Shown here: positions 1 to 64,000 of the stretch, piece after piece
How the letters are laid out: each line of letters opens with the position of its first letter
Position numbering within the stretch: the stretch's first letter is position 1
NCBI RefSeq assembly: GCF_022170825.1
Contig: NZ_CP081878.1
Span: forward strand, 2,506,001-2,570,000
Direction of reading: 5' to 3'
DNA: 64,000 nt
Source of the DNA: Exiguobacterium acetylicum
GTDB taxonomy: Bacteria > Bacillota > Bacilli > Exiguobacteriales > Exiguobacteriaceae
Position numbers and translations under genes: made by a program
Notes under the pieces: generated by a model
Database searches by the model: none
What the model was told of the DNA's origin: nothing
Seen by the model: only the letters and a program-made list of their open reading frames with translations

Positions 1-1898
1 TCAAACGTCTCGCCGATGTGTTGCTCCATATACTCGGCTTTCTTCAACGCATTTGTTTCCCGCTCCGCATCAACCGCACGACGCTCGCGTTTTGACGAAT
101 GATCCGCGATTTCCGGGAGGATCTCTGAGTAACGGTCTTGCGTCTTCTGCGACTTGTCATTGTAGATGACATATTCACGCAACAAACGGTGGACCATTAA
201 GTCTGGGTAACGACGGATCGGTGACGTGAAGTGCGTGTAGTAGTCCGTCGACAGACCGAAGTGACCGATCGGTTCGATGTCGTATTTCGCTTGTTGGAGC
301 GAACGGAGCATGACCGTACTGACGACGGCTTCTTCCGGCTCGCCTTCAACAGCGTTGAGGATCGATTGTAACGTTTTCGGTGCAACTGACTCACCCTTGC
401 GTTCGACGTTGATGCCGAAGTTACCGATGAACTTGAAGAACGTATCGAGACGTTCTGCTTTTGGCTCATCGTGAATCCGGTACATGAACGGCAGTTTTTG
501 ACGCTGAATGTGCTCGGCGACCGTTTCGTTTGCTGCAAGCATGAACTCTTCGATCAGCTTCTCTGCGACCGACCGTTCACGAAGAATGATCTCACTCGTC
601 TTGCCTTCTTCGTTGACGAGAACCTTCGCTTCTGGGAAGTCGAAGTTGATCGCCCCACGACGCGAGCGACGTTCGCGCAGGATTGCTGCGAGTTCCGCCA
701 TCTTGTCGAAGTACTCGACGAGATCTTGGTACTTCGCGATCACTTCTTCGTCTTCGCGTTCGACGATTTTCCGGACGTCCGTATACGTCATCCGTTCTGT
801 CGTCTTGATGACACTCTGGAAAATCTCATGGTTAACGACAGCACCGTTCGCATCGATTTCCATGATACAGCTGAGCGTCAGGCGATCGACGTGCGGATTG
901 AGCGAGCAGATCCCGTTCGATAACCGGTGCGGAATCATCGGGATGACGCGGTCGACGAGATAAACACTCGTTCCGCGCTCACGCGCTTCTTCGTCGAGTG
1001 CTGAATCTTCTTTGACGTAATGCGAGACGTCAGCGATATGGACACCGAGCTCGAAGTTGCCGTTCGCTAATTTCTTAACGTGAACCGCATCATCGAGGTC
1101 TTTCGCGTCCGCCCCATCAATCGTCACCGTCAATTCGTTCCGTAGATCAACGCGTCCGACTAAATCTTTCTCATCGATCTGATCCGGTACAGCGTTCGCC
1201 TCAGCGATCGCTTCCGGTGAGAAGTCGACGTTGATGCCGTGCTTATGGACGATCGACAAGATGTCGACGCCTGGGTCATTCTTGTGACCGATGATTTTCA
1301 AGACTTTCGCCGTTCCCGCGTAGCGACCATCGGGATACTTCGTAATTCGGGCGAGGACTTTATGGCCATCGACGGCACCGAGTGTATCTTCGTTCGCAAC
1401 GACCGGTAAGAACGTCAATTTCGTATCATCCGGTTCGATGTAGGCGATCGATTCGATCCGTCCTTTTGGACTGACGAACGTTCCGACGAAATCGGCTGGT
1501 CCGCGTGAGAGAATCTTGAGTAGTTTCCCCTCGCGACGGTCGCCGCCGTTTGACTCGGCAAACACTTTGACGAGGACACGGTCGCCGTTATAGACGTTCT
1601 TCAGTTCCGGTGCCGGCAAGAAGATATCACCTTCTGAGCCGTCTTCCGGTGAGACGAAGCCGAATCCGCGTTGGTGAACGGAAATCTTCCCTGCGACTTG
1701 ACCGATTTGCGCAAGCGTTCCGTATTTGTTCGAGCGTGTCCGGGCGATCAACGCTTCGTCTTCCATCGCGTTTAGCGTCCGAATCAATTCCTTGAATGCT
1801 TCCGTATCCGCTAGTTCTAGTTTTTTCGTTAATTGATCAATCGACAACGGACGTTCTTCCGTCGTGATGACCGTTAGTATTCGTTCACGTAATTCCAA
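1..1898 (-). CDS. rnr: Ribonuclease R, 3' end cut by window edge
   Basis: Processive 3'-5' exoribonuclease that degrades structured RNA and works with the SmpB/tmRNA system. The start is a TTG at 1896-1898 preceded by a GGAGGTG ribosome site, which overlaps the end of the esterase gene upstream. About 632 residues are visible. In order they hold an N-terminal winged-helix region (LRERILTVI onwards), cold-shock-like OB folds (the HQRGFGFVSPEDG stretch) and the start of the catalytic RNB domain, with the metal-binding IDGADAKDLDDAV motif near residues 258-271. RNase R is usually close to 800 residues, so the end of RNB and the S1 domain lie outside the window. The secG-esterase-rnr order matches Bacillus, where smpB follows. 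Truncation is due to the window, not to mutation. Confidence 0.95.
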   Translation of the reverse strand, partial: MELRERILTVITTEERPLSIDQLTKKLELADTEAFKELIRTLNAMEDEALIARTRSNKYGTLAQIGQVAGKISVHQRGFGFVSPEDGSEGDIFLPAPELKNVYNGDRVLVKVFAESNGGDRREGKLLKILSRGPADFVGTFVSPKGRIESIAYIEPDDTKLTFLPVVANEDTLGAVDGHKVLARITKYPDGRYAGTAKVLKIIGHKNDPGVDILSIVHKHGINVDFSPEAIAEANAVPDQIDEKDLVGRVDLRNELTVTIDGADAKDLDDAVHVKKLANGNFELGVHIADVSHYVKEDSALDEEARERGTSVYLVDRVIPMIPHRLSNGICSLNPHVDRLTLSCIMEIDANGAVVNHEIFQSVIKTTERMTYTDVRKIVEREDEEVIAKYQDLVEYFDKMAELAAILRERRSRRGAINFDFPEAKVLVNEEGKTSEIILRERSVAEKLIEEFMLAANETVAEHIQRQKLPFMYRIHDEPKAERLDTFFKFIGNFGINVERKGESVAPKTLQSILNAVEGEPEEAVVSTVMLRSLQQAKYDIEPIGHFGLSTDYYTHFTSPIRRYPDLMVHRLLREYVIYNDKSQKTQDRYSEILPEIADHSSKRERRAVDAERETNALKKAEYMEQHIGETF

Positions 1899-1912
1899 CG
1901 TGACACCTCCAG

Positions 1913-2653
1913 TTACTTGCTCCAGTTCAATGACTCTAGGAAGTCCAAGATGTCAGAGTGGAGCTGGTCTTTTTCTTTGTCGAGCGTAATGACGTGACCT
2001 GAGTTCTCATACCAGATCAGTTCTTTTTGGAAGGCACTGACTCCATCATGAATGATGTTCGCAGAGTCGGTGTTGATCATGTGATCATTGCGCGCTTGGA
2101 CGACGAGCGTCGGTGCGTAGACGTCCTCTAGCGAATCGCGTGTCTCACGCAGCAGTTCCTGCAAGTCCTTCAAGGTCGGCATCGGTTCAAAGGACGCCAT
2201 CTCTTGGTCGATCTCTTCTTGCGATTTGCCTTCTCGCTTCTTGAATTCTCGTGCGTACTCGGTGACTCCTGCATACATGACTTCTTCACTTTTGATGTAG
2301 GCGGGTGCACACATCGGGATGACCGCTTTGACCGGACGGTTCATCGATAACTTTAGCGACATGACGCCACCAAGCGACAGTCCGCAAACGGCGATTTCGT
2401 CATAGCCTTTATCGACGAGTTCCTGATATCCGGCAAGGACATCCTGCCACCAGTCGGCTGGCCCGGTCTTCGTCAGCTCTTCGGGTGGGGCAGCGTGCCC
2501 TTTATATTGTGGTGCGAGGGACGTATAGCCCTGCTTTTGCAAGTAGCGACCGAGGATGCGGACATCCGCGCTCGATCCCGTGAATCCGTGTAATAGTAAA
2601 ACGGCACGTGGGCCGGCTTCGAAAAAGAATGGTTTCGGTAAAGTGATTTTCAT
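1913..2653 (-). CDS. est: Carboxylesterase, Est30/YvaK type
   Basis: Cytoplasmic alpha/beta-hydrolase that cleaves short and medium chain esters. The 246-residue protein has the family's HGFTG oxyanion region (H22-G26), the nucleophile elbow GLSLGG with Ser93, Asp190 in ARNDHMI and His220 in NSGH. That spacing is the one known for Geobacillus Est30. A GAGGGGGA ribosome site precedes the ATG. It lies between secG and rnr as in other Bacillales, and the rnr ribosome site starts inside its last codons, so the two are probably co-expressed. The natural substrate cannot be told from sequence. Confidence 0.92.
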
Positions 2654-2714
2654 AAAATGATTCCCCCTCTAACTCTATACCCCATATCCGAAAAAAATGA
2701 ATATCGAGAAATAC

Positions 2715-2747
2715 AAAAAACGACAGCGCGATCATACGGCTGTCGTT
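2715..2747 (-). terminator. Terminator after secG
   Basis: Stem of CGACAGC (2721-2727) with GCTGTCG (2739-2745), extended by A-T pairs. A run of six A residues at 2715-2720 becomes the U tract on the minus strand. It separates secG from the esterase gene. Confidence 0.85.
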
Positions 2748-2754
2748 TCAATGC

Positions 2755-2988
2755 TCACTTATAAAAAGCGACGAGTAACGCCAAGATGAAGAGTAATGCT
2801 CCTAAGATAGACGCCACACGATTTAGGACCGCATCCAAGCCACGAGCTTTTTGGCGACCAAATAATTGTTCTGCTCCACCCGTCAATGCTCCGAGTCCGG
2901 TCGTACGACCCGACATCAATAGAACGACGATGATGAGAAGAACGGAAACGACGATGAGGCCGACAAGAGCCACGTTATGAATGATCAT
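2755..2988 (-). CDS. secG: Preprotein translocase subunit SecG
   Basis: Small membrane subunit of the SecYEG channel. The 77-residue protein has two hydrophobic segments (about residues 4-25 and 55-75) flanking the conserved cytoplasmic loop with GLGALTGGAEQLFG. I chose the ATG at 2988 because a GGAGG site sits 7 nt upstream; the longer frame would add 21 residues with no ribosome site. A promoter and a terminator frame it as a single gene. SecA, the motor of the same translocon, is encoded at 47609-50128. Confidence 0.95.
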   Translation of the reverse strand: MIIHNVALVGLIVVSVLLIIVVLLMSGRTTGLGALTGGAEQLFGRQKARGLDAVLNRVASILGALLFILALLVAFYK

Positions 2989-3022
2989 CGATGATCCTCC
3001 TTCAGTAATATACGCTTCTTTC

Positions 3023-3051
3023 ATTATAGAGAAAAACAAGTACGGGAACAA
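3023..3051 (-). promoter_or_regulatory. Sigma-A promoter of secG
   Basis: Read on the minus strand, TTGTTC (3046-3051), a 17-nt spacer and TATAAT (3023-3028) lie about 35 nt upstream of the secG ATG. Confidence 0.75.
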
Positions 3052-3092
3052 GGAATAGATTTAGGAACTTTTTCCTGCCTTCTCTGCCTGAC

Positions 3093-3129
3093 GAAAAGAG
3101 ACACCTGAATCGTCGACTCAGGTGTCTCA
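3093..3129 (-). terminator. Terminator of the rbs operon
   Basis: Perfect 11-bp stem GAGACACCTGA (3099-3109) with TCAGGTGTCTC (3119-3129) and a 9-nt loop, followed on the minus strand by TCTTTTCG. It lies directly after the rbsB stop. Confidence 0.88.
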
Positions 3130-3134
3130 TCTCC

Positions 3135-4052
3135 TTATTGTTTGATCAATTCGAGATCGACTGGGATGTTCTTCTCGACTTTGTCGCCTTTTAAGTGCTT
3201 GATTGCTGTTTCGACACCCATCTTGCCGATTTCAGTCGGTTTTTGAGCGATCGTTCCTGCCATTTTTCCGTCTTTGACGGCTTTGACCGCATCATCCGTT
3301 GCATCGAAGCCGATGACTTTCACATCATTCAGACCCGCTGCTTTTAACGCTTCAACCGCACCGAGTGCCATCTCATCGTTGTGCGCGAAGACGGCTTTGA
3401 TGTCTTTGTTGTTTTGGAGGATGTTCTCCATGACCGACAATCCTTTTGCCCGGTCGAAGTTTGCTGCTTGTTTTGCGACGACGTCAAGTTTACCGTCGAC
3501 CGCTTCATGGAACCCTTTACCGCGGTCGCGTGTTGCGGATGCTCCTGGAATTCCTTCAAGTTCAACGACTTTCGCTTTATCGCCAACGAGTTCGATCATG
3601 TACTCACCAGCTTGTTTCCCACCCGCGACGTTATCCGACGCGATGTGTGCGACGACATCGCCTGCTTCTGCGTTCCGGTCAACTGTGATGACGGGGATGT
3701 TTGCATCATTTGCTGTTTGGACGGCTGCACCGACTGCTGCTGAGTCCGTTGGGTTGATCAAAATGAGATCGACTTTCTTTTGCACCATGTCTTCGATGTC
3801 GCTTGCTTGTTTTGCTGCATCATCTTGTGCATCGGCGACTTGAAGTGTTGCGCCTTGTGCTTTGGCTTCTTGTTCTGCCCCTTCTTTTAACGAGACGAAG
3901 AATGGATTGTTGAGGGTTGAAATCGAAAGACCAATCTTGAAGTCCTTCGTCTTCTTCTTCGTTTCGCCGTTGCTGCTGCCTGGCTGTTCCGTCGAACAGG
4001 CTGCTGCGAAGACCATTAATGCCATCATGACGACTGCAAGTAGTTTTTTCAT
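3135..4052 (-). CDS. rbsB: Ribose ABC transporter substrate-binding lipoprotein
   Basis: Extracytoplasmic ribose receptor that delivers sugar to the RbsAC importer. The 305-residue protein begins with a lipoprotein signal peptide (MKKLLAVV...) ending in the lipobox AAAC with Cys19. The mature part has the type I periplasmic-binding fold with the typical GLSISTLNNPFF start and DRNAEAGD and HNDEMALGA segments of the ribose/galactose group. It is the last gene of the rbs operon, 27 nt after rbsC, and a strong terminator follows. The operon partners make ribose the likely ligand. Confidence 0.95.
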   Translation of the reverse strand: MKKLLAVVMMALMVFAAACSTEQPGSSNGETKKKTKDFKIGLSISTLNNPFFVSLKEGAEQEAKAQGATLQVADAQDDAAKQASDIEDMVQKKVDLILINPTDSAAVGAAVQTANDANIPVITVDRNAEAGDVVAHIASDNVAGGKQAGEYMIELVGDKAKVVELEGIPGASATRDRGKGFHEAVDGKLDVVAKQAANFDRAKGLSVMENILQNNKDIKAVFAHNDEMALGAVEALKAAGLNDVKVIGFDATDDAVKAVKDGKMAGTIAQKPTEIGKMGVETAIKHLKGDKVEKNIPVDLELIKQ

Positions 4053-4079
4053 CTGTAATTCCTCCTTTTTGAGTGTGGG

Positions 4080-5048
4080 TTACGCTGCTTGTTTCCGGTC
4101 CGCGAGTACCGCGAACAAAATGACTAAACCTTTGACGACGAGTTGGAAGAACGAGGAGACACCTAGCAAGTTGAGTCCGTTGTTCAGTGTTCCGATGATC
4201 AAGGCACCAATCAAGGTACCGACAATCCAGCCACGACCACCTGAGAGGCTCGTCCCGCCAAGGACGACCGCTGCGATGGCGTCGAGTTCGTACGATGTCC
4301 CTGCCGTCGGCTGCGCCGAGTTCAGACGAGACGTCAGGATGATTCCGGCAAGTGCTGCCATCAAGCCAGAGAGTGAGTAAATCATGATTTTGACTTTATT
4401 GACTTGAATCCCCATCAACTTCGCTGCTTCTTCGTTACCGCCGATCGCATACGTATAGCGACCAAACGTCGTCTTTTTCAAGATGAAGTAGAGAACCGCA
4501 AAGGCAAGCAACATCGTTAGGACCGGTACTGGGAAGATCCAGAAGTAGCCGCGTCCAAACAGTTCGAACCAGCCACCTTGGCTAAGTCCGGTGATCGGTT
4601 TCCCGTCCGTATAGACGAGCGTCAAGCCTCGGAAGATCGTCATCGTCGCAAGTGTTGCGATGAACGGTGCGACTTTCCCGAGTGAGATGACCATTCCGTT
4701 CAACGCACCCATGACAGCTCCGACGATCAATCCGGCAAGAACAGCGATCAACGCTGACGTTCCGTCCGTCATCAGACCCGCGACGAAGGCGGACGAGAGC
4801 GCAAGAATCGAGCCGACCGATAAATCAATCCCACCCGTCAGAATGACGAACGTCATCCCGAAGGCAATCAAGGCATTGATCGAGACTTGCCGTAAGATGT
4901 TAAATAAATTATTCAATGTTAAAAAGTCCGGTTCCATGATCGAGACGACGAGGACGATCGCGAACAATCCTGCGAGTGGTCCAAGCTTTTGTCCGATCCC
5001 AAGACGTCTCGGTTTTGCTTCCGTTACCTTGCCTTGCATCAATTCCAT
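4080..5048 (-). CDS. rbsC: Ribose ABC transporter permease
   Basis: Membrane permease of the ribose importer. The 322-residue protein is almost entirely hydrophobic helices and carries the family signature GGIDLSVGSILALS near residue 75 and the late GGTSLSGGRG loop that contacts the ATPase. I start at the ATG at 5048, preceded by GGAGG at 8 nt, rather than the longer frame that overlaps rbsA. The rbsA stop (TGA, 5050-5052) is one base upstream, so the genes are translationally coupled. Confidence 0.95.
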   Translation of the reverse strand: MELMQGKVTEAKPRRLGIGQKLGPLAGLFAIVLVVSIMEPDFLTLNNLFNILRQVSINALIAFGMTFVILTGGIDLSVGSILALSSAFVAGLMTDGTSALIAVLAGLIVGAVMGALNGMVISLGKVAPFIATLATMTIFRGLTLVYTDGKPITGLSQGGWFELFGRGYFWIFPVPVLTMLLAFAVLYFILKKTTFGRYTYAIGGNEEAAKLMGIQVNKVKIMIYSLSGLMAALAGIILTSRLNSAQPTAGTSYELDAIAAVVLGGTSLSGGRGWIVGTLIGALIIGTLNNGLNLLGVSSFFQLVVKGLVILFAVLADRKQAA

Positions 5049-5049
5049 A

Positions 5050-6528
5050 TCATTGTCCTCCTGTCGCAAGTGTCATGATGCTTTCTTGCGTCGCTTCCTG
5101 TCGTGTCAACATGCCGCTCATCTTGCCTTCGCGCATGACGTAGACCCGGTCGCTCATCCCGAGAATCTCCGGGAGGTCCGAGCTGACCATAATGATTGCG
5201 ACCCCCGCCGCAGCGAGTTCGTTCATGATGAGGTAAATCTCTTTCTTCGCCCCGACGTCGACACCACGTGTCGGTTCGTCGAGAATCAAGACTTTCGGTT
5301 GTGTCCCGAGCCATTTCGCGAGGACGACCTTCTGTTGGTTCCCCCCGGACAGTGACTTCGCCGGTTGGTCCATCGAGCTGTGGCGGACCGAGAGCGACTT
5401 CAAGTACCCTTCCGCAAAATCACGTTCTGCCTGATCTTTGATGACACCAGATCTTGATAACGAACGAATCGTCGGCAGCGAAATGTTCTCACGCAGTGAA
5501 AAGTCGAGGAACAACCCTTCGCCTTTGCGGTCTTCAGTCAAAAAGCCGATGCCCTGTCGGATCGCGTCGTACGGTGTCTTAATCTTCAGCGACTGTCCGT
5601 TCAGTTCGATCGTCCCCTCTTTCAGGCGATCGACCCCGAACAATCCGCGCATCACTTCCGTCCGCCCAGCACCCATCAAACCTGAGAAGCCGATGATTTC
5701 ACCCGCCTTGACGGAGAACGAAACATCGTCAAACCGTTTCCCGCTCGCCTGTTTGACCTCAAGGACGGTCGCACCAATCGAAACGTCACGATCCGGATAA
5801 CGTTCTCCCATCTCACGACCAACCATCTCTCGGACGATCTGTTCGAACGATGTATCGGGAATCGCGTGCGTCGAGACGGAAATCCCGTCCCGTAAGACCG
5901 TGATCCGGTCGCAAAGCTCGAAGATTTCCTCCATCCGGTGCGAGATATAGACGATCGAGACGCCTTGATTACGCAGTGCCGTCGCGACGCTGAATAAAGC
6001 GCGAATTTCCCGCTCTGTCAGTGCGGCTGTCGGTTCATCCATGATGATGACCTTCGCGTCCGTCATCAAGGCTTTCGCGATTTCGATCATCTGTTGTTGA
6101 CCGACCGATAACGTCCGGGCGAGCTGATCGACGTCCATGAAGACGTTCAATTCGGCGAGTTCCCGTTCTGCCTGGCGCTTCATCTCCCCTTGCTTGAGAA
6201 TCCCGAAGCGTGACTTCAGTTCCCGTCCGAGGAACAAGTTCTCCGTCACCGTCAAATCCGGGAGGATGTTCAGCTCCTGGTGGATGAAGGCAATCCCCGC
6301 CTCTTCGGCAAGCTTCGGGTTCTTATACTCGACGTCCTGTCCATCGACGCGAATCGTCCCCGCGTCCGCTTTATGGACACCGGTCAAAATCTTCATCAAT
6401 GTCGATTTCCCGGCACCGTTCTCTCCCATCAAGGCATGAATCTCACCCGCTGCGAGGTCGAAGTCAACGCCTTTGAGGACGGGAACAGGACCGAATGCTT
6501 TTTTAATACCTGTCATCTCGATACGCAT
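5050..6528 (-). CDS. rbsA: Ribose ABC transporter double ATPase
   Basis: ATP-binding subunit that energises ribose uptake. The 492 residues form two fused ABC domains. The first has Walker A GENGAGKS (35-42), signature LSVGQQQ and Walker [11 protein letters not shown]. The second has the degenerate Walker [10 protein letters not shown], signature LSGGNQQK and [12 protein letters not shown] degenerate second Walker A is normal for this sugar family. It sits between rbsD (12-nt gap) and rbsC. Confidence 0.96.
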
Positions 6529-6540
6529 TACTCGACCCCC

Positions 6541-6930
6541 TTAAAAGATTACGCCGGAATGGAAGATGACATTTGCGTACGGTGTCGCTTCCCCGGTCCG
6601 GATGATGACCTTCGCCTGCTGCGTCAATTTCTTGAACTCCTCGTGTGAGACGAACGTTCTCTCGATCTTCATGTCTTCCAGTGCCTCAAGGACGTTCGGA
6701 TTCGCTTCCTTGATCTCCGTCGCGAGTGTCAGTTGTTCGATCGCCATGTCACCAGCAACGACACGGACGACATCGAGAAATGACGGTGTGCCAAGTTCAA
6801 GTGCTAAATCGATTCGTGCAACACCGTCTGGAATCGGTAAGCCGCAATCGGCGATGACGATCGTATCGGTATGACCAAGATCGGTCAGAACTTTGCTAAT
6901 ATGACTGTTTAAGATACCGTGTTTCTTCAT
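6541..6930 (-). CDS. rbsD: D-ribose pyranase
   Basis: Converts the beta-pyranose form of ribose to the furanose form that ribokinase uses. The 129-residue protein is full length for RbsD and starts with the diagnostic [15 protein letters not shown]. The catalytic His20 (LGHTD) and Asp28 (IADCGLPIP) are present. Its first 4 nt overlap the end of rbsK, which suggests coupled translation. Confidence 0.95.
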
Positions 6931-7805
6931 GCGTCTCCCTCCATCTGTTCCCGTGTCGGCATGCCGCCTTGAGCGCCGAGCGCGCGGATGGATAAGCCGG
7001 CTGCCCGGTTCGCGAAACGAATTGCCTCAACAAGTGGTTGTCCTTCGGTTAACGCGACGGCTAAGGCGCCATTGAACGTATCCCCTGCTCCTGTCGTATC
7101 GACGACCGTCGTCTCGATTGCTGGAATCGTCACGATCGACTCTCCGTCGTAGAAGCGTGCCCCACGACTGCCTTCGGTCACAATCAGTTTATTCGGGTAT
7201 TCCATCAGCCAATGTTCGATCGGCTGGTCTTGTCCGAAGATCAAGCCACATTCATGTTCGTTTGGCGTTAAGTACGTCACGTGTTCAATCAATTCCGGAC
7301 TGAGTGACATCGCGGGTGCTGGATTCAAGACGACTGGAATGCCGGCTGCATGTGCTTCGCGAGCCACAGTCTCGACCGTTTCGATTGGAATCTCGAGCTG
7401 GAGTAAGATGATTTCACTGTCCGTCAGAATCGGTGCGAGTACGTCAGGCGTAAATTGCACATGTTGATTGGCAGACTGGACGACGACGATCGAGTTGTCG
7501 CCTTCAGCGAGCGTGATATGTGCAGTTCCTGTCCGTTCCCCTTCAATCGTTTGCAAGTGTGTCGTCTGTACCCCTTGCGTCTTGAAGTTTTCGCGGATCG
7601 CTTCGCCGTTCGCATCACTGCCGACGCAACCGATCATTTCGACGGTACTGCCGAGACGCGCGACTGCTACGGCTTGGTTCGCACCCTTTCCGCCCGGTAC
7701 GGTATGAAAGGCATCCCCGATGACCGTTTCACCTGCGCCTGGGCGGCGTTTACTTTCAACGACGAGATCCATCGAGATACTGCCGATGACACTGATTTGT
7801 TTCAT
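6927..7805 (-). CDS. rbsK: Ribokinase
   Basis: Phosphorylates D-ribose to ribose-5-phosphate, the entry into the pentose phosphate pathway. The 292-residue PfkB-family kinase has Asp13, the GGKGANQ motif (38-44) and the GAGD anion hole with the catalytic base Asp242, followed by TFNGAL. It overlaps rbsR upstream and rbsD downstream by 4 nt each, giving a tightly coupled rbsRKD unit. Confidence 0.96.
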
Positions 7806-8782
7806 GCTTCCTCATCCTTCCGTTTCGTCGTTTCCCGTTCGATGATCTCAACCGTCAACTCATGATGAACGGCAGCAATCGGTGTGCCCTCAATCCGTTG
7901 AATCAAGAGTTTCGCGGCCAGCTCTCCCATTTGATAGATCGGCTGCGCAATCGTCGTCAACGGTGGTGAAATCATTTGACCGAGTTCGATACCGTCATAG
8001 CCAATAACTTGTAGTTCGTCCGGAATCGTGATCCCGCGCTCTGCAGCGACTTGCACCGTTGCTGCGGCAATGACATCACTCGCAGCAAAGATCCCGTTGC
8101 AATGATAGTGATCAAAGAGATAGTTCGCTGCGTCGAGCGCCCCTTGAAAGTGGAACGGTGACTCGATGCTTGCAACGAGATGAGTTCCGGCGATCTCTTC
8201 GAAACCGTCCCGTCGTTTTTTGATCGTCGGGAGTTTCGATGGACCACTGATGACGGCTAATTCAGTTGCACCAGCTTCCAGTAGAAGCGAAGCCGCCTTC
8301 TTCCCGCCCTCGTATCCGTTTGACGTCACCGTCGGAATAGCTCCTTGTAACACACGGTCTAACGCTACGACCGGCACTTCGAGTTCTTCATAGTTCGGAT
8401 TATTCGAGTAGTTCGTCGTGATGATCAATCCGTCGACATGCATCGCCTCGAGTGACTTGATATATTCGCGTTCTTTCTGAAACTGTTCGTCTGTGTTACA
8501 CAAAATGACCTGAAAACCATGTTGATGTGCCATATCTTCCACAGCTCGAGCGAGTTGTGGGAAGAACGGGTTCGTGATGTCTGGAACGATCAAACCGATC
8601 AGTCCGGACCGTTTTTGGAACAACGATCGCGCGACCCGATTCGGTCGATAATCCAATTGTTTGATTGCCTGAAGCACCGCCTTACGCGATTTCTCGCTGA
8701 CATAACCCTTTTCATTCATGACGCGTGAGACCGTCGCGACGGAGACATGTGCCGCTTTCGCTACTTCCCGGATGGTCGACAT
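7802..8782 (-). CDS. rbsR: LacI-family ribose operon repressor
   Basis: Transcriptional repressor of the rbs operon, released by ribose or a phosphorylated derivative. The 326-residue protein has an N-terminal LacI helix-turn-helix (TIREVAKAAHVSVATVSRVM, residues 3-22) and a periplasmic-binding-like effector domain (GLIVPDITNPFFPQLA onwards). I use the ATG at 8782, which follows GAGGTGG, because it places the HTH at the terminus as in all family members; the longer frame would add 23 residues and run back across the promoter. It is the first gene of the operon it should control, and a perfect 18-bp palindrome lies in its own promoter. Confidence 0.93.
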   Translation of the reverse strand: MSTIREVAKAAHVSVATVSRVMNEKGYVSEKSRKAVLQAIKQLDYRPNRVARSLFQKRSGLIGLIVPDITNPFFPQLARAVEDMAHQHGFQVILCNTDEQFQKEREYIKSLEAMHVDGLIITTNYSNNPNYEELEVPVVALDRVLQGAIPTVTSNGYEGGKKAASLLLEAGATELAVISGPSKLPTIKKRRDGFEEIAGTHLVASIESPFHFQGALDAANYLFDHYHCNGIFAASDVIAAATVQVAAERGITIPDELQVIGYDGIELGQMISPPLTTIAQPIYQMGELAAKLLIQRIEGTPIAAVHHELTVEIIERETTKRKDEEA

Positions 8783-8802
8783 GTTTCGCCACCTCTTTCT
8801 TT

Positions 8803-8816
8803 TGATAACGCTTACA
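8803..8816 (-). promoter_or_regulatory. Probable cre site for CcpA
   Basis: TGATAACGCTTACA matches the Bacillus catabolite-responsive element TGWAARCGYTWNCW at all but one position. It lies just downstream of the rbs -10 box, around the expected transcription start, a location typical of repression by CcpA. Confidence 0.7.
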
Positions 8817-8822
8817 AGAATC

Positions 8823-8851
8823 ATCATATTGTGTAACCGGTTACACATCAA
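8823..8851 (-). promoter_or_regulatory. Sigma-A promoter of the rbs operon
   Basis: Minus strand TTGATG (8846-8851), a 17-nt spacer and TATGAT (8823-8828). The spacer is almost wholly the RbsR-type palindrome. AT-rich DNA lies upstream of the -35. Confidence 0.8.
8830..8847. promoter_or_regulatory. RbsR operator, perfect 18-bp palindrome
   Basis: TGTGTAACCGGTTACACA is a perfect inverted repeat with the central CG step typical of LacI-family operators. It fills the spacer between -35 and -10, so a bound repressor would block polymerase directly. Confidence 0.85.
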
Positions 8852-8903
8852 TCTTTTTTATATAAAATATATTTTATTTTTTTCGAGTCCTCGGATTGGA
8901 CTA

Positions 8904-8931
8904 TAAAAAAGAAGCCTGACGCGGCGTCAGA
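8904..8931 (-). terminator. Terminator of the 8972-9211 gene
   Basis: Stem CTGACG/CGTCAG at 8916-8930 with a 3-nt loop, followed on the minus strand by CTTCTTTTTT. Confidence 0.75.
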
Positions 8932-8971
8932 CTTACAATCATTCCGTATGATCATCACTTTGAATCATGTC

Positions 8972-9211
8972 TTAAATAAAGACAATCAGTGAAAGACCAA
9001 TCAAAATATTAATGAATCCTAACCCATCCGTCGCTTTCGTGTACAATGACGGTTTATCTTTTTTGACGCTGTCGTTTAGAAACATCAACGTCACAGCAAT
9101 AACGGTCGTGATGCCGAGTGGTGCATTCAAAAAACTATCGGAATACGTAAATAAGTTATTCGTAATGTAGACACTGTTCAAAATGGATAAACCAAATAAT
9201 ACTTTCTGCAT
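8972..9211 (-). CDS. Small membrane protein, DUF3953-like
   Basis: A 79-residue protein with three hydrophobic segments (about residues 2-20, 32-46 and 62-79), separated by short charged loops, including DSVKKDKPS. Length and pattern resemble the small DUF3953 membrane proteins of Bacillales, but that assignment is tentative and no function is known. I start at the ATG at 9211, preceded by AGGAGTG. It has its own terminator and stands alone. Confidence 0.6.
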   Translation of the reverse strand: MQKVLFGLSILNSVYITNNLFTYSDSFLNAPLGITTVIAVTLMFLNDSVKKDKPSLYTKATDGLGFINILIGLSLIVFI

Positions 9212-9534
9212 ACAAGTCACTCCTATAATCACCAGGATCTTACGAAACCAACTAAGATCTGATTTCGCTCTCCCTCTATTATAGAATATTCTTCCAGTTA
9301 CTCTTCCTTACACTATTGAAAGAAAGTATTTGGAGGTATACGCAAATACACCGTAAGACAGCGTCACGCCATCTTACGGTGTATTGATTGTCAGATTAGA
9401 TAGCACTAGACGATTGATTTTCAGAAAAGACGGAGACTCCTGCGGGAATAGCGGAATAGGTAAGACCCCGCAGGAGCATTACGCGACGAGGAGGCTTGCC
9501 TTCCGCCCGCGGAAAGTGACATCTTGGACGAAAA
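9212..9534. other. Intergenic stretch with hairpin and repeat element
   Basis: A 323-bp gap with no credible gene. It holds the 5' region of the small membrane gene (an AT-rich stretch with TATAAT-like sequence near 9277-9286), a perfect 14-bp stem-loop at 9345-9385 and the structured repeat at 9413-9539. A short frame across 9384-9656 is only the readthrough of the repeat and is not coding. Confidence 0.7.
9345..9385. repeat. Perfect 14-bp inverted repeat (stem-loop)
   Basis: AATACACCGTAAGA (9345-9358) pairs perfectly with TCTTACGGTGTATT (9372-9385) around a 13-nt loop. Neither side has a convincing U tract, so it is not a classical terminator. Its role is unclear. Confidence 0.75.
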
Positions 9535-9539
9535 TCAAT
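9413..9539. repeat. Structured 127-bp Bacillales-type dispersed repeat
   Basis: Terminal inverted repeats ATTGATTTTC (9413-9422) and GAAAATCAAT (9530-9539) bound the element. Inside, CTCCTGCGGG (9437-9446) pairs perfectly with CCCGCAGGAG (9467-9476), followed by GACGAGGAGGC and CCGCCCGCGGAAAG. From memory, this GGAGACTCCTGCGGGA...CCCGCAGGAG...GCCCGCGGAAAG pattern recurs between genes in many Bacillaceae. I see only one full copy here. The right end contains the stop codon of the 9535-9888 gene. Confidence 0.75.
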
Positions 9540-9888
9540 GAATATCTTCGCTTTGATTCTTTTTATTTTTCTTCTCTGTATACAAACGTCGAATCAAAGC
9601 AACAACGAACGCAACGATTGCCAGCGGCTCAAACAAATAAATCAATAGGAACGTGACATCAATGACGGCATCCTCCGGATTATAACGGATGATATAGAGC
9701 GCACCGGGTAAGATGGCAATCAGTCCGCCAATCCCAAGTGCCGTTCCAAAAATCAGACTCTGACGCGAAAACCGGCTCGTGATTTGATACAAGCCGATGA
9801 ATAGTATGAGTTCCGTAAAATAGATGAGGCGCAACGGGATGTCACCAATCGACGTATCAAGCCCTAAAAACAAAAACCGAAATAGCAT
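9535..9888 (-). CDS. Hypothetical membrane protein
   Basis: A 117-residue protein with three to four hydrophobic segments (about residues 1-10, 18-34, 43-63 and 74-98) and a strongly basic, asparagine-rich tail (KKNKKNQSEDIH). No family was recognised. GGGAAGGGGG precedes the ATG. The TGA stop at 9535-9537 lies within the terminal inverted repeat of the adjacent element, so insertion of the repeat may have altered the original C-terminus. Confidence 0.6.
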   Translation of the reverse strand: MLFRFLFLGLDTSIGDIPLRLIYFTELILFIGLYQITSRFSRQSLIFGTALGIGGLIAILPGALYIIRYNPEDAVIDVTFLLIYLFEPLAIVAFVVALIRRLYTEKKNKKNQSEDIH

Positions 9889-10023
9889 GTCGATTCCCCC
9901 TTCCCTCTAGTTCTACCCCGAACAGCGTTCTCGTAATGCTGGATTTCCAGTTTCCCTGCATATCCTCGCTTTAATTAGGGAATAGCTAGAGAGTTACAGT
10001 CACATACAGAGAGTTGGGATCGG

Positions 10024-10344
10024 ATGAAAGAAGAACACTCGATGAGGGTCGTCAGTTGTCTGAATGATTATTTCGAACGTCATCAGCAACCCCTTCAGGT
10101 CGATCTCTTACGAGGTCTACCACCGATCGTGCTATTGTTGCGCGATGACGCGAAACGTGCCTTTCCGAAGGAAGCGAACTTGCACGATGAACTGTTACAA
10201 GACATCAAACGTTTGATTCAGGAATGTTTGGATCCCGATACACTGCGCGAATTAGGAATCGATGTCGATCTCCCGGACTTTTTCGTAACCCGTGCACCGC
10301 TTCATTCTGCCCATCATTATCTCGTTACATTCATTGAAGATTGA
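10024..10344 (+). CDS. Hypothetical protein, unrecognised
   Basis: A 106-residue acidic, soluble protein with no signal peptide. The second half (LLQDIKRLIQECLDPDTLRELGIDV then a beta-like VTRAPLHSAHHYLVTFIED) is faintly like the C-terminal half of DUF2294 proteins, too weak to name. The first ATG has a poor ribosome site; the ATG at 10042 is an alternative start. It lies on the plus strand among minus-strand genes and ends in a strong bidirectional terminator, which supports real expression. Confidence 0.5.
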   Translation: MKEEHSMRVVSCLNDYFERHQQPLQVDLLRGLPPIVLLLRDDAKRAFPKEANLHDELLQDIKRLIQECLDPDTLRELGIDVDLPDFFVTRAPLHSAHHYLVTFIED

Positions 10345-10353
10345 TCGTATGTT

Positions 10354-10412
10354 AAAAGCAGCTATCTTTTCGTTCACGCATTTCCGTGAAAGAAGAAATA
10401 GCTGCTTTTTTG
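10354..10412. terminator. Bidirectional terminator between convergent genes
   Basis: AAAAGCAGCTAT (10354-10365) pairs with ATAGCTGCTTTT (10398-10409), with T runs on both strands. It serves the 10024-10344 gene and the minus-strand 10482-11655 operon. Confidence 0.85.
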
Positions 10413-10481
10413 TAGACAGTAAAAAACCGATAGAGCCGCAGCACTACCGGTTATACTTTTCTTCACATATGAAAAGAGTAC

Positions 10482-10730
10482 TTAATTTTCAACCTCAAGA
10501 ATCGCTTCGATTTCAGCTTCTACTTCTTTGTTGACCATTTGCGAACGCTTTTTACGTAATTCGAGATCCATTTCCTGATCAATGAACTGGTTCGTATGCT
10601 TATCAAAGCAATCAAAACAGATCGGATAAAAATCTTTTGCTTCTTTGTTCAATGAGTTGAATTCCCACGTGTCGAGTTCCAAGTAACTGACTTGGTTGTT
10701 CGTTTCAGTTCCACAGATTTCACACTTCAT
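10482..10730 (-). CDS. Small zinc-ribbon-like protein
   Basis: An 82-residue protein with two CxxC pairs, CEIC at residues 3-6 and CFDC near residues 37-40, spaced like a treble-clef or zinc-ribbon metal site, then an acidic and basic helical tail (DLELRKKRSQMVNKEVEAEIEAI). Function is unknown. I use the ATG at 10730 because the GGAGG site is 8 nt away; the upstream ATG is only 2 nt from it. It follows the desaturase gene by 13 nt, so the two are likely one operon and it may serve the desaturase. Confidence 0.65.
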   Translation of the reverse strand: MKCEICGTETNNQVSYLELDTWEFNSLNKEAKDFYPICFDCFDKHTNQFIDQEMDLELRKKRSQMVNKEVEAEIEAILEVEN

Positions 10731-10743
10731 GTTCATTGCCTCC

Positions 10744-11655
10744 TTAGACGTCGAGCTTCGCTTTTTCGACTTGGCGTTCCTGACGTTCCTTGATGCGCTT
10801 CAAACGTCCATGATACTTCATGATGTTCGCTTGAGACTGTTTCGCTTCTTCGGTTGTCGGCTCCAGGTCAGCGATCCCCCAGTATTTGACGACGACGTCT
10901 AATACTTGGTCGAAGTATTGGAGTGGTCCATAGTTCGTATCAACAGCAATCGTCTTCATACGTTCTGTAAAGTCCGGCATGACAGCACCTGGCATCGAGA
11001 AGTTAATGATGACATCTTCGAAGAAGACGATGAAGTTTGGATCGAGCTCTAAGTGTGCTTTAACCGTGTCACGATAGAACGCGTAATGCAGCGCTTCGTC
11101 CTTCGCTAGGCGACGGAGTAATGTTGCTAAGTCCTTGTCGTGTGCTCCTGCGATTTTCGCGACGTTGTTATAAAAGACGAGTGTCGCTAACTCTTGCAGT
11201 GACGTATACGCCATCGTCGCTAACGGATTCGTAAAGTCCGGGAACCAGCCACTTTCAACGACGCGTCTTCTTAACTGATGAAGTCGTGTCGGATTGACGT
11301 TTCGCGTAACGAGTAAATACGTCTCGAGTAAGTTCGAGTGCTGATCTTCTTCTGCTGTCCACGTCCGGACGAAATCATTGATGACTTCCATCGAGTTCTT
11401 AAATGTATAGTCTAAGTGCGACGTATACCAAGGTAAGTTGACCTCTGTCAGCAATGCCGTTTCGATCGCGACGATGACACCTTCCGGAAGCGTGACTTGG
11501 CTTTCGTCCCAAGGAACACGTTTAAACGACATCGCCTTATCCCACGGAATGAACTCGTGATAGCTCCAGTCAATGTTGGCTGAACGCTCCTTGTGTAGTC
11601 GATATAACTCTTGAATGCGTGGTTCTAAACGGATATCTAAATCTGAACTTAACAT
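10744..11655 (-). CDS. Acyl-ACP desaturase, ferritin-like di-iron type
   Basis: Predicted soluble fatty-acid desaturase that introduces a double bond into acyl chains bound to acyl carrier protein. The 303-residue protein carries the di-iron ligands of the FA_desaturase_2 family: Glu71, then E103-x-x-H106 (EEDQH), Glu155 and E187-x-x-H190 (DEALH). The start at 11655 is supported by GGAGAT. The family is common in plants and Actinobacteria and rarer in Firmicutes, which more often use the membrane enzyme Des. It is the first gene of a two-gene operon with the zinc-ribbon protein. A role in membrane fluidity at low temperature is likely but inferred. Confidence 0.9.
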   Translation of the reverse strand: MLSSDLDIRLEPRIQELYRLHKERSANIDWSYHEFIPWDKAMSFKRVPWDESQVTLPEGVIVAIETALLTEVNLPWYTSHLDYTFKNSMEVINDFVRTWTAEEDQHSNLLETYLLVTRNVNPTRLHQLRRRVVESGWFPDFTNPLATMAYTSLQELATLVFYNNVAKIAGAHDKDLATLLRRLAKDEALHYAFYRDTVKAHLELDPNFIVFFEDVIINFSMPGAVMPDFTERMKTIAVDTNYGPLQYFDQVLDVVVKYWGIADLEPTTEEAKQSQANIMKYHGRLKRIKERQERQVEKAKLDV

Positions 11656-11844
11656 GATCTTATCTCCTTTAGACGTATTTTTCACCTTCATCGAGCAAGA
11701 TGTTATTAATCCCTATAACTATTTGATTTGCACTTATTTATGAGTATAACATTTTAGTCATCTACTAGGATGAATCAATTTTTTGACAGTTCAGTATAGT
11801 TTTCATGACAAAAATGGTTTTCATGTTTGACATTGCATGATATA

Positions 11845-11893
11845 CAAAAAACCTCCTATCCGTGTGTACGTATCACACGAATAGGAGGTTTTC
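11845..11893 (-). terminator. Terminator of the glycolytic operon (after eno)
   Basis: Long stem of AAACCTCCTATCCGTGTG against CACACGAATAGGAGGTTT, followed by TTTTTTG on the minus strand. It ends the cggR-to-eno unit. Confidence 0.88.
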
Positions 11894-11924
11894 CTTATAG
11901 CTTGTTCAAACGATCAACCTGAAA

Positions 11925-13217
<1,293 letters not shown>

Positions 13218-13276
13218 TTAAATTCGCTCCTTTTGTGTGTAAGAAATATGTGCTGTAGCTACTTCGATCGACGGGA

Positions 13277-14824
13277 TTATTTTTTCAATACGATCGATTT
13301 ACCAGTCATCTCTGCTGGTTGGTCCGCTCCGAGGAGATCAAGGACCGTTGGTGCGAGGTCAGCGAGTGCACCTGTAAGTGGTTCAAGGAGTTCAACGTCC
13401 TCGACCGTCACGATACATGGAACGGGTTCTGTCGTATGCGCCGTCATCTTACTGCCGTCTGCATTGAGGACTTTATCCGCGTTCCCGTGGTCAGCCGTGA
13501 TGACTGCCGCGCCGCCTTTGCTGAGAATCAAGTCAACGACTTTCCCAAGACACTCATCGACTGCTTCGATCGCCTTTTTCGTCGGCTCGAGCATACCCGA
13601 GTGACCGACCATATCCGGGTTAGCGAAGTTGAGGATGATGGCGTCGTGTTTGTCCGAGTTGATTGCATCGACGAGCGCATCTGTAACTTCATAGACGCTC
13701 ATCTCTGGTTTCAAGTCGTATGTCGCGACTTTTGGTGAAGGGATCAAGATCCGATCTTCCCCTTCGTATGGTTCTTCACGTTGTCCGTTGAAGAAGAACG
13801 TGACGTGCGGATACTTTTCCGTTTCCGCGATGCGTAGCTGTTTGAGACCTTGTTTTGACAATGTCTCACCAAGCGTGTTTTTGATGTCTTCAGGCGGGAA
13901 GACGATGTCCGTATCAAGCGCATCCGAGTACTTCGTCATCGAGACGAGTAGCAGGTTCTTCGGTGCGTTGTCCGGAAGTTCGAATCCGTCGAAGCCTTTT
14001 TTCTCTTTGTAGACTTTTGAAAGCTGAATCGCACGGTCAGGACGATAGTTGAAGAACACGATCGCATCGTTATCGTGGATCGGTGCGACTGGCGTACCGT
14101 CTTCCTGCACGACAACAGTTGGTTCGATGAACTCATCCGTTACGTCTTGTTTGTACGAAGCTTCAACCATGCCGATTGGATCCTTCGTCGTTGGACCTTC
14201 ACCGAACGTGATGACGTCATAGACTTTCTTGACGCGCTCCCAACGGTTATCGCGATCCATCGCATAGTAGCGACCAGAAATACTCGCGAATTGTCCAACA
14301 TTCAATTCGTCCATCTTCGCTTGCGCGTCACGGAGGAAACCAGCGCCCGATTGTGGGTCGCAGTCACGTCCGTCCGTGAAAGCATGGAGGTAGACTTTTT
14401 CGATTTCGTGAAGTTTCGCGAATTCGAGCACCGCATATAAGTGGTTGATATGACTGTGGATCCCACCGTCAGAAACCAAACCGAAGATATGAAGCGCTGA
14501 ACCGTATTTCTTCACGTGACCTGCCGCATCGTTCATCGCTTGACGCGAGAAGAACGAGCGATCCTTGACTGCGTTGTTGATTCGGGATAGCGATTGATAG
14601 ACGACGCGACCTGCACCGATGTTGAGGTGACCCACTTCTGAGTTCCCCATTTGACCTTCAGGCAAACCGACGTATTCGCCTTTCGCATTCAACAACGTAT
14701 GCGGGTATTGACCCCAGTAACGGTCGAAGTTCGGTTTGTTTGCCGCCGTAACAGCATTTCCAAACTCCTCGTCACGCATACCAAAACCATCAAGGATGAT
14801 CAGTGCGACTGGACGTTTTGTCAT
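13277..14824 (-). CDS. gpmI: Cofactor-independent phosphoglycerate mutase
   Basis: Interconverts 3- and 2-phosphoglycerate with manganese. The 515-residue protein belongs to the alkaline phosphatase superfamily, with Asp12 (ILDGFG), the phospho-acceptor Ser62 (MGNSEVGH) and the C-terminal metal-binding TADHGNAD. Its ATG directly follows the tpiA stop with no gap. The 59-nt space to eno is the last internal junction of the glycolytic operon. Confidence 0.97.
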
Positions 14825-15577
14825 TTAAATCGCCTCCAACAGTTTGAGGAACGATCCTGTCTCAAGACTTGCACCGCCGACGAGCGCGCCGTCGATGTCT
14901 GGTTGAGCCATATATTCTTTGATGTTTTCCGGTTTGACGCTACCACCGTATTGGATGCGGACAGCTTCTGCTGCTTCAGCACCAAATTCAGATGCAACGA
15001 CGTCACGGACGAATTTACAAGAATCTTGTGCATCTTGTTCTGTCGCTGATTTACCTGTTCCGATTGCCCAGACAGGCTCGTAAGCGACGACGAGATTTTT
15101 CACTTGGTCGACAGTAAGACCTTTGAGGCTGTTTGCTGTCTGTTCGCGGATGACGTCTTCGAACTTGCCGCCTTCACGCTCTTCCAGTGTTTCACCTACA
15201 CAAACGATTGGAACGAGACCGTGCTCGAACGCTTTTTTCGCTTTGCTGTTGATGAACGCATCTGTTTCGCCGAAGTACTCACGACGCTCAGAGTGACCGA
15301 GGATGACGTATGTCACGTCGAGTTCTTTGAGCATGAGCGGGCTGATTTCACCAGTGAAGGCACCGCTCTCTTTGTCGTACATGTTTTGAGCACCGATCTT
15401 AAGATCCGTACCAGCTGCTGCTTCTGTCAAGTGTGCCAAGAATACTGCTGGCGCACAGACGGCTGCGTCGACTGTCGTCGAAGCAGGTACAGCTCCTTTG
15501 ACTTCCTCAACGAATGCGACTGCATCCTTGAGCGTCAGATTCATCTTCCAGTTACCTGCGATAATTGGTTTACGCAT
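14825..15577 (-). CDS. tpiA: Triosephosphate isomerase
   Basis: Interconverts dihydroxyacetone phosphate and glyceraldehyde-3-phosphate. The 250-residue TIM barrel shows Asn9 and Lys11 (GNWKMN), His95 (LGHSERR), the catalytic Glu in [10 protein letters not shown] and the phosphate loop GGSV/GGASL. Located between pgk and gpmI as in other Bacillales. Confidence 0.98.
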
Positions 15578-15604
15578 TGAGAAACACTCCCTTGTGAACT
15601 TAGA

Positions 15605-16789
15605 TTACTTGTCGTTTAGCGCTTCGACACCAGGAAGAGCTTTCCCTTCCATGAATTCGAGACTTGCTCCACCACCTGTAGAGATGTGGCTCATTTTGTC
15701 AGCAAGACCGAATTTCTCTGCCGCAGCAGCTGAGTCGCCACCGCCGATGATTGAGTACGCATCGCTGTCCGCAAGAGCTTGCGCGACACCTTTTGTACCG
15801 TTTGCGTATTTATCGAGTTCGAATACGCCCATCGGTCCGTTCCAGACGACGAGTTTCGAGTTCTTGATTGCCTCTGCATAGAGTTCAACCGTTTTTGGAC
15901 CGATATCAAGTGACATGTGATCTGCTGGGATCTCTGTAATGTCACGTGGTCCGACATATGTTTCTTCTCCGAATTCCTTCGTGATGACACAGTCGACAGG
16001 CATGAGGAACTTAACGCCTTTTTCTTCTGCTTTTTTCATGAATTCCTTCGCTTGGTCGATTTTGTCGACCTCAAGAAGTGAAGTACCGACTTCGATACCA
16101 CGAGCTGTGAGGAACGTGTACGATAAGCCGCCACCGATGATCAACGTATCGACGATGTCGAGTAAGTGATCGATGACACCGATTTTATCCGCAACTTTCG
16201 AACCACCGATGATTGCCGTGAACGGGCGATCCGGGTTAGAAAGAGCTTTACCGAGAACTTGAAGTTCTTTTTCGATGAGAAGACCGGCAACTGCTGTGTC
16301 GACATGGTGTGCGATACCTTCTGTCGATGCGTGTGCACGGTGTGCTGCGCCGAACGCGTCGTTGACGAAGACGTCAGCGAGTTTCGCGAATCCTTTAGCG
16401 AGCTCTTCGTCATTTTTCGTTTCACCAGGGTAGAAGCGAACATTCTCTAAGACGACGACATCGCCGTTTTCGAGTTTGCTGACTGCTTCTTCTGCAACTG
16501 GACCGTATGCTTCTTCAACGAGCTTGATGTCTTTACCAAGCAATTCGCTGAGGCGTGCTACGACTGGTGCAAGTGAGAACTCAGGGTTCTTTTCGCCTTT
16601 TGGACGACCCATGTGGCTAGCGAGAATGACTTTTGCTCCGCCATCGATCAAGTGTTTGATCGTTGGGAGTGCAGCACGGATCCGTGTGTCATCCGTGATT
16701 TTACCGTCTTCCAACGGTACGTTGAAATCCACGCGTGTAAATACGCGTTTTCCTTGTACATCGATGTCGCGAATCGATTTCTTATTCAT
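15605..16789 (-). CDS. pgk: Phosphoglycerate kinase
   Basis: Transfers the acyl phosphate of 1,3-bisphosphoglycerate to ADP. The 394-residue protein is full length, with the N-domain [11 protein letters not shown] and SHMGRPKG motifs and the C-domain nucleotide site [13 protein letters not shown]. The leader between gapA and pgk contains two stem-loops that may tune its level relative to gapA. Confidence 0.98.
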
Positions 16790-16819
16790 ACATTCGTCCT
16801 CCGTCTCTTACGTATAGTG

Positions 16820-16887
16820 AGGGGCGAATGCCCCTCCCGCTTTTTTCCGCAATAAGAGCGGAGACTGATATCGTTTCCGCTCTTATT
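16820..16887 (-). promoter_or_regulatory. Tandem stem-loops between gapA and pgk
   Basis: One stem pairs AATAAGAGCGGA (16851-16862) with TCCGCTCTTATT (16876-16887) around 13 nt. A second, AGGGGC/GCCCCT (16820-16835), lies just upstream of the pgk ribosome site. Neither has a U tract on the transcribed strand. They look like mRNA processing or stability elements rather than terminators. Confidence 0.6.
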
Positions 16888-16910
16888 CAATTGCTATTTA
16901 ATTGCTCGAA

Positions 16911-17960
<1,050 letters not shown>

Positions 17961-17971
17961 TCAAAAGGGGG

Positions 17972-19000
17972 TTACCCTTTCAAAATCGAAGCTGCTGCGC
18001 CTTCATCCGTAATCAGGATGATGTCAGGCGACTGTTTGACATAGGCGTTGATCGCTTCTGCCTTCGAATGACCACCTGCGACGACGATGACGTGTTCGAC
18101 TTGCTTCAAGTCATCCAGTTGGAGACCAACTGTCTTGACCCGGTGCACGATGTTCCCGTCTCGGTCGAAGTAATAACCGAATGCTTCCGCTACTGCCTGT
18201 TCATGTTCCAGTCGGGTCAGGAGATCCTCAGATGCGCGACGACGTTTTGCCATCGTTTTCGCCTCACCAATTCCATGTACCACGATTGAAGCACCTTTAA
18301 TCATTTGAAGCACATTTTTTATGCTCGGCTCTTCGATCATCTTGACGAACGTCTCTGTACTGACCATGTCCGGGATGTGAAGCAGATGATAATCACTTTG
18401 AGCGCGTGACGCCATCCGTGAGCATACTGTGTTCGCTTGTAGTTCGAGCGTTTCTCCTAGTCCTCCGCGTGCCGGAACGAACGTCATTGGACGGTGTTCC
18501 TTGTCTGGCGACATCATCGCCGCGACGGAAGCCATCGTCGTACCGCCTGTGACAGCGATCGTATTGTGATGGTCTGAAGAAAGCTCTCGCTTGAGTCGTG
18601 CGACGGTCGCCCGCCCCATGTCTCGTTGTACCCAGAAGGTCTCATCGGAATCACCCGGTACGATGACGACGTCCCGTACCCCGAGTCTCTCTTTCAAGGC
18701 TTTCGCCATGTCTGAGATTCCTGCGAGTTCTCCCATGATGCTGTGCATGCTGCGAAGAACATTTCGTCCTTCATCCGTTAAGGACATCCCTTGCGTTGCG
18801 ACCTCTAGGAGATCTTGTTGCTTCAAAAAGTCGACTTCCCGCCGTAAGACGCGTTCCGTCAAGCCAAGGCTTGTCGCAAGCGTACGTCGTCCGATTGGTT
18901 GCATCAGTCGCACATAATGAAGGATGTCGTAGCGTGTCTGCATTTCTTCGATCAGATCAGGCACGATTCGTTTTTGGATCTGGACTAACTGCCGAATCAT
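17972..19000 (-). CDS. cggR: Central glycolytic genes repressor
   Basis: SorC-family repressor that shuts off the gapA operon without glycolytic flux and is released by fructose-1,6-bisphosphate. The 342-residue protein opens with MIRQLVQIQKRIVPDL and a winged HTH (PIGRRTLATSLGLTERVLRR). It then has the sugar-binding domain with VTGGTTM, FVPARGGLGE, HGIGEAKTMAKRR and VAGGHSKAEAI, all matching Bacillus CggR. I start at 19000 after GAGGAGAGGG; the longer frame runs through the operator. It is the first gene of its own target operon. Confidence 0.95.
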   Translation of the reverse strand: MIRQLVQIQKRIVPDLIEEMQTRYDILHYVRLMQPIGRRTLATSLGLTERVLRREVDFLKQQDLLEVATQGMSLTDEGRNVLRSMHSIMGELAGISDMAKALKERLGVRDVVIVPGDSDETFWVQRDMGRATVARLKRELSSDHHNTIAVTGGTTMASVAAMMSPDKEHRPMTFVPARGGLGETLELQANTVCSRMASRAQSDYHLLHIPDMVSTETFVKMIEEPSIKNVLQMIKGASIVVHGIGEAKTMAKRRRASEDLLTRLEHEQAVAEAFGYYFDRDGNIVHRVKTVGLQLDDLKQVEHVIVVAGGHSKAEAINAYVKQSPDIILITDEGAAASILKG

Positions 19001-19027
19001 GTATTTCCCTCTCCTCTCAAGTAGCTG

Positions 19028-19062
19028 GACGCTTTTTGTCCCGCATGTCATAACGTGTCCCA
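19028..19062 (-). promoter_or_regulatory. CggR operator
   Basis: Minus strand reads TGGGAC-N6-TGAC-N3-CGGGAC-N6-CGTC. This matches the tandem CGGGAC-N6-TGTC layout of the B. subtilis operator as I remember it, with half-sites 19 rather than 20 bp apart. It lies between the promoter and the cggR start. Confidence 0.78.
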
Positions 19063-19076
19063 CTTGGTACACCGTT

Positions 19077-19105
19077 ATCATAACAGTCCATTTCTCGCCT
19101 TGCAA
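19077..19105 (-). promoter_or_regulatory. Sigma-A promoter of the cggR-gapA operon
   Basis: TTGCAA (19100-19105), a 17-nt spacer and TATGAT (19077-19082) on the minus strand, directly upstream of the CggR operator. Confidence 0.8.
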
Positions 19106-19115
19106 GTCTCGTTTC

Positions 19116-19376
19116 TCAAGTTTTTTGAAGTAAGCGTTTTCTTACTGTTTCCGTGTCGAATTTGCCATAACTCCAGATTTCCTCGTCATGCATGACGACG
19201 GGAATCTCGTATAAGAACCGTAGACTGAGCGCTTCATCCTGATCAATGTTGACTTCCTCGAACGTCCATTCCGGAAACTCATCGAGTACGAAGTCGAGTA
19301 AGATGGCGGCCTCTTCACATAGCGTACATCCCGGACGTGAATAGAGTGTTAAGTGTCTGTGTCGTTTTAATCCCAT
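19116..19376 (-). CDS. Glutaredoxin-like (DUF836) thioredoxin-fold protein
   Basis: An 86-residue protein with the fold signature LTLYSRPGCTLCEEA, a CxxC pair (CTLC), and the cis-proline IPVVM typical of the glutaredoxin-like DUF836 family. Probably a thiol redox or assembly factor; the partner is unknown. Its first 10 nt overlap the end of rpoN, so it is expressed from the rpoN transcript. It ends only 11 nt before the -35 box of the cggR promoter. Confidence 0.85.
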   Translation of the reverse strand: MGLKRHRHLTLYSRPGCTLCEEAAILLDFVLDEFPEWTFEEVNIDQDEALSLRFLYEIPVVMHDEEIWSYGKFDTETVRKRLLQKT

Positions 19377-20509
19377 TCTGATTGCGCCTTCCTTTGCTGC
19401 ATCGTTTTTCGGGTCAATCCAAGCGCTGCCCGGTATTTTGCGACCGTCCGTCGCGCGACTGTTAGACCGTCTTCCTGCAGGCGTTCCGTCAATTGCTGAT
19501 CACTTAACGGTCGATCGCTTTGCTGAATGTATTCGGCGATTCGTCGTTTGATTAAAAAACTCGAATCCCCAGTCGTCGTCCGTGAGACGAACAAGTCTTC
19601 TAGGGCAACGAGACCATGTACTGTCTCGACGTACTTCGAAGCAATCGCTCGACCGATTGTCGATGGATGATGTCCCGTTGCTTCTGCGACTTGTTTTTTG
19701 GTCAGTGGCTCAAGATGCAGTTCGCCCTTGAACCAGCGTCCTTGTTGTTCAAGCAAGACCGAGAGGATGGCATGCAACGTGACACGCCGTCGTTCGTAAG
19801 CGCGCAAAAAAGGCGTTGCCTCTTTTAATTCGAGCCACGTCTGATCCGTGTCAAGTGTCATCCAGTCGATATGAAGTTCTCCATCCAACACATGAATTCG
19901 CGCCTCCGCTGTGACTGTTCGTTCTCCCTTTCGAAGATCTGGGGTCCGGCTTAGTCGCGTCAGTCGTTTTCGCAACCGCGTTCGATCCGGTTCACTGAAC
20001 CTAGTGAACACCTGGTTCGCCGATTCATGTCGCAACCGATCCGTCAGTTCGATCAGTTCCGTATCATCTAGCTCGATTGCCTGTAACCACTGGCACTCGC
20101 GTTCCGAGCGGGCAGCGATGCCGACCGGTTCACATTGTTGGAGGAGCATTCGTGCTTCTTTAATCGATGCGACATCAGTTGAGAAGGATGCAGCAAGCTG
20201 CTCGTCCGATGTTCGCATTAAACCGTCCGCTTCTAAATACACAATGAGTTGTTCCGCCATATATCTTATTTCCTGTCTGACTGATTCTAAACGTATTTGT
20301 GCAAGAAGCTCCTCTTCATAGGACGCCACGTTTCCCGTCACTTGCTCGACTTCTAGCGAAACCTGATTCGGGTAATGGCGGTGCATTCGTCGTTTCAACC
20401 GTCGCCATTCCTCCTCGAGTTCAGCCGCGGGTTGCTCGAGTACATGTAACTGATACTGTTGTGACGCCGATAACGTCATTTTTTGCGTCTGTTCCTGGCG
20501 TTGATCCAT
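19367..20509 (-). CDS. rpoN: RNA polymerase sigma-54 factor, short form
   Basis: Alternative sigma factor (SigL in Bacillus) for -12/-24 promoters that need an AAA+ activator. The C-terminal DNA-binding part is clear: an HTH (KKQVAEATGHHPSTIGRAI) and the RpoN box ARRTVAKYR near residue 355. The 380-residue length is short against about 430-480 for the family. The N-terminal region I is reduced and poor in the usual leucine and glutamine repeats. The coding sequence is open throughout, so I read it as a compact but functional sigma factor. No enhancer-binding activator is in the window. Confidence 0.88.
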   Translation of the reverse strand: MDQRQEQTQKMTLSASQQYQLHVLEQPAAELEEEWRRLKRRMHRHYPNQVSLEVEQVTGNVASYEEELLAQIRLESVRQEIRYMAEQLIVYLEADGLMRTSDEQLAASFSTDVASIKEARMLLQQCEPVGIAARSERECQWLQAIELDDTELIELTDRLRHESANQVFTRFSEPDRTRLRKRLTRLSRTPDLRKGERTVTAEARIHVLDGELHIDWMTLDTDQTWLELKEATPFLRAYERRRVTLHAILSVLLEQQGRWFKGELHLEPLTKKQVAEATGHHPSTIGRAIASKYVETVHGLVALEDLFVSRTTTGDSSFLIKRRIAEYIQQSDRPLSDQQLTERLQEDGLTVARRTVAKYRAALGLTRKTMQQRKAQSEWD

Positions 20510-20610
20510 CGATTCCCCTCCTCTGCTTCTTATTATAGAAGAAACGTTTTGAAAAACATCCTGCGAACCCTTCTTGAGTGGCTAGGGAAAAGAAAAGTCA
20601 TGCTTCCCTA

Positions 20611-20639
20611 TTGCTTTTCTGAAAAAATGTCGATATACT
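20611..20639 (+). promoter_or_regulatory. Promoter of tRNA-Arg
   Basis: TTGCTT (20611-20616), 17-nt spacer, TATACT (20634-20639), 23 nt before the tRNA. Confidence 0.75.
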
Positions 20640-20662
20640 ATTAATTGTTCAGTACATCAGAT

Positions 20663-20738
20663 GCACCCGTAGCTCAGGGGATAGAGCACTGGTTTCCGGT
20701 ACCAGGTGTCGGGAGTTCGAATCTCTCCGGGTGTACCA
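20663..20738 (+). tRNA. tRNA-Arg (anticodon CCG)
   Basis: A 76-nt cloverleaf. The acceptor stem GCACCCG pairs with CGGGTGT (G-U at 1:72), the D arm is GCTC-AGGGGATA-GAGC, and the anticodon stem CTGGT/ACCAG encloses loop TTCCGGT with anticodon CCG. The T arm is GGGAG-TTCGAAT-CTCTC, and the CCA end is encoded. It decodes CGG. It is a single-gene unit with its own promoter and terminator. Confidence 0.97.
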
Positions 20739-20751
20739 TTTATTCAACTAC

Positions 20752-20783
20752 AAGGCAATGCCAGCAATGGCGTTGCCTTTTTT
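20752..20783 (+). terminator. Terminator of tRNA-Arg
   Basis: A 12-bp stem AAGGCAATGCCA/TGGCGTTGCCTT closed by a GCAA tetraloop and followed by six T residues. Confidence 0.9.
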
Positions 20784-20845
20784 CTATATTGATATGTTTC
20801 ATTTGCCTTTGTAATGGAAAAATACCTAAAAGTCGCATCGTATCT

Positions 20846-20862
20846 TTTGACCAATATTGACC
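20846..20862 (+). promoter_or_regulatory. CtsR heat-shock operator
   Basis: TTTGACC-AAT-ATTGACC is the complement of the CtsR tandem heptad RGTCAAA-N3-RGTCAAA with one mismatch. It overlaps the clpP -35 box and spacer. Confidence 0.85.
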
Positions 20863-20875
20863 AAAGGATTATGAT
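20847..20875 (+). promoter_or_regulatory. Sigma-A promoter of clpP
   Basis: TTGACC (20847-20852), 17-nt spacer, TATGAT (20870-20875). The CtsR box occupies the -35 and half the spacer. Confidence 0.82.
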
Positions 20876-20926
20876 AAGGATAAGTCGAATAGGAAGCTAC
20901 ATACCAACTATAAGGAGGCAAAGACT

Positions 20927-21505
20927 ATGTTAATTCCAACAGTCATCGAACAAACAAACCGCGGGGAACGTGCTTACGATATCTACTCACGTTTGCTAAA
21001 AGACCGCATCATTCTTCTCGGGAGCGCGATTGACGACAACGTCGCCAACTCAGTCGTTGCCCAACTTCTGTTCTTAGCAGCAGAAGATCCAGATAAAGAA
21101 ATCTCGCTTTACATCAACAGCCCAGGTGGTTCGATCACTGCTGGTATGGCGATTTACGATACAATGAACTTCATCAAACCACAAGTTTCTACGATTTGTA
21201 TCGGTATGGCAGCATCGATGGGTGCATTCTTGCTCCAAGCGGGCGCAAAAGGAAAACGTTTCGCGTTACCAAACGCTGAAATCATGATCCACCAACCACT
21301 CGGTGGTACACAAGGTCAAGCATCGGATATCAAAATCCATGCAGAGCGTATCATCAAAATGCGTGAACACCTCAACAAAATCATGGCTGAAAACACAGGA
21401 CAACCACTTGAAGTCATCGAACGCGATACAGAGCGTGACAACTTCATGTCAGCACAAGCTGCTGCTGACTACGGTCTCATCGACCGCGTTATGGAACGTG
21501 CATAA
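20927..21505 (+). CDS. clpP: ATP-dependent Clp protease proteolytic subunit
   Basis: Serine protease core that assembles as a tetradecamer with ClpC/ClpX unfoldases and removes damaged and regulatory proteins, including ComK-type regulators in Bacillus. The 192-residue protein has the full triad: Ser97 (MAASMGA), His122 (MIHQP) and Asp171. AGGAGG precedes the ATG. It is a single-gene unit under a CtsR-controlled promoter, so it is expected to be heat and stress induced. Confidence 0.98.
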
Positions 21506-21514
21506 GTCATCTGG

Positions 21515-21541
21515 AGTGTCTCCTTCGGGAGGCACTTTTTT
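21515..21541 (+). terminator. Terminator of clpP
   Basis: AGTGTCTCC paired with GGAGGCACT through a TTCG tetraloop, followed by six T residues. Confidence 0.92.
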
Positions 21542-21628
21542 AATGCGCCTTTTCATAATTAGTGAGATGAAAAGACGAGACGAAGACTCCTACGATAAAG
21601 CGAAGTCTTGTCGTTTATCGTTGCATAC

Positions 21629-21660
21629 AAAAACCTCCCGTTCCGTGTAGAACGAGAGGT
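21629..21660 (-). terminator. Terminator of the RHH gene
   Basis: ACCTCTCGTTC paired with GAACGGGAGGT and followed by TTTTTG on the minus strand. Confidence 0.85.
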
Positions 21661-21666
21661 CGATGA

Positions 21667-21903
21667 TCAGTCGATCAAGTCTGTGATGTCTGAAACGATA
21701 TCGTGGTTTTCACGAATCAGCGAGTAGATCGCGTTCGCATGTGGCGAAAGCTCTTCTTCTGCTTGTAATTGTTTCAGGAATAAAGATGTTGCGAACGCAA
21801 CGAGTGTGCTTTTTGGTACACCGATTGATTTTGCTTTTTTCGTTAATACTTCATCAAACTTCGCGTCTACAGTCAGCGAAATACGTTTCTTTTCGTTAGC
21901 CAT
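21667..21903 (-). CDS. Small ribbon-helix-helix-like protein
   Basis: A 78-residue protein. Its N-terminal half (KKRISLTVDAKFDEVLTKKAKSIGVPKS) has the beta-strand plus two-helix pattern of ribbon-helix-helix DNA-binding proteins; the acidic C-terminal half may mediate oligomerisation. AGGAGT precedes the ATG. It has its own terminator and lies between whiA and clpP, where Bacillus has crh. No toxin-like partner is adjacent, so an antitoxin role is not supported. Target unknown. Confidence 0.65.
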   Translation of the reverse strand: MANEKKRISLTVDAKFDEVLTKKAKSIGVPKSTLVAFATSLFLKQLQAEEELSPHANAIYSLIRENHDIVSDITDLID

Positions 21904-21985
21904 TTCAAAAACTCCTTAATTCGAACATTTAGTTGCATCGACTATATATTATAGTAGACTATGGTTCATCCCGCAAGCGACCCTC

Positions 21986-22942
21986 TTATAAGGCCCCTGT
22001 CATCGACTCGCCATTTCGGATTTTTTCTGCGATTTGATCAATCTTCCGCAACCGGTGATTGATGCCTGATTTTGAGATGGAGCCGCTTTCGACCATCTCA
22101 CCGAGCTCTTGTAACGTCACGTCTTGGTGCGTGACACGCAAGATCGCAATCTCTTTCAACTTGTCGGGTAAGACGTCGAGACCGACTGTCCGCTCGAGGA
22201 ACTTGATGTTTTCGACTTGGCGTAATGCCGCACCGACTGTCTTGTTGAGGTTTGCTGTCTCACAATTGACGAGACGATTGACCGAGTTGCGCATGTCTTT
22301 CAAGATCCGCACGTCCTCGAACCGCAGCATCGATTGTGTCGCATCGACGAGCTTCAGGAAATCAGAAATTTTTTCGCTCTCCTTGATGTAGAGGATGTGC
22401 CCTTTTTTCCGCTCAATCGCCTTCGCGTTTAAATCAAAGACGTTCGATAGACCGCGTAGCGCCGCATTATGTTCTTCGTATAAGCTGAAGATTTCTAAGT
22501 GATACGACGACGTCGCCGGGTTGTTGAGCGAACCACCAGCGAGGAACGCTCCTCTTAAATAAGCGCGTGCCTTCCGTTCATCGTTTAAGATCGTATCACT
22601 GATTGAACGAATCATCGTGAACCCTTCCCCTAAAATCCCGAGGTCTTGCAAAATCTTATCCGCTTGTTGTTTAACACGGACGATATAGACATTATTCTTT
22701 TTCAGACGCATTTTTTTCCGCACGAGCAGATCGAGATGGACACCATATGCTTTTTTCAAAAGCGAGTAGATCCGACGGGCAATCGAAGCATTCTCGGTCG
22801 AGATATCGAGTGTCAGACCACGTCCGAGACCGAACGAGATCGCTCCGTTCATCCGAGCGAGTGCTGCGAGTTCCGCCTTCATCTCGTGATCGGTGATCGG
22901 AATCTGCGTTAATTCTTTTTTGACTTCTGAGGCAAAGCTCAT
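21986..22942 (-). CDS. whiA: DNA-binding protein WhiA
   Basis: Widely conserved Gram-positive protein with a degenerate LAGLIDADG homing-endonuclease-like domain and a C-terminal HTH. In Bacillus it affects cell division and chromosome segregation rather than sporulation alone. The 318-residue protein starts [14 protein letters not shown] and has the [14 protein letters not shown] motif and the terminal helix-turn-helix ([21 protein letters not shown]). It overlaps yvcK by 4 nt (ATGA). Confidence 0.95.
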
Positions 22943-23937
22943 GTCAACTCCTCCTTTCCTTCGAGTTGACGCATCCGTCGAATCGACAATACTTTTCTCA
23001 TGACGAGGCTTGCGACCGCATCCGAGTCATGACGAATGAAATGATGATTGTAATCGACGATATCGTCTGCAAGCACTTCAACGCCTGCGAGCTCGAATTG
23101 TTTTTCATTATAGGTGACGATGTCTGCGTGATCCTTCTGATATTTCTTCAGGTAACTCGCATCAATCGATTCATTATTGACGATGATTGTATCAACGACC
23201 CCTTGTCCGAGGAAACGTTCGAGTGCCGCCAAGTGTTCATTGGCTGTGAACGCTGTCGTCTCGCCAGGTTGCGTCATGACGTTACAGATATAGACGACCG
23301 GAGCAAGCGATTGTTGGATCGCTTCCCGGATCTCGTCGATCAAGACGTTCGGGATGATACTCGTATAGAGACTGCCTGGACCTAGAACGATCACATCAGC
23401 ATCGAGAATTGCCTGAATCGCTTCTGGTACCGGACGGACGTCTTGTTCCTCAAGGAAGATTCGTTCAATCTTCTTACCGACTTTCGGAATCAGCGACTCG
23501 CCTTTGACGATTGTCCCGTCCTCGAACTCGGCACATAACGTAATTGTCCGTTCTGTTGCCGGATAGACCTTTCCTTCCGCGTTCAATAGCTGACCCATGA
23601 CACCAATCGCTTCGACGAACGAACCGTTACAGAGTTGCGTCGCTGCCGTTAACATCAAGTTCCCAAGCGAATGTCCATGCAGACCTTCCCCTGTCTCGAA
23701 CCGGTATTGCATGATTCGGTCCATCAACGTTTCCGATTTCGATAATGAGACGATGACGTTTCGAATATCGCCTGGCGGCAACATGTTGAATTCTGTCCGC
23801 AGACGACCAGAACTTCCGCCGTCATCAGCGACTGTGACGATGGCTGTGATGTCGAGTGGATAATGTTTTAGTCCACGAAGAAGCGTCGATAGTCCTGTTC
23901 CACCACCGACGGCAACGACTTTGCGTTCCCATTTCAT
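22939..23937 (-). CDS. yvcK: Gluconeogenesis factor YvcK/GlmR
   Basis: UDP-sugar-binding protein of the CofD-like family that, in Bacillus, is needed on gluconeogenic carbon and steers flux into cell-wall precursors. The 332-residue protein has the N-terminal [18 protein letters not shown] nucleotide loop and the [10 protein letters not shown] motif. I start at the ATG at 23937, which overlaps the rapZ stop (TGATG) and follows AAGGAGG, rather than at the GTG one codon upstream. It is the middle gene of rapZ-yvcK-whiA. Confidence 0.94.
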
Positions 23938-24806
23938 CACTTCTCCTCCTTCGCATGCACATAATCCCGGTGATTCGTCTCGATATGATACTGCGTCGCG
24001 AATTCTTTACTAATCGCTTCAGCGAACGTAATCGATCGGTGCTTCCCACCTGTACAACCGAGGGCGATGACAAGTTGCGACTTCCCTTCCCGCTCGTATT
24101 GCGGAATCAAGAACTCGAGCAAGTCGACAAGTTTTTTATAAAACAGCTTGGCTTCCGGCCATTGCATGACATACGACGCTACTTCCTCGTCGAGTCCTGT
24201 CTTTGGACGCAGTTCTGGAATATAGAACGGGTTCGGTAAGAAGCGCAGGTCAAACACGAGATCAGCATCGAGCGGTAAGCCATGTTTGAAACCGAACGAC
24301 ATGACGTTGACCGTGAACGGAATCCGTGTGCCTTCCGTGAACTCCTTCAAAAGACGTTCTTTCAACGCTAGTGGTTTAATGTCACTCGTATCAATCAGCA
24401 TCTGTGCCTTATCACGGAATCCTTCAAGCAACGTCCGCTCACGTTCAATCCCAATCAACGGTGAATCCGTTGGTGCAAGTGGATGCGAACGGCGTGATTC
24501 CTTGTAACGACGGACAAGGACATCGTTTCGTGCATCGAGATAGAGCATCCGGATTTGTAAGTCTGTTTTCTTTAAATCCTCATAGACGACAAAAAAGCTG
24601 TCGATGAAATCACGCGCGCGGGTATCGATGGCAACGGCGATTTTAGGACGCACTTGTCCAATGACTTCGATGAGATGCGGCAATAACGTCGGGGGTAGAT
24701 TGTCGACACAAAAATAGCCTAAGTCCTCAAAGCTGTTCATTGCGACAGTCTTCCCAGCCCCACTCATACCCGTGATGATGACAAGTTGCGGTTGATTCTG
24801 TTCCAT
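23937..24806 (-). CDS. rapZ: RNase adapter-like nucleotide-binding protein RapZ/YvcJ
   Basis: P-loop protein of the YvcJ/RapZ family. In E. coli RapZ guides RNase E to small RNAs; in Bacillus YvcJ binds nucleotides and influences competence. The 289-residue protein has Walker A GMSGAGKT (13-20) and the C-terminal [10 protein letters not shown] motif. GGAGGGC precedes the ATG. In Bacillus a Nudix gene (yvcI) lies between trxB and this gene; here it is absent. Confidence 0.93.
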
Positions 24807-24866
24807 CTTTTCGCCCTCCAGACAACAGTTCCGTGTGTATTTTTCACTTCTTTCTCAGTATATCAT

Positions 24867-24913
24867 AAAAAAAGAGCCAGCTTCACTGAAGTCTCCTTCA
24901 ATGAAACTGGTTC
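24867..24913 (-). terminator. Terminator of trxB
   Basis: An 18-bp near-perfect stem (arms about 24873-24890 and 24895-24912) followed by seven U residues on the minus strand. It lies between trxB and rapZ. Confidence 0.9.
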
Positions 24914-24917
24914 GTTA

Positions 24918-25895
<978 letters not shown>

Positions 25896-25941
25896 TTAAA
25901 TGTCATTGTAGTTTGAGTATAGGTGAGAATCGCCTAAACGT

Positions 25942-27426
25942 CTAACACTTTGCTTGTAGCGGTGCCAGCATCCGTTCATGTGTGCGGATCATCGATGCAA
26001 CATGATCAAACGCACAATCGACGAGCGATGCACATTCTTCGATCAACATCCCGTCCCGCAAATCATGGAACAGATAGAGGAGTGATGCCGCCGATGCTTC
26101 GATTGAATCAAATGACTCGCCGCTTAAGACGAGTTGCGCGAAGCGTTCGTAAAAATCACCTTCAAGACTCATTCGTTCTTCGTCTGAAACAAATCGTTCC
26201 GCTAGGCGAATCGTCTGTAATGCCCGGTGAATGCGTTCATCCACGACATCAGTCCGACCTTCCATCTCGATGATGATTTGTTCCGTTAACAAAAGGACAT
26301 CTTCGCGGTCCGTCACTTCTGGCATCATCGACAACGCAAGCCGTGCTTCAGCATCGTTCAGTTTGCCAAGGAGAAGTGCCGTAAAGATGCGTGAGACATC
26401 ATCTTCTGTCTTCAGCGCTTGAATAAGTGCTGAACGAAACTGTAAGTTGTGGCGGATGTCATACGTATCCGTTTCTTCCTTTAACGCTTGTGCTTCGTCT
26501 GACTTCAAGAAAGCTGCTGCTTCTTCGACATGCCCTGTTTTATAAGCAGAGATTGATAACCAGTGCCCAAAGAGCGGATCTCCGCGATAACCGCGACGTT
26601 CGAGTAACTTCAACTCTTCATAGGCGATATCGTAACGACCGATGATTGCGAGCGTTGAGGCAACCTTATACCGTGTCTCCAGATGCACGGAACGGACGTG
26701 TTCGAGCTGACGAGAGAGACGGTGCGCCTCTTCGTCCTGTCCCATCTCGTGTAACAAGACGAGCGTGTTACAAAGGGCATGCAAATTGCCCGGGTTTCCT
26801 TCAAGGACCCGTTCGAGGGAAGCGAATGCTTGATCGTTCTCTCCTAAATAGAACTTGACGATCGCGAGGTTGTTGTAGGCAGGCCAGAACGTCGGGTACT
26901 GAGCAATCAGTCCAGTCAACGTCTCCTGTGCCGCGAACAGCATCCCTTTATCGATCTGGCGCTGTGCCTGACCGTGCAGACGAATCAATTCGTCTTCTTC
27001 ATCGTCTTCCATCTCTTGTTCGAGATCAATCAATTCCACGAGTGCGGCCGATGCCTCCGCGTGTTTACCGTTTGGTGCTTGCTCTAAATATTCCATCGCA
27101 TGTTGTCGCGCTTCTTCATAAAGTGAGACGTGTGCGTAGTTATTCGCTAAATAAAAGAGTGCTTCCGTATTTGATGCGTCGAGTGCACGAATCTGTTTCA
27201 AGACATCATTCGCATGATTGATTTCTCCTGTCTCGAATAAGACACGGGCATAACGGAGCAAATAGCGGATGTCCGCTGGCTGAAGTGTCGTCGCCTCATC
27301 TAAATGATAGACGGCTTCGTCCAGTCGCCCTTCCCGGTGCGCCTTCCGTCCGCGGAAATAAAAAAGTTCCGCTTGGCGCGCTGTTATCGCAAAGGGGTCT
27401 GCTTTGTATTTGGTTAATTCCATCAT
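25942..27426 (-). CDS. TPR repeat protein, YvcD-like
   Basis: A 494-residue soluble protein built of tetratricopeptide-like helical repeats, clearest at residues 20-130 (RGRKAHREGRLDEAVYHLDEA) and 145-260 (YNNLAIVKFYLGENDQAFAS). A strongly acidic linker (EQEMEDDEEDE) lies near residue 130. It sits beside trxB as the TPR gene yvcD does in B. subtilis. A scaffold role is likely but no partner is known. GGGGGC precedes the ATG. Confidence 0.8.
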   Translation of the reverse strand: MMELTKYKADPFAITARQAELFYFRGRKAHREGRLDEAVYHLDEATTLQPADIRYLLRYARVLFETGEINHANDVLKQIRALDASNTEALFYLANNYAHVSLYEEARQHAMEYLEQAPNGKHAEASAALVELIDLEQEMEDDEEDELIRLHGQAQRQIDKGMLFAAQETLTGLIAQYPTFWPAYNNLAIVKFYLGENDQAFASLERVLEGNPGNLHALCNTLVLLHEMGQDEEAHRLSRQLEHVRSVHLETRYKVASTLAIIGRYDIAYEELKLLERRGYRGDPLFGHWLSISAYKTGHVEEAAAFLKSDEAQALKEETDTYDIRHNLQFRSALIQALKTEDDVSRIFTALLLGKLNDAEARLALSMMPEVTDREDVLLLTEQIIIEMEGRTDVVDERIHRALQTIRLAERFVSDEERMSLEGDFYERFAQLVLSGESFDSIEASAASLLYLFHDLRDGMLIEECASLVDCAFDHVASMIRTHERMLAPLQAKC

Positions 27427-27507
27427 GATTCAAGCCCCCATAAATAGTAAACTGGTTTCGTAGTTGCAGACACAAGAATACCCTATCTCTAGGAGGCATG
27501 CAACAGA

Positions 27508-27537
27508 AAAAAACGCCGGAGTTCATCCCCAGCGTTT
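27508..27537 (-). terminator. Terminator overlapping the kapB stop
   Basis: AACGCTGG pairs with CCGGCGTT around GGATGAACT and is followed by TTTTTT on the minus strand. The first stem arm encodes the last kapB codons. Confidence 0.8.
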
Positions 27538-27903
27538 CGCATAAATCGATTCCAGTTCTTTGTAATTCTCTAAGCATTTTCGTACAAAAGCATCCGTTTC
27601 CGGATTCAGTCCCTCAAGACGTGCCACGTCCTTGTCATATGCTTGCCGTAAGCTTGTCGCATAATCCGGAATCTCTCCTTCATATGCATAAACGACTGCG
27701 GGCGAAACCGTGATCTTTTCGTGCTTATGCAAGGCAGTTCGGATATGAAAGAGTGGGACATCGACTTGATTCGGTTGATGGAGATCTCCTTGAACAGGAT
27801 GCTTTTCAACAGCCAATACCTCAACGACGAGACCTTGTGGACGTTCGGCGAATAATCTTCCGAAATACTTTCCTGTCTTATACGTAAAGCGGATGTGCGT
27901 CAT
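27523..27903 (-). CDS. kapB: Kinase-associated protein B homologue
   Basis: A 126-residue protein matching B. subtilis KapB across its length: KTGKYFGRL, VLAVEKHPVQGDLHQP, DVPLFHIRTAL, EKITVSP and YEGEIPDYATSLRQA. In B. subtilis KapB is a lipoprotein-annotated factor needed for KinB input into the sporulation phosphorelay. There is no obvious lipobox here. The window carries no sporulation kinase, so the function may be different. It precedes the hprK cluster as a separate unit. Confidence 0.82.
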   Translation of the reverse strand: MTHIRFTYKTGKYFGRLFAERPQGLVVEVLAVEKHPVQGDLHQPNQVDVPLFHIRTALHKHEKITVSPAVVYAYEGEIPDYATSLRQAYDKDVARLEGLNPETDAFVRKCLENYKELESIYAKRWG

Positions 27904-27933
27904 CTTTTTTCCTTCTTCCTTCTCACAGTTTTG

Positions 27934-28416
27934 TCACATTTCGTGCCGACGAAGTGGCTGACTCGAGACGCGTTCGTTCGGTGCGATGTCCCGGTGAACG
28001 ACGGACCCAGCACCGACAACGGCGCCATCTCCGATCGTTACACCCGGTAGGATCGTGACGTTCGCACCAATCAAAACGTTGCTTCCGATGACGACATCGC
28101 CTAAGCGGTACTCCGTCGTCAAATATTCGTGACAGAGAATCGTCGTATTGAAGCCGATGATCGTATTGTCACCAATCGTGATCCGTTCTGGGAACATTGT
28201 ATCTGGCATCACCATCAAGGCAAGTGCCGTCTTCTCACCGATCTTCATCCGAAGACAGGTCCGGTAGAGCGCGTTCTTGAAACGTAGCGATGGCGTAAAC
28301 CGACCAATCGTAACGATCGTAAAGCACCACATCACTTTAAAGAACGACACGGTCCGGTACATGTGCCAGAGCGGATTCGTCGTTCCGACCTGAAAGCGAT
28401 CAGTTCGCCGAGCCAT
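27934..28416 (-). CDS. Hexapeptide-repeat acyltransferase, YvoF-like
   Basis: A 160-residue left-handed beta-helix acyltransferase. The repeats run from GDNTIIGFNTTIL through IGSNVLIGANVTILPGVTIGDGAVVGAGSVV with His in LCHEY as the likely catalytic residue. It matches B. subtilis YvoF in length and position. The ATG at 28416 has GGAGG at 6 nt and lies 17 nt inside ppaX. It ends the hprK-lgt-ppaX operon. The acceptor is unknown. Confidence 0.85.
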   Translation of the reverse strand: MARRTDRFQVGTTNPLWHMYRTVSFFKVMWCFTIVTIGRFTPSLRFKNALYRTCLRMKIGEKTALALMVMPDTMFPERITIGDNTIIGFNTTILCHEYLTTEYRLGDVVIGSNVLIGANVTILPGVTIGDGAVVGAGSVVHRDIAPNERVSSQPLRRHEM

Positions 28417-29056
28417 TTTGTTCCTCCAGCCACGTAGCGAGATGATCCATCGAGTCGATGATGACATCCGGCTCGAGTGCCTCTAAGTACGCGCGTCCTT
28501 TGATTGCCCAGCCGACTGCGACCGTCTTCAGTCCCGCGTTCTTACCACCGAGAATGTCCGTATCGTTGTCTCCGACCATGATCGTCTCGTCTGCCGTTGC
28601 CCCAAGCAACTGCATCGCTTTTTCGAACGGTTCGACCGCTGGCTTTTCTTCTGTTACGTCGTCGGCTGCGATGACGGCGTCAAACAGTGACGTCAAACCG
28701 AACAACTCGATGCCGCGTAGGGCGACACGACGGCTCTTCGACGTGACGACCGCCATCTTGTAGCCTGCTTCATGCAGGCGACGTAAGCCGTCGAGCACAC
28801 CCGGATACTCGAGCACGAGCGCGTCATGCATGGCGATGTTATAGCTGCGGTAAAACGCAACCATCTCTTTCCATTCTTCTGCGTTCAATGCTGAGAATGA
28901 TTTTTCTAGCGTCGGACCGATGAACGGAAGCAATTCCGCTTCCGTGAACGTCCGGTCCGGATAATAGTAACTGAGTGTATGCTCGAAGCTTTTTAAGATC
29001 AAAGGATTCGTGTCGATCAACGTTCCATCTAAATCAAACAGTAGTGTGCGAATCAT
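28400..29056 (-). CDS. ppaX: Pyrophosphatase PpaX
   Basis: HAD-family hydrolase that removes the pyrophosphate made when HPrK dephosphorylates HPr-Ser-P. The 218-residue protein has motif I FDLDGT with Asp8 and Asp10, motif II VVTSKS, and motif IV GDNDTDILGGKNAG. It is 3 nt downstream of lgt, and its placement in an operon with hprK supports the PpaX assignment over other phosphoglycolate-phosphatase-like HADs. Confidence 0.92.
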   Translation of the reverse strand: MIRTLLFDLDGTLIDTNPLILKSFEHTLSYYYPDRTFTEAELLPFIGPTLEKSFSALNAEEWKEMVAFYRSYNIAMHDALVLEYPGVLDGLRRLHEAGYKMAVVTSKSRRVALRGIELFGLTSLFDAVIAADDVTEEKPAVEPFEKAMQLLGATADETIMVGDNDTDILGGKNAGLKTVAVGWAIKGRAYLEALEPDVIIDSMDHLATWLEEQNGSAN

Positions 29057-29059
29057 CGA

Positions 29060-29893
29060 TTACTTCGCCTCCTTTTTCGAACCGTCCAAGTAACGAACGG
29101 CGTTGCGGCGAACGACCATCATGATGACACCGAAGATGATTAGACAGATCGAGACGATTTGTGCCGTCCGGAGTCCATCGCCCATCATCAAACTATCCGT
29201 CCGGAGTCCTTCGATATAAAAACGTCCGATTGAATACCAGACAAGATAACCGAGGAAGACATACCCACGACGTGGATTGAACTTCATCCGCCAAACGATC
29301 AACAGAATGACACCGATGATGTTCCAAATACTTTCATAGAGGAACGTCGGTAAGTAGTACGTCCCATCAATGTACATCTGATTGATGATCCAGTTCGGTA
29401 AGTGCAGCGTATCTTGTAAATACGACCACGTCGTCTCGCCACCGTGCGCTTCTTGGTTGAAGAAGTTACCCCAGCGTCCGACGGCTTGACCGAACAAGAG
29501 TGACGGTGCCAAGATATCAGCAATTTGCCAGAACGAAATCTTTTTCTTACGTGTATAGATGATGACCGTCAAGATCGCACCGATAATCGCACCGTGAATC
29601 GCAATTCCACCTTGGCGAATGTTGATGATTTGGTCAAGATGCTGACTATAGTAGTTCCACTCGAACGCGACGTAGTAAATCCGGGCACAGATGATACTGA
29701 TCGGAATCGACCAGATGACGACATCGACGGCATACTCTTCATTAAAGCCAATCCGCTTCGATTCGAAGATCGCAATCAACAGTCCGACGACAGCACCGAG
29801 CGCGATGACGATCCCGTACCAGTAAATCGGTACTGGACCAATCTCAATCGCTACGCGGTCAAACGTTGGTTGTACCGAGGCTAAAGTTCCCAT
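29060..29893 (-). CDS. lgt: Prolipoprotein diacylglyceryl transferase
   Basis: Integral membrane enzyme that adds diacylglycerol to the lipobox cysteine of prolipoproteins such as RbsB and CccB in this window. The 277-residue protein has about seven membrane helices and the Lgt signature GRWGNFFNQEAHG. The ATG at 29893 overlaps the hprK stop (TGATG) with GGTGG upstream; a TTG one codon earlier is less likely. Confidence 0.95.
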   Translation of the reverse strand: MGTLASVQPTFDRVAIEIGPVPIYWYGIVIALGAVVGLLIAIFESKRIGFNEEYAVDVVIWSIPISIICARIYYVAFEWNYYSQHLDQIINIRQGGIAIHGAIIGAILTVIIYTRKKKISFWQIADILAPSLLFGQAVGRWGNFFNQEAHGGETTWSYLQDTLHLPNWIINQMYIDGTYYLPTFLYESIWNIIGVILLIVWRMKFNPRRGYVFLGYLVWYSIGRFYIEGLRTDSLMMGDGLRTAQIVSICLIIFGVIMMVVRRNAVRYLDGSKKEAK

Positions 29894-30828
29894 CAAAGAC
29901 CACCATTCCCATCTTCAATTGCTTGTGCGAGACGTCCCGCGAATTCTTCTGCTGTGTTGATGCCCATGTTTTTCAGACGATAGTTCATCGCTGCGACTTC
30001 AATGATGACAGCAAGGTTTCGACCGGGGCGTACCGGAATCGTCAGGAATGGGATTTCCGTATCGATGATTTGGAGTGTCTCTTGATCGAGACCAACGCGG
30101 TCATAGACTTTCGACTGATCCCAAATCTCGAGGTTACAGACGAGGCTGATCTTCTTGTGCGAGCGAACAGCACCTGCACCAAACAATGTCATCACATCGA
30201 TGATTCCGATTCCACGAATCTCAAGTAGATGTTGAATCAATTTCGGTGCGGTTCCGACTAGAATCCCGTCACCTGTTTGACGAATCTCGACCGAATCATC
30301 CGCTACCAGGCGGTGACCGCGTTTGACGAGTTCGAGTGCCGTTTCCGATTTACCAACACCACTTGCACCTTTAATGAAAACACCGACACCATAGATATCG
30401 ACGAGGACACCATGCATCGCTGTCGTTGGCGCGAGTTCCGCTTCAAGGAAGTTCGTGATCTGTGACTCGACCGATGTCGTATGCCCTTTTGTCGTCAACA
30501 GTGGCACGTTCGTCTCATCTGCGGCTTGGATGATTGCTTCCGGTACGTCAAATCCACGTGTGATCAAAATACCAGGTGTTTCATCCGTACAAAGGACGTT
30601 CGCTCGTTCGCGTTGTTCCTCGTACGTTAAATTATTGAAGAACGTCAATTCCGTTTTACCGAGAATTTGAAGACGTTCCGCCGGGTAATAGGCATAATAA
30701 CCGGCAAGCACAAGGCCAGGTCGGCACAAATCGGCCGTCAGAATCGGGCGATGTAAGCCCTCTTCTCCCGTAACGATGTGGAGATTAAATTGTTTTACGA
30801 TTTCAGCTGTTCGCACTTTTGGTTGCAC
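29893..30828 (-). CDS. hprK: HPr kinase/phosphorylase
   Basis: Bifunctional enzyme that phosphorylates HPr on Ser46 and removes the phosphate, setting CcpA-mediated catabolite repression. The 311-residue protein has the P-loop GASGVGKS (154-161), the [13 protein letters not shown] segment and the capping motif ...[13 protein letters not shown]. The start is a GTG with AAAGGGG about 10 nt upstream. First gene of hprK-lgt-ppaX-yvoF. Its usual second substrate gene, crh, is missing after whiA. Confidence 0.96.
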
Positions 30829-30855
30829 GCTTCATCAGCCCCTTTCACTTGAAGT

Positions 30856-30864
30856 ATTGTACCA
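30856..30864 (-). promoter_or_regulatory. Extended -10 promoter of hprK
   Basis: Minus strand TGGTACAAT, a TGn extended -10, about 28 nt before the GTG start. No good -35 is visible. Confidence 0.55.
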
Positions 30865-30951
30865 TATTTTTATTCGGTTCATGGAATTGGATTAGAAGCT
30901 TGATTTCTTGGGAATGGAATAAAGAGTTAATATTTTGAAGGAGGTTTTGCC

Positions 30952-31338
30952 GTGATGTCAGGCGGTGGTATCGGATTCATTTTAGTCATCATTTTATTTG
31001 CAGTTCTCGCGATTGCTGGTTTCGTCTATCTCATCATCTCGTTGATTGATATGTGGAAAGCGTACTCCCGTAATCAAGATCAAACAGCTCTTTTATTCTT
31101 CATCATTTCGATTATCGGGATCTTCATCAGTGGGTCGTTCATCTCCTACGTCCTTGCGATCATCTTCTATTGGAATCGCGCACGTGGAAAGAGTTGGCTC
31201 GGCATTGGTTTGATTCTCGTCTCGATCGTTCTTGCGATCATCGGCGTCATTGCCTTACTCTCGTTCGGTTACGATATGAACAATATCGAGAACATGAACT
31301 TCGATGAACCAATGATGGATCAAGATTACGACTATTGA
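30952..31338 (+). CDS. Hypothetical three-helix membrane protein
   Basis: A 128-residue protein with three hydrophobic segments (about 6-32, 44-70 and 80-106) and a very acidic, methionine- and tyrosine-rich tail (FDEPMMDQDYDY). GGAGG lies 7 nt from the GTG at 30952 and 10 nt from the ATG at 30955, so either may be the start. No family recognised. It is divergent from hprK and has its own terminator. Confidence 0.7.
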   Translation: MMSGGGIGFILVIILFAVLAIAGFVYLIISLIDMWKAYSRNQDQTALLFFIISIIGIFISGSFISYVLAIIFYWNRARGKSWLGIGLILVSIVLAIIGVIALLSFGYDMNNIENMNFDEPMMDQDYDY

Positions 31339-31346
31339 TTTAACGT

Positions 31347-31380
31347 ACACCTATCTTCTTCGATGAGGATAGGTGTTTTT
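31347..31380 (+). terminator. Terminator of the 30952-31338 gene
   Basis: ACACCTATC (31347-31355) pairs with GATAGGTGT (31368-31376), followed by a T run. Confidence 0.85.
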
Positions 31381-31462
31381 GTATGTGCAGACGAAGCCGC
31401 GGCTTGTGTCTCGCTTGAGGAAAGCACGCAACGCGGATACGGCGTCAGCGGATACGATGCCA

Positions 31463-31501
31463 TAAAAAAAGCGCAACCTCTTTTTCAAGAAGTTGCGCTA
31501 G
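31463..31501 (-). terminator. Terminator of the yvlB-like gene
   Basis: AGCGCAACTTCTTG pairs with AAGAGGTTGCGCT and is followed by TTTTTTT on the minus strand. Confidence 0.88.
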
Positions 31502-31506
31502 TATGC

Positions 31507-32616
31507 TTATAAAGCTTGTGGACTGAGGTGAACACCGTGCGTAACAGAAATCGTACCTGTCTTCGTATCGGCTTCGACTTCAATTTTTGGTGAACGACCG
31601 CGACCTGATACGAAATGGAGCTTCCGGTTAACGATCTCTTTTTGATCCCGGATTAATTCCATGTCGTCGAGGTTACAGTTGAGACCACCGAAGTTCGTCT
31701 CGAGCTCACCATAGACTTCAGCGCCATGCGGCAACATCAAGGCGATGCTTCCAGCAAGCGACGACGCTTTGACTTTCGCGTTTTGCGCTGTCTTCAGTTC
31801 GCAACGCACATTTCCGTTCGCTGTTTTCAGTTCCGAGCGTTCGAAGACACCCGTCGTGATGATCTGACCGTTTGCTGTTTTCGCCTTCAAGACCTTCAAC
31901 TCTGACTCTTCGATTTCGATCGAGCCGTTTGCTGTTGATACTTTGACATCTTCACTGAAGAGGTCACGAACGTTGACTCGACCGTTCGCTGTCATCAGTT
32001 GAGCGGACGTCGTATCGAGTGACGATAACGAAATCTCACCGTTCAACGTCTGTAAAACGAATGATTCGTAATGGCGACGTGGCACTTTCAGGTGGACCGT
32101 CGCACGGACACTCTTATCCTTTAGACGGATGGAGAGCGTATTTGCTGAAACCGCATGTTGGACGGCTGCCTGAAGTTGCTCAAGCGCTTGCTCTTCCGTC
32201 ACCTGTTGGCGACGAAGCGGACGCCCCGTCACCGTCAACTCACATTCCTCAAGATCACTCGGTTCAACAACCAAGTTCGCATTGAACAAATCGACATGAA
32301 CCGTCTCTCCGCTGAATGGGAATTGTTTGACGTAGGTAACGTTCGGACCTGACGCCTGATTGAGTGAAAGATCACTGTCCTTGATCCGGCTGACGAGATT
32401 ATCGAAGGCTGACATGACTTTCGTCGTCAGCGAATCGACGGAATACTGGTCGACCCGATCATACTGTTCTGGTTCATCGACGTACTTATGTTCACTTGCA
32501 GAAGTAGCACGTTCGTCGATCGCTTCGAGTCGCTCGAGTTTATCAAGTGCCTCATCAATCGTTAACTTCCCTTCTTTGACTTGCTCCAATATTAATTGAC
32601 GCATATCTTGCTTCAT
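31507..32616 (-). CDS. YvlB-like DUF4097 protein
   Basis: A 369-residue protein. The first 30 residues (RQLILEQVKEGKLTIDEALDKLE) form a SHOCT-like helical hairpin. The rest is the repetitive beta-helix of DUF4097, with recurring TANG turns (TANGRV, TANGSI, TANGQI, TANGNV). It is upstream-adjacent to uvrBA as yvlB is in B. subtilis, where the yvl genes respond to cell envelope stress. The ATG at 32616 follows AGGAGGGA. Molecular function unknown. Confidence 0.85.
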   Translation of the reverse strand: MKQDMRQLILEQVKEGKLTIDEALDKLERLEAIDERATSASEHKYVDEPEQYDRVDQYSVDSLTTKVMSAFDNLVSRIKDSDLSLNQASGPNVTYVKQFPFSGETVHVDLFNANLVVEPSDLEECELTVTGRPLRRQQVTEEQALEQLQAAVQHAVSANTLSIRLKDKSVRATVHLKVPRRHYESFVLQTLNGEISLSSLDTTSAQLMTANGRVNVRDLFSEDVKVSTANGSIEIEESELKVLKAKTANGQIITTGVFERSELKTANGNVRCELKTAQNAKVKASSLAGSIALMLPHGAEVYGELETNFGGLNCNLDDMELIRDQKEIVNRKLHFVSGRGRSPKIEVEADTKTGTISVTHGVHLSPQAL

Positions 32617-32716
32617 GAACCGTTCCCTCCTATTCTTGAACCTCAAACGTGTGTTACATAATACTTTCGTTTAAGTTCCCTTAGTTCCTCCCTACGAATC
32701 CTCATCCACAAAAGTT

Positions 32717-35581
32717 TCACGATTCAATTCGTGCCGCATCCCGTTCAAGGACTGGAGCGAGATAATGTCCCGTATATGATGCTTTGACTTCAGCGATCTG
32801 TTCCGGTGTACCGGCAGCTACGATTGTTCCGCCACCGTCGCCCCCTTCTGGTCCAAGATCAATCAAGTAATCCGCTGTCTTGATGACATCTAAGTTGTGT
32901 TCGATGACAAGTACCGTATCACCATTGTCGACGAGACGTTGCAAGACTTTCAGGAGACGCGCGATATCGTGAACGTGCAGTCCTGTCGTCGGCTCATCGA
33001 GAATATAGATCGTTTTACCGGTCGAACGCTTATGCAACTCAGACGCCAGTTTGACGCGCTGTGCTTCCCCACCGGACAGTTCCGTCGCAGGTTGACCGAG
33101 ACGCATGTACGTCAGACCGACGTCAGCAATCGTCTGCAGTTTCCGGGTGATCTTCGGAATGTTTTCGAAGAACGCGAGTGCATCTTCGACCGTCATCTCA
33201 AGGACATCGGCAATCGTTTTGCCTTTATATTTTACTTCTAGTGTTTCGCGGTTATAACGTTTCCCATGACAGACTTCACACGGTACATAGACGTCCGGTA
33301 AGAAGTGCATCTCGATCTTGATGATTCCGTCTCCACGACACGCTTCACAGCGTCCACCTTTGATGTTGAAACTGAAGCGTCCTTTTTTGTATCCACGGAG
33401 TTTTGCTTCATTCGTTGAAGCAAAGACGTCACGGATATCATCGAAGACGCCAGTATAGGTCGCTGGGTTCGAACGCGGTGTTCGACCAATCGGCGACTGA
33501 TCGATGTCGATGACCTTGTCGATTTGGTCAAGACCAGTGATGCCTTTATGGGCACCTGGTTTTTCCTTCGCCCGGTTCATCTCGTGGGCAATCGTCTTAT
33601 AGAGAATCTCATTGATCAATGTCGATTTCCCGGATCCCGACACACCCGTCACAGCAACGAACAAACCAAGCGGAATGTCGACATCAACATTCTTCAGGTT
33701 GTTTTCCGACGCTTTGTGGATGTGGAGCATCCGACCGTCTGGCTCTTTGCGTGTCGATGGGACAGGGATGAACTTCTTCCCGGACAAATATTGACCAGTC
33801 AGCGAGTTCGCATCCTTCATCAATTCTTCTGGTTTACCAGCTGCCGTGACAAAACCACCATGATCCCCGGCACCTGGTCCGATATCAATCAAGTAGTCCG
33901 ATGCCATCATCGTATCTTCATCGTGCTCGACGACGATCAACGTGTTCCCGAGGTCACGCATCGCTTTTAATGTATTGATCAAGCGATCATTATCGCGCTG
34001 GTGCAAACCAATCGATGGTTCATCGAGGACGTAGAGGACGCCCGTCAGACGCGAACCGATTTGGGTCGCAAGACGAATCCGTTGTGCTTCCCCACCGGAT
34101 AAAGTTCCCGCTGCACGCGAGATCGTCAGGTAATCGAGACCAACGTTTTCGAGGAACGACGCCCGTTCATGAATCTCCCGGACGATCATCCGCGAAATCG
34201 TCTGATCCTTCTCACTCAATTTCTCTGGTAGTTCGTCAAAGAACATGACCGCTTGTTTGACGGACATCTTCGTCACTTCACCGATATGGTGATCGGATAC
34301 TTTGACAGCGAGTGATTCCCGTTTCAAGCGGTGTCCTTTACATGTCGGACACGCCTTCTTCGCCATGTAGCCTTCCATCTGTTCACGGATATAATCAGAT
34401 GACGTTTCTTTGAAGCGACGTTGTAAGTTATTGAGGACCCCTTCAAAGTAAAGATTTGTATTTCGAACCATCCCGAAGTCGTTCTCATACCGGAAGTGAA
34501 TCTCTTCTTTTGTGTTTCCGTTTAAGATCGTTTCGCGGTGTTCTTCTGACAACTGCTCGAACGGTGTATCCATATCAATCTTGAAGTGGTCACAAACCGC
34601 TTTGAGCAATTGAGGATAATACTGCGAACTTGTTGGTTCCCAGGCAACGATTGCCCCTTCGTTCAATGACTTATCGGGATGTGGCACGACGAGATCGACG
34701 TCGACTTCAAGCTTCGTCCCCAGTCCATCACATGACGTACAAGCACCAAACGGTGAGTTGAACGAGAACATCCGTGGCTCGAGTTCACCAATCGAGAAGC
34801 CGCAAATCGGACAAGCATGGTGTTCACTGAACAAGAGTTCGTTTCCATCCATCGTATCGACGATGGCACGACCGTCAGCAAGGCGAAGCGCTGTTTCAAG
34901 TGAATCGGCGAGACGGGCTTCGACGTCTGGTCGAACAACAACACGGTCGACGACGACTTCAATCGAATGTTTTTTATTTTTCTCAAGCGTGATCTCTTCC
35001 GCGAGATCAAGTGTCTCTCCGTTGATGCGCACACGGACGAAGCCCTCTTTCTTGAGATCGTCGAGGACTTTAACGTGCGTTCCTTTTCGTCCGGAGACGA
35101 TCGGCGCGAGGATTTGCAGACGCGTCCGTTCTGGTTGCTCCATTACTTGGTCAACCATCTGACTGATCGTCTGACTCGAAATCTCGATTCCATGATTCGG
35201 ACAGATCGGTTTCCCGATCCGTGCGTACAACAGACGCAGATAGTCATAGATCTCCGTGACGGTTCCGACCGTTGATCGTGGGTTTTTACTCGTCGTTTTC
35301 TGGTCGATCGAGATCGCTGGACTTAGTCCTTCAATCGTGTCGACATCCGGTTTATCCATCTGTCCAAGGAACTGACGGGCATAAGCAGATAAACTTTCGA
35401 CGTAACGGCGTTGTCCTTCAGCGTAAATCGTGTCAAACGCAAGCGACGATTTCCCTGACCCGGACAAACCCGTCAAGACGACGAGCTGGTCACGGGGAAT
35501 TTCGACATCGATGTTTTGTAGATTATTGACGCGAGCGCCTTTGATGATAATCTGATTCTTCTTTTCTCCCAACTTAGGCAC
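32717..35581 (-). CDS. uvrA: Excinuclease ABC subunit A
   Basis: Damage-recognition ATPase of nucleotide excision repair. The 954-residue protein has two ABC modules, with Walker A motifs GLSGSGKSS near residue 38 and GVSGSGKST near residue 640, and two signature regions LSGGEAQR. The zinc sites CPIC...CTSC and CEAC...CEVC are present. It overlaps uvrB by 8 nt, so the pair is translated together under SOS control. Confidence 0.98.
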
Positions 35582-37541
35582 CTGCTTTCAATTCTAATAT
35601 GAGATCGCGGAGCTCGGCAGCTCGTTCGAACTGCATGTCCTTCGCCGCTTGACGCATCTCTTGGTCGAGCTGTTCGAGTAACGTTTCGCGCTCCGGTTTT
35701 TTGAGTTTGTTGAACTTCTCGAGTTTTTCGACGGTATCGTCGCTCTCGATCGTCGTACTGATGACACCACGGACATCTTTTTTGATTGTCTGCGGCGTGA
35801 TGCCATGTTCTTCGTTGAATGCCATCTGAATCGCGCGACGCCGTTCCGTCTCATCGATTGCTCGTTGCATCGAATCGGTGATTTTATCGGCAAATAAGAT
35901 GACGTGTCCTTCCGAGTTCCGTGCTGCCCGACCAATCGTCTGGATGAGCGAACGGTCCGAGCGGAGGAAACCTTCCTTATCGGCATCGAGAATCGTTACG
36001 AGCGAAACTTCCGGAATATCAAGTCCTTCTCGGAGTAAGTTGATCCCGACAAGGACATCGTACTTCCCGAGCCGTAAGTCACGAATGATTTCAATCCGTT
36101 CAAGTGTCTTGATCTCCGAGTGCATGTAGTTGACCTTGACGCCATTCTCTTTCAAGTAATCGGTCAAGTCTTCCGACATCTTCTTCGTCAACGTCGTGAC
36201 GAGGACACGCTCATTTTTCGCCACGCGATCGCGAATGTTATCCATCAAGTAATCGATTTGTCCGGTAATCGGATGAATCTCGATTGTCGGATCGACAAGA
36301 CCCGTCGGACGAATGATTTGCTCAACCATCTCTTTTGAATGTTCGAGTTCATACGGTCCAGGTGTCGCCGAGATATAAATCGCCTGACTGACCTTTTCTT
36401 CGAACTCTTCAAACCGTAGCGGACGGTTGTCTTTTGCTGACGGTAAACGGAAACCGTGATCAACGAGAACTTGTTTCCGCGCCTGGTCGCCATTGTACAT
36501 CCCGCGAATTTGCGGCAACGTCACGTGTGACTCGTCAGCAACGAGTAAGAAGTCTTTCGGGAAGTAATCGAGCAATGTGTACGGTGTTGCCCCTTCCGGC
36601 ATCAAGTTCAGGTGACGTGAGTAGTTCTCAATCCCTGAGCAATAGCCCATCTCACGCATCATCTCAAGGTCATAGTTCGTCCGTTGTTCGAGTCGTTGTG
36701 CCTCAAGTAACTGATTGTCTTCACGTAACTTCGCAAGCTGAACTTCAAGTTCCTTCTCGATGTTCGCGATCGCCTTCTGCAGACGGGTATCCCCCGTCAC
36801 GAAGTGGGACGCCGGGAAGATCGAGATGTGCTCACGATCCGCGACAATCTCACCTGTCAACGGATCCATATCGCGAATCCGCTCAATCTCGTCACCGAAG
36901 AACTCGACCCGGACACACTGTTCGTCGCGTGACGCCGGGAAGATCTCAACGACGTCTCCTCGGACGCGGAACCGTCCACGCTGGAAGTCGATATCGTTTC
37001 GCTCATATTGAATGTCAATCAAGCGACGAAGCATCTCGTTACGCCCCATCTCATTGCCGACACGAAGTGACAAGACATGGTTATTGTATTCTTCCGGGTT
37101 ACCGAGACCGTAGATACACGAGACAGAGGCAACGATCAAGACGTCCTCCCGTTCGAACAAGGCGGACGTTGCCGAGTGACGCAACTTATCGATTTCATCA
37201 TTAATCGAAGAGTCCTTCTCGATGAACGTATCGGTCGACGGAACATACGCCTCCGGTTGGTAATAATCATAAAAACTAACGAAGTACTCGACCGCGTTGT
37301 TCGGGAAAAATTCCTTGAACTCCGAGTAGAGTTGTCCCGCTAGTGTTTTGTTGTGGGCAAGGACGAGCGTCGGTTTCTTGATTTCCTTGATGACGTTCGA
37401 CACTGTGAACGTTTTCCCTGTACCGGTCGCCCCAAGCAACGTCTGATGTCGTTCGCCTTGTTTTAGCCCAGTCACCAATTTTTCGATTGCCGTCGGCTGA
37501 TCACCGCCTGGCTCAAATGGTGAAACGAGTTCAAAATCCAT
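35574..37541 (-). CDS. uvrB: Excinuclease ABC subunit B
   Basis: Helicase-like damage-verification subunit of nucleotide excision repair. The 655-residue protein has Walker A GATGTGKT (37-44), the beta-hairpin region [15 protein letters not shown], the helicase motif EGLDIPEV and a C-terminal UVR domain ([12 protein letters not shown]). I start at the ATG at 37541, preceded by GAGGGGGA, rather than 7 codons upstream. A LexA box lies about 53 nt upstream. Confidence 0.98.
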
Positions 37542-37593
37542 CGTTTGCTTCCCCCTCATCACGTAAAAAATCTATTTTTATTGTACCACTTTA

Positions 37594-37607
37594 CGAACAA
37601 ACATTCG
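37594..37607. promoter_or_regulatory. LexA (SOS) box of uvrBA
   Basis: CGAACAAACATTCG fits the Gram-positive LexA site CGAAC-N4-GTTCG with one mismatch. On the minus strand a TACAAT -10 (complement at 37580-37585) lies 8 nt downstream, so the box covers the -35 region. Confidence 0.82.
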
Positions 37608-37703
37608 ATTATGAAGTGCTCCTTTTAGGAAGTTACCCTTTTTTTCGAAAATGCAAAAGTTTCTTTTTGCTCCGAGTGTTGAGGATCGATTTTTTCACCT
37701 ACA

Positions 37704-37740
37704 CAAAAAATCCCCATCACGGATGTTCCGTGACAGGGAT
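37704..37740 (-). terminator. Terminator of minJ
   Basis: ATCCCTGTCACGG pairs with TCCGTGATGGGGAT through AACA and is followed by TTTTTTG on the minus strand. Confidence 0.88.
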
Positions 37741-37747
37741 GTACGCT

Positions 37748-38911
37748 TTAATGCAGGGATCGAACCTTCGTACGACTATGAACTGGCTCGTTCACGAACA
37801 GGATACCGAGCTCATGATGATCTTGTTCATAGAAGGCACGTTGCGCAAAACGGATGTCTCCGTTGTGGTTCATGACTTCAAGACGCAAATACGGCTTGTG
37901 TTTTTGAATCGCTTCGTAGAACGACGCTTCCGAGTCGACCTTCTCACCGTTGACTTTATAGATGGCTTCACCCGGAATCAAGCCCATCTCGGCAGCCGGT
38001 TTATCAGGAAGTGTTCCGAGAATGACCGCTCCACGCGTTCCGTTGAGGAACAACGGTGTCTGCGCCCGGTTCAAGCGCTTGACCCGTTGATGCAACAGAA
38101 TGTGCAGGACGAGCAATAAGAGGATGCCGTACAGCCATTCAGCTTGCCCCGTGACGTACGCAAGCACCGTCAATAGAATCGCAACGAGACTCGTGATCAA
38201 ACGGCCTTGGACGAGTGGACGTATCAACTCTTTCGGCAACTTACCGGTAAAGAGGAAGCTAAAGCCAATCGGTAACCACAGAATGACCGGAACGAGTTCC
38301 GGGAAGCTGTAGCGTGGCCACCATGTTTCAAGCACGTCGCCCGGAACGAAGACGAGCAACGGCAAGAGCCAAAGCTTATTCGCTGACAAGCCACCGATGA
38401 ACCGACCGCGCTTCGAGACGACGAGTGACGGTGACAGGCGTCTTTGCCCTCGCCACCAGACGAGGAGACCTTCAGCAACAAGCGTTAACGTCGCAAGTAA
38501 TAAAATCATTTTCGGCTCAACGGCTCGAACCGGATCAAGACGTGCATCCATTACGAACCAGCCAGCAAGTCCAAGCAAGACGATTGGCCAAAGCGGTACG
38601 TTCAAGCGAACGATGCCAATCAACAACAACACGCTTGAGAGTCCTAGTAACAACAGAGCATATTGCGGAGTCACCGTTAATCCAAGCCATCCGCTGACGA
38701 CGGACAAGACGAGACCAACGAGTAAACCCGGTAAAAGTGTTTCGAGAACATCGCTTCGTTTTCCGTGTGTTCGGGAGCGGAACAGACCGCGTTCCCGTTT
38801 GACACGCCGGATGCCGATGACCCAACTGACAAGGAGTGCTAACCACAAGGTCGGACTGGCGATGAGACTAATCGCGGTCCAACCAATATCATCGAGTAAT
38901 TCCAAGCGCAT
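37748..38911 (-). CDS. minJ: PDZ-domain membrane protein, MinJ-like
   Basis: A 387-residue protein with about seven to eight membrane helices in the first 290 residues and a C-terminal PDZ domain (GAVILGTLPDKPAAEMGLIPG then YKVNGEKVDSEASFYEAI). In B. subtilis MinJ bridges DivIVA and MinD and places the division septum. The match rests on architecture and on position beside ctpB and ftsEX. It ends in a terminator and starts 22 nt after ctpB. Confidence 0.85.
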   Translation of the reverse strand: MRLELLDDIGWTAISLIASPTLWLALLVSWVIGIRRVKRERGLFRSRTHGKRSDVLETLLPGLLVGLVLSVVSGWLGLTVTPQYALLLLGLSSVLLLIGIVRLNVPLWPIVLLGLAGWFVMDARLDPVRAVEPKMILLLATLTLVAEGLLVWWRGQRRLSPSLVVSKRGRFIGGLSANKLWLLPLLVFVPGDVLETWWPRYSFPELVPVILWLPIGFSFLFTGKLPKELIRPLVQGRLITSLVAILLTVLAYVTGQAEWLYGILLLLVLHILLHQRVKRLNRAQTPLFLNGTRGAVILGTLPDKPAAEMGLIPGEAIYKVNGEKVDSEASFYEAIQKHKPYLRLEVMNHNGDIRFAQRAFYEQDHHELGILFVNEPVHSRTKVRSLH

Positions 38912-38933
38912 TCAGACCTCTTTCCATTCCTTA

Positions 38934-40358
38934 TTATTGAGCAGCGACCTCGAGTGCTTTTTTTCGCTGGACATCATTTTTGTCGTCCTCGAGTTTCTTC
39001 AGGAGACGTGTCTCCATCTCACCCGCCGTCTGCTGATCGATTTTTCCAGTGACCTCAAGCTTCGCATCCTTTTGCAAGGCTTCGACAGCTTGTTTCATCG
39101 TGTCACCAAAATACCCTTCCTGTCCTTTTGGCTCGTAACCGATTGCTTCGAGAACCAGATGAGCGTTTTCGACCGATTTACCGTAATCGCCGACTGCGAG
39201 TGACTTTTGATCAGTCAAAATCTTCGTCACGTTGAAGTAAGCCGGTTGTTTGACTTCAATCGTCGGCTTGACTCCTTTTTTGTGAATCCAGTTGCCGTCC
39301 GGTGTCAGCCATTTGTTCGTCGTTAACTTCAAATCGCTACCGTCCTTCAGGTCGTAGGCACTTTGAACGATTCCTTTACCGAACGATTTCGTTCCGACGA
39401 CTTCAGCTCCTGCTCCTTCTTTCAGACCGGCTGCCAAAATCTCGGACGCGGACGCTGATCCGCCGTCTTCGAGAACGACGATGTTATAAGGTTTCTTCTC
39501 GTCTGCCTTCCCGAATTCCTGCTGACGCTCCCCTTTATTGTTCTCGACTTGATAAATTGGAACGTCCTTCGGAATGAACGGCGCAATCATGTCTGAGACA
39601 GCCGTCAGGAGACCACCTGGGTTCCCCCGGACGTCGATGACAAGTCCATCGATGTTCTGACTCTCGAGCTTCGCAAGACCCTTCTCAAACTCTTCTGCCG
39701 TCGGTTCTGAGAACTGTGTCACTTGCAAGACACCGATCTTCTTCCCGTTAACGTCTTCCGTCGACGTATAGACCGTCTCAATCGGAATCGTATCCCGTTT
39801 GATCGTGATGTCCATCGCGTCTTGACCACTGCGCTGAATCGTCAGAACGACGTTCGTTCCTTTTTCACCACGAATTTTTTTGACCGCCTGATCCGTTTTT
39901 TGCCCTTTCGTCGACTTACCATCGATTTCTAAGATGACGTCGCCTGGCTTGATACCGGCTTTTTCAGCGGGTGACCCTTTGATTGGCGAGACAATAACGA
40001 TCGACTCACCTTTTTGTTCAAGCGTTGCGCCGATCCCTTCAAACGAAGACGACAGATTCGTATTGAACGATGCCGTCTCCGACTCATCCATATAGACCGA
40101 ATACGGGTCGTCGAGCACTTCCGCCATACCGGATAACGCACCGTCTAATAATTCTTTATCCGTCACGTCCTCTAGATAGTTCTGTTCGATCATTTGACGC
40201 ACCTGATCGACTTTTTTCCAATCACCCGTCGCATTCGCAGACGACGATGATGTCGAGACGGAATCCGTTCCGCCAGCCGCTAACATCCCGACAGCACCTG
40301 CCCCTAAACCAAGCCCGAAGGTACTGACCGCGATGACTGCTGTTGTAGATTTTTTCAC
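38934..40358 (-). CDS. ctpB: S41-family C-terminal processing protease
   Basis: Exported serine protease. The 474-residue protein has a signal or membrane anchor (residues 5-30), a PDZ domain (FEGIGATLEQKG ... GIKPGDVILEIDGKS), the S41 catalytic core with the serine in GGSASASE and the lysine in TKSFGKGIVQ, and a C-terminal peptidoglycan-binding domain (AIGYEPKGQEGYFG). In B. subtilis CtpB acts in sporulation signalling; the paralogue CtpA does not, so the role here may be general envelope proteolysis. Confidence 0.9.
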   Translation of the reverse strand: MKKSTTAVIAVSTFGLGLGAGAVGMLAAGGTDSVSTSSSSANATGDWKKVDQVRQMIEQNYLEDVTDKELLDGALSGMAEVLDDPYSVYMDESETASFNTNLSSSFEGIGATLEQKGESIVIVSPIKGSPAEKAGIKPGDVILEIDGKSTKGQKTDQAVKKIRGEKGTNVVLTIQRSGQDAMDITIKRDTIPIETVYTSTEDVNGKKIGVLQVTQFSEPTAEEFEKGLAKLESQNIDGLVIDVRGNPGGLLTAVSDMIAPFIPKDVPIYQVENNKGERQQEFGKADEKKPYNIVVLEDGGSASASEILAAGLKEGAGAEVVGTKSFGKGIVQSAYDLKDGSDLKLTTNKWLTPDGNWIHKKGVKPTIEVKQPAYFNVTKILTDQKSLAVGDYGKSVENAHLVLEAIGYEPKGQEGYFGDTMKQAVEALQKDAKLEVTGKIDQQTAGEMETRLLKKLEDDKNDVQRKKALEVAAQ

Positions 40359-40408
40359 GCTTGATTCCCCACTTCCATTAAAAAACGCAGTATTTTTTTC
40401 AGTATAGC

Positions 40409-40435
40409 AAAAAAAGATAGGTTACCCTATCTTTT
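40409..40435 (-). terminator. Terminator of the M23 hydrolase gene
   Basis: AGATAGG pairs with CCTATCT through a 4-nt loop and is followed by TTTTTTGC on the minus strand. Confidence 0.85.
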
Positions 40436-40452
40436 CGGTATTCTATGGGATG

Positions 40453-41844
40453 TCAAAAGATGTACGGTGCCGGATCGACTGCATTCGGTTGTCCGACCGC
40501 CCACTCTCCCTTATGCAATTCGAAATGCAGATGCGGTCCTGTCGACCAACCGGTTGAGCCAAGCGTACCGACCGTCTGACCTGGCATAACCGTTTGACCC
40601 GCAGACACACTGATTGAGTCAAGATGCGCATAAACGGTCGTATAGACTTGTCTATCGATCAAATGCGTCACCATGACGACATTTCCGTAACCGGTCGCAC
40701 TACCTGCACGCAGAACGATACCACCTGCCGCCGCATGGATCGGTGTTCCTTTTGCATTGACGAGATCGATGCCTGTATGAAGCTCCGGTTTCCCTGTCAA
40801 TGGATTGTTCCGTGGTCCAAATGGTGACGAGACATAGCCTTTGACCGGTAAGTGGAACGGTCGGCTGACATCAACATCAGCGCTCGTATCCGGTGTTGCA
40901 GTAGGCGCCTCGACTTCAGGAACCGACGTCTCCGTTTCCGGTGTCTCTACTTTCGTTGACTCTTCTTGGTTCGCTTTCGCTTCTGCCGCGCGTGCAGCTG
41001 CAGCGGCTTCTGCTTGACGTTTGGCTTCTGCAGCCCGTGCCGCTTCTTCCGCTTTGCGTTTCGCCTCTTCTTTTGCTTTACGTTCTGCTTCCTGCAGAGC
41101 AATCAATTCGTTTTGAATCAGGCGGCGCTGATCAGCCAGGATTTCTGCTTCCTCGGCTTTCGAGAACTGCTCTTGTTGCAGTTCCTTGACCTTCGTGTTC
41201 AACTGGACGACGAGCTTTCGCTTCAGCTCAGACTCGGCAATGATGCGCGTCTGAAGCACGAGCAACTTTCGTTGTTCCTGTTTCAGGCTTTCGAGCAACA
41301 ATGCCTGTTCAGAACGTTGTTCGTTCAGTTGTTTGACGTTCGCCTTATAAGCTTGTAAGACATTATCATCTTGTTTGATGATCTCACTGACCGTACTGAA
41401 ACGCGAAATCAGATCACCGAAGTCCTTCGCGTCGAGCAAGACCTCGATGTATTTGACATCTCCTTTTTGCTGGACGGCACGCAATCGGCTTCCGAGCAAA
41501 TCCTCTTGCTGGTGCAGTTCCTTTAGCGTCTCGGAAATCGCTTCTTCCGTCAGACGCAATTGTTCTTTAGATGCAGCAACAGCCGCTTGTTGATCGGCTA
41601 TTTTAAGCGCTAAATCATCCAAACGGCTGTTGACTTCATCCAGTTGCGCACGGGCTTCCTTGCGCTCCTGTTTCGTCAAGATTAACTTCTCTGATGTCTG
41701 ATTCTGTGATCGTTCCGTCTCTTTTAGACGGCTTTCGACCTCCTGTTGTTCCTTCAGCAAATCTTCTTTCGACGCGGCATCAACGGACACACTAGTTCCA
41801 ATCAAAGCTAAGCTCAGGACGGCAGAATAGAATCGGACTTTCAT
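40453..41844 (-). CDS. M23-family murein hydrolase with coiled coil (EnvC-like)
   Basis: Secreted peptidoglycan endopeptidase or activator of the FtsEX pathway. The 463-residue protein has a signal peptide (residues 1-24), a long coiled coil (about 25-270) with an alanine, glutamate and lysine-rich segment (AERKAKEEAKRKAEEAARAAE), a proline- and threonine-rich linker, and a LytM domain with zinc ligands His356 and Asp360 (HTGID) and His438/His440 (HLH). I start at the ATG at 41844, 9 nt from GAGGAGAG. Its place directly after ftsEX suggests it is their partner, although B. subtilis FtsEX uses the unrelated CwlO. Confidence 0.9.
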   Translation of the reverse strand: MKVRFYSAVLSLALIGTSVSVDAASKEDLLKEQQEVESRLKETERSQNQTSEKLILTKQERKEARAQLDEVNSRLDDLALKIADQQAAVAASKEQLRLTEEAISETLKELHQQEDLLGSRLRAVQQKGDVKYIEVLLDAKDFGDLISRFSTVSEIIKQDDNVLQAYKANVKQLNEQRSEQALLLESLKQEQRKLLVLQTRIIAESELKRKLVVQLNTKVKELQQEQFSKAEEAEILADQRRLIQNELIALQEAERKAKEEAKRKAEEAARAAEAKRQAEAAAAARAAEAKANQEESTKVETPETETSVPEVEAPTATPDTSADVDVSRPFHLPVKGYVSSPFGPRNNPLTGKPELHTGIDLVNAKGTPIHAAAGGIVLRAGSATGYGNVVMVTHLIDRQVYTTVYAHLDSISVSAGQTVMPGQTVGTLGSTGWSTGPHLHFELHKGEWAVGQPNAVDPAPYIF

Positions 41845-41884
41845 GAGAAGCATCTCTCCTCTATTTTATTTTTGAGTGACTGAT

Positions 41885-42784
41885 TTAAATCTTCAAGAAA
41901 CGACCGAGTGATGTCGTTGATCCCCATACACCGATGAATGCACCGAGTCCGAGCAGGATCAAGACGACTTGTGCCGACAGTTCACCTGGTGGAATCAGCG
42001 AGAAGATTCCCGCATTCACAGTAGTTAGTTGGGGTTGGATCGCGTTGTAGGAGACTTCGTAACCGAAGTAGACGACGACGATCGGGATGATGGCACCTAA
42101 TATGCCCATCAATAATCCTTCGACGAAGAACGGTGCACGGATGAATCCGTTTTTCGCTCCGACGAGGCGCATGATCTCGATTTCCCGGCGACGAGAGAAG
42201 ATCGTGACTTTGATTGTGTTCGAAATGAGGAACATCGCCATGAACGTCAATCCGACGATCAGGATGATTCCACCGATCCGAACTCCTTCAAGGAAGTTAA
42301 ACATCTTTTTAACATAGTCCTTACCATATTCGACACTATCTACATTTTCCATTTTTTTGATGGAATTTGCAAGTGTTTCTGTCTCTTTTGGTGAGGTAGC
42401 TTTGACGATATATCGGTCGTGAAGAGGATTATCCTTTTCAACCGACTGATAGGCTTGTGATCCTTCGCCAAGTTGCTCCTTGAAGCGGTCCAGTTCTTCT
42501 TCTTTCGAACTATAACGAACAGAGTTGACACCCGGCATCTGCTTGAGGGAATCACCTACTGAATCAATCTTCGACTGGTCTGCTTCTCGTTCGACGAACA
42601 CTTGGATTTCGACGTCTTTTTCGACGTTATCGGAAATCTTGTTGACGTTGAACATGAGCATCGCGAATATTCCTACGAGAAGTAACGTGACGGTAACGGC
42701 ACTGACAGAAGCGAATGTCATCCAGCCGTTCCGGACGAGACCTTTTGCCCCTTCCCGTAAATGACGGAATCCATTAAACTTCAT
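41885..42784 (-). CDS. ftsX: Cell division ABC transporter permease FtsX
   Basis: Membrane partner of FtsE that transmits ATP-driven movement to peptidoglycan hydrolases. The 299-residue protein has four membrane helices (near 20-45 and three in 170-290) and a large extracellular loop. I start at the ATG at 42784, which lies 11 nt inside ftsE and follows AAAGGA, because the longer frame only adds ftsE-overlapping residues. Confidence 0.94.
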   Translation of the reverse strand: MKFNGFRHLREGAKGLVRNGWMTFASVSAVTVTLLLVGIFAMLMFNVNKISDNVEKDVEIQVFVEREADQSKIDSVGDSLKQMPGVNSVRYSSKEEELDRFKEQLGEGSQAYQSVEKDNPLHDRYIVKATSPKETETLANSIKKMENVDSVEYGKDYVKKMFNFLEGVRIGGIILIVGLTFMAMFLISNTIKVTIFSRRREIEIMRLVGAKNGFIRAPFFVEGLLMGILGAIIPIVVVYFGYEVSYNAIQPQLTTVNAGIFSLIPPGELSAQVVLILLGLGAFIGVWGSTTSLGRFLKI

Positions 42785-43460
42785 AGCCGTACATTCCTTT
42801 CTCTTCGTCTCGGACGATTTTTCCTCCATCGATCGCTAAGACACGATGACGCATCTTGTTAACGATGTCCCGGTTGTGTGTCGCCATTACGACCGTTGTC
42901 CCACGGCGATAGATCTCTTCGAATACTTCCATGATCTCCCATGCTGTATCCGGGTCCAGGTTTCCAGTCGGTTCATCGGCGATGACGAGTGACGGACGGT
43001 TGACGATGGCTCTCGCGATCGAGATCCGTTGTTGTTCGCCCCCAGATAATTCGTCCGGATAGTTGCGCTCTTTATGCTTGAGCTTGACGAGATCGAGTAC
43101 TTCGAGTACTTTCTTCCGGATTTGTGCTTTGTCTTCCCCTACGACTTCTAGTGCAAAGGCGACATTTTCATAAACCGTCAGTGACGGGAGTAATTTAAAA
43201 TCTTGGAAGATGACGCCGATTTGGCGACGAAGTTCGGGGATTTGACGGTTTTTGAGCTTCCCGACTTCGATTCCTTTAAACAAAAATGAACCGCTCGTTG
43301 GTTTCTCTTCGCGGTACATCATTTTCATGAATGTTGATTTACCCGCACCCGACGGACCGACGATATAGACGAATTCGCCTTGATTGATCGTCAAATCGAC
43401 CTCACGGAGTGCCGTGACGCCGTTCGGATAAATCTTACTGATTCGTTGCATCTTGATCAC
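42774..43460 (-). CDS. ftsE: Cell division ATP-binding protein FtsE
   Basis: ABC ATPase paired with FtsX. The 228-residue protein has Walker A GPSGAGKS (35-42), signature LSGGEQQR and Walker B LVIADEPTGNLD. I propose the GTG at 43460 as start because AAGGA lies 10 nt upstream and the product, MIKMQRISKIYPNG, aligns with the B. subtilis FtsE N-terminus; another GTG three codons earlier overlaps the ribosome site. Confidence 0.95.
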   Translation of the reverse strand: MIKMQRISKIYPNGVTALREVDLTINQGEFVYIVGPSGAGKSTFMKMMYREEKPTSGSFLFKGIEVGKLKNRQIPELRRQIGVIFQDFKLLPSLTVYENVAFALEVVGEDKAQIRKKVLEVLDLVKLKHKERNYPDELSGGEQQRISIARAIVNRPSLVIADEPTGNLDPDTAWEIMEVFEEIYRRGTTVVMATHNRDIVNKMRHRVLAIDGGKIVRDEEKGMYGYEV

Positions 43461-43586
43461 GTACTTCACATCCTTACTTATTTACTGATGCTGAATGGAT
43501 AGGTCTAAAAACCTACCGACCACCATTATAACAGGGACAAAATTGAACGCACATTACAATCAAATGTCATTTCAGGCGATTATACC

Positions 43587-43637
43587 ACAAAAAAGAGGCA
43601 CGAATGACGAACACATGTCGTGTGTGTCATCTCGTAC
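43587..43637 (-). terminator. Terminator of cccB
   Basis: ACGAGATGAC pairs with GTCATTCGT across a long loop and is followed by CCTCTTTTTTG on the minus strand. Confidence 0.65.
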
Positions 43638-43654
43638 CCCATCATATCCCATAA

Positions 43655-44026
43655 TTATTTTTTGTCAGCGAGCCAGTCGGCAACAGCGACGATTTCTTCA
43701 TCTTCTTTTAGGAGTCCAGCAGGCATTTGCCCTTTCCCGTTCTTGATGATTTCTTGGATTTCCTCTGAAGAATATTTCGAGCCGACCTTCGTCAGGTTCG
43801 GTCCGACGTTCCCTTCAAGGTTGTTCCCGTGACACGATGCACAGTTGTTCGCGAAGATTTTTTCCGCGTCGACTGCCGTCTCTGTCTTCGACGAATCATC
43901 GTTCATCGTCGACTCTTCCTTTGTGCTTGACGAATCGCTAGAGCTTGAATCGTCACTACCGCCACATGCTGCGAGCGCAAGTGTCGTCCCTAACCCTAAC
44001 GCGAGTAACAAGTTTTTCAGCTTCAT
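43655..44026 (-). CDS. cccB: Lipoprotein cytochrome c-551
   Basis: Small electron carrier anchored to the outer face of the membrane, feeding a terminal oxidase. The 123-residue protein has a lipoprotein signal with Cys21 (LALAAC), a serine- and aspartate-rich linker (22-55), the haem c site CASCH (Cys62, Cys65, His66) and the axial Met101 in GQMPAG. Upstream of ftsE as in B. subtilis. Confidence 0.94.
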
Positions 44027-44141
44027 CCGGATATCCCCCTCTTGTAAGTATCTACGTAAACACTTCTGACCTAGTTAGAGTATAACCGTTATCCGGAAGA
44101 GTTAAGCGTGATTTCACAAAAACTTCACGAGTTCGGAACAA

Positions 44142-45011
44142 TTACGGCACATTCCGATAGCGTTTGTCATCCGTAAAACCGAGTCCAAGGACCTCATGCG
44201 CCTCACTGACGACGAGGAATGCCGACGGGTCGATGTGTTTGACGATCTCTTTAAGCGTCGTGATCTCCCCTTGCCGGACGACGACCATCAGCATTGGTTT
44301 GCGCGTCCGTGTGAATGCGCCTGCCGCTTCGATTTCGGTCGCGCCGCGATCGAGCGTCTCGAAGATTTCCTTGACTAGCGCTTCTCGCTGATCAGAGATG
44401 ATATAGGCAAGCTTGTCGTTCGTGATCCCGAGCTGGACGACGTCGATCATCTTGATCGTGATGAACAAAGCGACGAGTGCATACAATCCAATTTCAAGCG
44501 AGAAGATCGTCGCCGCACTGATGACGATCGTTCCGTCGAGCAAAGCAATACACAGATGGAGCGGCAACTTCGTGAAGCGATGCAGGATTTGGGCGATCAA
44601 GTCCATCCCACCAGTCGAAGCACGCCCTCGGAAAATCAGACCAAGTCCGATTCCGACACCGGCACCACCAAAAATCGCAGCAAGCATCGGATTCATCGTC
44701 GCTGCCGGAACGTCGAACCGCTCGTACACGAGGATAACTACTGGTAAGAAGATCGAACCGACGAGTGATTTGACGCCAAAGCCCATCCCGAGGATCATCC
44801 AGCCGATCGCGAGTAAAACGACGTTTGCGACGAGCTGGAATAATCCGGGTGAGATCCCAAACAGATCGTTTAAGACGATCGATAAGCCACTGACGCCACC
44901 AGAGGCGAGTTGATTCGGTGCTAAAAATAAACTAAAGGCACTTGCGACGAACAAGGACCCAATTAACAAATACGCATAATCGCGCACGACTTCCTGACGT
45001 GTCGATGTCAT
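44142..45011 (-). CDS. YitT-family membrane protein (DUF161/DUF2179)
   Basis: A 289-residue protein with five to six membrane helices in residues 15-200 (including GGVSGLSIVLND and RGRASTGGMDLIAQ) and a C-terminal cytoplasmic DUF2179 domain (KLAYIISDQREALVKEIFE...). It occupies the position of B. subtilis yvjA. The transported substrate, if any, is unknown. Confidence 0.88.
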   Translation of the reverse strand: MTSTRQEVVRDYAYLLIGSLFVASAFSLFLAPNQLASGGVSGLSIVLNDLFGISPGLFQLVANVVLLAIGWMILGMGFGVKSLVGSIFLPVVILVYERFDVPAATMNPMLAAIFGGAGVGIGLGLIFRGRASTGGMDLIAQILHRFTKLPLHLCIALLDGTIVISAATIFSLEIGLYALVALFITIKMIDVVQLGITNDKLAYIISDQREALVKEIFETLDRGATEIEAAGAFTRTRKPMLMVVVRQGEITTLKEIVKHIDPSAFLVVSEAHEVLGLGFTDDKRYRNVP

Positions 45012-45108
45012 GACATTCCATTTCCCCTTATCGATTGATTCTCGTGTTTCATTTTAGCGGAAAAGTCAGACAACGACTAGATAGGCGGAACAACTCACAG
45101 TGTTCCCT

Positions 45109-45612
45109 TTATACCGCACTAAAGGGCGGACTGTAGCGGACGATTCCATTCACGCCACGCAAAGCGTTCCGTTCGAGCGCAAGAACGAGGAAGACTTCCG
45201 GTGGGACCGGGAACGGTGGCTCGATGCCGTAGTCGATCGCCCGTTCAAAACCGAACTGTGGATAGTAACTGTCGTGACCGAGCACGACGATGTGTGATTC
45301 GCCAGCTTCCCGCGCATCCTCGATCACTTGGCGGATCAACTCGGAACCGATTCCTTTACGTTGCCAGACCGGCAACACGCCGACCGGCGCTAAGGCAAGC
45401 GACGGAATGTCATCGATCTGGATCCGGCTCAACAGAACATGACCGACGATTTCCCCTTTATCAGTCACCGCGACGCGACCGAAGACCGGTTGCGCCGCCT
45501 CGTCCTCACGTAACGCATCGACGAGGTTTGCTTCGTTCGGTTGCTCGAATGCTGCTTCATGGACAAGCCGGATTCCCGCTGCGTCCTTGAAGCCTTCTTT
45601 CCGAATAATCAT
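45109..45612 (-). CDS. GNAT-family N-acetyltransferase
   Basis: A 167-residue acetyltransferase with the acetyl-CoA binding motif VLPVWQRKGIGSELIRQVIE and the HDSYYPQFGFERA end motif typical of YjbC/PA4866-like GNATs. The ATG at 45612 overlaps the stop of the methyltransferase gene (TGATG) and follows GGGAG, so the two are coupled. Substrate unknown. Confidence 0.88.
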   Translation of the reverse strand: MIIRKEGFKDAAGIRLVHEAAFEQPNEANLVDALREDEAAQPVFGRVAVTDKGEIVGHVLLSRIQIDDIPSLALAPVGVLPVWQRKGIGSELIRQVIEDAREAGESHIVVLGHDSYYPQFGFERAIDYGIEPPFPVPPEVFLVLALERNALRGVNGIVRYSPPFSAV

Positions 45613-46379
45613 CAAAGATTGCTCCCTTCAAGTGGTTTTGTTGCCAGGAGCGTGAACTCCGCCGGAATGTTCTCACCGTTCCATCCGCGATGCTCCTCGA
45701 ATTGTTGCAACATAAATCGCGTCGCGATGACGTCATTTAGAATTTCACTCAGCGTAAAGTAACGGACCGATACGTCTGGAAAATCGACTTGTTCCTGATC
45801 CGTAAAGTGCGATTTGTACGCCAAGTCGCCTGTTTGTAACGCTTGATCAAAATAGCGCGGTCTATATGTCAAATCCGTATCAATCCAGCGCCCGACCGGA
45901 TGAAAATCACTGAGGATCAACTGACCACTCGGCTTCAAGATCGTAAAGAGAATCTGTAAGAAACGCTCTAGATCAGCGAAGTAATGTAAGATACCGCCTT
46001 CTAAGTAGAGGATATCAAACGTATCACTGTATCGCGTAAGATCAATCGCATAGATATCACCAACGATGTACTCGATTTCCGTCTCAGCGTAGTGCGCCAG
46101 TTCAAGCGCGTACGTAGCATTCTCCTCTGAGATATCGAATACCGTGACGTCTGCTCCAAGTAACGCTAACGGAACAGCTTTGCGTCCATTTGAACCACAG
46201 ATGTTCGCGATCGTCTTCCCCGCGACGTCTTCGAAATAATGCCGGTGTTTCTTCAGACATGCTGCTGGTTCTTGTTTGATGATTGCAGCATATTCTGACG
46301 GCGTTCCATCGCGTTTCTCCCAAAACTCATAGGCTCGATACTCCCACGCATGTTTGTTGACCCGACTTTGCTCATTCAT
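45612..46379 (-). CDS. SAM-dependent methyltransferase
   Basis: A 255-residue class I methyltransferase with the SAM loop IANICGSNGRKAVPLALLGADVTVFD shortened here to its key residues C-G-S-N-G-R, the acidic Asp in FDIS, and motif IV YLEGGILHYF. I start at the ATG at 46379, 7 nt after AGGGGG. Paired with the GNAT gene downstream; probably a small-molecule modification pair. Substrate unknown. Confidence 0.87.
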   Translation of the reverse strand: MNEQSRVNKHAWEYRAYEFWEKRDGTPSEYAAIIKQEPAACLKKHRHYFEDVAGKTIANICGSNGRKAVPLALLGADVTVFDISEENATYALELAHYAETEIEYIVGDIYAIDLTRYSDTFDILYLEGGILHYFADLERFLQILFTILKPSGQLILSDFHPVGRWIDTDLTYRPRYFDQALQTGDLAYKSHFTDQEQVDFPDVSVRYFTLSEILNDVIATRFMLQQFEEHRGWNGENIPAEFTLLATKPLEGSNL

Positions 46380-46439
46380 CACTTTTCCCCCTTTGACGGT
46401 CAAAAAACCAGTCGAACATCGTCCGACTGGTTGGTTGTC

Positions 46440-47540
46440 TTACATATTCATGAGACGGAGGTACGCATCGATGAAGCCCATGATGTCACCATCCATTGCT
46501 CCTTGTGTGTTCCCGACTTCATAGTTCGTCCGGTGATCCTTGACCATGCTGTATGGGTGGAAGACGTACGAACGAATTTGGCTACCCCACGCGATATCCG
46601 ATTTTTCACCACGGATCTCGTCGAGTTTCTTTTGTTGCTCTTCGATTTCACGTTGGTAGAGTTTCGCTTTCAACATCTTCATTGCCGCTTCACGGTTTTT
46701 GATCTGCGAACGTTCTTGTTGACATGAGACGACGACGCCTGTTGGAACGTGTGTGATCCGGACAGCCGAGTCCGTCGTATTGATGTGCTGACCACCGGCA
46801 CCAGAGGCACGGTACGTATCGATCCGTAAGTCTTCCGTACGGACTTCGATATCGATGTCATCGTTGAATTCCGGCATGACATCACACGAGACGAACGATG
46901 TATGACGACGACCTGATGAGTCAAACGGTGAGATCCGGACTAAACGATGGATCCCTTTTTCGGCTTTTAAGTATCCATAGGCATTGTGCCCTTGAATACG
47001 AAGCGTGACCGATTTGACACCGGCTTCATCACCTGGTTGATAGTCCATCGTTTCGACTTTCCAGCCCTGCTTGTCGCAGAAACGTTGGTACATCCGGAGC
47101 AACATCGATGCCCAGTCTTGTGACTCGGTCCCACCCGCACCTGGGTGCAACTCGAGGATTGCGTTGTTCGCGTCATATTCCCCGTTTAAGAGGATTTGGA
47201 GTTCGAAGTCTTCGAACTTCTTCTTGAGGTCGCCGAGTTCTGACTCGAGCTCTTCTTGAAGATCCGCATCCGGCTCTTCCTTGATCAATTCGTACGTCAA
47301 AGCGACGTTCTCGTGACCTGCTTCAAGTTCCTTGTATTTGTCGACCATCGCTTTTAAGCCGTTCGACTCATCGATGACTTTCTGTGCCGATTCCTGGTTG
47401 TTCCAGAAGTCCGGATACGTCATCTCGTTTTCAAGTTCTTCGATTCGGGCAATCTTCGACTCGAGGTCGAGTGATGCCTTATATTCGTCGAGTTTCTTTT
47501 CCATCCACTCGGCGGTGTTGCGAATTTCTGCTAATTCCAT
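46440..47540 (-). CDS. prfB: Peptide chain release factor 2, no programmed frameshift
   Basis: Recognises UGA and UAA stop codons and triggers peptide release through the GGQ motif ([11 protein letters not shown]). The 366-residue protein reads in a single open frame. In many bacteria the gene carries an in-frame TGA at codon 25-26 with a +1 frameshift that autoregulates RF2. Here codons 24-25 are CTC GAC (Leu24-Asp25) with no TGA. Start at the ATG at 47540 after AGAAGGTGG. It lies downstream of secA as in B. subtilis, but a hairpin separates them. Confidence 0.96.
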
Positions 47541-47562
47541 GTGTTCCACCTTCTCTTTCCGT

Positions 47563-47589
47563 GAAAAGAGGCAGGAATCTCCTGCCTCT
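47563..47589 (-). terminator. Hairpin between secA and prfB
   Basis: Perfect 10-bp stem AGAGGCAGGA/TCCTGCCTCT with a 3-nt loop, followed on the minus strand by TTTTC only. Probably a leaky terminator that lets some secA transcripts enter prfB. Confidence 0.7.
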
Positions 47590-47608
47590 CTTTCAGTCGA
47601 TTCATCAC

Positions 47609-50128
47609 TTATGCCTGACGGCCGTGACAGTTTTTATATTTCTTACCGGATCCACACCAGCACGGATCGTTGCGTCCGATTTGGTCGTTTGGATTTTTCC
47701 GGACCGGTTTTTTCTTGACCGCTTTGTCTTCCTTACCAGAAACAGCGACTTCGTCTTGGACGACTTTTTCGCGTTTCAGGTTCGGGTCGAGATCCGCACG
47801 AAGGACGAATTGCGTCACTTCTTCAGCGATTGCAGCGTTCATTGCATCAAACATCATCGAACCTTCCGATTGGTATTCACGGAGCGGGTCGTTTTGACCG
47901 TATGCCCGGAGGTGAATCCCTTCACGGAGTTGATCCATCTGATCGATGTGGTTCATCCAGTGTTGGTCAACCGCACGAAGGACGATGACTTTTTCGAACT
48001 CATCGAATGCTTCGGCTGGTACTTCTGACCGTTTGTGCTCGTAGTGTGCGAATGTCCGCTCTTTGAGCAACTCGATGATTTCTTCGCGTTCTTTTCCGAA
48101 GAGGTCGCTTTCCGTGACCTTCTCTTCGATCGCAAGCGTTTGGTTTGCCCACTCTGCAAGCGCACCGATGCTCCACTCTTCCGGTACGAACTCGACCGGC
48201 GTATATTGATGGACGCCCGCTTCGATTGTTGATTCAATCATCGGACGGACGATGTCTGACACCGAACCAGCATCAAGAATCGCTGCCCGGTCCGCGTACA
48301 TGACTTTCCGTTGATCCGCCATGACGTTATCGTATCCGAGGACTTGTTTCCGTGCATCGAAGTTATTTCCTTCAACGCGTTTTTGAGCGGATTCAACAGC
48401 ACGAGATACCATCCGGCTCTCGATCGGTTGCGAATCATCCATTCCGAGACGATCCATCATCGACTGCAACGAGTCTGAACCGAAACGACGCATCAATTCA
48501 TCTTCAAGTGATAGATAGAATTGTGATGCCCCCGGGTCCCCTTGACGACCAGCACGACCACGGAGCTGGTTATCGATACGGCGTGATTCGTGACGCTCTG
48601 TACCGAGAATGAAGAGACCACCTTTATCTAAGACACCATCACCAAGCTTGATATCGGTACCACGACCAGCCATGTTCGTTGCGATCGTGACCGAGTTCGC
48701 TTGACCGGCGTTCTCGATGATTTCTGCTTCACGCGCGTGGTTCTTCGCGTTCAAGACTTCGTGACGGATGCCGCGTTTCTTCAGGATGTTACTGAGCAAC
48801 TCAGACGTCTCAACGGCAACCGTACCAACTAGGACCGGCTGTCCTTCGCGGTGGGCACGTTCGATTTCGTCAGCGACGGCAGCGAACTTCCCGTTCATCG
48901 TCTTGAAGATCAAGTCTGGCATATCGTTTCGGACGACCGGTTTGTTCGTCGGCACCGGTACGACATGCATGTTGTAGATGTTACGGAACTCTTCTTCCTC
49001 CGTCTTCGCTGTACCGGTCATCCCGGCAAGCTTCGTGTACATCCGGAAGAAGTTTTGGTACGTGATCGTCGCAAGGGTCATCGATTCGCGTTGAATCTCG
49101 ACGCCTTCCTTCGCTTCGATCGCTTGGTGTAAACCTTCTGAGTAACGACGCCCTTCCATGACACGACCTGTGAACTGGTCGATAATCATGACTTCGTCTT
49201 CACGGACCATATAGTCGACGTCGCGGTGCATGACGGCATTCGCCCGGAGTGCGAGACTCAAGTGATGGTTGAGTGAGACGTGCTCGAGACCAAACAAGTT
49301 ATCGATGCCGAAGTATTTCTCAGCCCGGTCGATTCCTTGCTCTGTCAACAGGACACTCTTCGTTTTGATGTCGACCGTGTAGTCTTCATCTGCTTTCATG
49401 ATTTTCGCGAACGTATCCGCTTGCGAATAGAGAGCTGTCGATTTCTCAGCAGACCCTGAGATGATGAGCGGTGTCCGCGCTTCATCGACGAGGATCGAGT
49501 CGACTTCATCGACGACGGCGTAGTGGAGCGGTCGCTGAACACGGTCTTCTTTATACAGGACCATGTTGTCACGCAAGTAGTCGAAACCGAACTCGTTGTT
49601 CGTTCCGTACGTGATGTCACAGCTATAGGCTGCTTGTTTTTCCTGACGCGACATGCTTGAGAGGTTCAAGCCGACCGATAGACCAAGTGCCGCGTAAAGA
49701 GGCTCCATGATGTCACGGTCACGTTTCGCGAGATATTCGTTGACAGTAACGACGTGAACGCCGTTGCCAGCGAGGGCATTTAAATAAACAGGGAGTGTCG
49801 CAACGAGCGTCTTACCTTCCCCGGTCTTCATTTCGGCGATATCACCGTTGTGTAGGACATATCCACCGATTAACTGAACGCGGTAGTGGCGCATGCCGAG
49901 AACGCGTGTCGAAACTTCGCGACAGACGGCGAAAGCTTCCGGTAAAATATCATCTAAGTCTTCTCCGTTAGCGAGACGCTCACGGAATTCAACGACTTTT
50001 CCTTCGAGTTCTTGATCCGATAACGCACCGATTTGTGTCTCGAATGATTCCACAGCGTCTGCTGCTTTTTCGGCTTTCTTCAGGACACGTTTCGTTGGTG
50101 CAAATAATTCTTTTAGAAAATTAGCCAT
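47609..50128 (-). CDS. secA: Protein translocase ATPase SecA
   Basis: Motor that pushes preproteins through SecYEG. The 839-residue protein has Walker A MKTGEGKT (100-107), the DEAD-like [20 protein letters not shown] segment represented by VDEVDS and ARTPLI, the helicase motif [10 protein letters not shown] and a C-terminal zinc-binding CxC-x8-CH ([13 protein letters not shown]), which binds SecB or membrane lipids. A sigma-A promoter precedes it. Confidence 0.98.
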
Positions 50129-50195
50129 GCCTTACAGTCCCCTTACTTCGAACGATTCTTTGAACGAACAGAATTCCGAGATTTTTCCTTTATTC

Positions 50196-50224
50196 AGTGT
50201 ACCGAATACGACGTCAAATTTCAA
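50196..50224 (-). promoter_or_regulatory. Sigma-A promoter of secA
   Basis: TTGAAA (50219-50224), a 17-nt spacer and TACACT (50196-50201) on the minus strand. A GC-rich hairpin GACCGA/TCGGTC lies just upstream of the -35 (about 50232-50252). Confidence 0.65.
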
Positions 50225-50302
50225 CAAGCGGACCGAGGAGCGGTCTCGGTCTTTTGTCATAGAGCAAACGTACCTTGTTTAGAAATAGTTTTTCATCATA
50301 TC

Positions 50303-50335
50303 AAAAAGGGACCCGCCCGTAAGAGCGAGTCCCTG
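50303..50335 (-). terminator. Terminator of hpf
   Basis: AGGGACTCGC pairs with GGCGGGTCCCT and is followed by TTTTTG on the minus strand. Confidence 0.85.
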
Positions 50336-50344
50336 TTGTATTCA

Positions 50345-50908
50345 TTATTCTGGTTCAATCAAACCGTAACGACCATCCTTACGACGGTAGACGACGTTCG
50401 TGTTGCCCGTCTCTGCGTCTGAGAAGACGAAGAATGCGTGTCCGAGCATGTCCATCTGAAGAATTGCTTCTTCCGTGTCCATTGGTTTGAGTGTGAAACG
50501 CTTCGTCCGAACGAGTTCGAGTTCTGCCTCGTCCTCTTCATAGACAGGCGCTTCCGCTTCCGGTCCTTCGAGCGTTTTGAAGTACTCTCCGATGCCACCT
50601 TCTTTAGCGCGCCCTCTCCGGTTCAACTTTGTTTTGTGTTTCCGGATCTGACGTTCGAGCTTATCGACGACGAGGTCGATCGCTGCATACATATCGCCAT
50701 TGACATCCTCTGCACGGAGCAAGAGGTTTGGCATTGGAATCGTCACTTCGACTTTTTGCTTCTCATTGTTGACTTTGAGATTGACATAAGCCGTTTGCGC
50801 TTCCGTAGGAGTTGTAAAATAACGAGTTAACTTTTCAAGCTTTTTCTCGACGTAATCCTTGAGAGCATCTGTGACGTCCAAGTTTTCACCGCGAATGTTG
50901 TAGATCAT
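50345..50908 (-). CDS. hpf: Long-form ribosome hibernation promoting factor
   Basis: Binds the 30S decoding centre in stationary phase and dimerises ribosomes into inactive 100S particles. The 187-residue long form has the N-terminal S30AE domain (residues 1-95, MIYNIRGENLDVTDALKDYV) and the C-terminal dimerisation domain (VVRTKRF-like TKRFTLKPMDTEEAILQM and ending VVYRRKDGRYGLIEP). It matches B. subtilis YvyD in length and position beside secA. Confidence 0.96.
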   Translation of the reverse strand: MIYNIRGENLDVTDALKDYVEKKLEKLTRYFTTPTEAQTAYVNLKVNNEKQKVEVTIPMPNLLLRAEDVNGDMYAAIDLVVDKLERQIRKHKTKLNRRGRAKEGGIGEYFKTLEGPEAEAPVYEEDEAELELVRTKRFTLKPMDTEEAILQMDMLGHAFFVFSDAETGNTNVVYRRKDGRYGLIEPE

Positions 50909-51001
50909 GTAAACTCCTCCTTAAGTAACCGGTTGAACCTATGAATTCGAGATGCTTCAGTCGTTTCCTTCTGAATATTCGAAATTCTTTGGTTCGTTTT
51001 T

Positions 51002-51010
51002 ATTATAGCA
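51002..51010 (-). promoter_or_regulatory. Extended -10 promoter upstream of hpf
   Basis: Minus strand TGCTATAAT is a perfect extended -10, about 94 nt before the hpf ATG. No good -35 is present and I see no clear sigma-B boxes. Confidence 0.6.
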
Positions 51011-51136
51011 CGATAAGTGAAGGAATACCATGAAAACGATGACATTGTCATGAACGTTCCCATCGGTTCTTAGCGTACGATAATATTGAAGCATGTTGAT
51101 GTTAACGTATATACCCGTTTCAATCGAATTCAAAAC

Positions 51137-51172
51137 AAAAACCGCTTTTAGGCGAATAGCCTAAAAACGGTG
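51137..51172 (-). terminator. Terminator of the cold shock gene
   Basis: CCGTTTTTAGGC pairs with GCCTAAAAGCGG and is followed by TTTTTG on the minus strand. Confidence 0.85.
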
Positions 51173-51187
51173 GCGGCTGCTATTGGA

Positions 51188-51388
51188 TTAGATCTTTGAA
51201 ACGTTCGCAGCTTGTGGACCACGATCGCCTTCAACGATTTCAAATTCCACTTCTTCGCCTTCTTCAAGTGATTTGTAACCATCAGCTTGAATCGCTGAGA
51301 AGTGTACGAATACGTCTTTAGCATCAGACGTTTCAATGAAACCATAACCCTTTTCAGCATTAAACCATTTTACTTTACCTTGTTCCAT
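51188..51388 (-). CDS. Cold shock protein, CspA family
   Basis: A 66-residue OB-fold RNA chaperone with RNP1 KGYGFI (13-18) and RNP2 VFVHF (26-30). Binds single-stranded RNA and keeps messages unfolded at low temperature. Its leader between the promoter and the ATG is about 45-55 nt, shorter than the long cold-responsive leaders of cspA in E. coli. Single-gene unit. Confidence 0.96.
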
Positions 51389-51443
51389 TCGAATTCACGT
51401 TCCCTTCGCAAACCAGAGTTCGAGAGCAAGCTCTCTACGGCTT

Positions 51444-51472
51444 AGTCTATCAAAAGAAGGAATTATTGACAA
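51444..51472 (-). promoter_or_regulatory. Sigma-A promoter of the cold shock gene
   Basis: TTGTCA (51467-51472), 17-nt spacer and TAGACT (51444-51449) on the minus strand. Confidence 0.72.
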
Positions 51473-51639
51473 TTAAAAATTCTGATTAATTTGAATTCAT
51501 TCCGAAAAATGAATAATATTCCCTACTTATTGGTCTATATTTTAAAAAATTACGTTGTCATTACAGTTGTATTATTGTATTATATCGTTAGTAATTACCT
51601 ATTTTATCCATTGTCCTATCTTAAGGAGGATGTAGTCGA

Positions 51640-52146
51640 ATGCGACCATTCCATAATGACGAAAAGTATCGAATCACGAAACGGACGGTGGCGATTCTCC
51701 CGTGCTACGACATGATGAAGCAATCCATCATCGTACTCGAGGATGGCTCGACCATCATGACACCGCTTCGGCCGTATCAACTACTGCAGCTTTCCTGCAG
51801 GCAATACAACAGTTCCATCGAGGAACGCATCGTGACAGCAAAACGTGTCGCATCTGTAAAAGGAAAAGTCCCAGTCGTCATTGAACCGACACTTGGCCTC
51901 GTGTTTTTCCCAACGAAATCACCGAAACGTGATGATTGCGAGTGGTACGCTTGGAGCCACATGTCCGAAGTCATCGAGGAAGACGGACAGACGAAGCTCA
52001 AGACTCGTAATGGCATGATCCTTCCCGTAAACGCCTCTCCTTACATCGTCCGCAACCAAATGAAAGCAACTGGCGAGCTGATGGCTCGTTATCAACAATT
52101 GAACGCGATGACATTAGAGGAACGCTTTAATGCAATCAAATCTTGA
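51640..52146 (+). CDS. comK: ComK-family competence transcription factor
   Basis: A 168-residue protein with the ComK family landmarks: ITKRTVAILP near the N-terminus, LSCRQYNSSIEERI, a central VKGKVPVVIEPTLGL, and FFPTKSPKRDDCEWYAW. In B. subtilis ComK switches on DNA-uptake genes and is destroyed by ClpCP, whose protease subunit is also in this window. It is shorter than B. subtilis ComK (192) at the C-terminus, where the MecA-binding tail lies. Good AAGGAGG site 10 nt before the ATG. The 150 bp upstream are AT-rich; I could not fix a ComK box there. Confidence 0.85.
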   Translation: MRPFHNDEKYRITKRTVAILPCYDMMKQSIIVLEDGSTIMTPLRPYQLLQLSCRQYNSSIEERIVTAKRVASVKGKVPVVIEPTLGLVFFPTKSPKRDDCEWYAWSHMSEVIEEDGQTKLKTRNGMILPVNASPYIVRNQMKATGELMARYQQLNAMTLEERFNAIKS

Positions 52147-52166
52147 AGAGTAACCGTAAAAAAATC

Positions 52167-52200
52167 AGGGTTGGGCGATGAATTCGCTCAATCCTTTTTG
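52167..52200 (+). terminator. Terminator of comK
   Basis: AGGGTTGGGCGA pairs imperfectly with TCGCTCAATCCT and is followed by TTTTT. It overlaps the -35 side of the next promoter. Confidence 0.75.
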
Positions 52201-52214
52201 GTTTCTGCCGATAT
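52188..52214 (+). promoter_or_regulatory. Sigma-D type flagellar promoter
   Basis: TCAA (52188-52191), 15-nt spacer and GCCGATAT (52207-52214). The -10 is a perfect match to the Bacillus sigma-D consensus; the -35 has one mismatch to TAAA. It should drive the 52255-56144 operon. Confidence 0.78.
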
Positions 52215-52254
52215 ATAATAAGATGAAAGTTTTAAAAAACAAGGAGGCTTCTCG

Positions 52255-54108
52255 ATGAACATCCAATTGAACCCGGCACGTCCGGCGCAATCCCCTGGTC
52301 AGACGCCGCTTTCGGATACGAAGACCTATAAAGGAACGGTCCTTGAGCAGACCGGTCCGCATACGGCTCTCGTCCAGGTCGGTCGGGATAAGATCGAGAT
52401 GACCTTCACAGGCGACGTTCCGACAGGTGATTTCCAGTTCAAGGTCAAAGGACAAACGGCAGAAGGTTACCTGATCGAACAACTGACTCCAGCGACACCG
52501 GACGCGGAGACGCCACCCGTCCTGTCTGTTCCATCAAACGTCGATCCAGCCTTACTCGAAGGCGTACCAGCGGAACTGAAACAAGCCGTCGCGAAGTTAC
52601 TCGCAAGCGGTCAGTTGCCGCAAACTCCGGAAATCGTCGCCCAGCTCGTGACAGCACTTCAAGGAACATATAAGGATTTGGCACTCGAACTCGTGTCGCG
52701 ACCAGACACGACGCTGCCTGCAGACGCCGACGTCTTAATCGCAAGTCTCCTTGCAACGACAGAAGACTATCCGGACGTCCTGCCGGAACGTGACGCTTTA
52801 AAGGAGCAGCCGACGTTCGAGAAAGCTGTCGCGCTTGACGTCGCTCGCGTCACCTTGCCGACGCAACGCGAGATCGAAACGGCGTCTCCACTCCACATCC
52901 GGCAATACATCGAACACTTACCAGCAGAAAAACGACCAGCACTCGTCGCGACGCTTGAACAAGGCGAGATTGAGACGGTTCGTAAACAACTGGCGCCCTA
53001 CTTCCCGCAAAAGCAGCTTGAGCCGAAGATAAGTGTTCGCGAGCAATTGATTGGTCTGACGGCACGGGCCAGTCAACCGGAACCAACATCGGGGCAAACG
53101 GCACCGGTCCGCTCCGCCTTGACGCTCGTCCGCGAAGTGACGCCACGGCTCGCTGAGATCACGAATGATTTCAAGAGCCAACAACGAACAATCGTCTCGC
53201 AACTTCGCCAAATCGAACCACTCGTTGAGACACGTCCGGTCCAGATGGTCGCCGTCATCGAGAGTACAGCGCAACGCTTAAAACAAGTCTTCCAGCAAAC
53301 CGATGCTTTACTGCATACGTCGATGAAAGACGAAAAACAGTTGATTCACTTCTTATCGAAACTCGAACGCGGCGCAGAACTGGCACTACTCGGACGCGGT
53401 ACAGAAGCAAAAGCCGTCTTACAGGAAGTTCGGATTGCGTTTGAAGCCTTCCGTTACGCGCCAGCGAACGTGCGTCCGACTTACTTACCGGAGATGCAGG
53501 GACTACCGCCACAAGCACCATCGCTACCAGCGCCGATCGCAACAAAAGCTGTACCGTATGAGCCACAACAGAACAGTCCTCGCCTCTTGCAGGAGACCGT
53601 CCAAAAGACGTTGCAACTCCAGACGGCAGAACTGAAACTCAGTACACCAGCAGCGAATCCGGAAGCTGCCAAATTGCAGACGTTCCTTGCGGCGCAACAA
53701 CAAGTCAATAAACCGGATAACCAACAACAGTTGAACCAAATTCTGCTCGCCTTACCGGTACAACTCGTCGAAGCAACGGCAGGACTACACGTTCACTTAC
53801 AAAATAAACGTCCAGACGAAGTGATCGACTGGGAAAACAATACGTTGTACGTTCAGCTCAATACCCCACGTCTCGGAGAAATCGGTGTCCGGGTTGAGAC
53901 AGTCAACCGGAAGATGCAGATCACAATTGAAAATGATTTCTCGGTTCTTGAGCAACTAGCGACCCCGTTCCTCGACCGAACGACGGACGCTCTGCAAGCA
54001 ACCGGTTATCAGGACGTTCGGATTCAGTTCCGTCCATTCACGCGTGAGCAGGTCACAGAGACCGTCAAACAAGACGAGACACCACGTGGCTACGACTACC
54101 GTATCTAA
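52255..54108 (+). CDS. FliK-like flagellar hook-length control protein (YlqG type)
   Basis: A 617-residue soluble protein, rich in glutamine, proline and threonine. The first 75 residues form a beta-rich domain (YKGTVLEQTGPHTALVQVG), the middle is helical and low-complexity, and the last 100 (LYVQLNTPRLGEIGVRVE ... FSVLEQLATPF) resemble the Flg_hook domain of FliK. It is followed by a FlhB C-terminal-like gene, the same pairing as B. subtilis ylqG-ylqH. A role as an export-apparatus partner is likely; whether it sets hook length is not known. Confidence 0.75.
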   Translation: MNIQLNPARPAQSPGQTPLSDTKTYKGTVLEQTGPHTALVQVGRDKIEMTFTGDVPTGDFQFKVKGQTAEGYLIEQLTPATPDAETPPVLSVPSNVDPALLEGVPAELKQAVAKLLASGQLPQTPEIVAQLVTALQGTYKDLALELVSRPDTTLPADADVLIASLLATTEDYPDVLPERDALKEQPTFEKAVALDVARVTLPTQREIETASPLHIRQYIEHLPAEKRPALVATLEQGEIETVRKQLAPYFPQKQLEPKISVREQLIGLTARASQPEPTSGQTAPVRSALTLVREVTPRLAEITNDFKSQQRTIVSQLRQIEPLVETRPVQMVAVIESTAQRLKQVFQQTDALLHTSMKDEKQLIHFLSKLERGAELALLGRGTEAKAVLQEVRIAFEAFRYAPANVRPTYLPEMQGLPPQAPSLPAPIATKAVPYEPQQNSPRLLQETVQKTLQLQTAELKLSTPAANPEAAKLQTFLAAQQQVNKPDNQQQLNQILLALPVQLVEATAGLHVHLQNKRPDEVIDWENNTLYVQLNTPRLGEIGVRVETVNRKMQITIENDFSVLEQLATPFLDRTTDALQATGYQDVRIQFRPFTREQVTETVKQDETPRGYDYRI

Positions 54109-54123
54109 AAAGGAGAGACCGCT

Positions 54124-54414
54124 ATGTATCAGAAAATCGATTTAACCGGACGCAAGACCGCTGCTGTCCTCCGCTACGATGAAGCATCCGGTCAAGCACC
54201 GGTCGTCGTCGCTCGGGCAAGCGGACAAGCAGCGGACCGTATTTTGCAGGAAGCTCGCGCGAACGGAGTCGCAATCGAACACGACACTTCATTACTCGGT
54301 CACTTGCTCGACCTTGATCTCGGGACCGCGATTCCACCGCAACTGTATGACGTGATGGCTGAACTGCTCTTATTGATCGAAGAACTCGACAACGCGAAAG
54401 GACGGCAAACATGA
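54124..54414 (+). CDS. FlhB C-terminal-domain-like protein (YlqH/FlhX type)
   Basis: A 96-residue soluble protein matching the cytoplasmic domain of FlhB/YscU (AAVLRYDEASGQAPVVVA, ADRILQEARANGVAIEHD, AIPPQLYDVMAELLLLIEEL) without the membrane part. The autocleavage motif NPTH is replaced by sequence lacking it, as expected for free-standing FlhX proteins, which substitute for cleaved FlhB-C. Overlaps the next gene by 4 nt. Confidence 0.85.
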   Translation: MYQKIDLTGRKTAAVLRYDEASGQAPVVVARASGQAADRILQEARANGVAIEHDTSLLGHLLDLDLGTAIPPQLYDVMAELLLLIEELDNAKGRQT

Positions 54415-54803
54415 CAGAACAAGAACTCTACGCGATGACCCCACAACAGCTGACGGAAGTGATGTTGACGGGACTCGTCCTTCAATACGACCAAGCCATT
54501 CTCGCACGTGACGCAAACCGCTTTGACGAGGTGAACGAACGCCTACAAAAAGCTTATCAGTTACTCGACAAATTGCAGGCAGGATTACACGACGACGGCG
54601 GCATCATCACGGCACAACTGGACGCGCTCTACCACTATCTTGCCGAGCAGACGTTACAGGTCTATAAGACACCGAGCGTCTTAGACGAACTACTTGAACT
54701 AGCAGAAGATTTACGCATCACTTGGCAAGCGGCTCAGACCGATGAACGACCACTTGCGCGCGCCGTACATCATCAACGATACGAAGGGATGGAATACGAA
54801 TGA
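54411..54803 (+). CDS. FliS-like flagellin chaperone, second copy
   Basis: A 130-residue helical protein of FliS pattern (MTPQQLTEVMLTGLVLQYDQAI, LLDKLQAGLHDDGG, LAEQTLQVYKTP, LAEDLRITWQAAQ). It overlaps the second flagellin gene by 4 nt (ATGA), so it is probably that flagellin's dedicated export chaperone. The canonical fliS is at 59262-59630 next to fliD. Confidence 0.8.
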   Translation: MTEQELYAMTPQQLTEVMLTGLVLQYDQAILARDANRFDEVNERLQKAYQLLDKLQAGLHDDGGIITAQLDALYHYLAEQTLQVYKTPSVLDELLELAEDLRITWQAAQTDERPLARAVHHQRYEGMEYE

Positions 54804-55690
54804 GAATCACGAATAACGTTCAAGCCTTGAAGGCTTATCGCAATCTCAGCATCAACCAGACGAATGTCAAGACGACAATGGATAAATTGTCGAGCGGTCA
54901 GAAGATCAACCGGGGAGCGGACGATGCAGCTGGTCTTGCAATCTCGGAGAAGATGCGCAATCGCTTGAAAGCACTCGATAAAGCCGAACAGAACGTTCTT
55001 GACGGTGTCTCGATGATTCAAACGGCTGAAGGTGGTTTGAGTGAGACACATAACCTGTTGCAACGAATGCGTGAACTGGCAGTTCAAGCTGGTAACGGTA
55101 CGCTCGCAACAGAAGACCGGACTGCAATCCAAGAAGAAATTAACCAGCTGACGAACGAGGTCTCACGGATTGCGAAGACGACACAGTTCAACGGCAAAGA
55201 ATTGTTGAGTGGTAAGTTCAACGATGCCGATAATGCCCTGTTCATCCAAACGAACGCAGGAGCAAACGAAGGGATCTCAATTACGATTAACGACATGCAA
55301 GCCCTTGCGCTTGATATCAGTTCAACGACACAAGCTGATCCTTCAATTCGCCCGCTTGATTTCCCGAGCGGTGACGCACCGGAGTACGCCCTTAGCGTCA
55401 TGACGGCAGCGGATGCAAACGACACAATCAGCCATTATACGAAAGCGATCGATACGGTCTCCCAGCAACGGGCACAACTCGGGGCAATCCAGAACCGCTT
55501 TGAAGCGACGTCATCCGTCCTCAGTGTCAGCGCCGAGAACTTGACGGCTTCAGAATCACGGATTCGCGATACCGATATGGCACGGGAGATGATGGAATAC
55601 GCGAAGTTCAACATCCTCAACCAATCGGGTATGGCCATGATTGCTCAAGCAAACGCCCTGCCGCAAGGCGTCTTACAACTACTCAACTAA
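54800..55690 (+). CDS. Flagellin, second (minor) copy
   Basis: A 296-residue flagellin with conserved D0/D1 ends (MRITNNVQALKAYRNLSINQ, RGADDAAGLAISEKMR, and a C-terminus ending ALPQGVLQLLN) and a short central region. It is about 100 residues shorter than the main flagellin at 62118-63317 and its last residue is Asn instead of Arg. Base composition matches the surrounding genes. Co-transcribed with its own FliS-like chaperone. Confidence 0.95.
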   Translation: MRITNNVQALKAYRNLSINQTNVKTTMDKLSSGQKINRGADDAAGLAISEKMRNRLKALDKAEQNVLDGVSMIQTAEGGLSETHNLLQRMRELAVQAGNGTLATEDRTAIQEEINQLTNEVSRIAKTTQFNGKELLSGKFNDADNALFIQTNAGANEGISITINDMQALALDISSTTQADPSIRPLDFPSGDAPEYALSVMTAADANDTISHYTKAIDTVSQQRAQLGAIQNRFEATSSVLSVSAENLTASESRIRDTDMAREMMEYAKFNILNQSGMAMIAQANALPQGVLQLLN

Positions 55691-55703
55691 GGAGGCAGAT
55701 CCG

Positions 55704-56144
55704 ATGGATATCCGCCGCATCCAAGAAACGCAACGCCTACAATCGCTTAAAGGCGGTCCTCGTGAAGTCGAGGCGTCGACGACCTTCTCTGCCTTGATGC
55801 AGGAGAAACGCGACCACAAAGGCTACGAGCGTCTTCAACAGAAGCTCGCGCTCGTCGAAGAACATGGGCAATTGCTCGCTGAGAGCCAGACAATCGAGCA
55901 CCTCGAAAGCTATAAAGAAAAAATCAAAGACTTCTTAAAAGATGCTCTCGACCAATCACAACAACTCGAAGAGAAGCGCGGCTTCAATCGTCGCGGTCGG
56001 ACGAAAATCTATAAGGTCGTCGAACAGGTCGACGCGAAGCTTCTTCAGTTAACGGATACGGTCATCTCGGGTGAGTCGCGCCGTCTTGATATCCTCGACC
56101 AAATCGGCGAAATCAAAGGCATGCTCGTCAACGTCTTCGTATAA
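55704..56144 (+). CDS. YaaR/DUF327 family protein
   Basis: A 146-residue protein with the DUF327 pattern: TTFSALMQEKRDHKGYERLQQ, LLAESQTIEHLESYKEKIKDFL, then GFNRRGRTKIYKVVEQVDAKL, ending GEIKGMLVNVFV. Family function is poorly defined; it is often found near flagellar or yaa genes. The ATG at 55704 has AAGGAGG upstream, 13 nt after the flagellin stop, so it is in the same operon. Confidence 0.88.
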   Translation: MDIRRIQETQRLQSLKGGPREVEASTTFSALMQEKRDHKGYERLQQKLALVEEHGQLLAESQTIEHLESYKEKIKDFLKDALDQSQQLEEKRGFNRRGRTKIYKVVEQVDAKLLQLTDTVISGESRRLDILDQIGEIKGMLVNVFV

Positions 56145-56168
56145 TTCAGATTAGAGGAGTTCCCCTAC

Positions 56169-56831
56169 ATGCCAGACCTATATCTCAAAAAATGTACCTG
56201 CCCCTATTGCTTACAGACGACGGAAACGAAACGGGTCCTGTCACGACATATCCGTGTCGCTTCGACTGATTTTGATGGATTCACCCGCTATCAAGGCGTC
56301 AATGTCTATCTCTACGAACCGATTCAATGTAGCCATTGCCGGTTCTTTTTCCACGAGTCGTTCGGGAAGTTATCGTTAGACGTACGAGCGACATTGCAGG
56401 ATCACATACTACCGACGCTTCCCGTCTTACCATTCGCTAGCACCGAGCGGACGATCGAGCAGGCGATTCAGCTCTATAAACTTTGCCTCTACACGGCTCA
56501 AGTGACGGAGCAAAAACCGGCAATCCAAGCGATGCTTGGTGTGCGTTTGTCCTGGTTACACCGTTTGACTGGTCAAACGGACGAAGAACAACTTTGGGCG
56601 AGTCGAGCAATCGAGAAGTATCTTCCGCTGTACGACAACTATACGTCCGTCAAAGAGAGCGGGATTCCAGAAGACGTCCTTCTGCTACGGATCGCCGACC
56701 TGTACGCCGTGACGAAAGAGAAAGACACGGCTCGCCTCTGGTACAGCCGCTTATTCCAAAGCAAGACGGCGACTGACAAAATTAAAAAAGACGCACGAAT
56801 CCACTGGGAATGGGTGCAAGAGCAGGACTAA
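56169..56831 (+). CDS. DUF2225 protein with N-terminal zinc-binding motif
   Basis: A 220-residue soluble protein. Two CxxC pairs, CTCPYC (near residue 9) and CSHC (near 56), suggest a metal site; the region between (IRVASTDFDGFTRY) is the DUF2225 signature. The C-terminal part is TPR-like helical (LGVRLSWLHRLTG, YAVTKEKDTARLWYSRLF). Function unknown. GAGGAG precedes the ATG, 25 nt after the DUF327 gene. Followed by a terminator. Confidence 0.8.
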   Translation: MPDLYLKKCTCPYCLQTTETKRVLSRHIRVASTDFDGFTRYQGVNVYLYEPIQCSHCRFFFHESFGKLSLDVRATLQDHILPTLPVLPFASTERTIEQAIQLYKLCLYTAQVTEQKPAIQAMLGVRLSWLHRLTGQTDEEQLWASRAIEKYLPLYDNYTSVKESGIPEDVLLLRIADLYAVTKEKDTARLWYSRLFQSKTATDKIKKDARIHWEWVQEQD

Positions 56832-56867
56832 TCCTTGTTCGTCATCAGACGAGACAAGGATTTTTTT
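56830..56867 (+). terminator. Terminator before the diguanylate cyclase gene
   Basis: AATCCTTGT(T)CGTC pairs with GACGA(G)ACAAGGATT through ATCA and is followed by seven T residues. It begins inside the stop region of the DUF2225 gene. Confidence 0.85.
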
Positions 56868-56918
56868 CACCGCTCGTCGAAACAAGCAAACACACCGCTT
56901 CAGGAAAGGAGGTCTGTG

Positions 56919-58658
56919 ATGCGACCGACGTTACCCATTGTTTACCTACTGATCAGCTACGGCTTGATGGTGCTCGTCAGCGGAACGCCATTCGTTCCAC
57001 CCGTCGCGGTCCTTTCGACGCTACTCGGCGTTACTTTCGTCGCTGTTAAAGTCAGGTATTGGTTCTTCCCGAAACATCCGGAACGTTCAGTCGGCATCGC
57101 GATTCTCTTATTCGCCAGTGGACTCTGGATCAATTTCATCCTGACCTTCATTCCGCATCCACCGGAAGTCGATTCTGTTGCCAACTTGACTTTGACTGCC
57201 TTTTTGATTCTGACCGCCATCGCATTTTCCCGCTTGATCGACTGGTCATCGATCCGGCATGCACGCCTTCTCTACATCGATGGTGTGCTCTTGTTCGGCA
57301 TGGTCTTCGTCTTCGGCTACACAGTCATCCTCAGGCACTTGCCGACGTTCGCGCGCTCTGACATCGAGTTCGTCGCCATGCTCGGCTATTCAATCAGTTT
57401 TATTGCGCAGTTGTTCTTTTTTTTGATTTTGTATGCGACGGGACTGCGCGGTCCGATACATAAGCGACTGATTCGCGCAATGATGTTATTCATCGTCGCG
57501 AATCTTGGTTATTATACATTTTTCATTCGTAATGAATTGACGTTTGCCGCCTGTTTCTTTCCGCTCTACGCTGTCAGTCTGTTTGATCTTGCTGTCTACT
57601 TCAGGGATGTGCCACCGAAACAACCGGCACGCGATCGACTCGGAAGACCCTATTTGCCGTATATTAGTTTGCTCGTCTTACTTGCCGGTGTGACGTTCTT
57701 ACCGATCGCGCAGGATGTCTACTTCCCGACGCTAATTGTATTATTCTCGTTGTTTATGTTTCGGCAGTTTTTCTCCGAACGGCTCAATCGAAAATTACTA
57801 ACGGAGCTCGAAACGTTCGAGGTTGACCTGACGCACCGAATCGATCGTCATACAGCACAACTGGAACTCCGAAAGGAAGAGTATCGCCGTCTATTCCTCG
57901 CTCACCCGCAACCAATCATTCGACTTGATGGCAATGGGCATGAGAAAGCGATGAACCCGGCGGCAGAACGTTACTTCCCACACGGTTACGTTCCTGATGC
58001 CTTAGTTGAGCAATTAATTGTGGCATTCTTAAAGCTCGAAACTGGTGAAAAACAACTCTTGATGCGACCCGTCGACGGTCGGACGTTCGAAGTAACGTTA
58101 ATCCCGATTCCGGGTGAAGCTGATTTGTACGTCATCCTGTCTGACTTAACGGAAGCCTTATCGCAGGAGAAATGGTTACAAGAACTCGGCTATCACGACG
58201 CCTTGACGGCTCTTCCAAATCGCCGTTACTTCGAGGATCACCTTGGTCCACAGCTCGCAACACTGACGGAAGGCTCACTGCTATTCATCGATCTCGACGG
58301 CTTTAAGCAGATCAATGACCGCTACGGGCATGATGCTGGAGATTACGTTCTCCAGGAGACAGCACGTCGCCTGCAGCTCGATTTAACGCATGACGATTTG
58401 GCGGCACGACTCGGTGGTGACGAGTTCATCGTTTTCCTCGCTCGCAGTCGCGCGGAAACGATCACATATGCAGAAAACGTCCTCCTTCGCTTGAACGATC
58501 CGTTCTTTTTTGACGCAACAGCGATGCAAGTGACGCCGTCGATTGGTATCGCTCGTTACCCTGACGATGGTCGGACGACGAGTCTACTCTTGATCCGGGC
58601 CGATGAAGCGATGTATACCGTCAAGCAAGAAGAGAAGAATGCCTACCGCTTTAAATGA
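56919..58658 (+). CDS. Membrane diguanylate cyclase (GGDEF)
   Basis: Makes cyclic di-GMP from two GTP. The 579-residue protein has seven to eight membrane helices (residues 5-280), a coiled segment, a PAS-like domain (about 320-400, YRRLFLAHPQPIIRLDGNG) and a C-terminal GGDEF domain (HDALTALPNRRYF, DLDGFKQINDRYGHDAGD and the intact active-site GGDEF in RLGGDEFIVF). I see no RxxD inhibitory site directly upstream of GGDEF. The ATG at 56919 follows AGGAGG. Lying between flagellar operons, it probably sets the motile-sessile switch. Confidence 0.93.
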   Translation: MRPTLPIVYLLISYGLMVLVSGTPFVPPVAVLSTLLGVTFVAVKVRYWFFPKHPERSVGIAILLFASGLWINFILTFIPHPPEVDSVANLTLTAFLILTAIAFSRLIDWSSIRHARLLYIDGVLLFGMVFVFGYTVILRHLPTFARSDIEFVAMLGYSISFIAQLFFFLILYATGLRGPIHKRLIRAMMLFIVANLGYYTFFIRNELTFAACFFPLYAVSLFDLAVYFRDVPPKQPARDRLGRPYLPYISLLVLLAGVTFLPIAQDVYFPTLIVLFSLFMFRQFFSERLNRKLLTELETFEVDLTHRIDRHTAQLELRKEEYRRLFLAHPQPIIRLDGNGHEKAMNPAAERYFPHGYVPDALVEQLIVAFLKLETGEKQLLMRPVDGRTFEVTLIPIPGEADLYVILSDLTEALSQEKWLQELGYHDALTALPNRRYFEDHLGPQLATLTEGSLLFIDLDGFKQINDRYGHDAGDYVLQETARRLQLDLTHDDLAARLGGDEFIVFLARSRAETITYAENVLLRLNDPFFFDATAMQVTPSIGIARYPDDGRTTSLLLIRADEAMYTVKQEEKNAYRFK

Positions 58659-58663
58659 ACGGC

Positions 58664-58699
58664 AAAATGCCCCGTCCAAGTAAATGGACAGGGCATTTT
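58664..58699. terminator. Bidirectional terminator between convergent operons
   Basis: ATGCCC(C)GTCC pairs with GGAC(A)GGGCAT across 8 nt, with T runs on both strands. Confidence 0.88.
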
Positions 58700-58707
58700 T
58701 CATAAGC

Positions 58708-58884
58708 TTATGACTCACGACGATATTTTTCTTCTTCATAGGCATCCGGTGCATCGGAGACAGGGCGTTCGAACTCTTCCCATGATTCCGATTCGACGTC
58801 CGGTTCGATGAACTGATCGTACGAGCCATCCGATTGGAAATACGGCTGCGGTACGGGACGCTTCTTGTCTTCCCGCTTGGTCAC
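58708..58884 (-). CDS. Small acidic protein at the end of the fliDST operon
   Basis: A 58-residue, highly charged, proline- and tyrosine-rich protein with no recognised domain (starts MTKREDKKRPVPQPYF, ends EEEKYRRES). The likely start is the GTG at 58884, 7 nt after GGGAGG; an earlier GTG at 58902 lacks a site. It is 27 nt after the fliT-like gene. Possibly an unstructured secretion or regulatory peptide. Confidence 0.5.
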   Translation of the reverse strand: MTKREDKKRPVPQPYFQSDGSYDQFIEPDVESESWEEFERPVSDAPDAYEEEKYRRES

Positions 58885-58911
58885 GAAAGATCCCTCCCTC
58901 ACACAAGAAAG

Positions 58912-59265
58912 TTACTGACGAGAATCAAAATACGGTGAAAAACTATGATCGACTTCTTCGTACGGATCAACGTACGATTTACGACTCGTTTGCGTCTGAC
59001 GTAACTGACTGATTTGTACCCCTAATTTAGCCGTTTCTGCTGATAATTTCAAGTCGATTTTCCGACTATCAGCGACGAGTTCCTGGATGACGGCTTGATT
59101 GGCACCGGCAAGTAGATTCGAGTGGGCGGCAATGAACGCTTCTCGTTCGTTCAAGAGACCTTGAATCTTCTCAATCCATTCGTCATACGTCTCTTCATTC
59201 GGCGTTTGATCAAGCAGTTCGATCAATCGTTTTGTCTTCAGGCGAAGCGGATCGAGCGGACTCAT
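58912..59265 (-). CDS. fliT: FliT-like flagellar chaperone
   Basis: A 117-residue helical protein in the position of fliT, the FliD export chaperone. Helices span DPLRLKTKRLIELLDQT, TYDEWIEKIQGLLNEREAFIA and IDLKLSAETAKLGVQISQL; the tail (RKSYVDPYEEVDHSFSPYFDSR) is flexible. The ATG at 59265 overlaps the fliS stop (ATGA) and has no ribosome site of its own, so translation depends on fliS. Assignment rests mainly on operon position. Confidence 0.72.
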   Translation of the reverse strand: MSPLDPLRLKTKRLIELLDQTPNEETYDEWIEKIQGLLNEREAFIAAHSNLLAGANQAVIQELVADSRKIDLKLSAETAKLGVQISQLRQTQTSRKSYVDPYEEVDHSFSPYFDSRQ

Positions 59266-59630
59266 CGTTGCCGTGCGAGTTTCATCGCTTCTTTCCACGT
59301 CTCGCGGAATTCTTCGGCAAAGCCGATCACTTCGTCGATTGCAACGAGATCATTTTTAACATTCGCATCAATTAACCGTGTTTGCATGTAGTCATACAAA
59401 CTGTTCAAGTCTTTTGACAGGGCAATCGATTGATTGAGCGTCAATTGTAACTCACTGATGATTGCTTGAGCTTTTTGGATATTCGTATTTTTTTGTTCAA
59501 TCATTTTCTGTTCAATTGCTCGTTTTGCGAGCATCGAGAATTTGATTAATCCTTCATATAACATCAGTGTTAAGTCTTGAGGTAACGCCGTCGTTACCGA
59601 GTTCGTCTGATACGTAGCATAAGGGTTCAT
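59262..59630 (-). CDS. fliS: Flagellin chaperone FliS
   Basis: Cytoplasmic chaperone that holds flagellin before export. The 122-residue protein starts MNPYATYQTNSVTTALPQDL and has the LTLMLYEGLIKFSMLAKRAIE and LNSLYDYMQTRLIDANVKND motifs of canonical FliS. I use the ATG at 59630 after AAAGGAGG instead of a longer frame into fliD. Confidence 0.95.
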   Translation of the reverse strand: MNPYATYQTNSVTTALPQDLTLMLYEGLIKFSMLAKRAIEQKMIEQKNTNIQKAQAIISELQLTLNQSIALSKDLNSLYDYMQTRLIDANVKNDLVAIDEVIGFAEEFRETWKEAMKLARQR

Positions 59631-59646
59631 CGCGTTTCCTCCTTTT

Positions 59647-61215
59647 TTATCCTTGTCCGAGATAATTCGCAAGCGTCGCCGATTGACTATTCGCTTGGTT
59701 CATCGCTTGTTCCATCGCCGCAAATCGGCGATAGTAACTGTCTTCTTTTCGTTTTAGCTTGTCTTCCCATGTCAGCATGCTCTTATCGAGATCAGCGAGT
59801 GACTTTCCGAGGCGATAGGTCGTCGCAACTGCTCCATCACGTCCGGCAACTCCGGAAATCTTATCGCGAAGTGTTGTCGCGAAGCCCTGAATCTGACGGA
59901 CAAAACCGTCAAGGCCATTTGGATTCAAAATCGTATTCCCTTGCGCATCCTTCGTCGGCTCCGGTGCATCAGCAGTAAACAGCTTATAGACTCCTTCCGG
60001 CTTTTCCTCAAGCATTTTCTTCAGCTTCGTCTCATCGATTTTCAGTTTCCCACCATCGCGGAAGTCACTCGTTGAGGTAATTCCGATTTGCGACATATAC
60101 TGAAGTTGTATCGTATCTGTACCTGACGTATAGGAGTAACCCGTATCGATTTTTGAAGAGATCGCGCTCCGGAACTGATTCATACCGTCCTGTAAGTAAC
60201 TATCGTTCTTCAGAACACCACTGATTGCTTTTTCTTCCCACTTCTTGACTTCATCCTCGCTCAGTTCCTTGCGCTGCGCATCCGTCAACGGCTGAAAATC
60301 ACGATACTTTTCTTCACGGACTTTTTTGTTCATCTTATCGATGACATCATTGTATTTGTCGACGAAGTTCTTGATCGAGTCGAAGTTTTTCTGTGTATCG
60401 AGCGTCGTATTGATCGTTGTTGCCGTCGTCGCGACGTTGTTCAACGTGATCGTCAGACCGTTCTGCGTGAACGTATTCGTTGTTTGTTCGAGTTGTTGTC
60501 CACCAATCGTGTACTTGGCGTTCTGTCCTTCACGGCCGAATGTCGCATTCTCTGAATTGACCTTCGCAGTATTAGTCGAAGCATCTACGATAGAAATATC
60601 GGCTCCTGAGGGATTTAAGTTACCAGTACTCGTTTTCGTTAAGACGAATTTTCCTGTTAAATCATTAAAGACCGCGTTCATACCGAGACTTGTTTTACCG
60701 TTGATTGCCGCTGTTAAGTCCGAAATTTTTTGAGTCGCATCTAGCTGTAACGTCTCCGTCACGGCTACGCCTAAAGCATCAAATGTGTTGATTTGGACAT
60801 TGATTTTTCCGTTCGCGTCTTTTGTGAACATTCCACTTTCTTCAAGGGTCGCATCGCTCTTTTTCCCGCTTGCTGCAACGATAGTTACGGATGCTGCACT
60901 GGCCAGCTGATCAATACTGTCAATCGTCACACTACCAGCTGATGCGGCTGGACTCGCCGTTACCGTCAATGCCGTCGGATTCGAGCTCGTAACGGTCTTC
61001 GATTGATAGTTCTTTGATAAGAGCATGTCGCTTGCCGCTGTTCGGAAATCAAGTAGCGCCCGGTTTATCTCCCGGTACGCATCGCGTTGCCACGTCAACG
61101 TCTGTTTCTTTTGCGATAACCGATCAACCGGCGCTCGCTCCGCCTGCATCAATTGTTTGATCATCGTTTCTGTATCTATTCCACTTGCAAGACCACTCAG
61201 TCGAATACCTGCCAT
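59647..61215 (-). CDS. fliD: Flagellar cap protein FliD
   Basis: Filament cap that folds exported flagellin at the tip. The 522-residue protein has the FliD N-domain (MAGIRLSGLASGIDTETMIKQL, then RAPVDRLSQKKQTLTWQRDAYREIN cut here to its start), a variable middle, and the C-domain with SDFRDGGKLKIDETKLKKML and the helical MLTWEDKLKRKEDSYYRRFAAMEQAM end, which caps fibre subunits. Second gene of the flaG-fliD-fliS-fliT operon. Confidence 0.95.
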   Translation of the reverse strand: MAGIRLSGLASGIDTETMIKQLMQAERAPVDRLSQKKQTLTWQRDAYREINRALLDFRTAASDMLLSKNYQSKTVTSSNPTALTVTASPAASAGSVTIDSIDQLASAASVTIVAASGKKSDATLEESGMFTKDANGKINVQINTFDALGVAVTETLQLDATQKISDLTAAINGKTSLGMNAVFNDLTGKFVLTKTSTGNLNPSGADISIVDASTNTAKVNSENATFGREGQNAKYTIGGQQLEQTTNTFTQNGLTITLNNVATTATTINTTLDTQKNFDSIKNFVDKYNDVIDKMNKKVREEKYRDFQPLTDAQRKELSEDEVKKWEEKAISGVLKNDSYLQDGMNQFRSAISSKIDTGYSYTSGTDTIQLQYMSQIGITSTSDFRDGGKLKIDETKLKKMLEEKPEGVYKLFTADAPEPTKDAQGNTILNPNGLDGFVRQIQGFATTLRDKISGVAGRDGAVATTYRLGKSLADLDKSMLTWEDKLKRKEDSYYRRFAAMEQAMNQANSQSATLANYLGQG

Positions 61216-61232
61216 CCAATCAGTCCTTTCGG

Positions 61233-61589
61233 TTAAATCCGTTTATCGATTAATTGATTAAATTCCATGAATGCCGCAAAAAAATCAAGTTCCTTTTTAC
61301 TCGGAATTTCCTGCACGACGTTATTATTCGTATCAACGACTTGAATGTAATATTCGTTCAATTGTTCATGTTTAACGAACTTCAGTCCTGTCCGTTGAAG
61401 TTCAAGTTTGATGTTCGCTTGTTCCATCGCTGTTTCAAGTTTCGTAATGTGTTGGGGTGTCGGTAGAACGACGACTCCTTCTTCTGCTAACGCTTCCTGA
61501 TTCGCTTCCACAAACACATTCCGTGTCGCTTCGTACGGTAGGACGTTCGAAGGCAGATGAAGGCGAATTTCCGTATTGATGGAATTCAT
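61233..61589 (-). CDS. flaG: FlaG-family flagellar protein
   Basis: A 118-residue protein with the C-terminal FlaG domain (LKFVKHEQLNEYYIQVVDTN, VVQEIPSKKELDFFAAF). FlaG proteins influence filament length and lie next to fliD, as B. subtilis yvyC does. AGGAGT precedes the ATG. First gene of the operon behind a sigma-D promoter. Confidence 0.9.
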   Translation of the reverse strand: MNSINTEIRLHLPSNVLPYEATRNVFVEANQEALAEEGVVVLPTPQHITKLETAMEQANIKLELQRTGLKFVKHEQLNEYYIQVVDTNNNVVQEIPSKKELDFFAAFMEFNQLIDKRI

Positions 61590-61623
61590 AGTCGGTCACT
61601 CCTTATTTTGTTCTCTATGTAGT

Positions 61624-61650
61624 GTATCGGTTTAATCACTCAATTCTTTA
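61624..61650 (-). promoter_or_regulatory. Sigma-D promoter of flaG-fliD-fliS-fliT
   Basis: Minus strand TAAA (complement 61647-61650), 15-nt spacer and ACCGATAC (complement 61624-61631), close to TAAA-N15-GCCGATAT. Confidence 0.75.
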
Positions 61651-61692
61651 TACTAATTGATTTATAAAACCTTTTAGTCAAACAACAATAAC

Positions 61693-61722
61693 AAAAAAGG
61701 TCACGGAACGCGTCCGTGACCT
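61693..61722 (-). terminator. Terminator of the main flagellin transcript
   Basis: AGGTCACGGA pairs with TCCGTGACCT around CGCGT and is followed by TTTTTTG on the minus strand. It lies after exon 2, so the intron and exon 2 are inside the flagellin transcript. Confidence 0.9.
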
Positions 61723-61748
61723 GAACAATCAATATGTGCCAATTACGA

Positions 61749-61793
61749 TTAACGGAGTAATTGGAGAACGCCTTGCGGCTGTTGGTTCGCTTG
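61749..61793 (-). CDS. hag: Flagellin exon 2 (second C-terminal tail)
   Basis: Fifteen codons reading QANQQPQGVLQLLR and TAA. Joined after Ala385 of exon 1 they restore the canonical AMLAQANQQPQ...QLLR flagellin end seen in B. subtilis Hag. Compared with the tail encoded just before 62118, 12 of 45 bases differ but only two residues change. There is no ribosome site or start, so it can only be expressed by splicing. Confidence 0.75.
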   Translation of the reverse strand, partial: QANQQPQGVLQLLR

Positions 61794-62162
61794 CTACGCG
61801 CATTAGCTTTCGCTAATGATAAGACTATATCTTCATCCTAGATATCCTAGGAGCTGGGCACTTCCCCCGCCGTTTACGGAGTACGGATTTCATAACCATC
61901 GGACAAGTCCATTAGGTCGTCTATCCTAGTCGTTGAACCTTCACCAAGGTTTCCCTACAGGTGCTTGGCTGCTGATTGTCCAATCCTTGATGTTTTTCAA
62001 AACGGTCACGCTCGCCGTTTCCAGCCACGTTGTCGTACACCAAGGCTCTCAGGAGTTCCAGCAATTCACCCAGTCATGTTCTAATCCGTTACCAGATTAG
62101 ACGCCCGGTAGAATCAATTATCGAAGGAGTTGAAGAACGCCCTGCGGTGTCTGATTCGATTG
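61794..62162 (-). ncRNA. Group I self-splicing intron in the flagellin gene
   Basis: On the minus strand all four conserved group I elements occur in order: P (AATTGCTGGAA, 62056-62066), Q (AATCAGCAGCC, 61967-61977), R (GTTCAACGACTA, 61927-61938) and S (AAGATATAGTC, 61823-61833). P pairs with Q (P4, TTGCTG/CAGCAG) and R with S (P7, GACTA/TAGTC). A P2 hairpin TCTAATC/GATTAGA and a GAAA-capped P9 hairpin (61801-61818) complete the core. No endonuclease frame is present. The boundaries are my inference: the upstream exon ends in U (62163) and the intron ends in G (61794), as the class requires. The 5' boundary is less certain, because an alternative 7-bp P1 would place it after 62136. Confidence 0.85.
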
Positions 62163-63317
62163 AGCCAACATTGCTTGTGCAGCTTGTGCAAGAATCGAGT
62201 TCTTTGTTTGGTTCATCATTTCTTTCGCCATATCAACGTCACGAACGCGTGATTCAGCCGCTGTGATATTTTCAGACGATGTTTTTAAGTTGTTGATTGT
62301 ATGTTCTAGACGGTTTTGATTAGCACCTAAAGAAGAACGTTGTGTTGAAATATCTTTAATTGAACGATCCATTGTAGAAATTAAGTTTTCAAAATTAGAT
62401 TTACTTAATCCATTAGCAGCTTGTAATTTATTTAAAGCTAGTTCGATGGTATCTGAACCATTCGCAGATTCAATGTTACCAATTGTCGATGCGTCGTATT
62501 TTCCGAAAGATACAGATAGAGTTTCATCTGATCCTCCTTTTGTACCAATTAAAAATTCTGCCGCTCCACTTCCTGCTGCAGTTTTAATCGTATCAGTAGC
62601 TGTTGTTTCTAATGCTGCACCAATAAGGTCTGCTGTAGTTGTACCACTAACTGTTAAACTAATTCCCAATTCATTAAACGATAGGGTTTTAGAGTCGCCA
62701 GCAGTAGCAGGTAACGTAATAGTTTGAGCAACGTTATCTCCACTTCTTGTTAACGTTAACTTATCAGTTGTATCATCGTATGAAAACTGATAGTCACGAT
62801 TAGCTAAAGCTCCAGATACATCAATTGCAGAAATTACAGAACCTACACCTGCTGCAGTACCTACTTTTAATTCAGAAGTTGAATCTAGCTTAGCAGATAG
62901 ATCACCATTCAATAATTTTTTATCGTTGAATGCTGTAGTTTTAGAAACACGATTGATTTCAGTTTCTAACTGCTCTAATTCATCTAGAATCGCGCCTTTA
63001 TCATCGCTATTATTTGTTTCGTTAGCACCTTGAACCGCTAACTCACGCATACGTTGAGAAATTGCGTGTACTTCATTTAAAGCTCCTTCAGCTGTTTGAA
63101 TCATTGAAATACCATCTTGTGCATTTCGTGAAGCTTGATCAAGTCCACGAACTTGAGCACGCATTTTTTCAGAAATTGAAAGACCTGCTGCATCGTCTCC
63201 AGCTTTGTTGATGCGAAGACCTGAAGCAAGTTTCTCCATTGATTTGCTTTGCGCTGCAGAAGCCGCAGACAATTTGTTGTGCGTGTTAAGCGCTGTAATG
63301 TTGTGATTGATAATCAT
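62118..63317 (-). CDS. hag: Main flagellin (unspliced reading; exon 1 is 62163-63317)
   Basis: Filament subunit. The frame shown is 399 residues with conserved D0/D1 ends (MIINHNITALNTHNKLSAAS; RVRDVDMAKEMMNQTKNSIL) and a variable centre (about 130-310). I start at the ATG at 63317 after GGAGGGA. Without splicing it ends QSNQTPQGVLQLLR and TAA at 62118-62120. If the group I intron is removed, the last 14 codons come from 61749-61793 and the product is also 399 residues, changed only at 387 (Ser to Ala) and 390 (Thr to Gln). The central third looks AT-richer than both ends and than neighbouring genes. Confidence 0.95.
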   Translation of the reverse strand: MIINHNITALNTHNKLSAASAAQSKSMEKLASGLRINKAGDDAAGLSISEKMRAQVRGLDQASRNAQDGISMIQTAEGALNEVHAISQRMRELAVQGANETNNSDDKGAILDELEQLETEINRVSKTTAFNDKKLLNGDLSAKLDSTSELKVGTAAGVGSVISAIDVSGALANRDYQFSYDDTTDKLTLTRSGDNVAQTITLPATAGDSKTLSFNELGISLTVSGTTTADLIGAALETTATDTIKTAAGSGAAEFLIGTKGGSDETLSVSFGKYDASTIGNIESANGSDTIELALNKLQAANGLSKSNFENLISTMDRSIKDISTQRSSLGANQNRLEHTINNLKTSSENITAAESRVRDVDMAKEMMNQTKNSILAQAAQAMLAQSNQTPQGVLQLLR

Positions 63318-63434
63318 TGTAATTTCCCTCCATAGGATAATTTTTTTTGTCTCTTTGAAGATCCGTCTTCTCCGAGATGTGCCCCCTGGCCGGCCCAAGG
63401 GTGACACAGTGGATTAGGTCGATGACTGCTTCCA
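63318..63434 (-). promoter_or_regulatory. Structured leader of the flagellin mRNA
   Basis: About 117 nt between the expected start and the ATG. It contains possible stems GGGTG/CACCC (63399-63403 with 63433-63437) and a GGCCGGCC palindrome near 63387-63394, and several GGA triplets including the ribosome site. B. subtilis hag has a CsrA-bound leader; a similar role is possible here but not shown. Confidence 0.5.
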
Positions 63435-63440
63435 CCCTAT

Positions 63441-63466
63441 ATATCGTCGTCCACTCGAAATGTTTA
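63441..63466 (-). promoter_or_regulatory. Sigma-D promoter of the main flagellin gene
   Basis: Minus strand TAAA (complement 63463-63466), 14-nt spacer and GACGATAT (complement 63441-63448), one mismatch from the sigma-D -10 GCCGATAT. Confidence 0.8.
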
Positions 63467-63487
63467 ACAACTTTCTTCAAAAAAATG

Positions 63488-63523
63488 CAAAAAAATCGCA
63501 CATCCGATTTAGATGTACGATTT
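63488..63523 (-). terminator. Terminator of the chemotaxis receptor gene
   Basis: AAATCGTACATC pairs with GATGTGCGATTT and is followed by TTTTTGC on the minus strand. Confidence 0.85.
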
Positions 63524-63532
63524 CCTAATAGT

Positions 63533-64000
63533 TTAAAGACGCGTCGCACCTGTCTCTGCTTGTAATTGCTCCGCTACCGCCACAAGTTCTTCCATCGCAC
63601 CATTCACTTCACCGAGCGATGCCGCTTGATGGCTCGACGCCTGTAAGACTTGTTCTGCATGTTTCGAAGCTTCTTCGACCATTGCCAAGATATTCGCAGT
63701 CGTTAAACCGACCTGATCAATCTCTTGATCGGATTTGACGACAAGCTGGTCAACCGATTTAACGCGTGAATAGACGTTCTCCGTCGAATGATGAATCTCT
63801 TCAAATGACGAGCCTGCCTGCTCAACAAGTCCAACACCTGTCGCAACTTCACTTTGGACATCGGTCATTGCGTTTGCCGTATCATTAACAAGACGTTTGA
63901 CACCAGAAATCAAATCGGTGATTTCTTTCGCTGACGTTGCTGTCTGTTCCGCTAATTTTTTAACTTCTGCTGCGACGACGGCAAAACCACGTCCTGCTTC
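63533..64000 (-). CDS. Methyl-accepting chemotaxis protein, C-terminal part
   Basis: The last 155 residues of a chemoreceptor; the start lies beyond the right edge. The frame enters with EAGRGFAVVAAEVKKLAEQT, the highly conserved CheA/CheW-contacting hairpin tip region, and continues through a helical methylation bundle to a short tail ending QAETGATRL. It signals through CheA to the flagellar motor. Upstream of the flagellin promoter, with its own terminator. Confidence 0.95.
   Translation of the reverse strand, partial: EAGRGFAVVAAEVKKLAEQTATSAKEITDLISGVKRLVNDTANAMTDVQSEVATGVGLVEQAGSSFEEIHHSTENVYSRVKSVDQLVVKSDQEIDQVGLTTANILAMVEEASKHAEQVLQASSHQAASLGEVNGAMEELVAVAEQLQAETGATRL

Follow-up and report, generated by a model that had tools for sequence, protein, structure and literature searches.

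A flagellin gene of Exiguobacterium acetylicum, located in the 64,000-nt stretch of DNA analysed here (the window), is interrupted 14 codons from its end by a group I intron whose first 45 nt form, in frame with exon 1, a second version of the flagellin C-terminus and its stop codon. The most probable explanation, to which we give a probability of about 0.77, is that this is an exon-mimicking intron, in which early ribosomes would already yield full-length flagellin by reading the copy inside the intron, while the transcript would later be spliced onto the C-terminal tail encoded by exon 2. The features of the locus are the following.

62163..63317, minus strand: flagellin exon 1, 385 codons, with Pfam Flagellin_N and Flagellin_C found on the read-through product
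61794..62162, minus strand: group I intron, 369 nt, last base G at 61794, based on RF00028, the class set of introns and L019, an intron-less flagellin gene of a congener
62118..62162, minus strand: tail 1, the exon mimic, 14 codons and a stop within the intron (QSNQTPQGVLQLLR and stop), kept in 143 of 146 distinct introns
61749..61793, minus strand: exon 2, which is tail 2 (QANQQPQGVLQLLR and stop), in agreement with the tails of intron-less relatives
62103..62106, minus strand: guide GGGC, the 3' strand of P1, which pairs with the exon GCU and the first intron base C (minimum-energy fold, comparison of 109 loci)
62111..62117, minus strand: 3' strand of the P1 extension, UUGAUUC, immediately past the tail-1 stop (minimum-energy fold, swap test)
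62151..62157, minus strand: 5' strand of the P1 extension, GAAUCAG, within tail-1 codons 2-4 (minimum-energy fold, swap test)
61693..61722, minus strand: probable intrinsic terminator past exon 2, a hairpin and U run read by eye

Including its intron, the gene spans 63317-61749 on the minus strand and is followed on that strand by flaG, fliD and fliS (Pfam matches). Exon 1 ends with ATG TTG GCT, its last base being 62163, and exon 2 begins with the codon CAA at 61793, which places the insertion point between Ala (GCT) and Gln (CAA). Reading from exon 1 into the intron gives the 14 in-frame codons of tail 1 and a stop ending at 62118, and the 3' end of the intron reads ...GCGCGTAG, directly followed by tail 2 and its stop (61793-61749). 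The original prediction located an intron with its own copy of the flagellin C-terminus at 61749-62163, and these coordinates are confirmed to the base. Its figures were also right on recheck: both predicted products have 385 + 14 = 399 residues and differ at two of them (S/A and T/Q), and the two tails differ at 12 of 45 bases. The predicted last tryptic peptide is NSILAQAAQAMLAQSNQTPQGVLQLLR for the unspliced and NSILAQAAQAMLAQANQQPQGVLQLLR for the spliced message, 11.016 Da apart in a hand calculation from residue masses. A second flagellin-like gene, which is intron-free and has the tail QANALPQGVLQLLN, lies on the plus strand at window positions 54803-55684.

The assignment to group I relies on a covariance match of the core to RF00028 at 61801-62121 on the minus strand, which covers the full model (1-253) and scores 80.8 bits, the gathering threshold being 50. 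A P1 with a U.G pair at the 5' splice site and exon-guide pairing is also present, as a short stem of four pairs plus the extension. All 40 class-set introns end in G, preceded by seven different combinations of two bases; two further locus sets, in which the pattern demanded a terminal G, are not counted as support. Likewise, all 40 class-set introns follow an exon that ends in T (38 GCT and 2 TCT), a base left free by the class-set 5' pattern, which fixed CA after the splice site. No minus-strand ORF of at least 60 aa, and hence no candidate homing endonuclease, was found inside the 369-nt intron. Splice sites at both ends are fixed by the empty site in L019, and the intron is presumably self-splicing.

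Tail 1 is not only a coding segment but also part of the ribozyme. In the unconstrained minimum-energy fold of the window RNA, it makes up the P1 loop; the stem of this helix connects the exon with the guide, and its extension pairs tail-1 codons with bases directly past the tail-1 stop. Exon and guide read GCT/GGGC in 107 of 109 loci and TCT/GGGA in the other 2, bearing in mind that the guide motif itself was used to find most of the 109. The TCT/GGGA combination looks like a compensatory change, possibly a single event, both TCT loci being in one genus (g73). Across loci, tail-1 codons 2-4 mostly pair with the 7-12 bases following the stop; the mean P1 pairing score in 102 non-redundant loci is 13.84, compared with 11.50 (sd 0.21) after the segments past the stop have been exchanged between loci and 9.11 after they have been shuffled, and 0 of 300 swaps reach the observed score (largest 12.20). 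The distance from the tail-1 stop to the guide is 5-12 nt in 142 of 143 mimic introns, and one of the 143 (L253) has no match to the guide pattern and reads GGGT at this place. A ribosome terminating on tail 1 should therefore cover P1, not the ribozyme core. As for P10, only a single pair can be drawn by eye, which counts against the exon-mimic reading. Other placements were considered and rejected. Alternative splice sites within tail 1, for example between GGCGU and U near the guide or beside the stop, do not restore the flagellin frame (by eye); the GGCGU site would require an intron ending in U, and the change to exon TCT and guide GGGA suits the site before CAA instead. The P1 placement by Rfam (start 62121) includes several non-standard pairs, and a P1 with tail 1 in its loop, also the minimum-energy fold, is preferred.

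The intron site described here (site B) is widespread among relatives. In the genus, 14 of 19 genomes contain the intron and 14 of these 14 carry the double tail; RF00028-positive genomes number 94 of 398 in Bacilli and 36 of 398 from the phylum, 4 of these 36 being also in the Bacilli set. Pooled sources provide 159 loci, which collapse to 146 distinct introns; 143 of them hold the 14-codon copy and its stop, in 49 tail-1 peptide versions, with VLQLL in 143 of 143. The internal tail proposed in the original prediction is thus intact in nearly all related loci compared. A DNA pattern for the intron that is blind to the tail, with 1 match in the window versus 0 in 100 shuffles, found at least 117 stretches in named genomes, including Bacillus, Oceanobacillus, Sporosarcina, Planococcus, Anoxybacillus, Parageobacillus, Brevibacillus, Paenibacillus and Caloranaerobacter, and 116 of the 117 stretches listed have the 14-codon tail (79 of 80, 36 of 37, plus L225). 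This pattern demands CTCA, GGGCGTC and a gap of 26-56 nt, being blind to other guides and to the shortest P1 loops, and it gave no match in the viral contigs scanned. One locus of this type, L197 (JAGGRA010000050.1), is titled Pseudomonas sp. ISL-84 and holds a Bacillus-type flagellin with a site-B intron, so the assembly is probably misnamed.

Three site-B introns have no mimic, namely L077 (QFEQVA and stop), L151 (QFEQIAA and stop) and L087 (QLLVA and stop), the last of which has a gap of 23, was missed by both the DNA pattern and the first tail-2 pattern, and was added later. In a tree of 136 intron cores, 108 site-B introns form one group with support 0.96, and the mimic-less introns are nested within the tailed group: L077 and L151 join with 0.996 and stand beside L067 with 0.94, while L087 is poorly placed (0.30). 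This tree took 108 of 113 site-B introns tried, 23 site-A introns (described below) and 5 of 9 introns of the AML site, the filter being the extraction pattern, and site A is not monophyletic in it. The mimic looks old and, given this nesting, looks to have been lost within site B. Introns without an internal tail, which would speak against the original prediction, do occur (3 of 146), but inside the tailed group and in a loss-like position.

The copy of the 3' exon appears to be specific to site B among the introns examined. In a control covering 118 of 141 Bacilli RF00028 matches (22 below 47 bits and the second G390 contig were omitted), 77 non-site-B introns showed no copy of their own 3' exon; among the 14 best matches of these controls, 9 fall between the cores of two neighbouring introns, and L087 was counted with the 77 before it was recognised as a site-B intron without mimic. 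The self-copy score of the 41 site-B introns has a median of 61, the lowest values being 20 and 22 (presumably L077 and L134) and the next 47. L134 (G261:C61:29717-30792), which was removed before counting introns and tails, is an orphan piece of site-B intron followed by a tail-2 fragment without a stop; no exon 1 was found upstream of it, and the string GGGTACCTG is present on both of its flanks.

Both tails bear the marks of protein-coding sequence. All 104 distinct two-tail loci have a stop at codon 15 in each tail, and parsimony on a tree built from the intron core, with the tails left out, gives 101, 36 and 302 changes at codon positions 1, 2 and 3 of tail 1 and 55, 12 and 217 at those of tail 2. 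Codons 9-13 alone underwent 146 base changes in tail 1 and 143 in tail 2 with zero residue changes in either. The last residue is equal between the tails in 102 of 104 genes (90 R/R, 7 Q/Q and 5 G/G), its codon being identical in only 8 of 104. These patterns strongly support evolution of both tails under protein-level constraint, in line with the original prediction that the protein end is conserved in both copies, as do the 143 of 146 intact copies. In the named set, tail 2 was found in 75 of 80 loci, the remaining 5 having fewer than 412 bases past the splice site. Within a gene the tails differ at 8-19 of 42 bases, 13.1 on average compared with 13.9 between genes; this excess of same-gene similarity is small, although none of 2000 shuffles reaches it for bases or residues, and 21 do when codons 9-13 are taken alone, and it may reflect weak gene conversion between the tails or shared codon bias.

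The constraint is not equal on both sides. Tail 1 underwent 86 residue changes versus 16 in tail 2 on the same tree, a comparison in which the tail-2 search pattern preset part of the conservation by demanding a Q..P..V-L-type tail and the tail-1 pattern did not. This looser tail 1 weighs against the exon-mimic reading, and it may mean that tail 1 is less used or that it is pulled by RNA pairing. The differences could also signify two isoforms with distinct roles, tail 1 (usually QSNQM) and tail 2 (QANQQ), in a ratio set by splicing, since tail 1 has S at residue 2 in 85 of 104 loci and M at residue 5 in 46, while tail 2 has A in 103 and Q in 96 of the 104 at these positions. However, the deviating codons 2-5 lie within or beside the P1 extension, so that RNA pairing can explain them, and the variability of tail 1 at residue 5 (31 changes) gives little hint of a tuned isoform. 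Distinct roles are thus unlikely.

A reading that we find quite improbable holds that tail 1 is the real C-terminus, that splicing is rare or dead, and that tail 2 persists as a relic because of RNA structure or recency. The ORF listing does terminate at tail 1, and the DNA of tail 2 hardly varies within Exiguobacterium, where it overlaps with an inverted repeat, CCAATTAC...GTAATTGG, which flanks the exon-2 stop at window positions 61739-61764 on the minus strand. This repeat is not a feature of the intron, because it is also present in the intron-less L019; in L013 (one species) it carries compensatory-looking changes. RNA structure as the only reason for the invariance of tail 2 was discarded, given the repeat in L019 and the synonymous variation of tail 2 across genera. 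Against a relic, 217 of the 284 tail-2 changes in the 104 loci fall at third positions, with 16 residue changes, some residues having been preset by the pattern. Against dead splicing, there is conservation of the P1 pairing, of the terminal G and of the ribozyme core, and self-splicing of flagellin introns in thermophilic Bacillus is cited in PMC3984707 and PMC4853749.

The origin of the double tail can be read from relatives that lack the intron. RF00028 finds no match in the congener genome G008, whose flagellin L019 reads ...ATGCTTGCA directly followed by CAAGCAAACCAACAGCCGCAAGGCGTTCTCCAATTACTCCGTTAATCGTAATTGG, that is, exon 1 is joined to the exon-2 tail, with the same downstream sequence as in intron-bearing species. 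In the 5 of 19 Exiguobacterium genomes without an RF00028 match, the hag-like tails all read QANQQPQ(G/A)VLQLLR and are tail-2-like, and two solved flagellins have similar ends (5wjt, QANQQPQNVLQLLR; 8jmv, QANQQPQQVLQLLK). On this comparison, tail 2 is thus the old exon and tail 1 a copy belonging to the intron, which came with it, as L019 has the exon-2 tail only. The alternative offered in the original prediction, recombination between tandem flagellin genes that trapped the intron in the 3' region, is highly improbable: two intron-bearing flagellin genes on one contig do occur (L151 and L186), but L019 has the arrangement just described, and the layout is uniform in 143 of 146 loci, including the narrow stop-to-guide spacing.

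The exon-mimicking intron would work as follows. Leading ribosomes would arrive at the intron before its 3' half is transcribed, opening P1, and would complete full-length flagellin on tail 1 rather than release a product short of 14 residues. The C-terminal helix of flagellin is required for filament assembly, and a flagellin without its last 14 residues would be harmful or useless. The ribosome would halt at the tail-1 stop, 5-12 nt before the guide and short of the ribozyme core; P1 would refold later, the intron would splice, and later ribosomes would end on tail 2. The unspliced transcript would thus be a working message that is able to splice afterwards, translated often enough to select tail 1, with the spliced message being translated too. 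Each round of translation should give usable flagellin and, thus, splicing could be slow, partial or temperature-dependent at little cost. It is reasonable to infer from the sequences that intron retention is harmless and that two flagellin isoforms exist.

The need for a mimic is called into question by the three site-B introns that have none and by a second flagellin intron, site A, which is inserted upstream in many of these same genes between RIRDVD and MAKEMM, has no mimic and accounts for 19 matches in the control set. Examples, outside the window, are L049, L052, L055, L057, L059 and others. A flagellin gene can evidently tolerate an intron, such as that at site A, whose retention truncates the product. 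The read-through product of site A is RDVDYALAA and stop or close kin: among 71 distinct read-throughs, drawn from both samples with a pattern that demands a stop at most 14 codons past RDVD-type residues, 69 end in -AA, 2 in -VA and 41 in YALAA, with 11 codon combinations for the last two residues and exon-2-like sequence downstream in 69 of 71. These ends resemble ssrA (tmRNA) tags. ARAGORN found tmRNA in 10 of 12 genomes tried, and 10 of 10 tags end in -AA, three of them in YALAA. The sequence YALAA sufficed for degradation of GFP by E. coli ClpXP (PMC7652416), whereas for ALAA alone without a linker the KM could not be determined (PMC8512704), so a short degron tail is not always enough.

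The degron idea arose post hoc on Bacilli and was then written down as a test and read on a second sample outside Bacilli, in which RF00028 gave 46 matches in 398 phylum genomes and 27 new loci were read, the flagellin loci being the only informative ones. In this sample, site-A introns end in -AEAA in 4 of 4, with exon 2 reading MAKEMM. A further flagellin site outside Bacilli, which follows AML, has read-throughs ending in -AA in 9 of 9 loci (L257, L258, L260, L261, L262, L263, L267, L268 and L269, three of the nine introns being from one genus), with differing preceding residues (EMAA, VRWAA, EIAA, GIAA twice, GLAA, RMAA, VLAA and APAA) and exon 2 reading AQAN...VLQLL(R/G) in 9 of 9. The same sample added one mimic intron, L253. 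The mimic-less site-B read-throughs, in turn, end in -VA (L077), -IAA (L151) and -LVA (L087). At site A, inspection by eye places the Ala codons in a small hairpin whose loop contains or lies close to the stop, and RNA pairing may lie behind these codons as well as a degron; at the AML site, the hairpin looks different by eye and the -AA end is retained.

Taken together, flagellin introns may encode the fate of the unspliced product, their first codons being selected either to complete the protein (site B) or to add an ssrA-like ClpXP degron ending in -AA or -VA (site A, the AML site and the three mimic-less site-B introns), a proposal that we hold to be somewhat better than an even bet. Selection on these codons would arise because ribosomes enter the intron before it folds. 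The contrast with site A, where read-throughs of introns lacking a mimic end in -AA or -VA in 71 of 71 cases, favours the exon-mimic reading of site B. Unlike the ssrA tag, the putative flagellin tag would be templated in cis by the intron and not by tmRNA. For non-flagellin introns, Ala-ending read-through is a lead only. In the Bacilli set, 9 of 38 readable rows, which represent about 20 sites by our own grouping, end in Ala, compared with 4 of 59 stops in other frames of these stretches, and Ala-Ala does not occur among the latter; of the approximately 20 sites, about 9 end in Ala when L085 (-KVA, below the length rule) is counted, and 4 in -AA. The Ala-ending loci are L074, L096, L101, L131, L119, L124, L085, L109, L120 and L123, and the ends found are LAA, YAA, QAA, VAA, LVA, NVA, KVA, ICA, VNA and KLA. 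The large group of nrdE introns is mostly not Ala-ending, although its member L123 is.

Group I introns in flagellin genes of Bacillales are known, and temperature-dependent splicing has been reported for them (PMC3984707, PMC4853749), promoting motility at higher temperature (PMC4853749); the latter report would fit a mimic-less intron better than an exon-mimic intron. These are the introns of Hayakawa and Ishizuka, and the passages on them in PMC3984707 and PMC4853749 mention no C-terminal copy. Anoxybacillus and Parageobacillus both contain site-B introns. An in-frame stop shortly past the 5' splice site is also described for group I introns (PMC3984707), the difference in flagellin being that translation up to this stop completes the host protein.

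A close parallel is found in the mobile-ORF duplications of fungal mitochondria (Glomus atp6, atp9, cox2 and nad3; Allomyces atp6), where a mobile element inserted near the 3' end of a gene brings its own copy of the C-terminus, with diverged DNA and conserved protein as in tail 1 (PMC3630166). However, the inserted fungal copy replaces the native end and is accompanied by an endonuclease ORF, which the flagellin intron does not have, and no native end was detected in the mRNA of atp6 or cox2 (PMC3630166). In the flagellin intron, by contrast, the copy lies within the ribozyme P1 and both ends are under constraint; instead of being free to decay, tail 2 is the more constrained one (16 versus 86 residue changes). 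Among the titles and abstract beginnings listed by searches of the open literature, none describes a double tail or a degron-like intron peptide; an earlier description may exist in the flagellin-intron papers. Flagellin introns and mobile C-terminal copies being already known, what appears to be new is an intron in whose P1 a copy of the 3' exon is maintained by selection, such that both messages would encode the protein.

Coupled transcription and translation is considered a reason for possible selection against introns in bacterial protein genes (PMC3984707). The exon mimic would be an evolutionary answer to this coupling, in which the end of the host protein is written into P1 and the early ribosome becomes harmless. 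As the unspliced ORF looks complete, gene finders likely end such genes at tail 1 and overlook the intron. Moreover, the mimic and the -AA read-through peptides found elsewhere suggest that the unspliced protein product is itself under selection and, if this is true, the same fate-encoding logic may extend to the introns of other bacterial genes.
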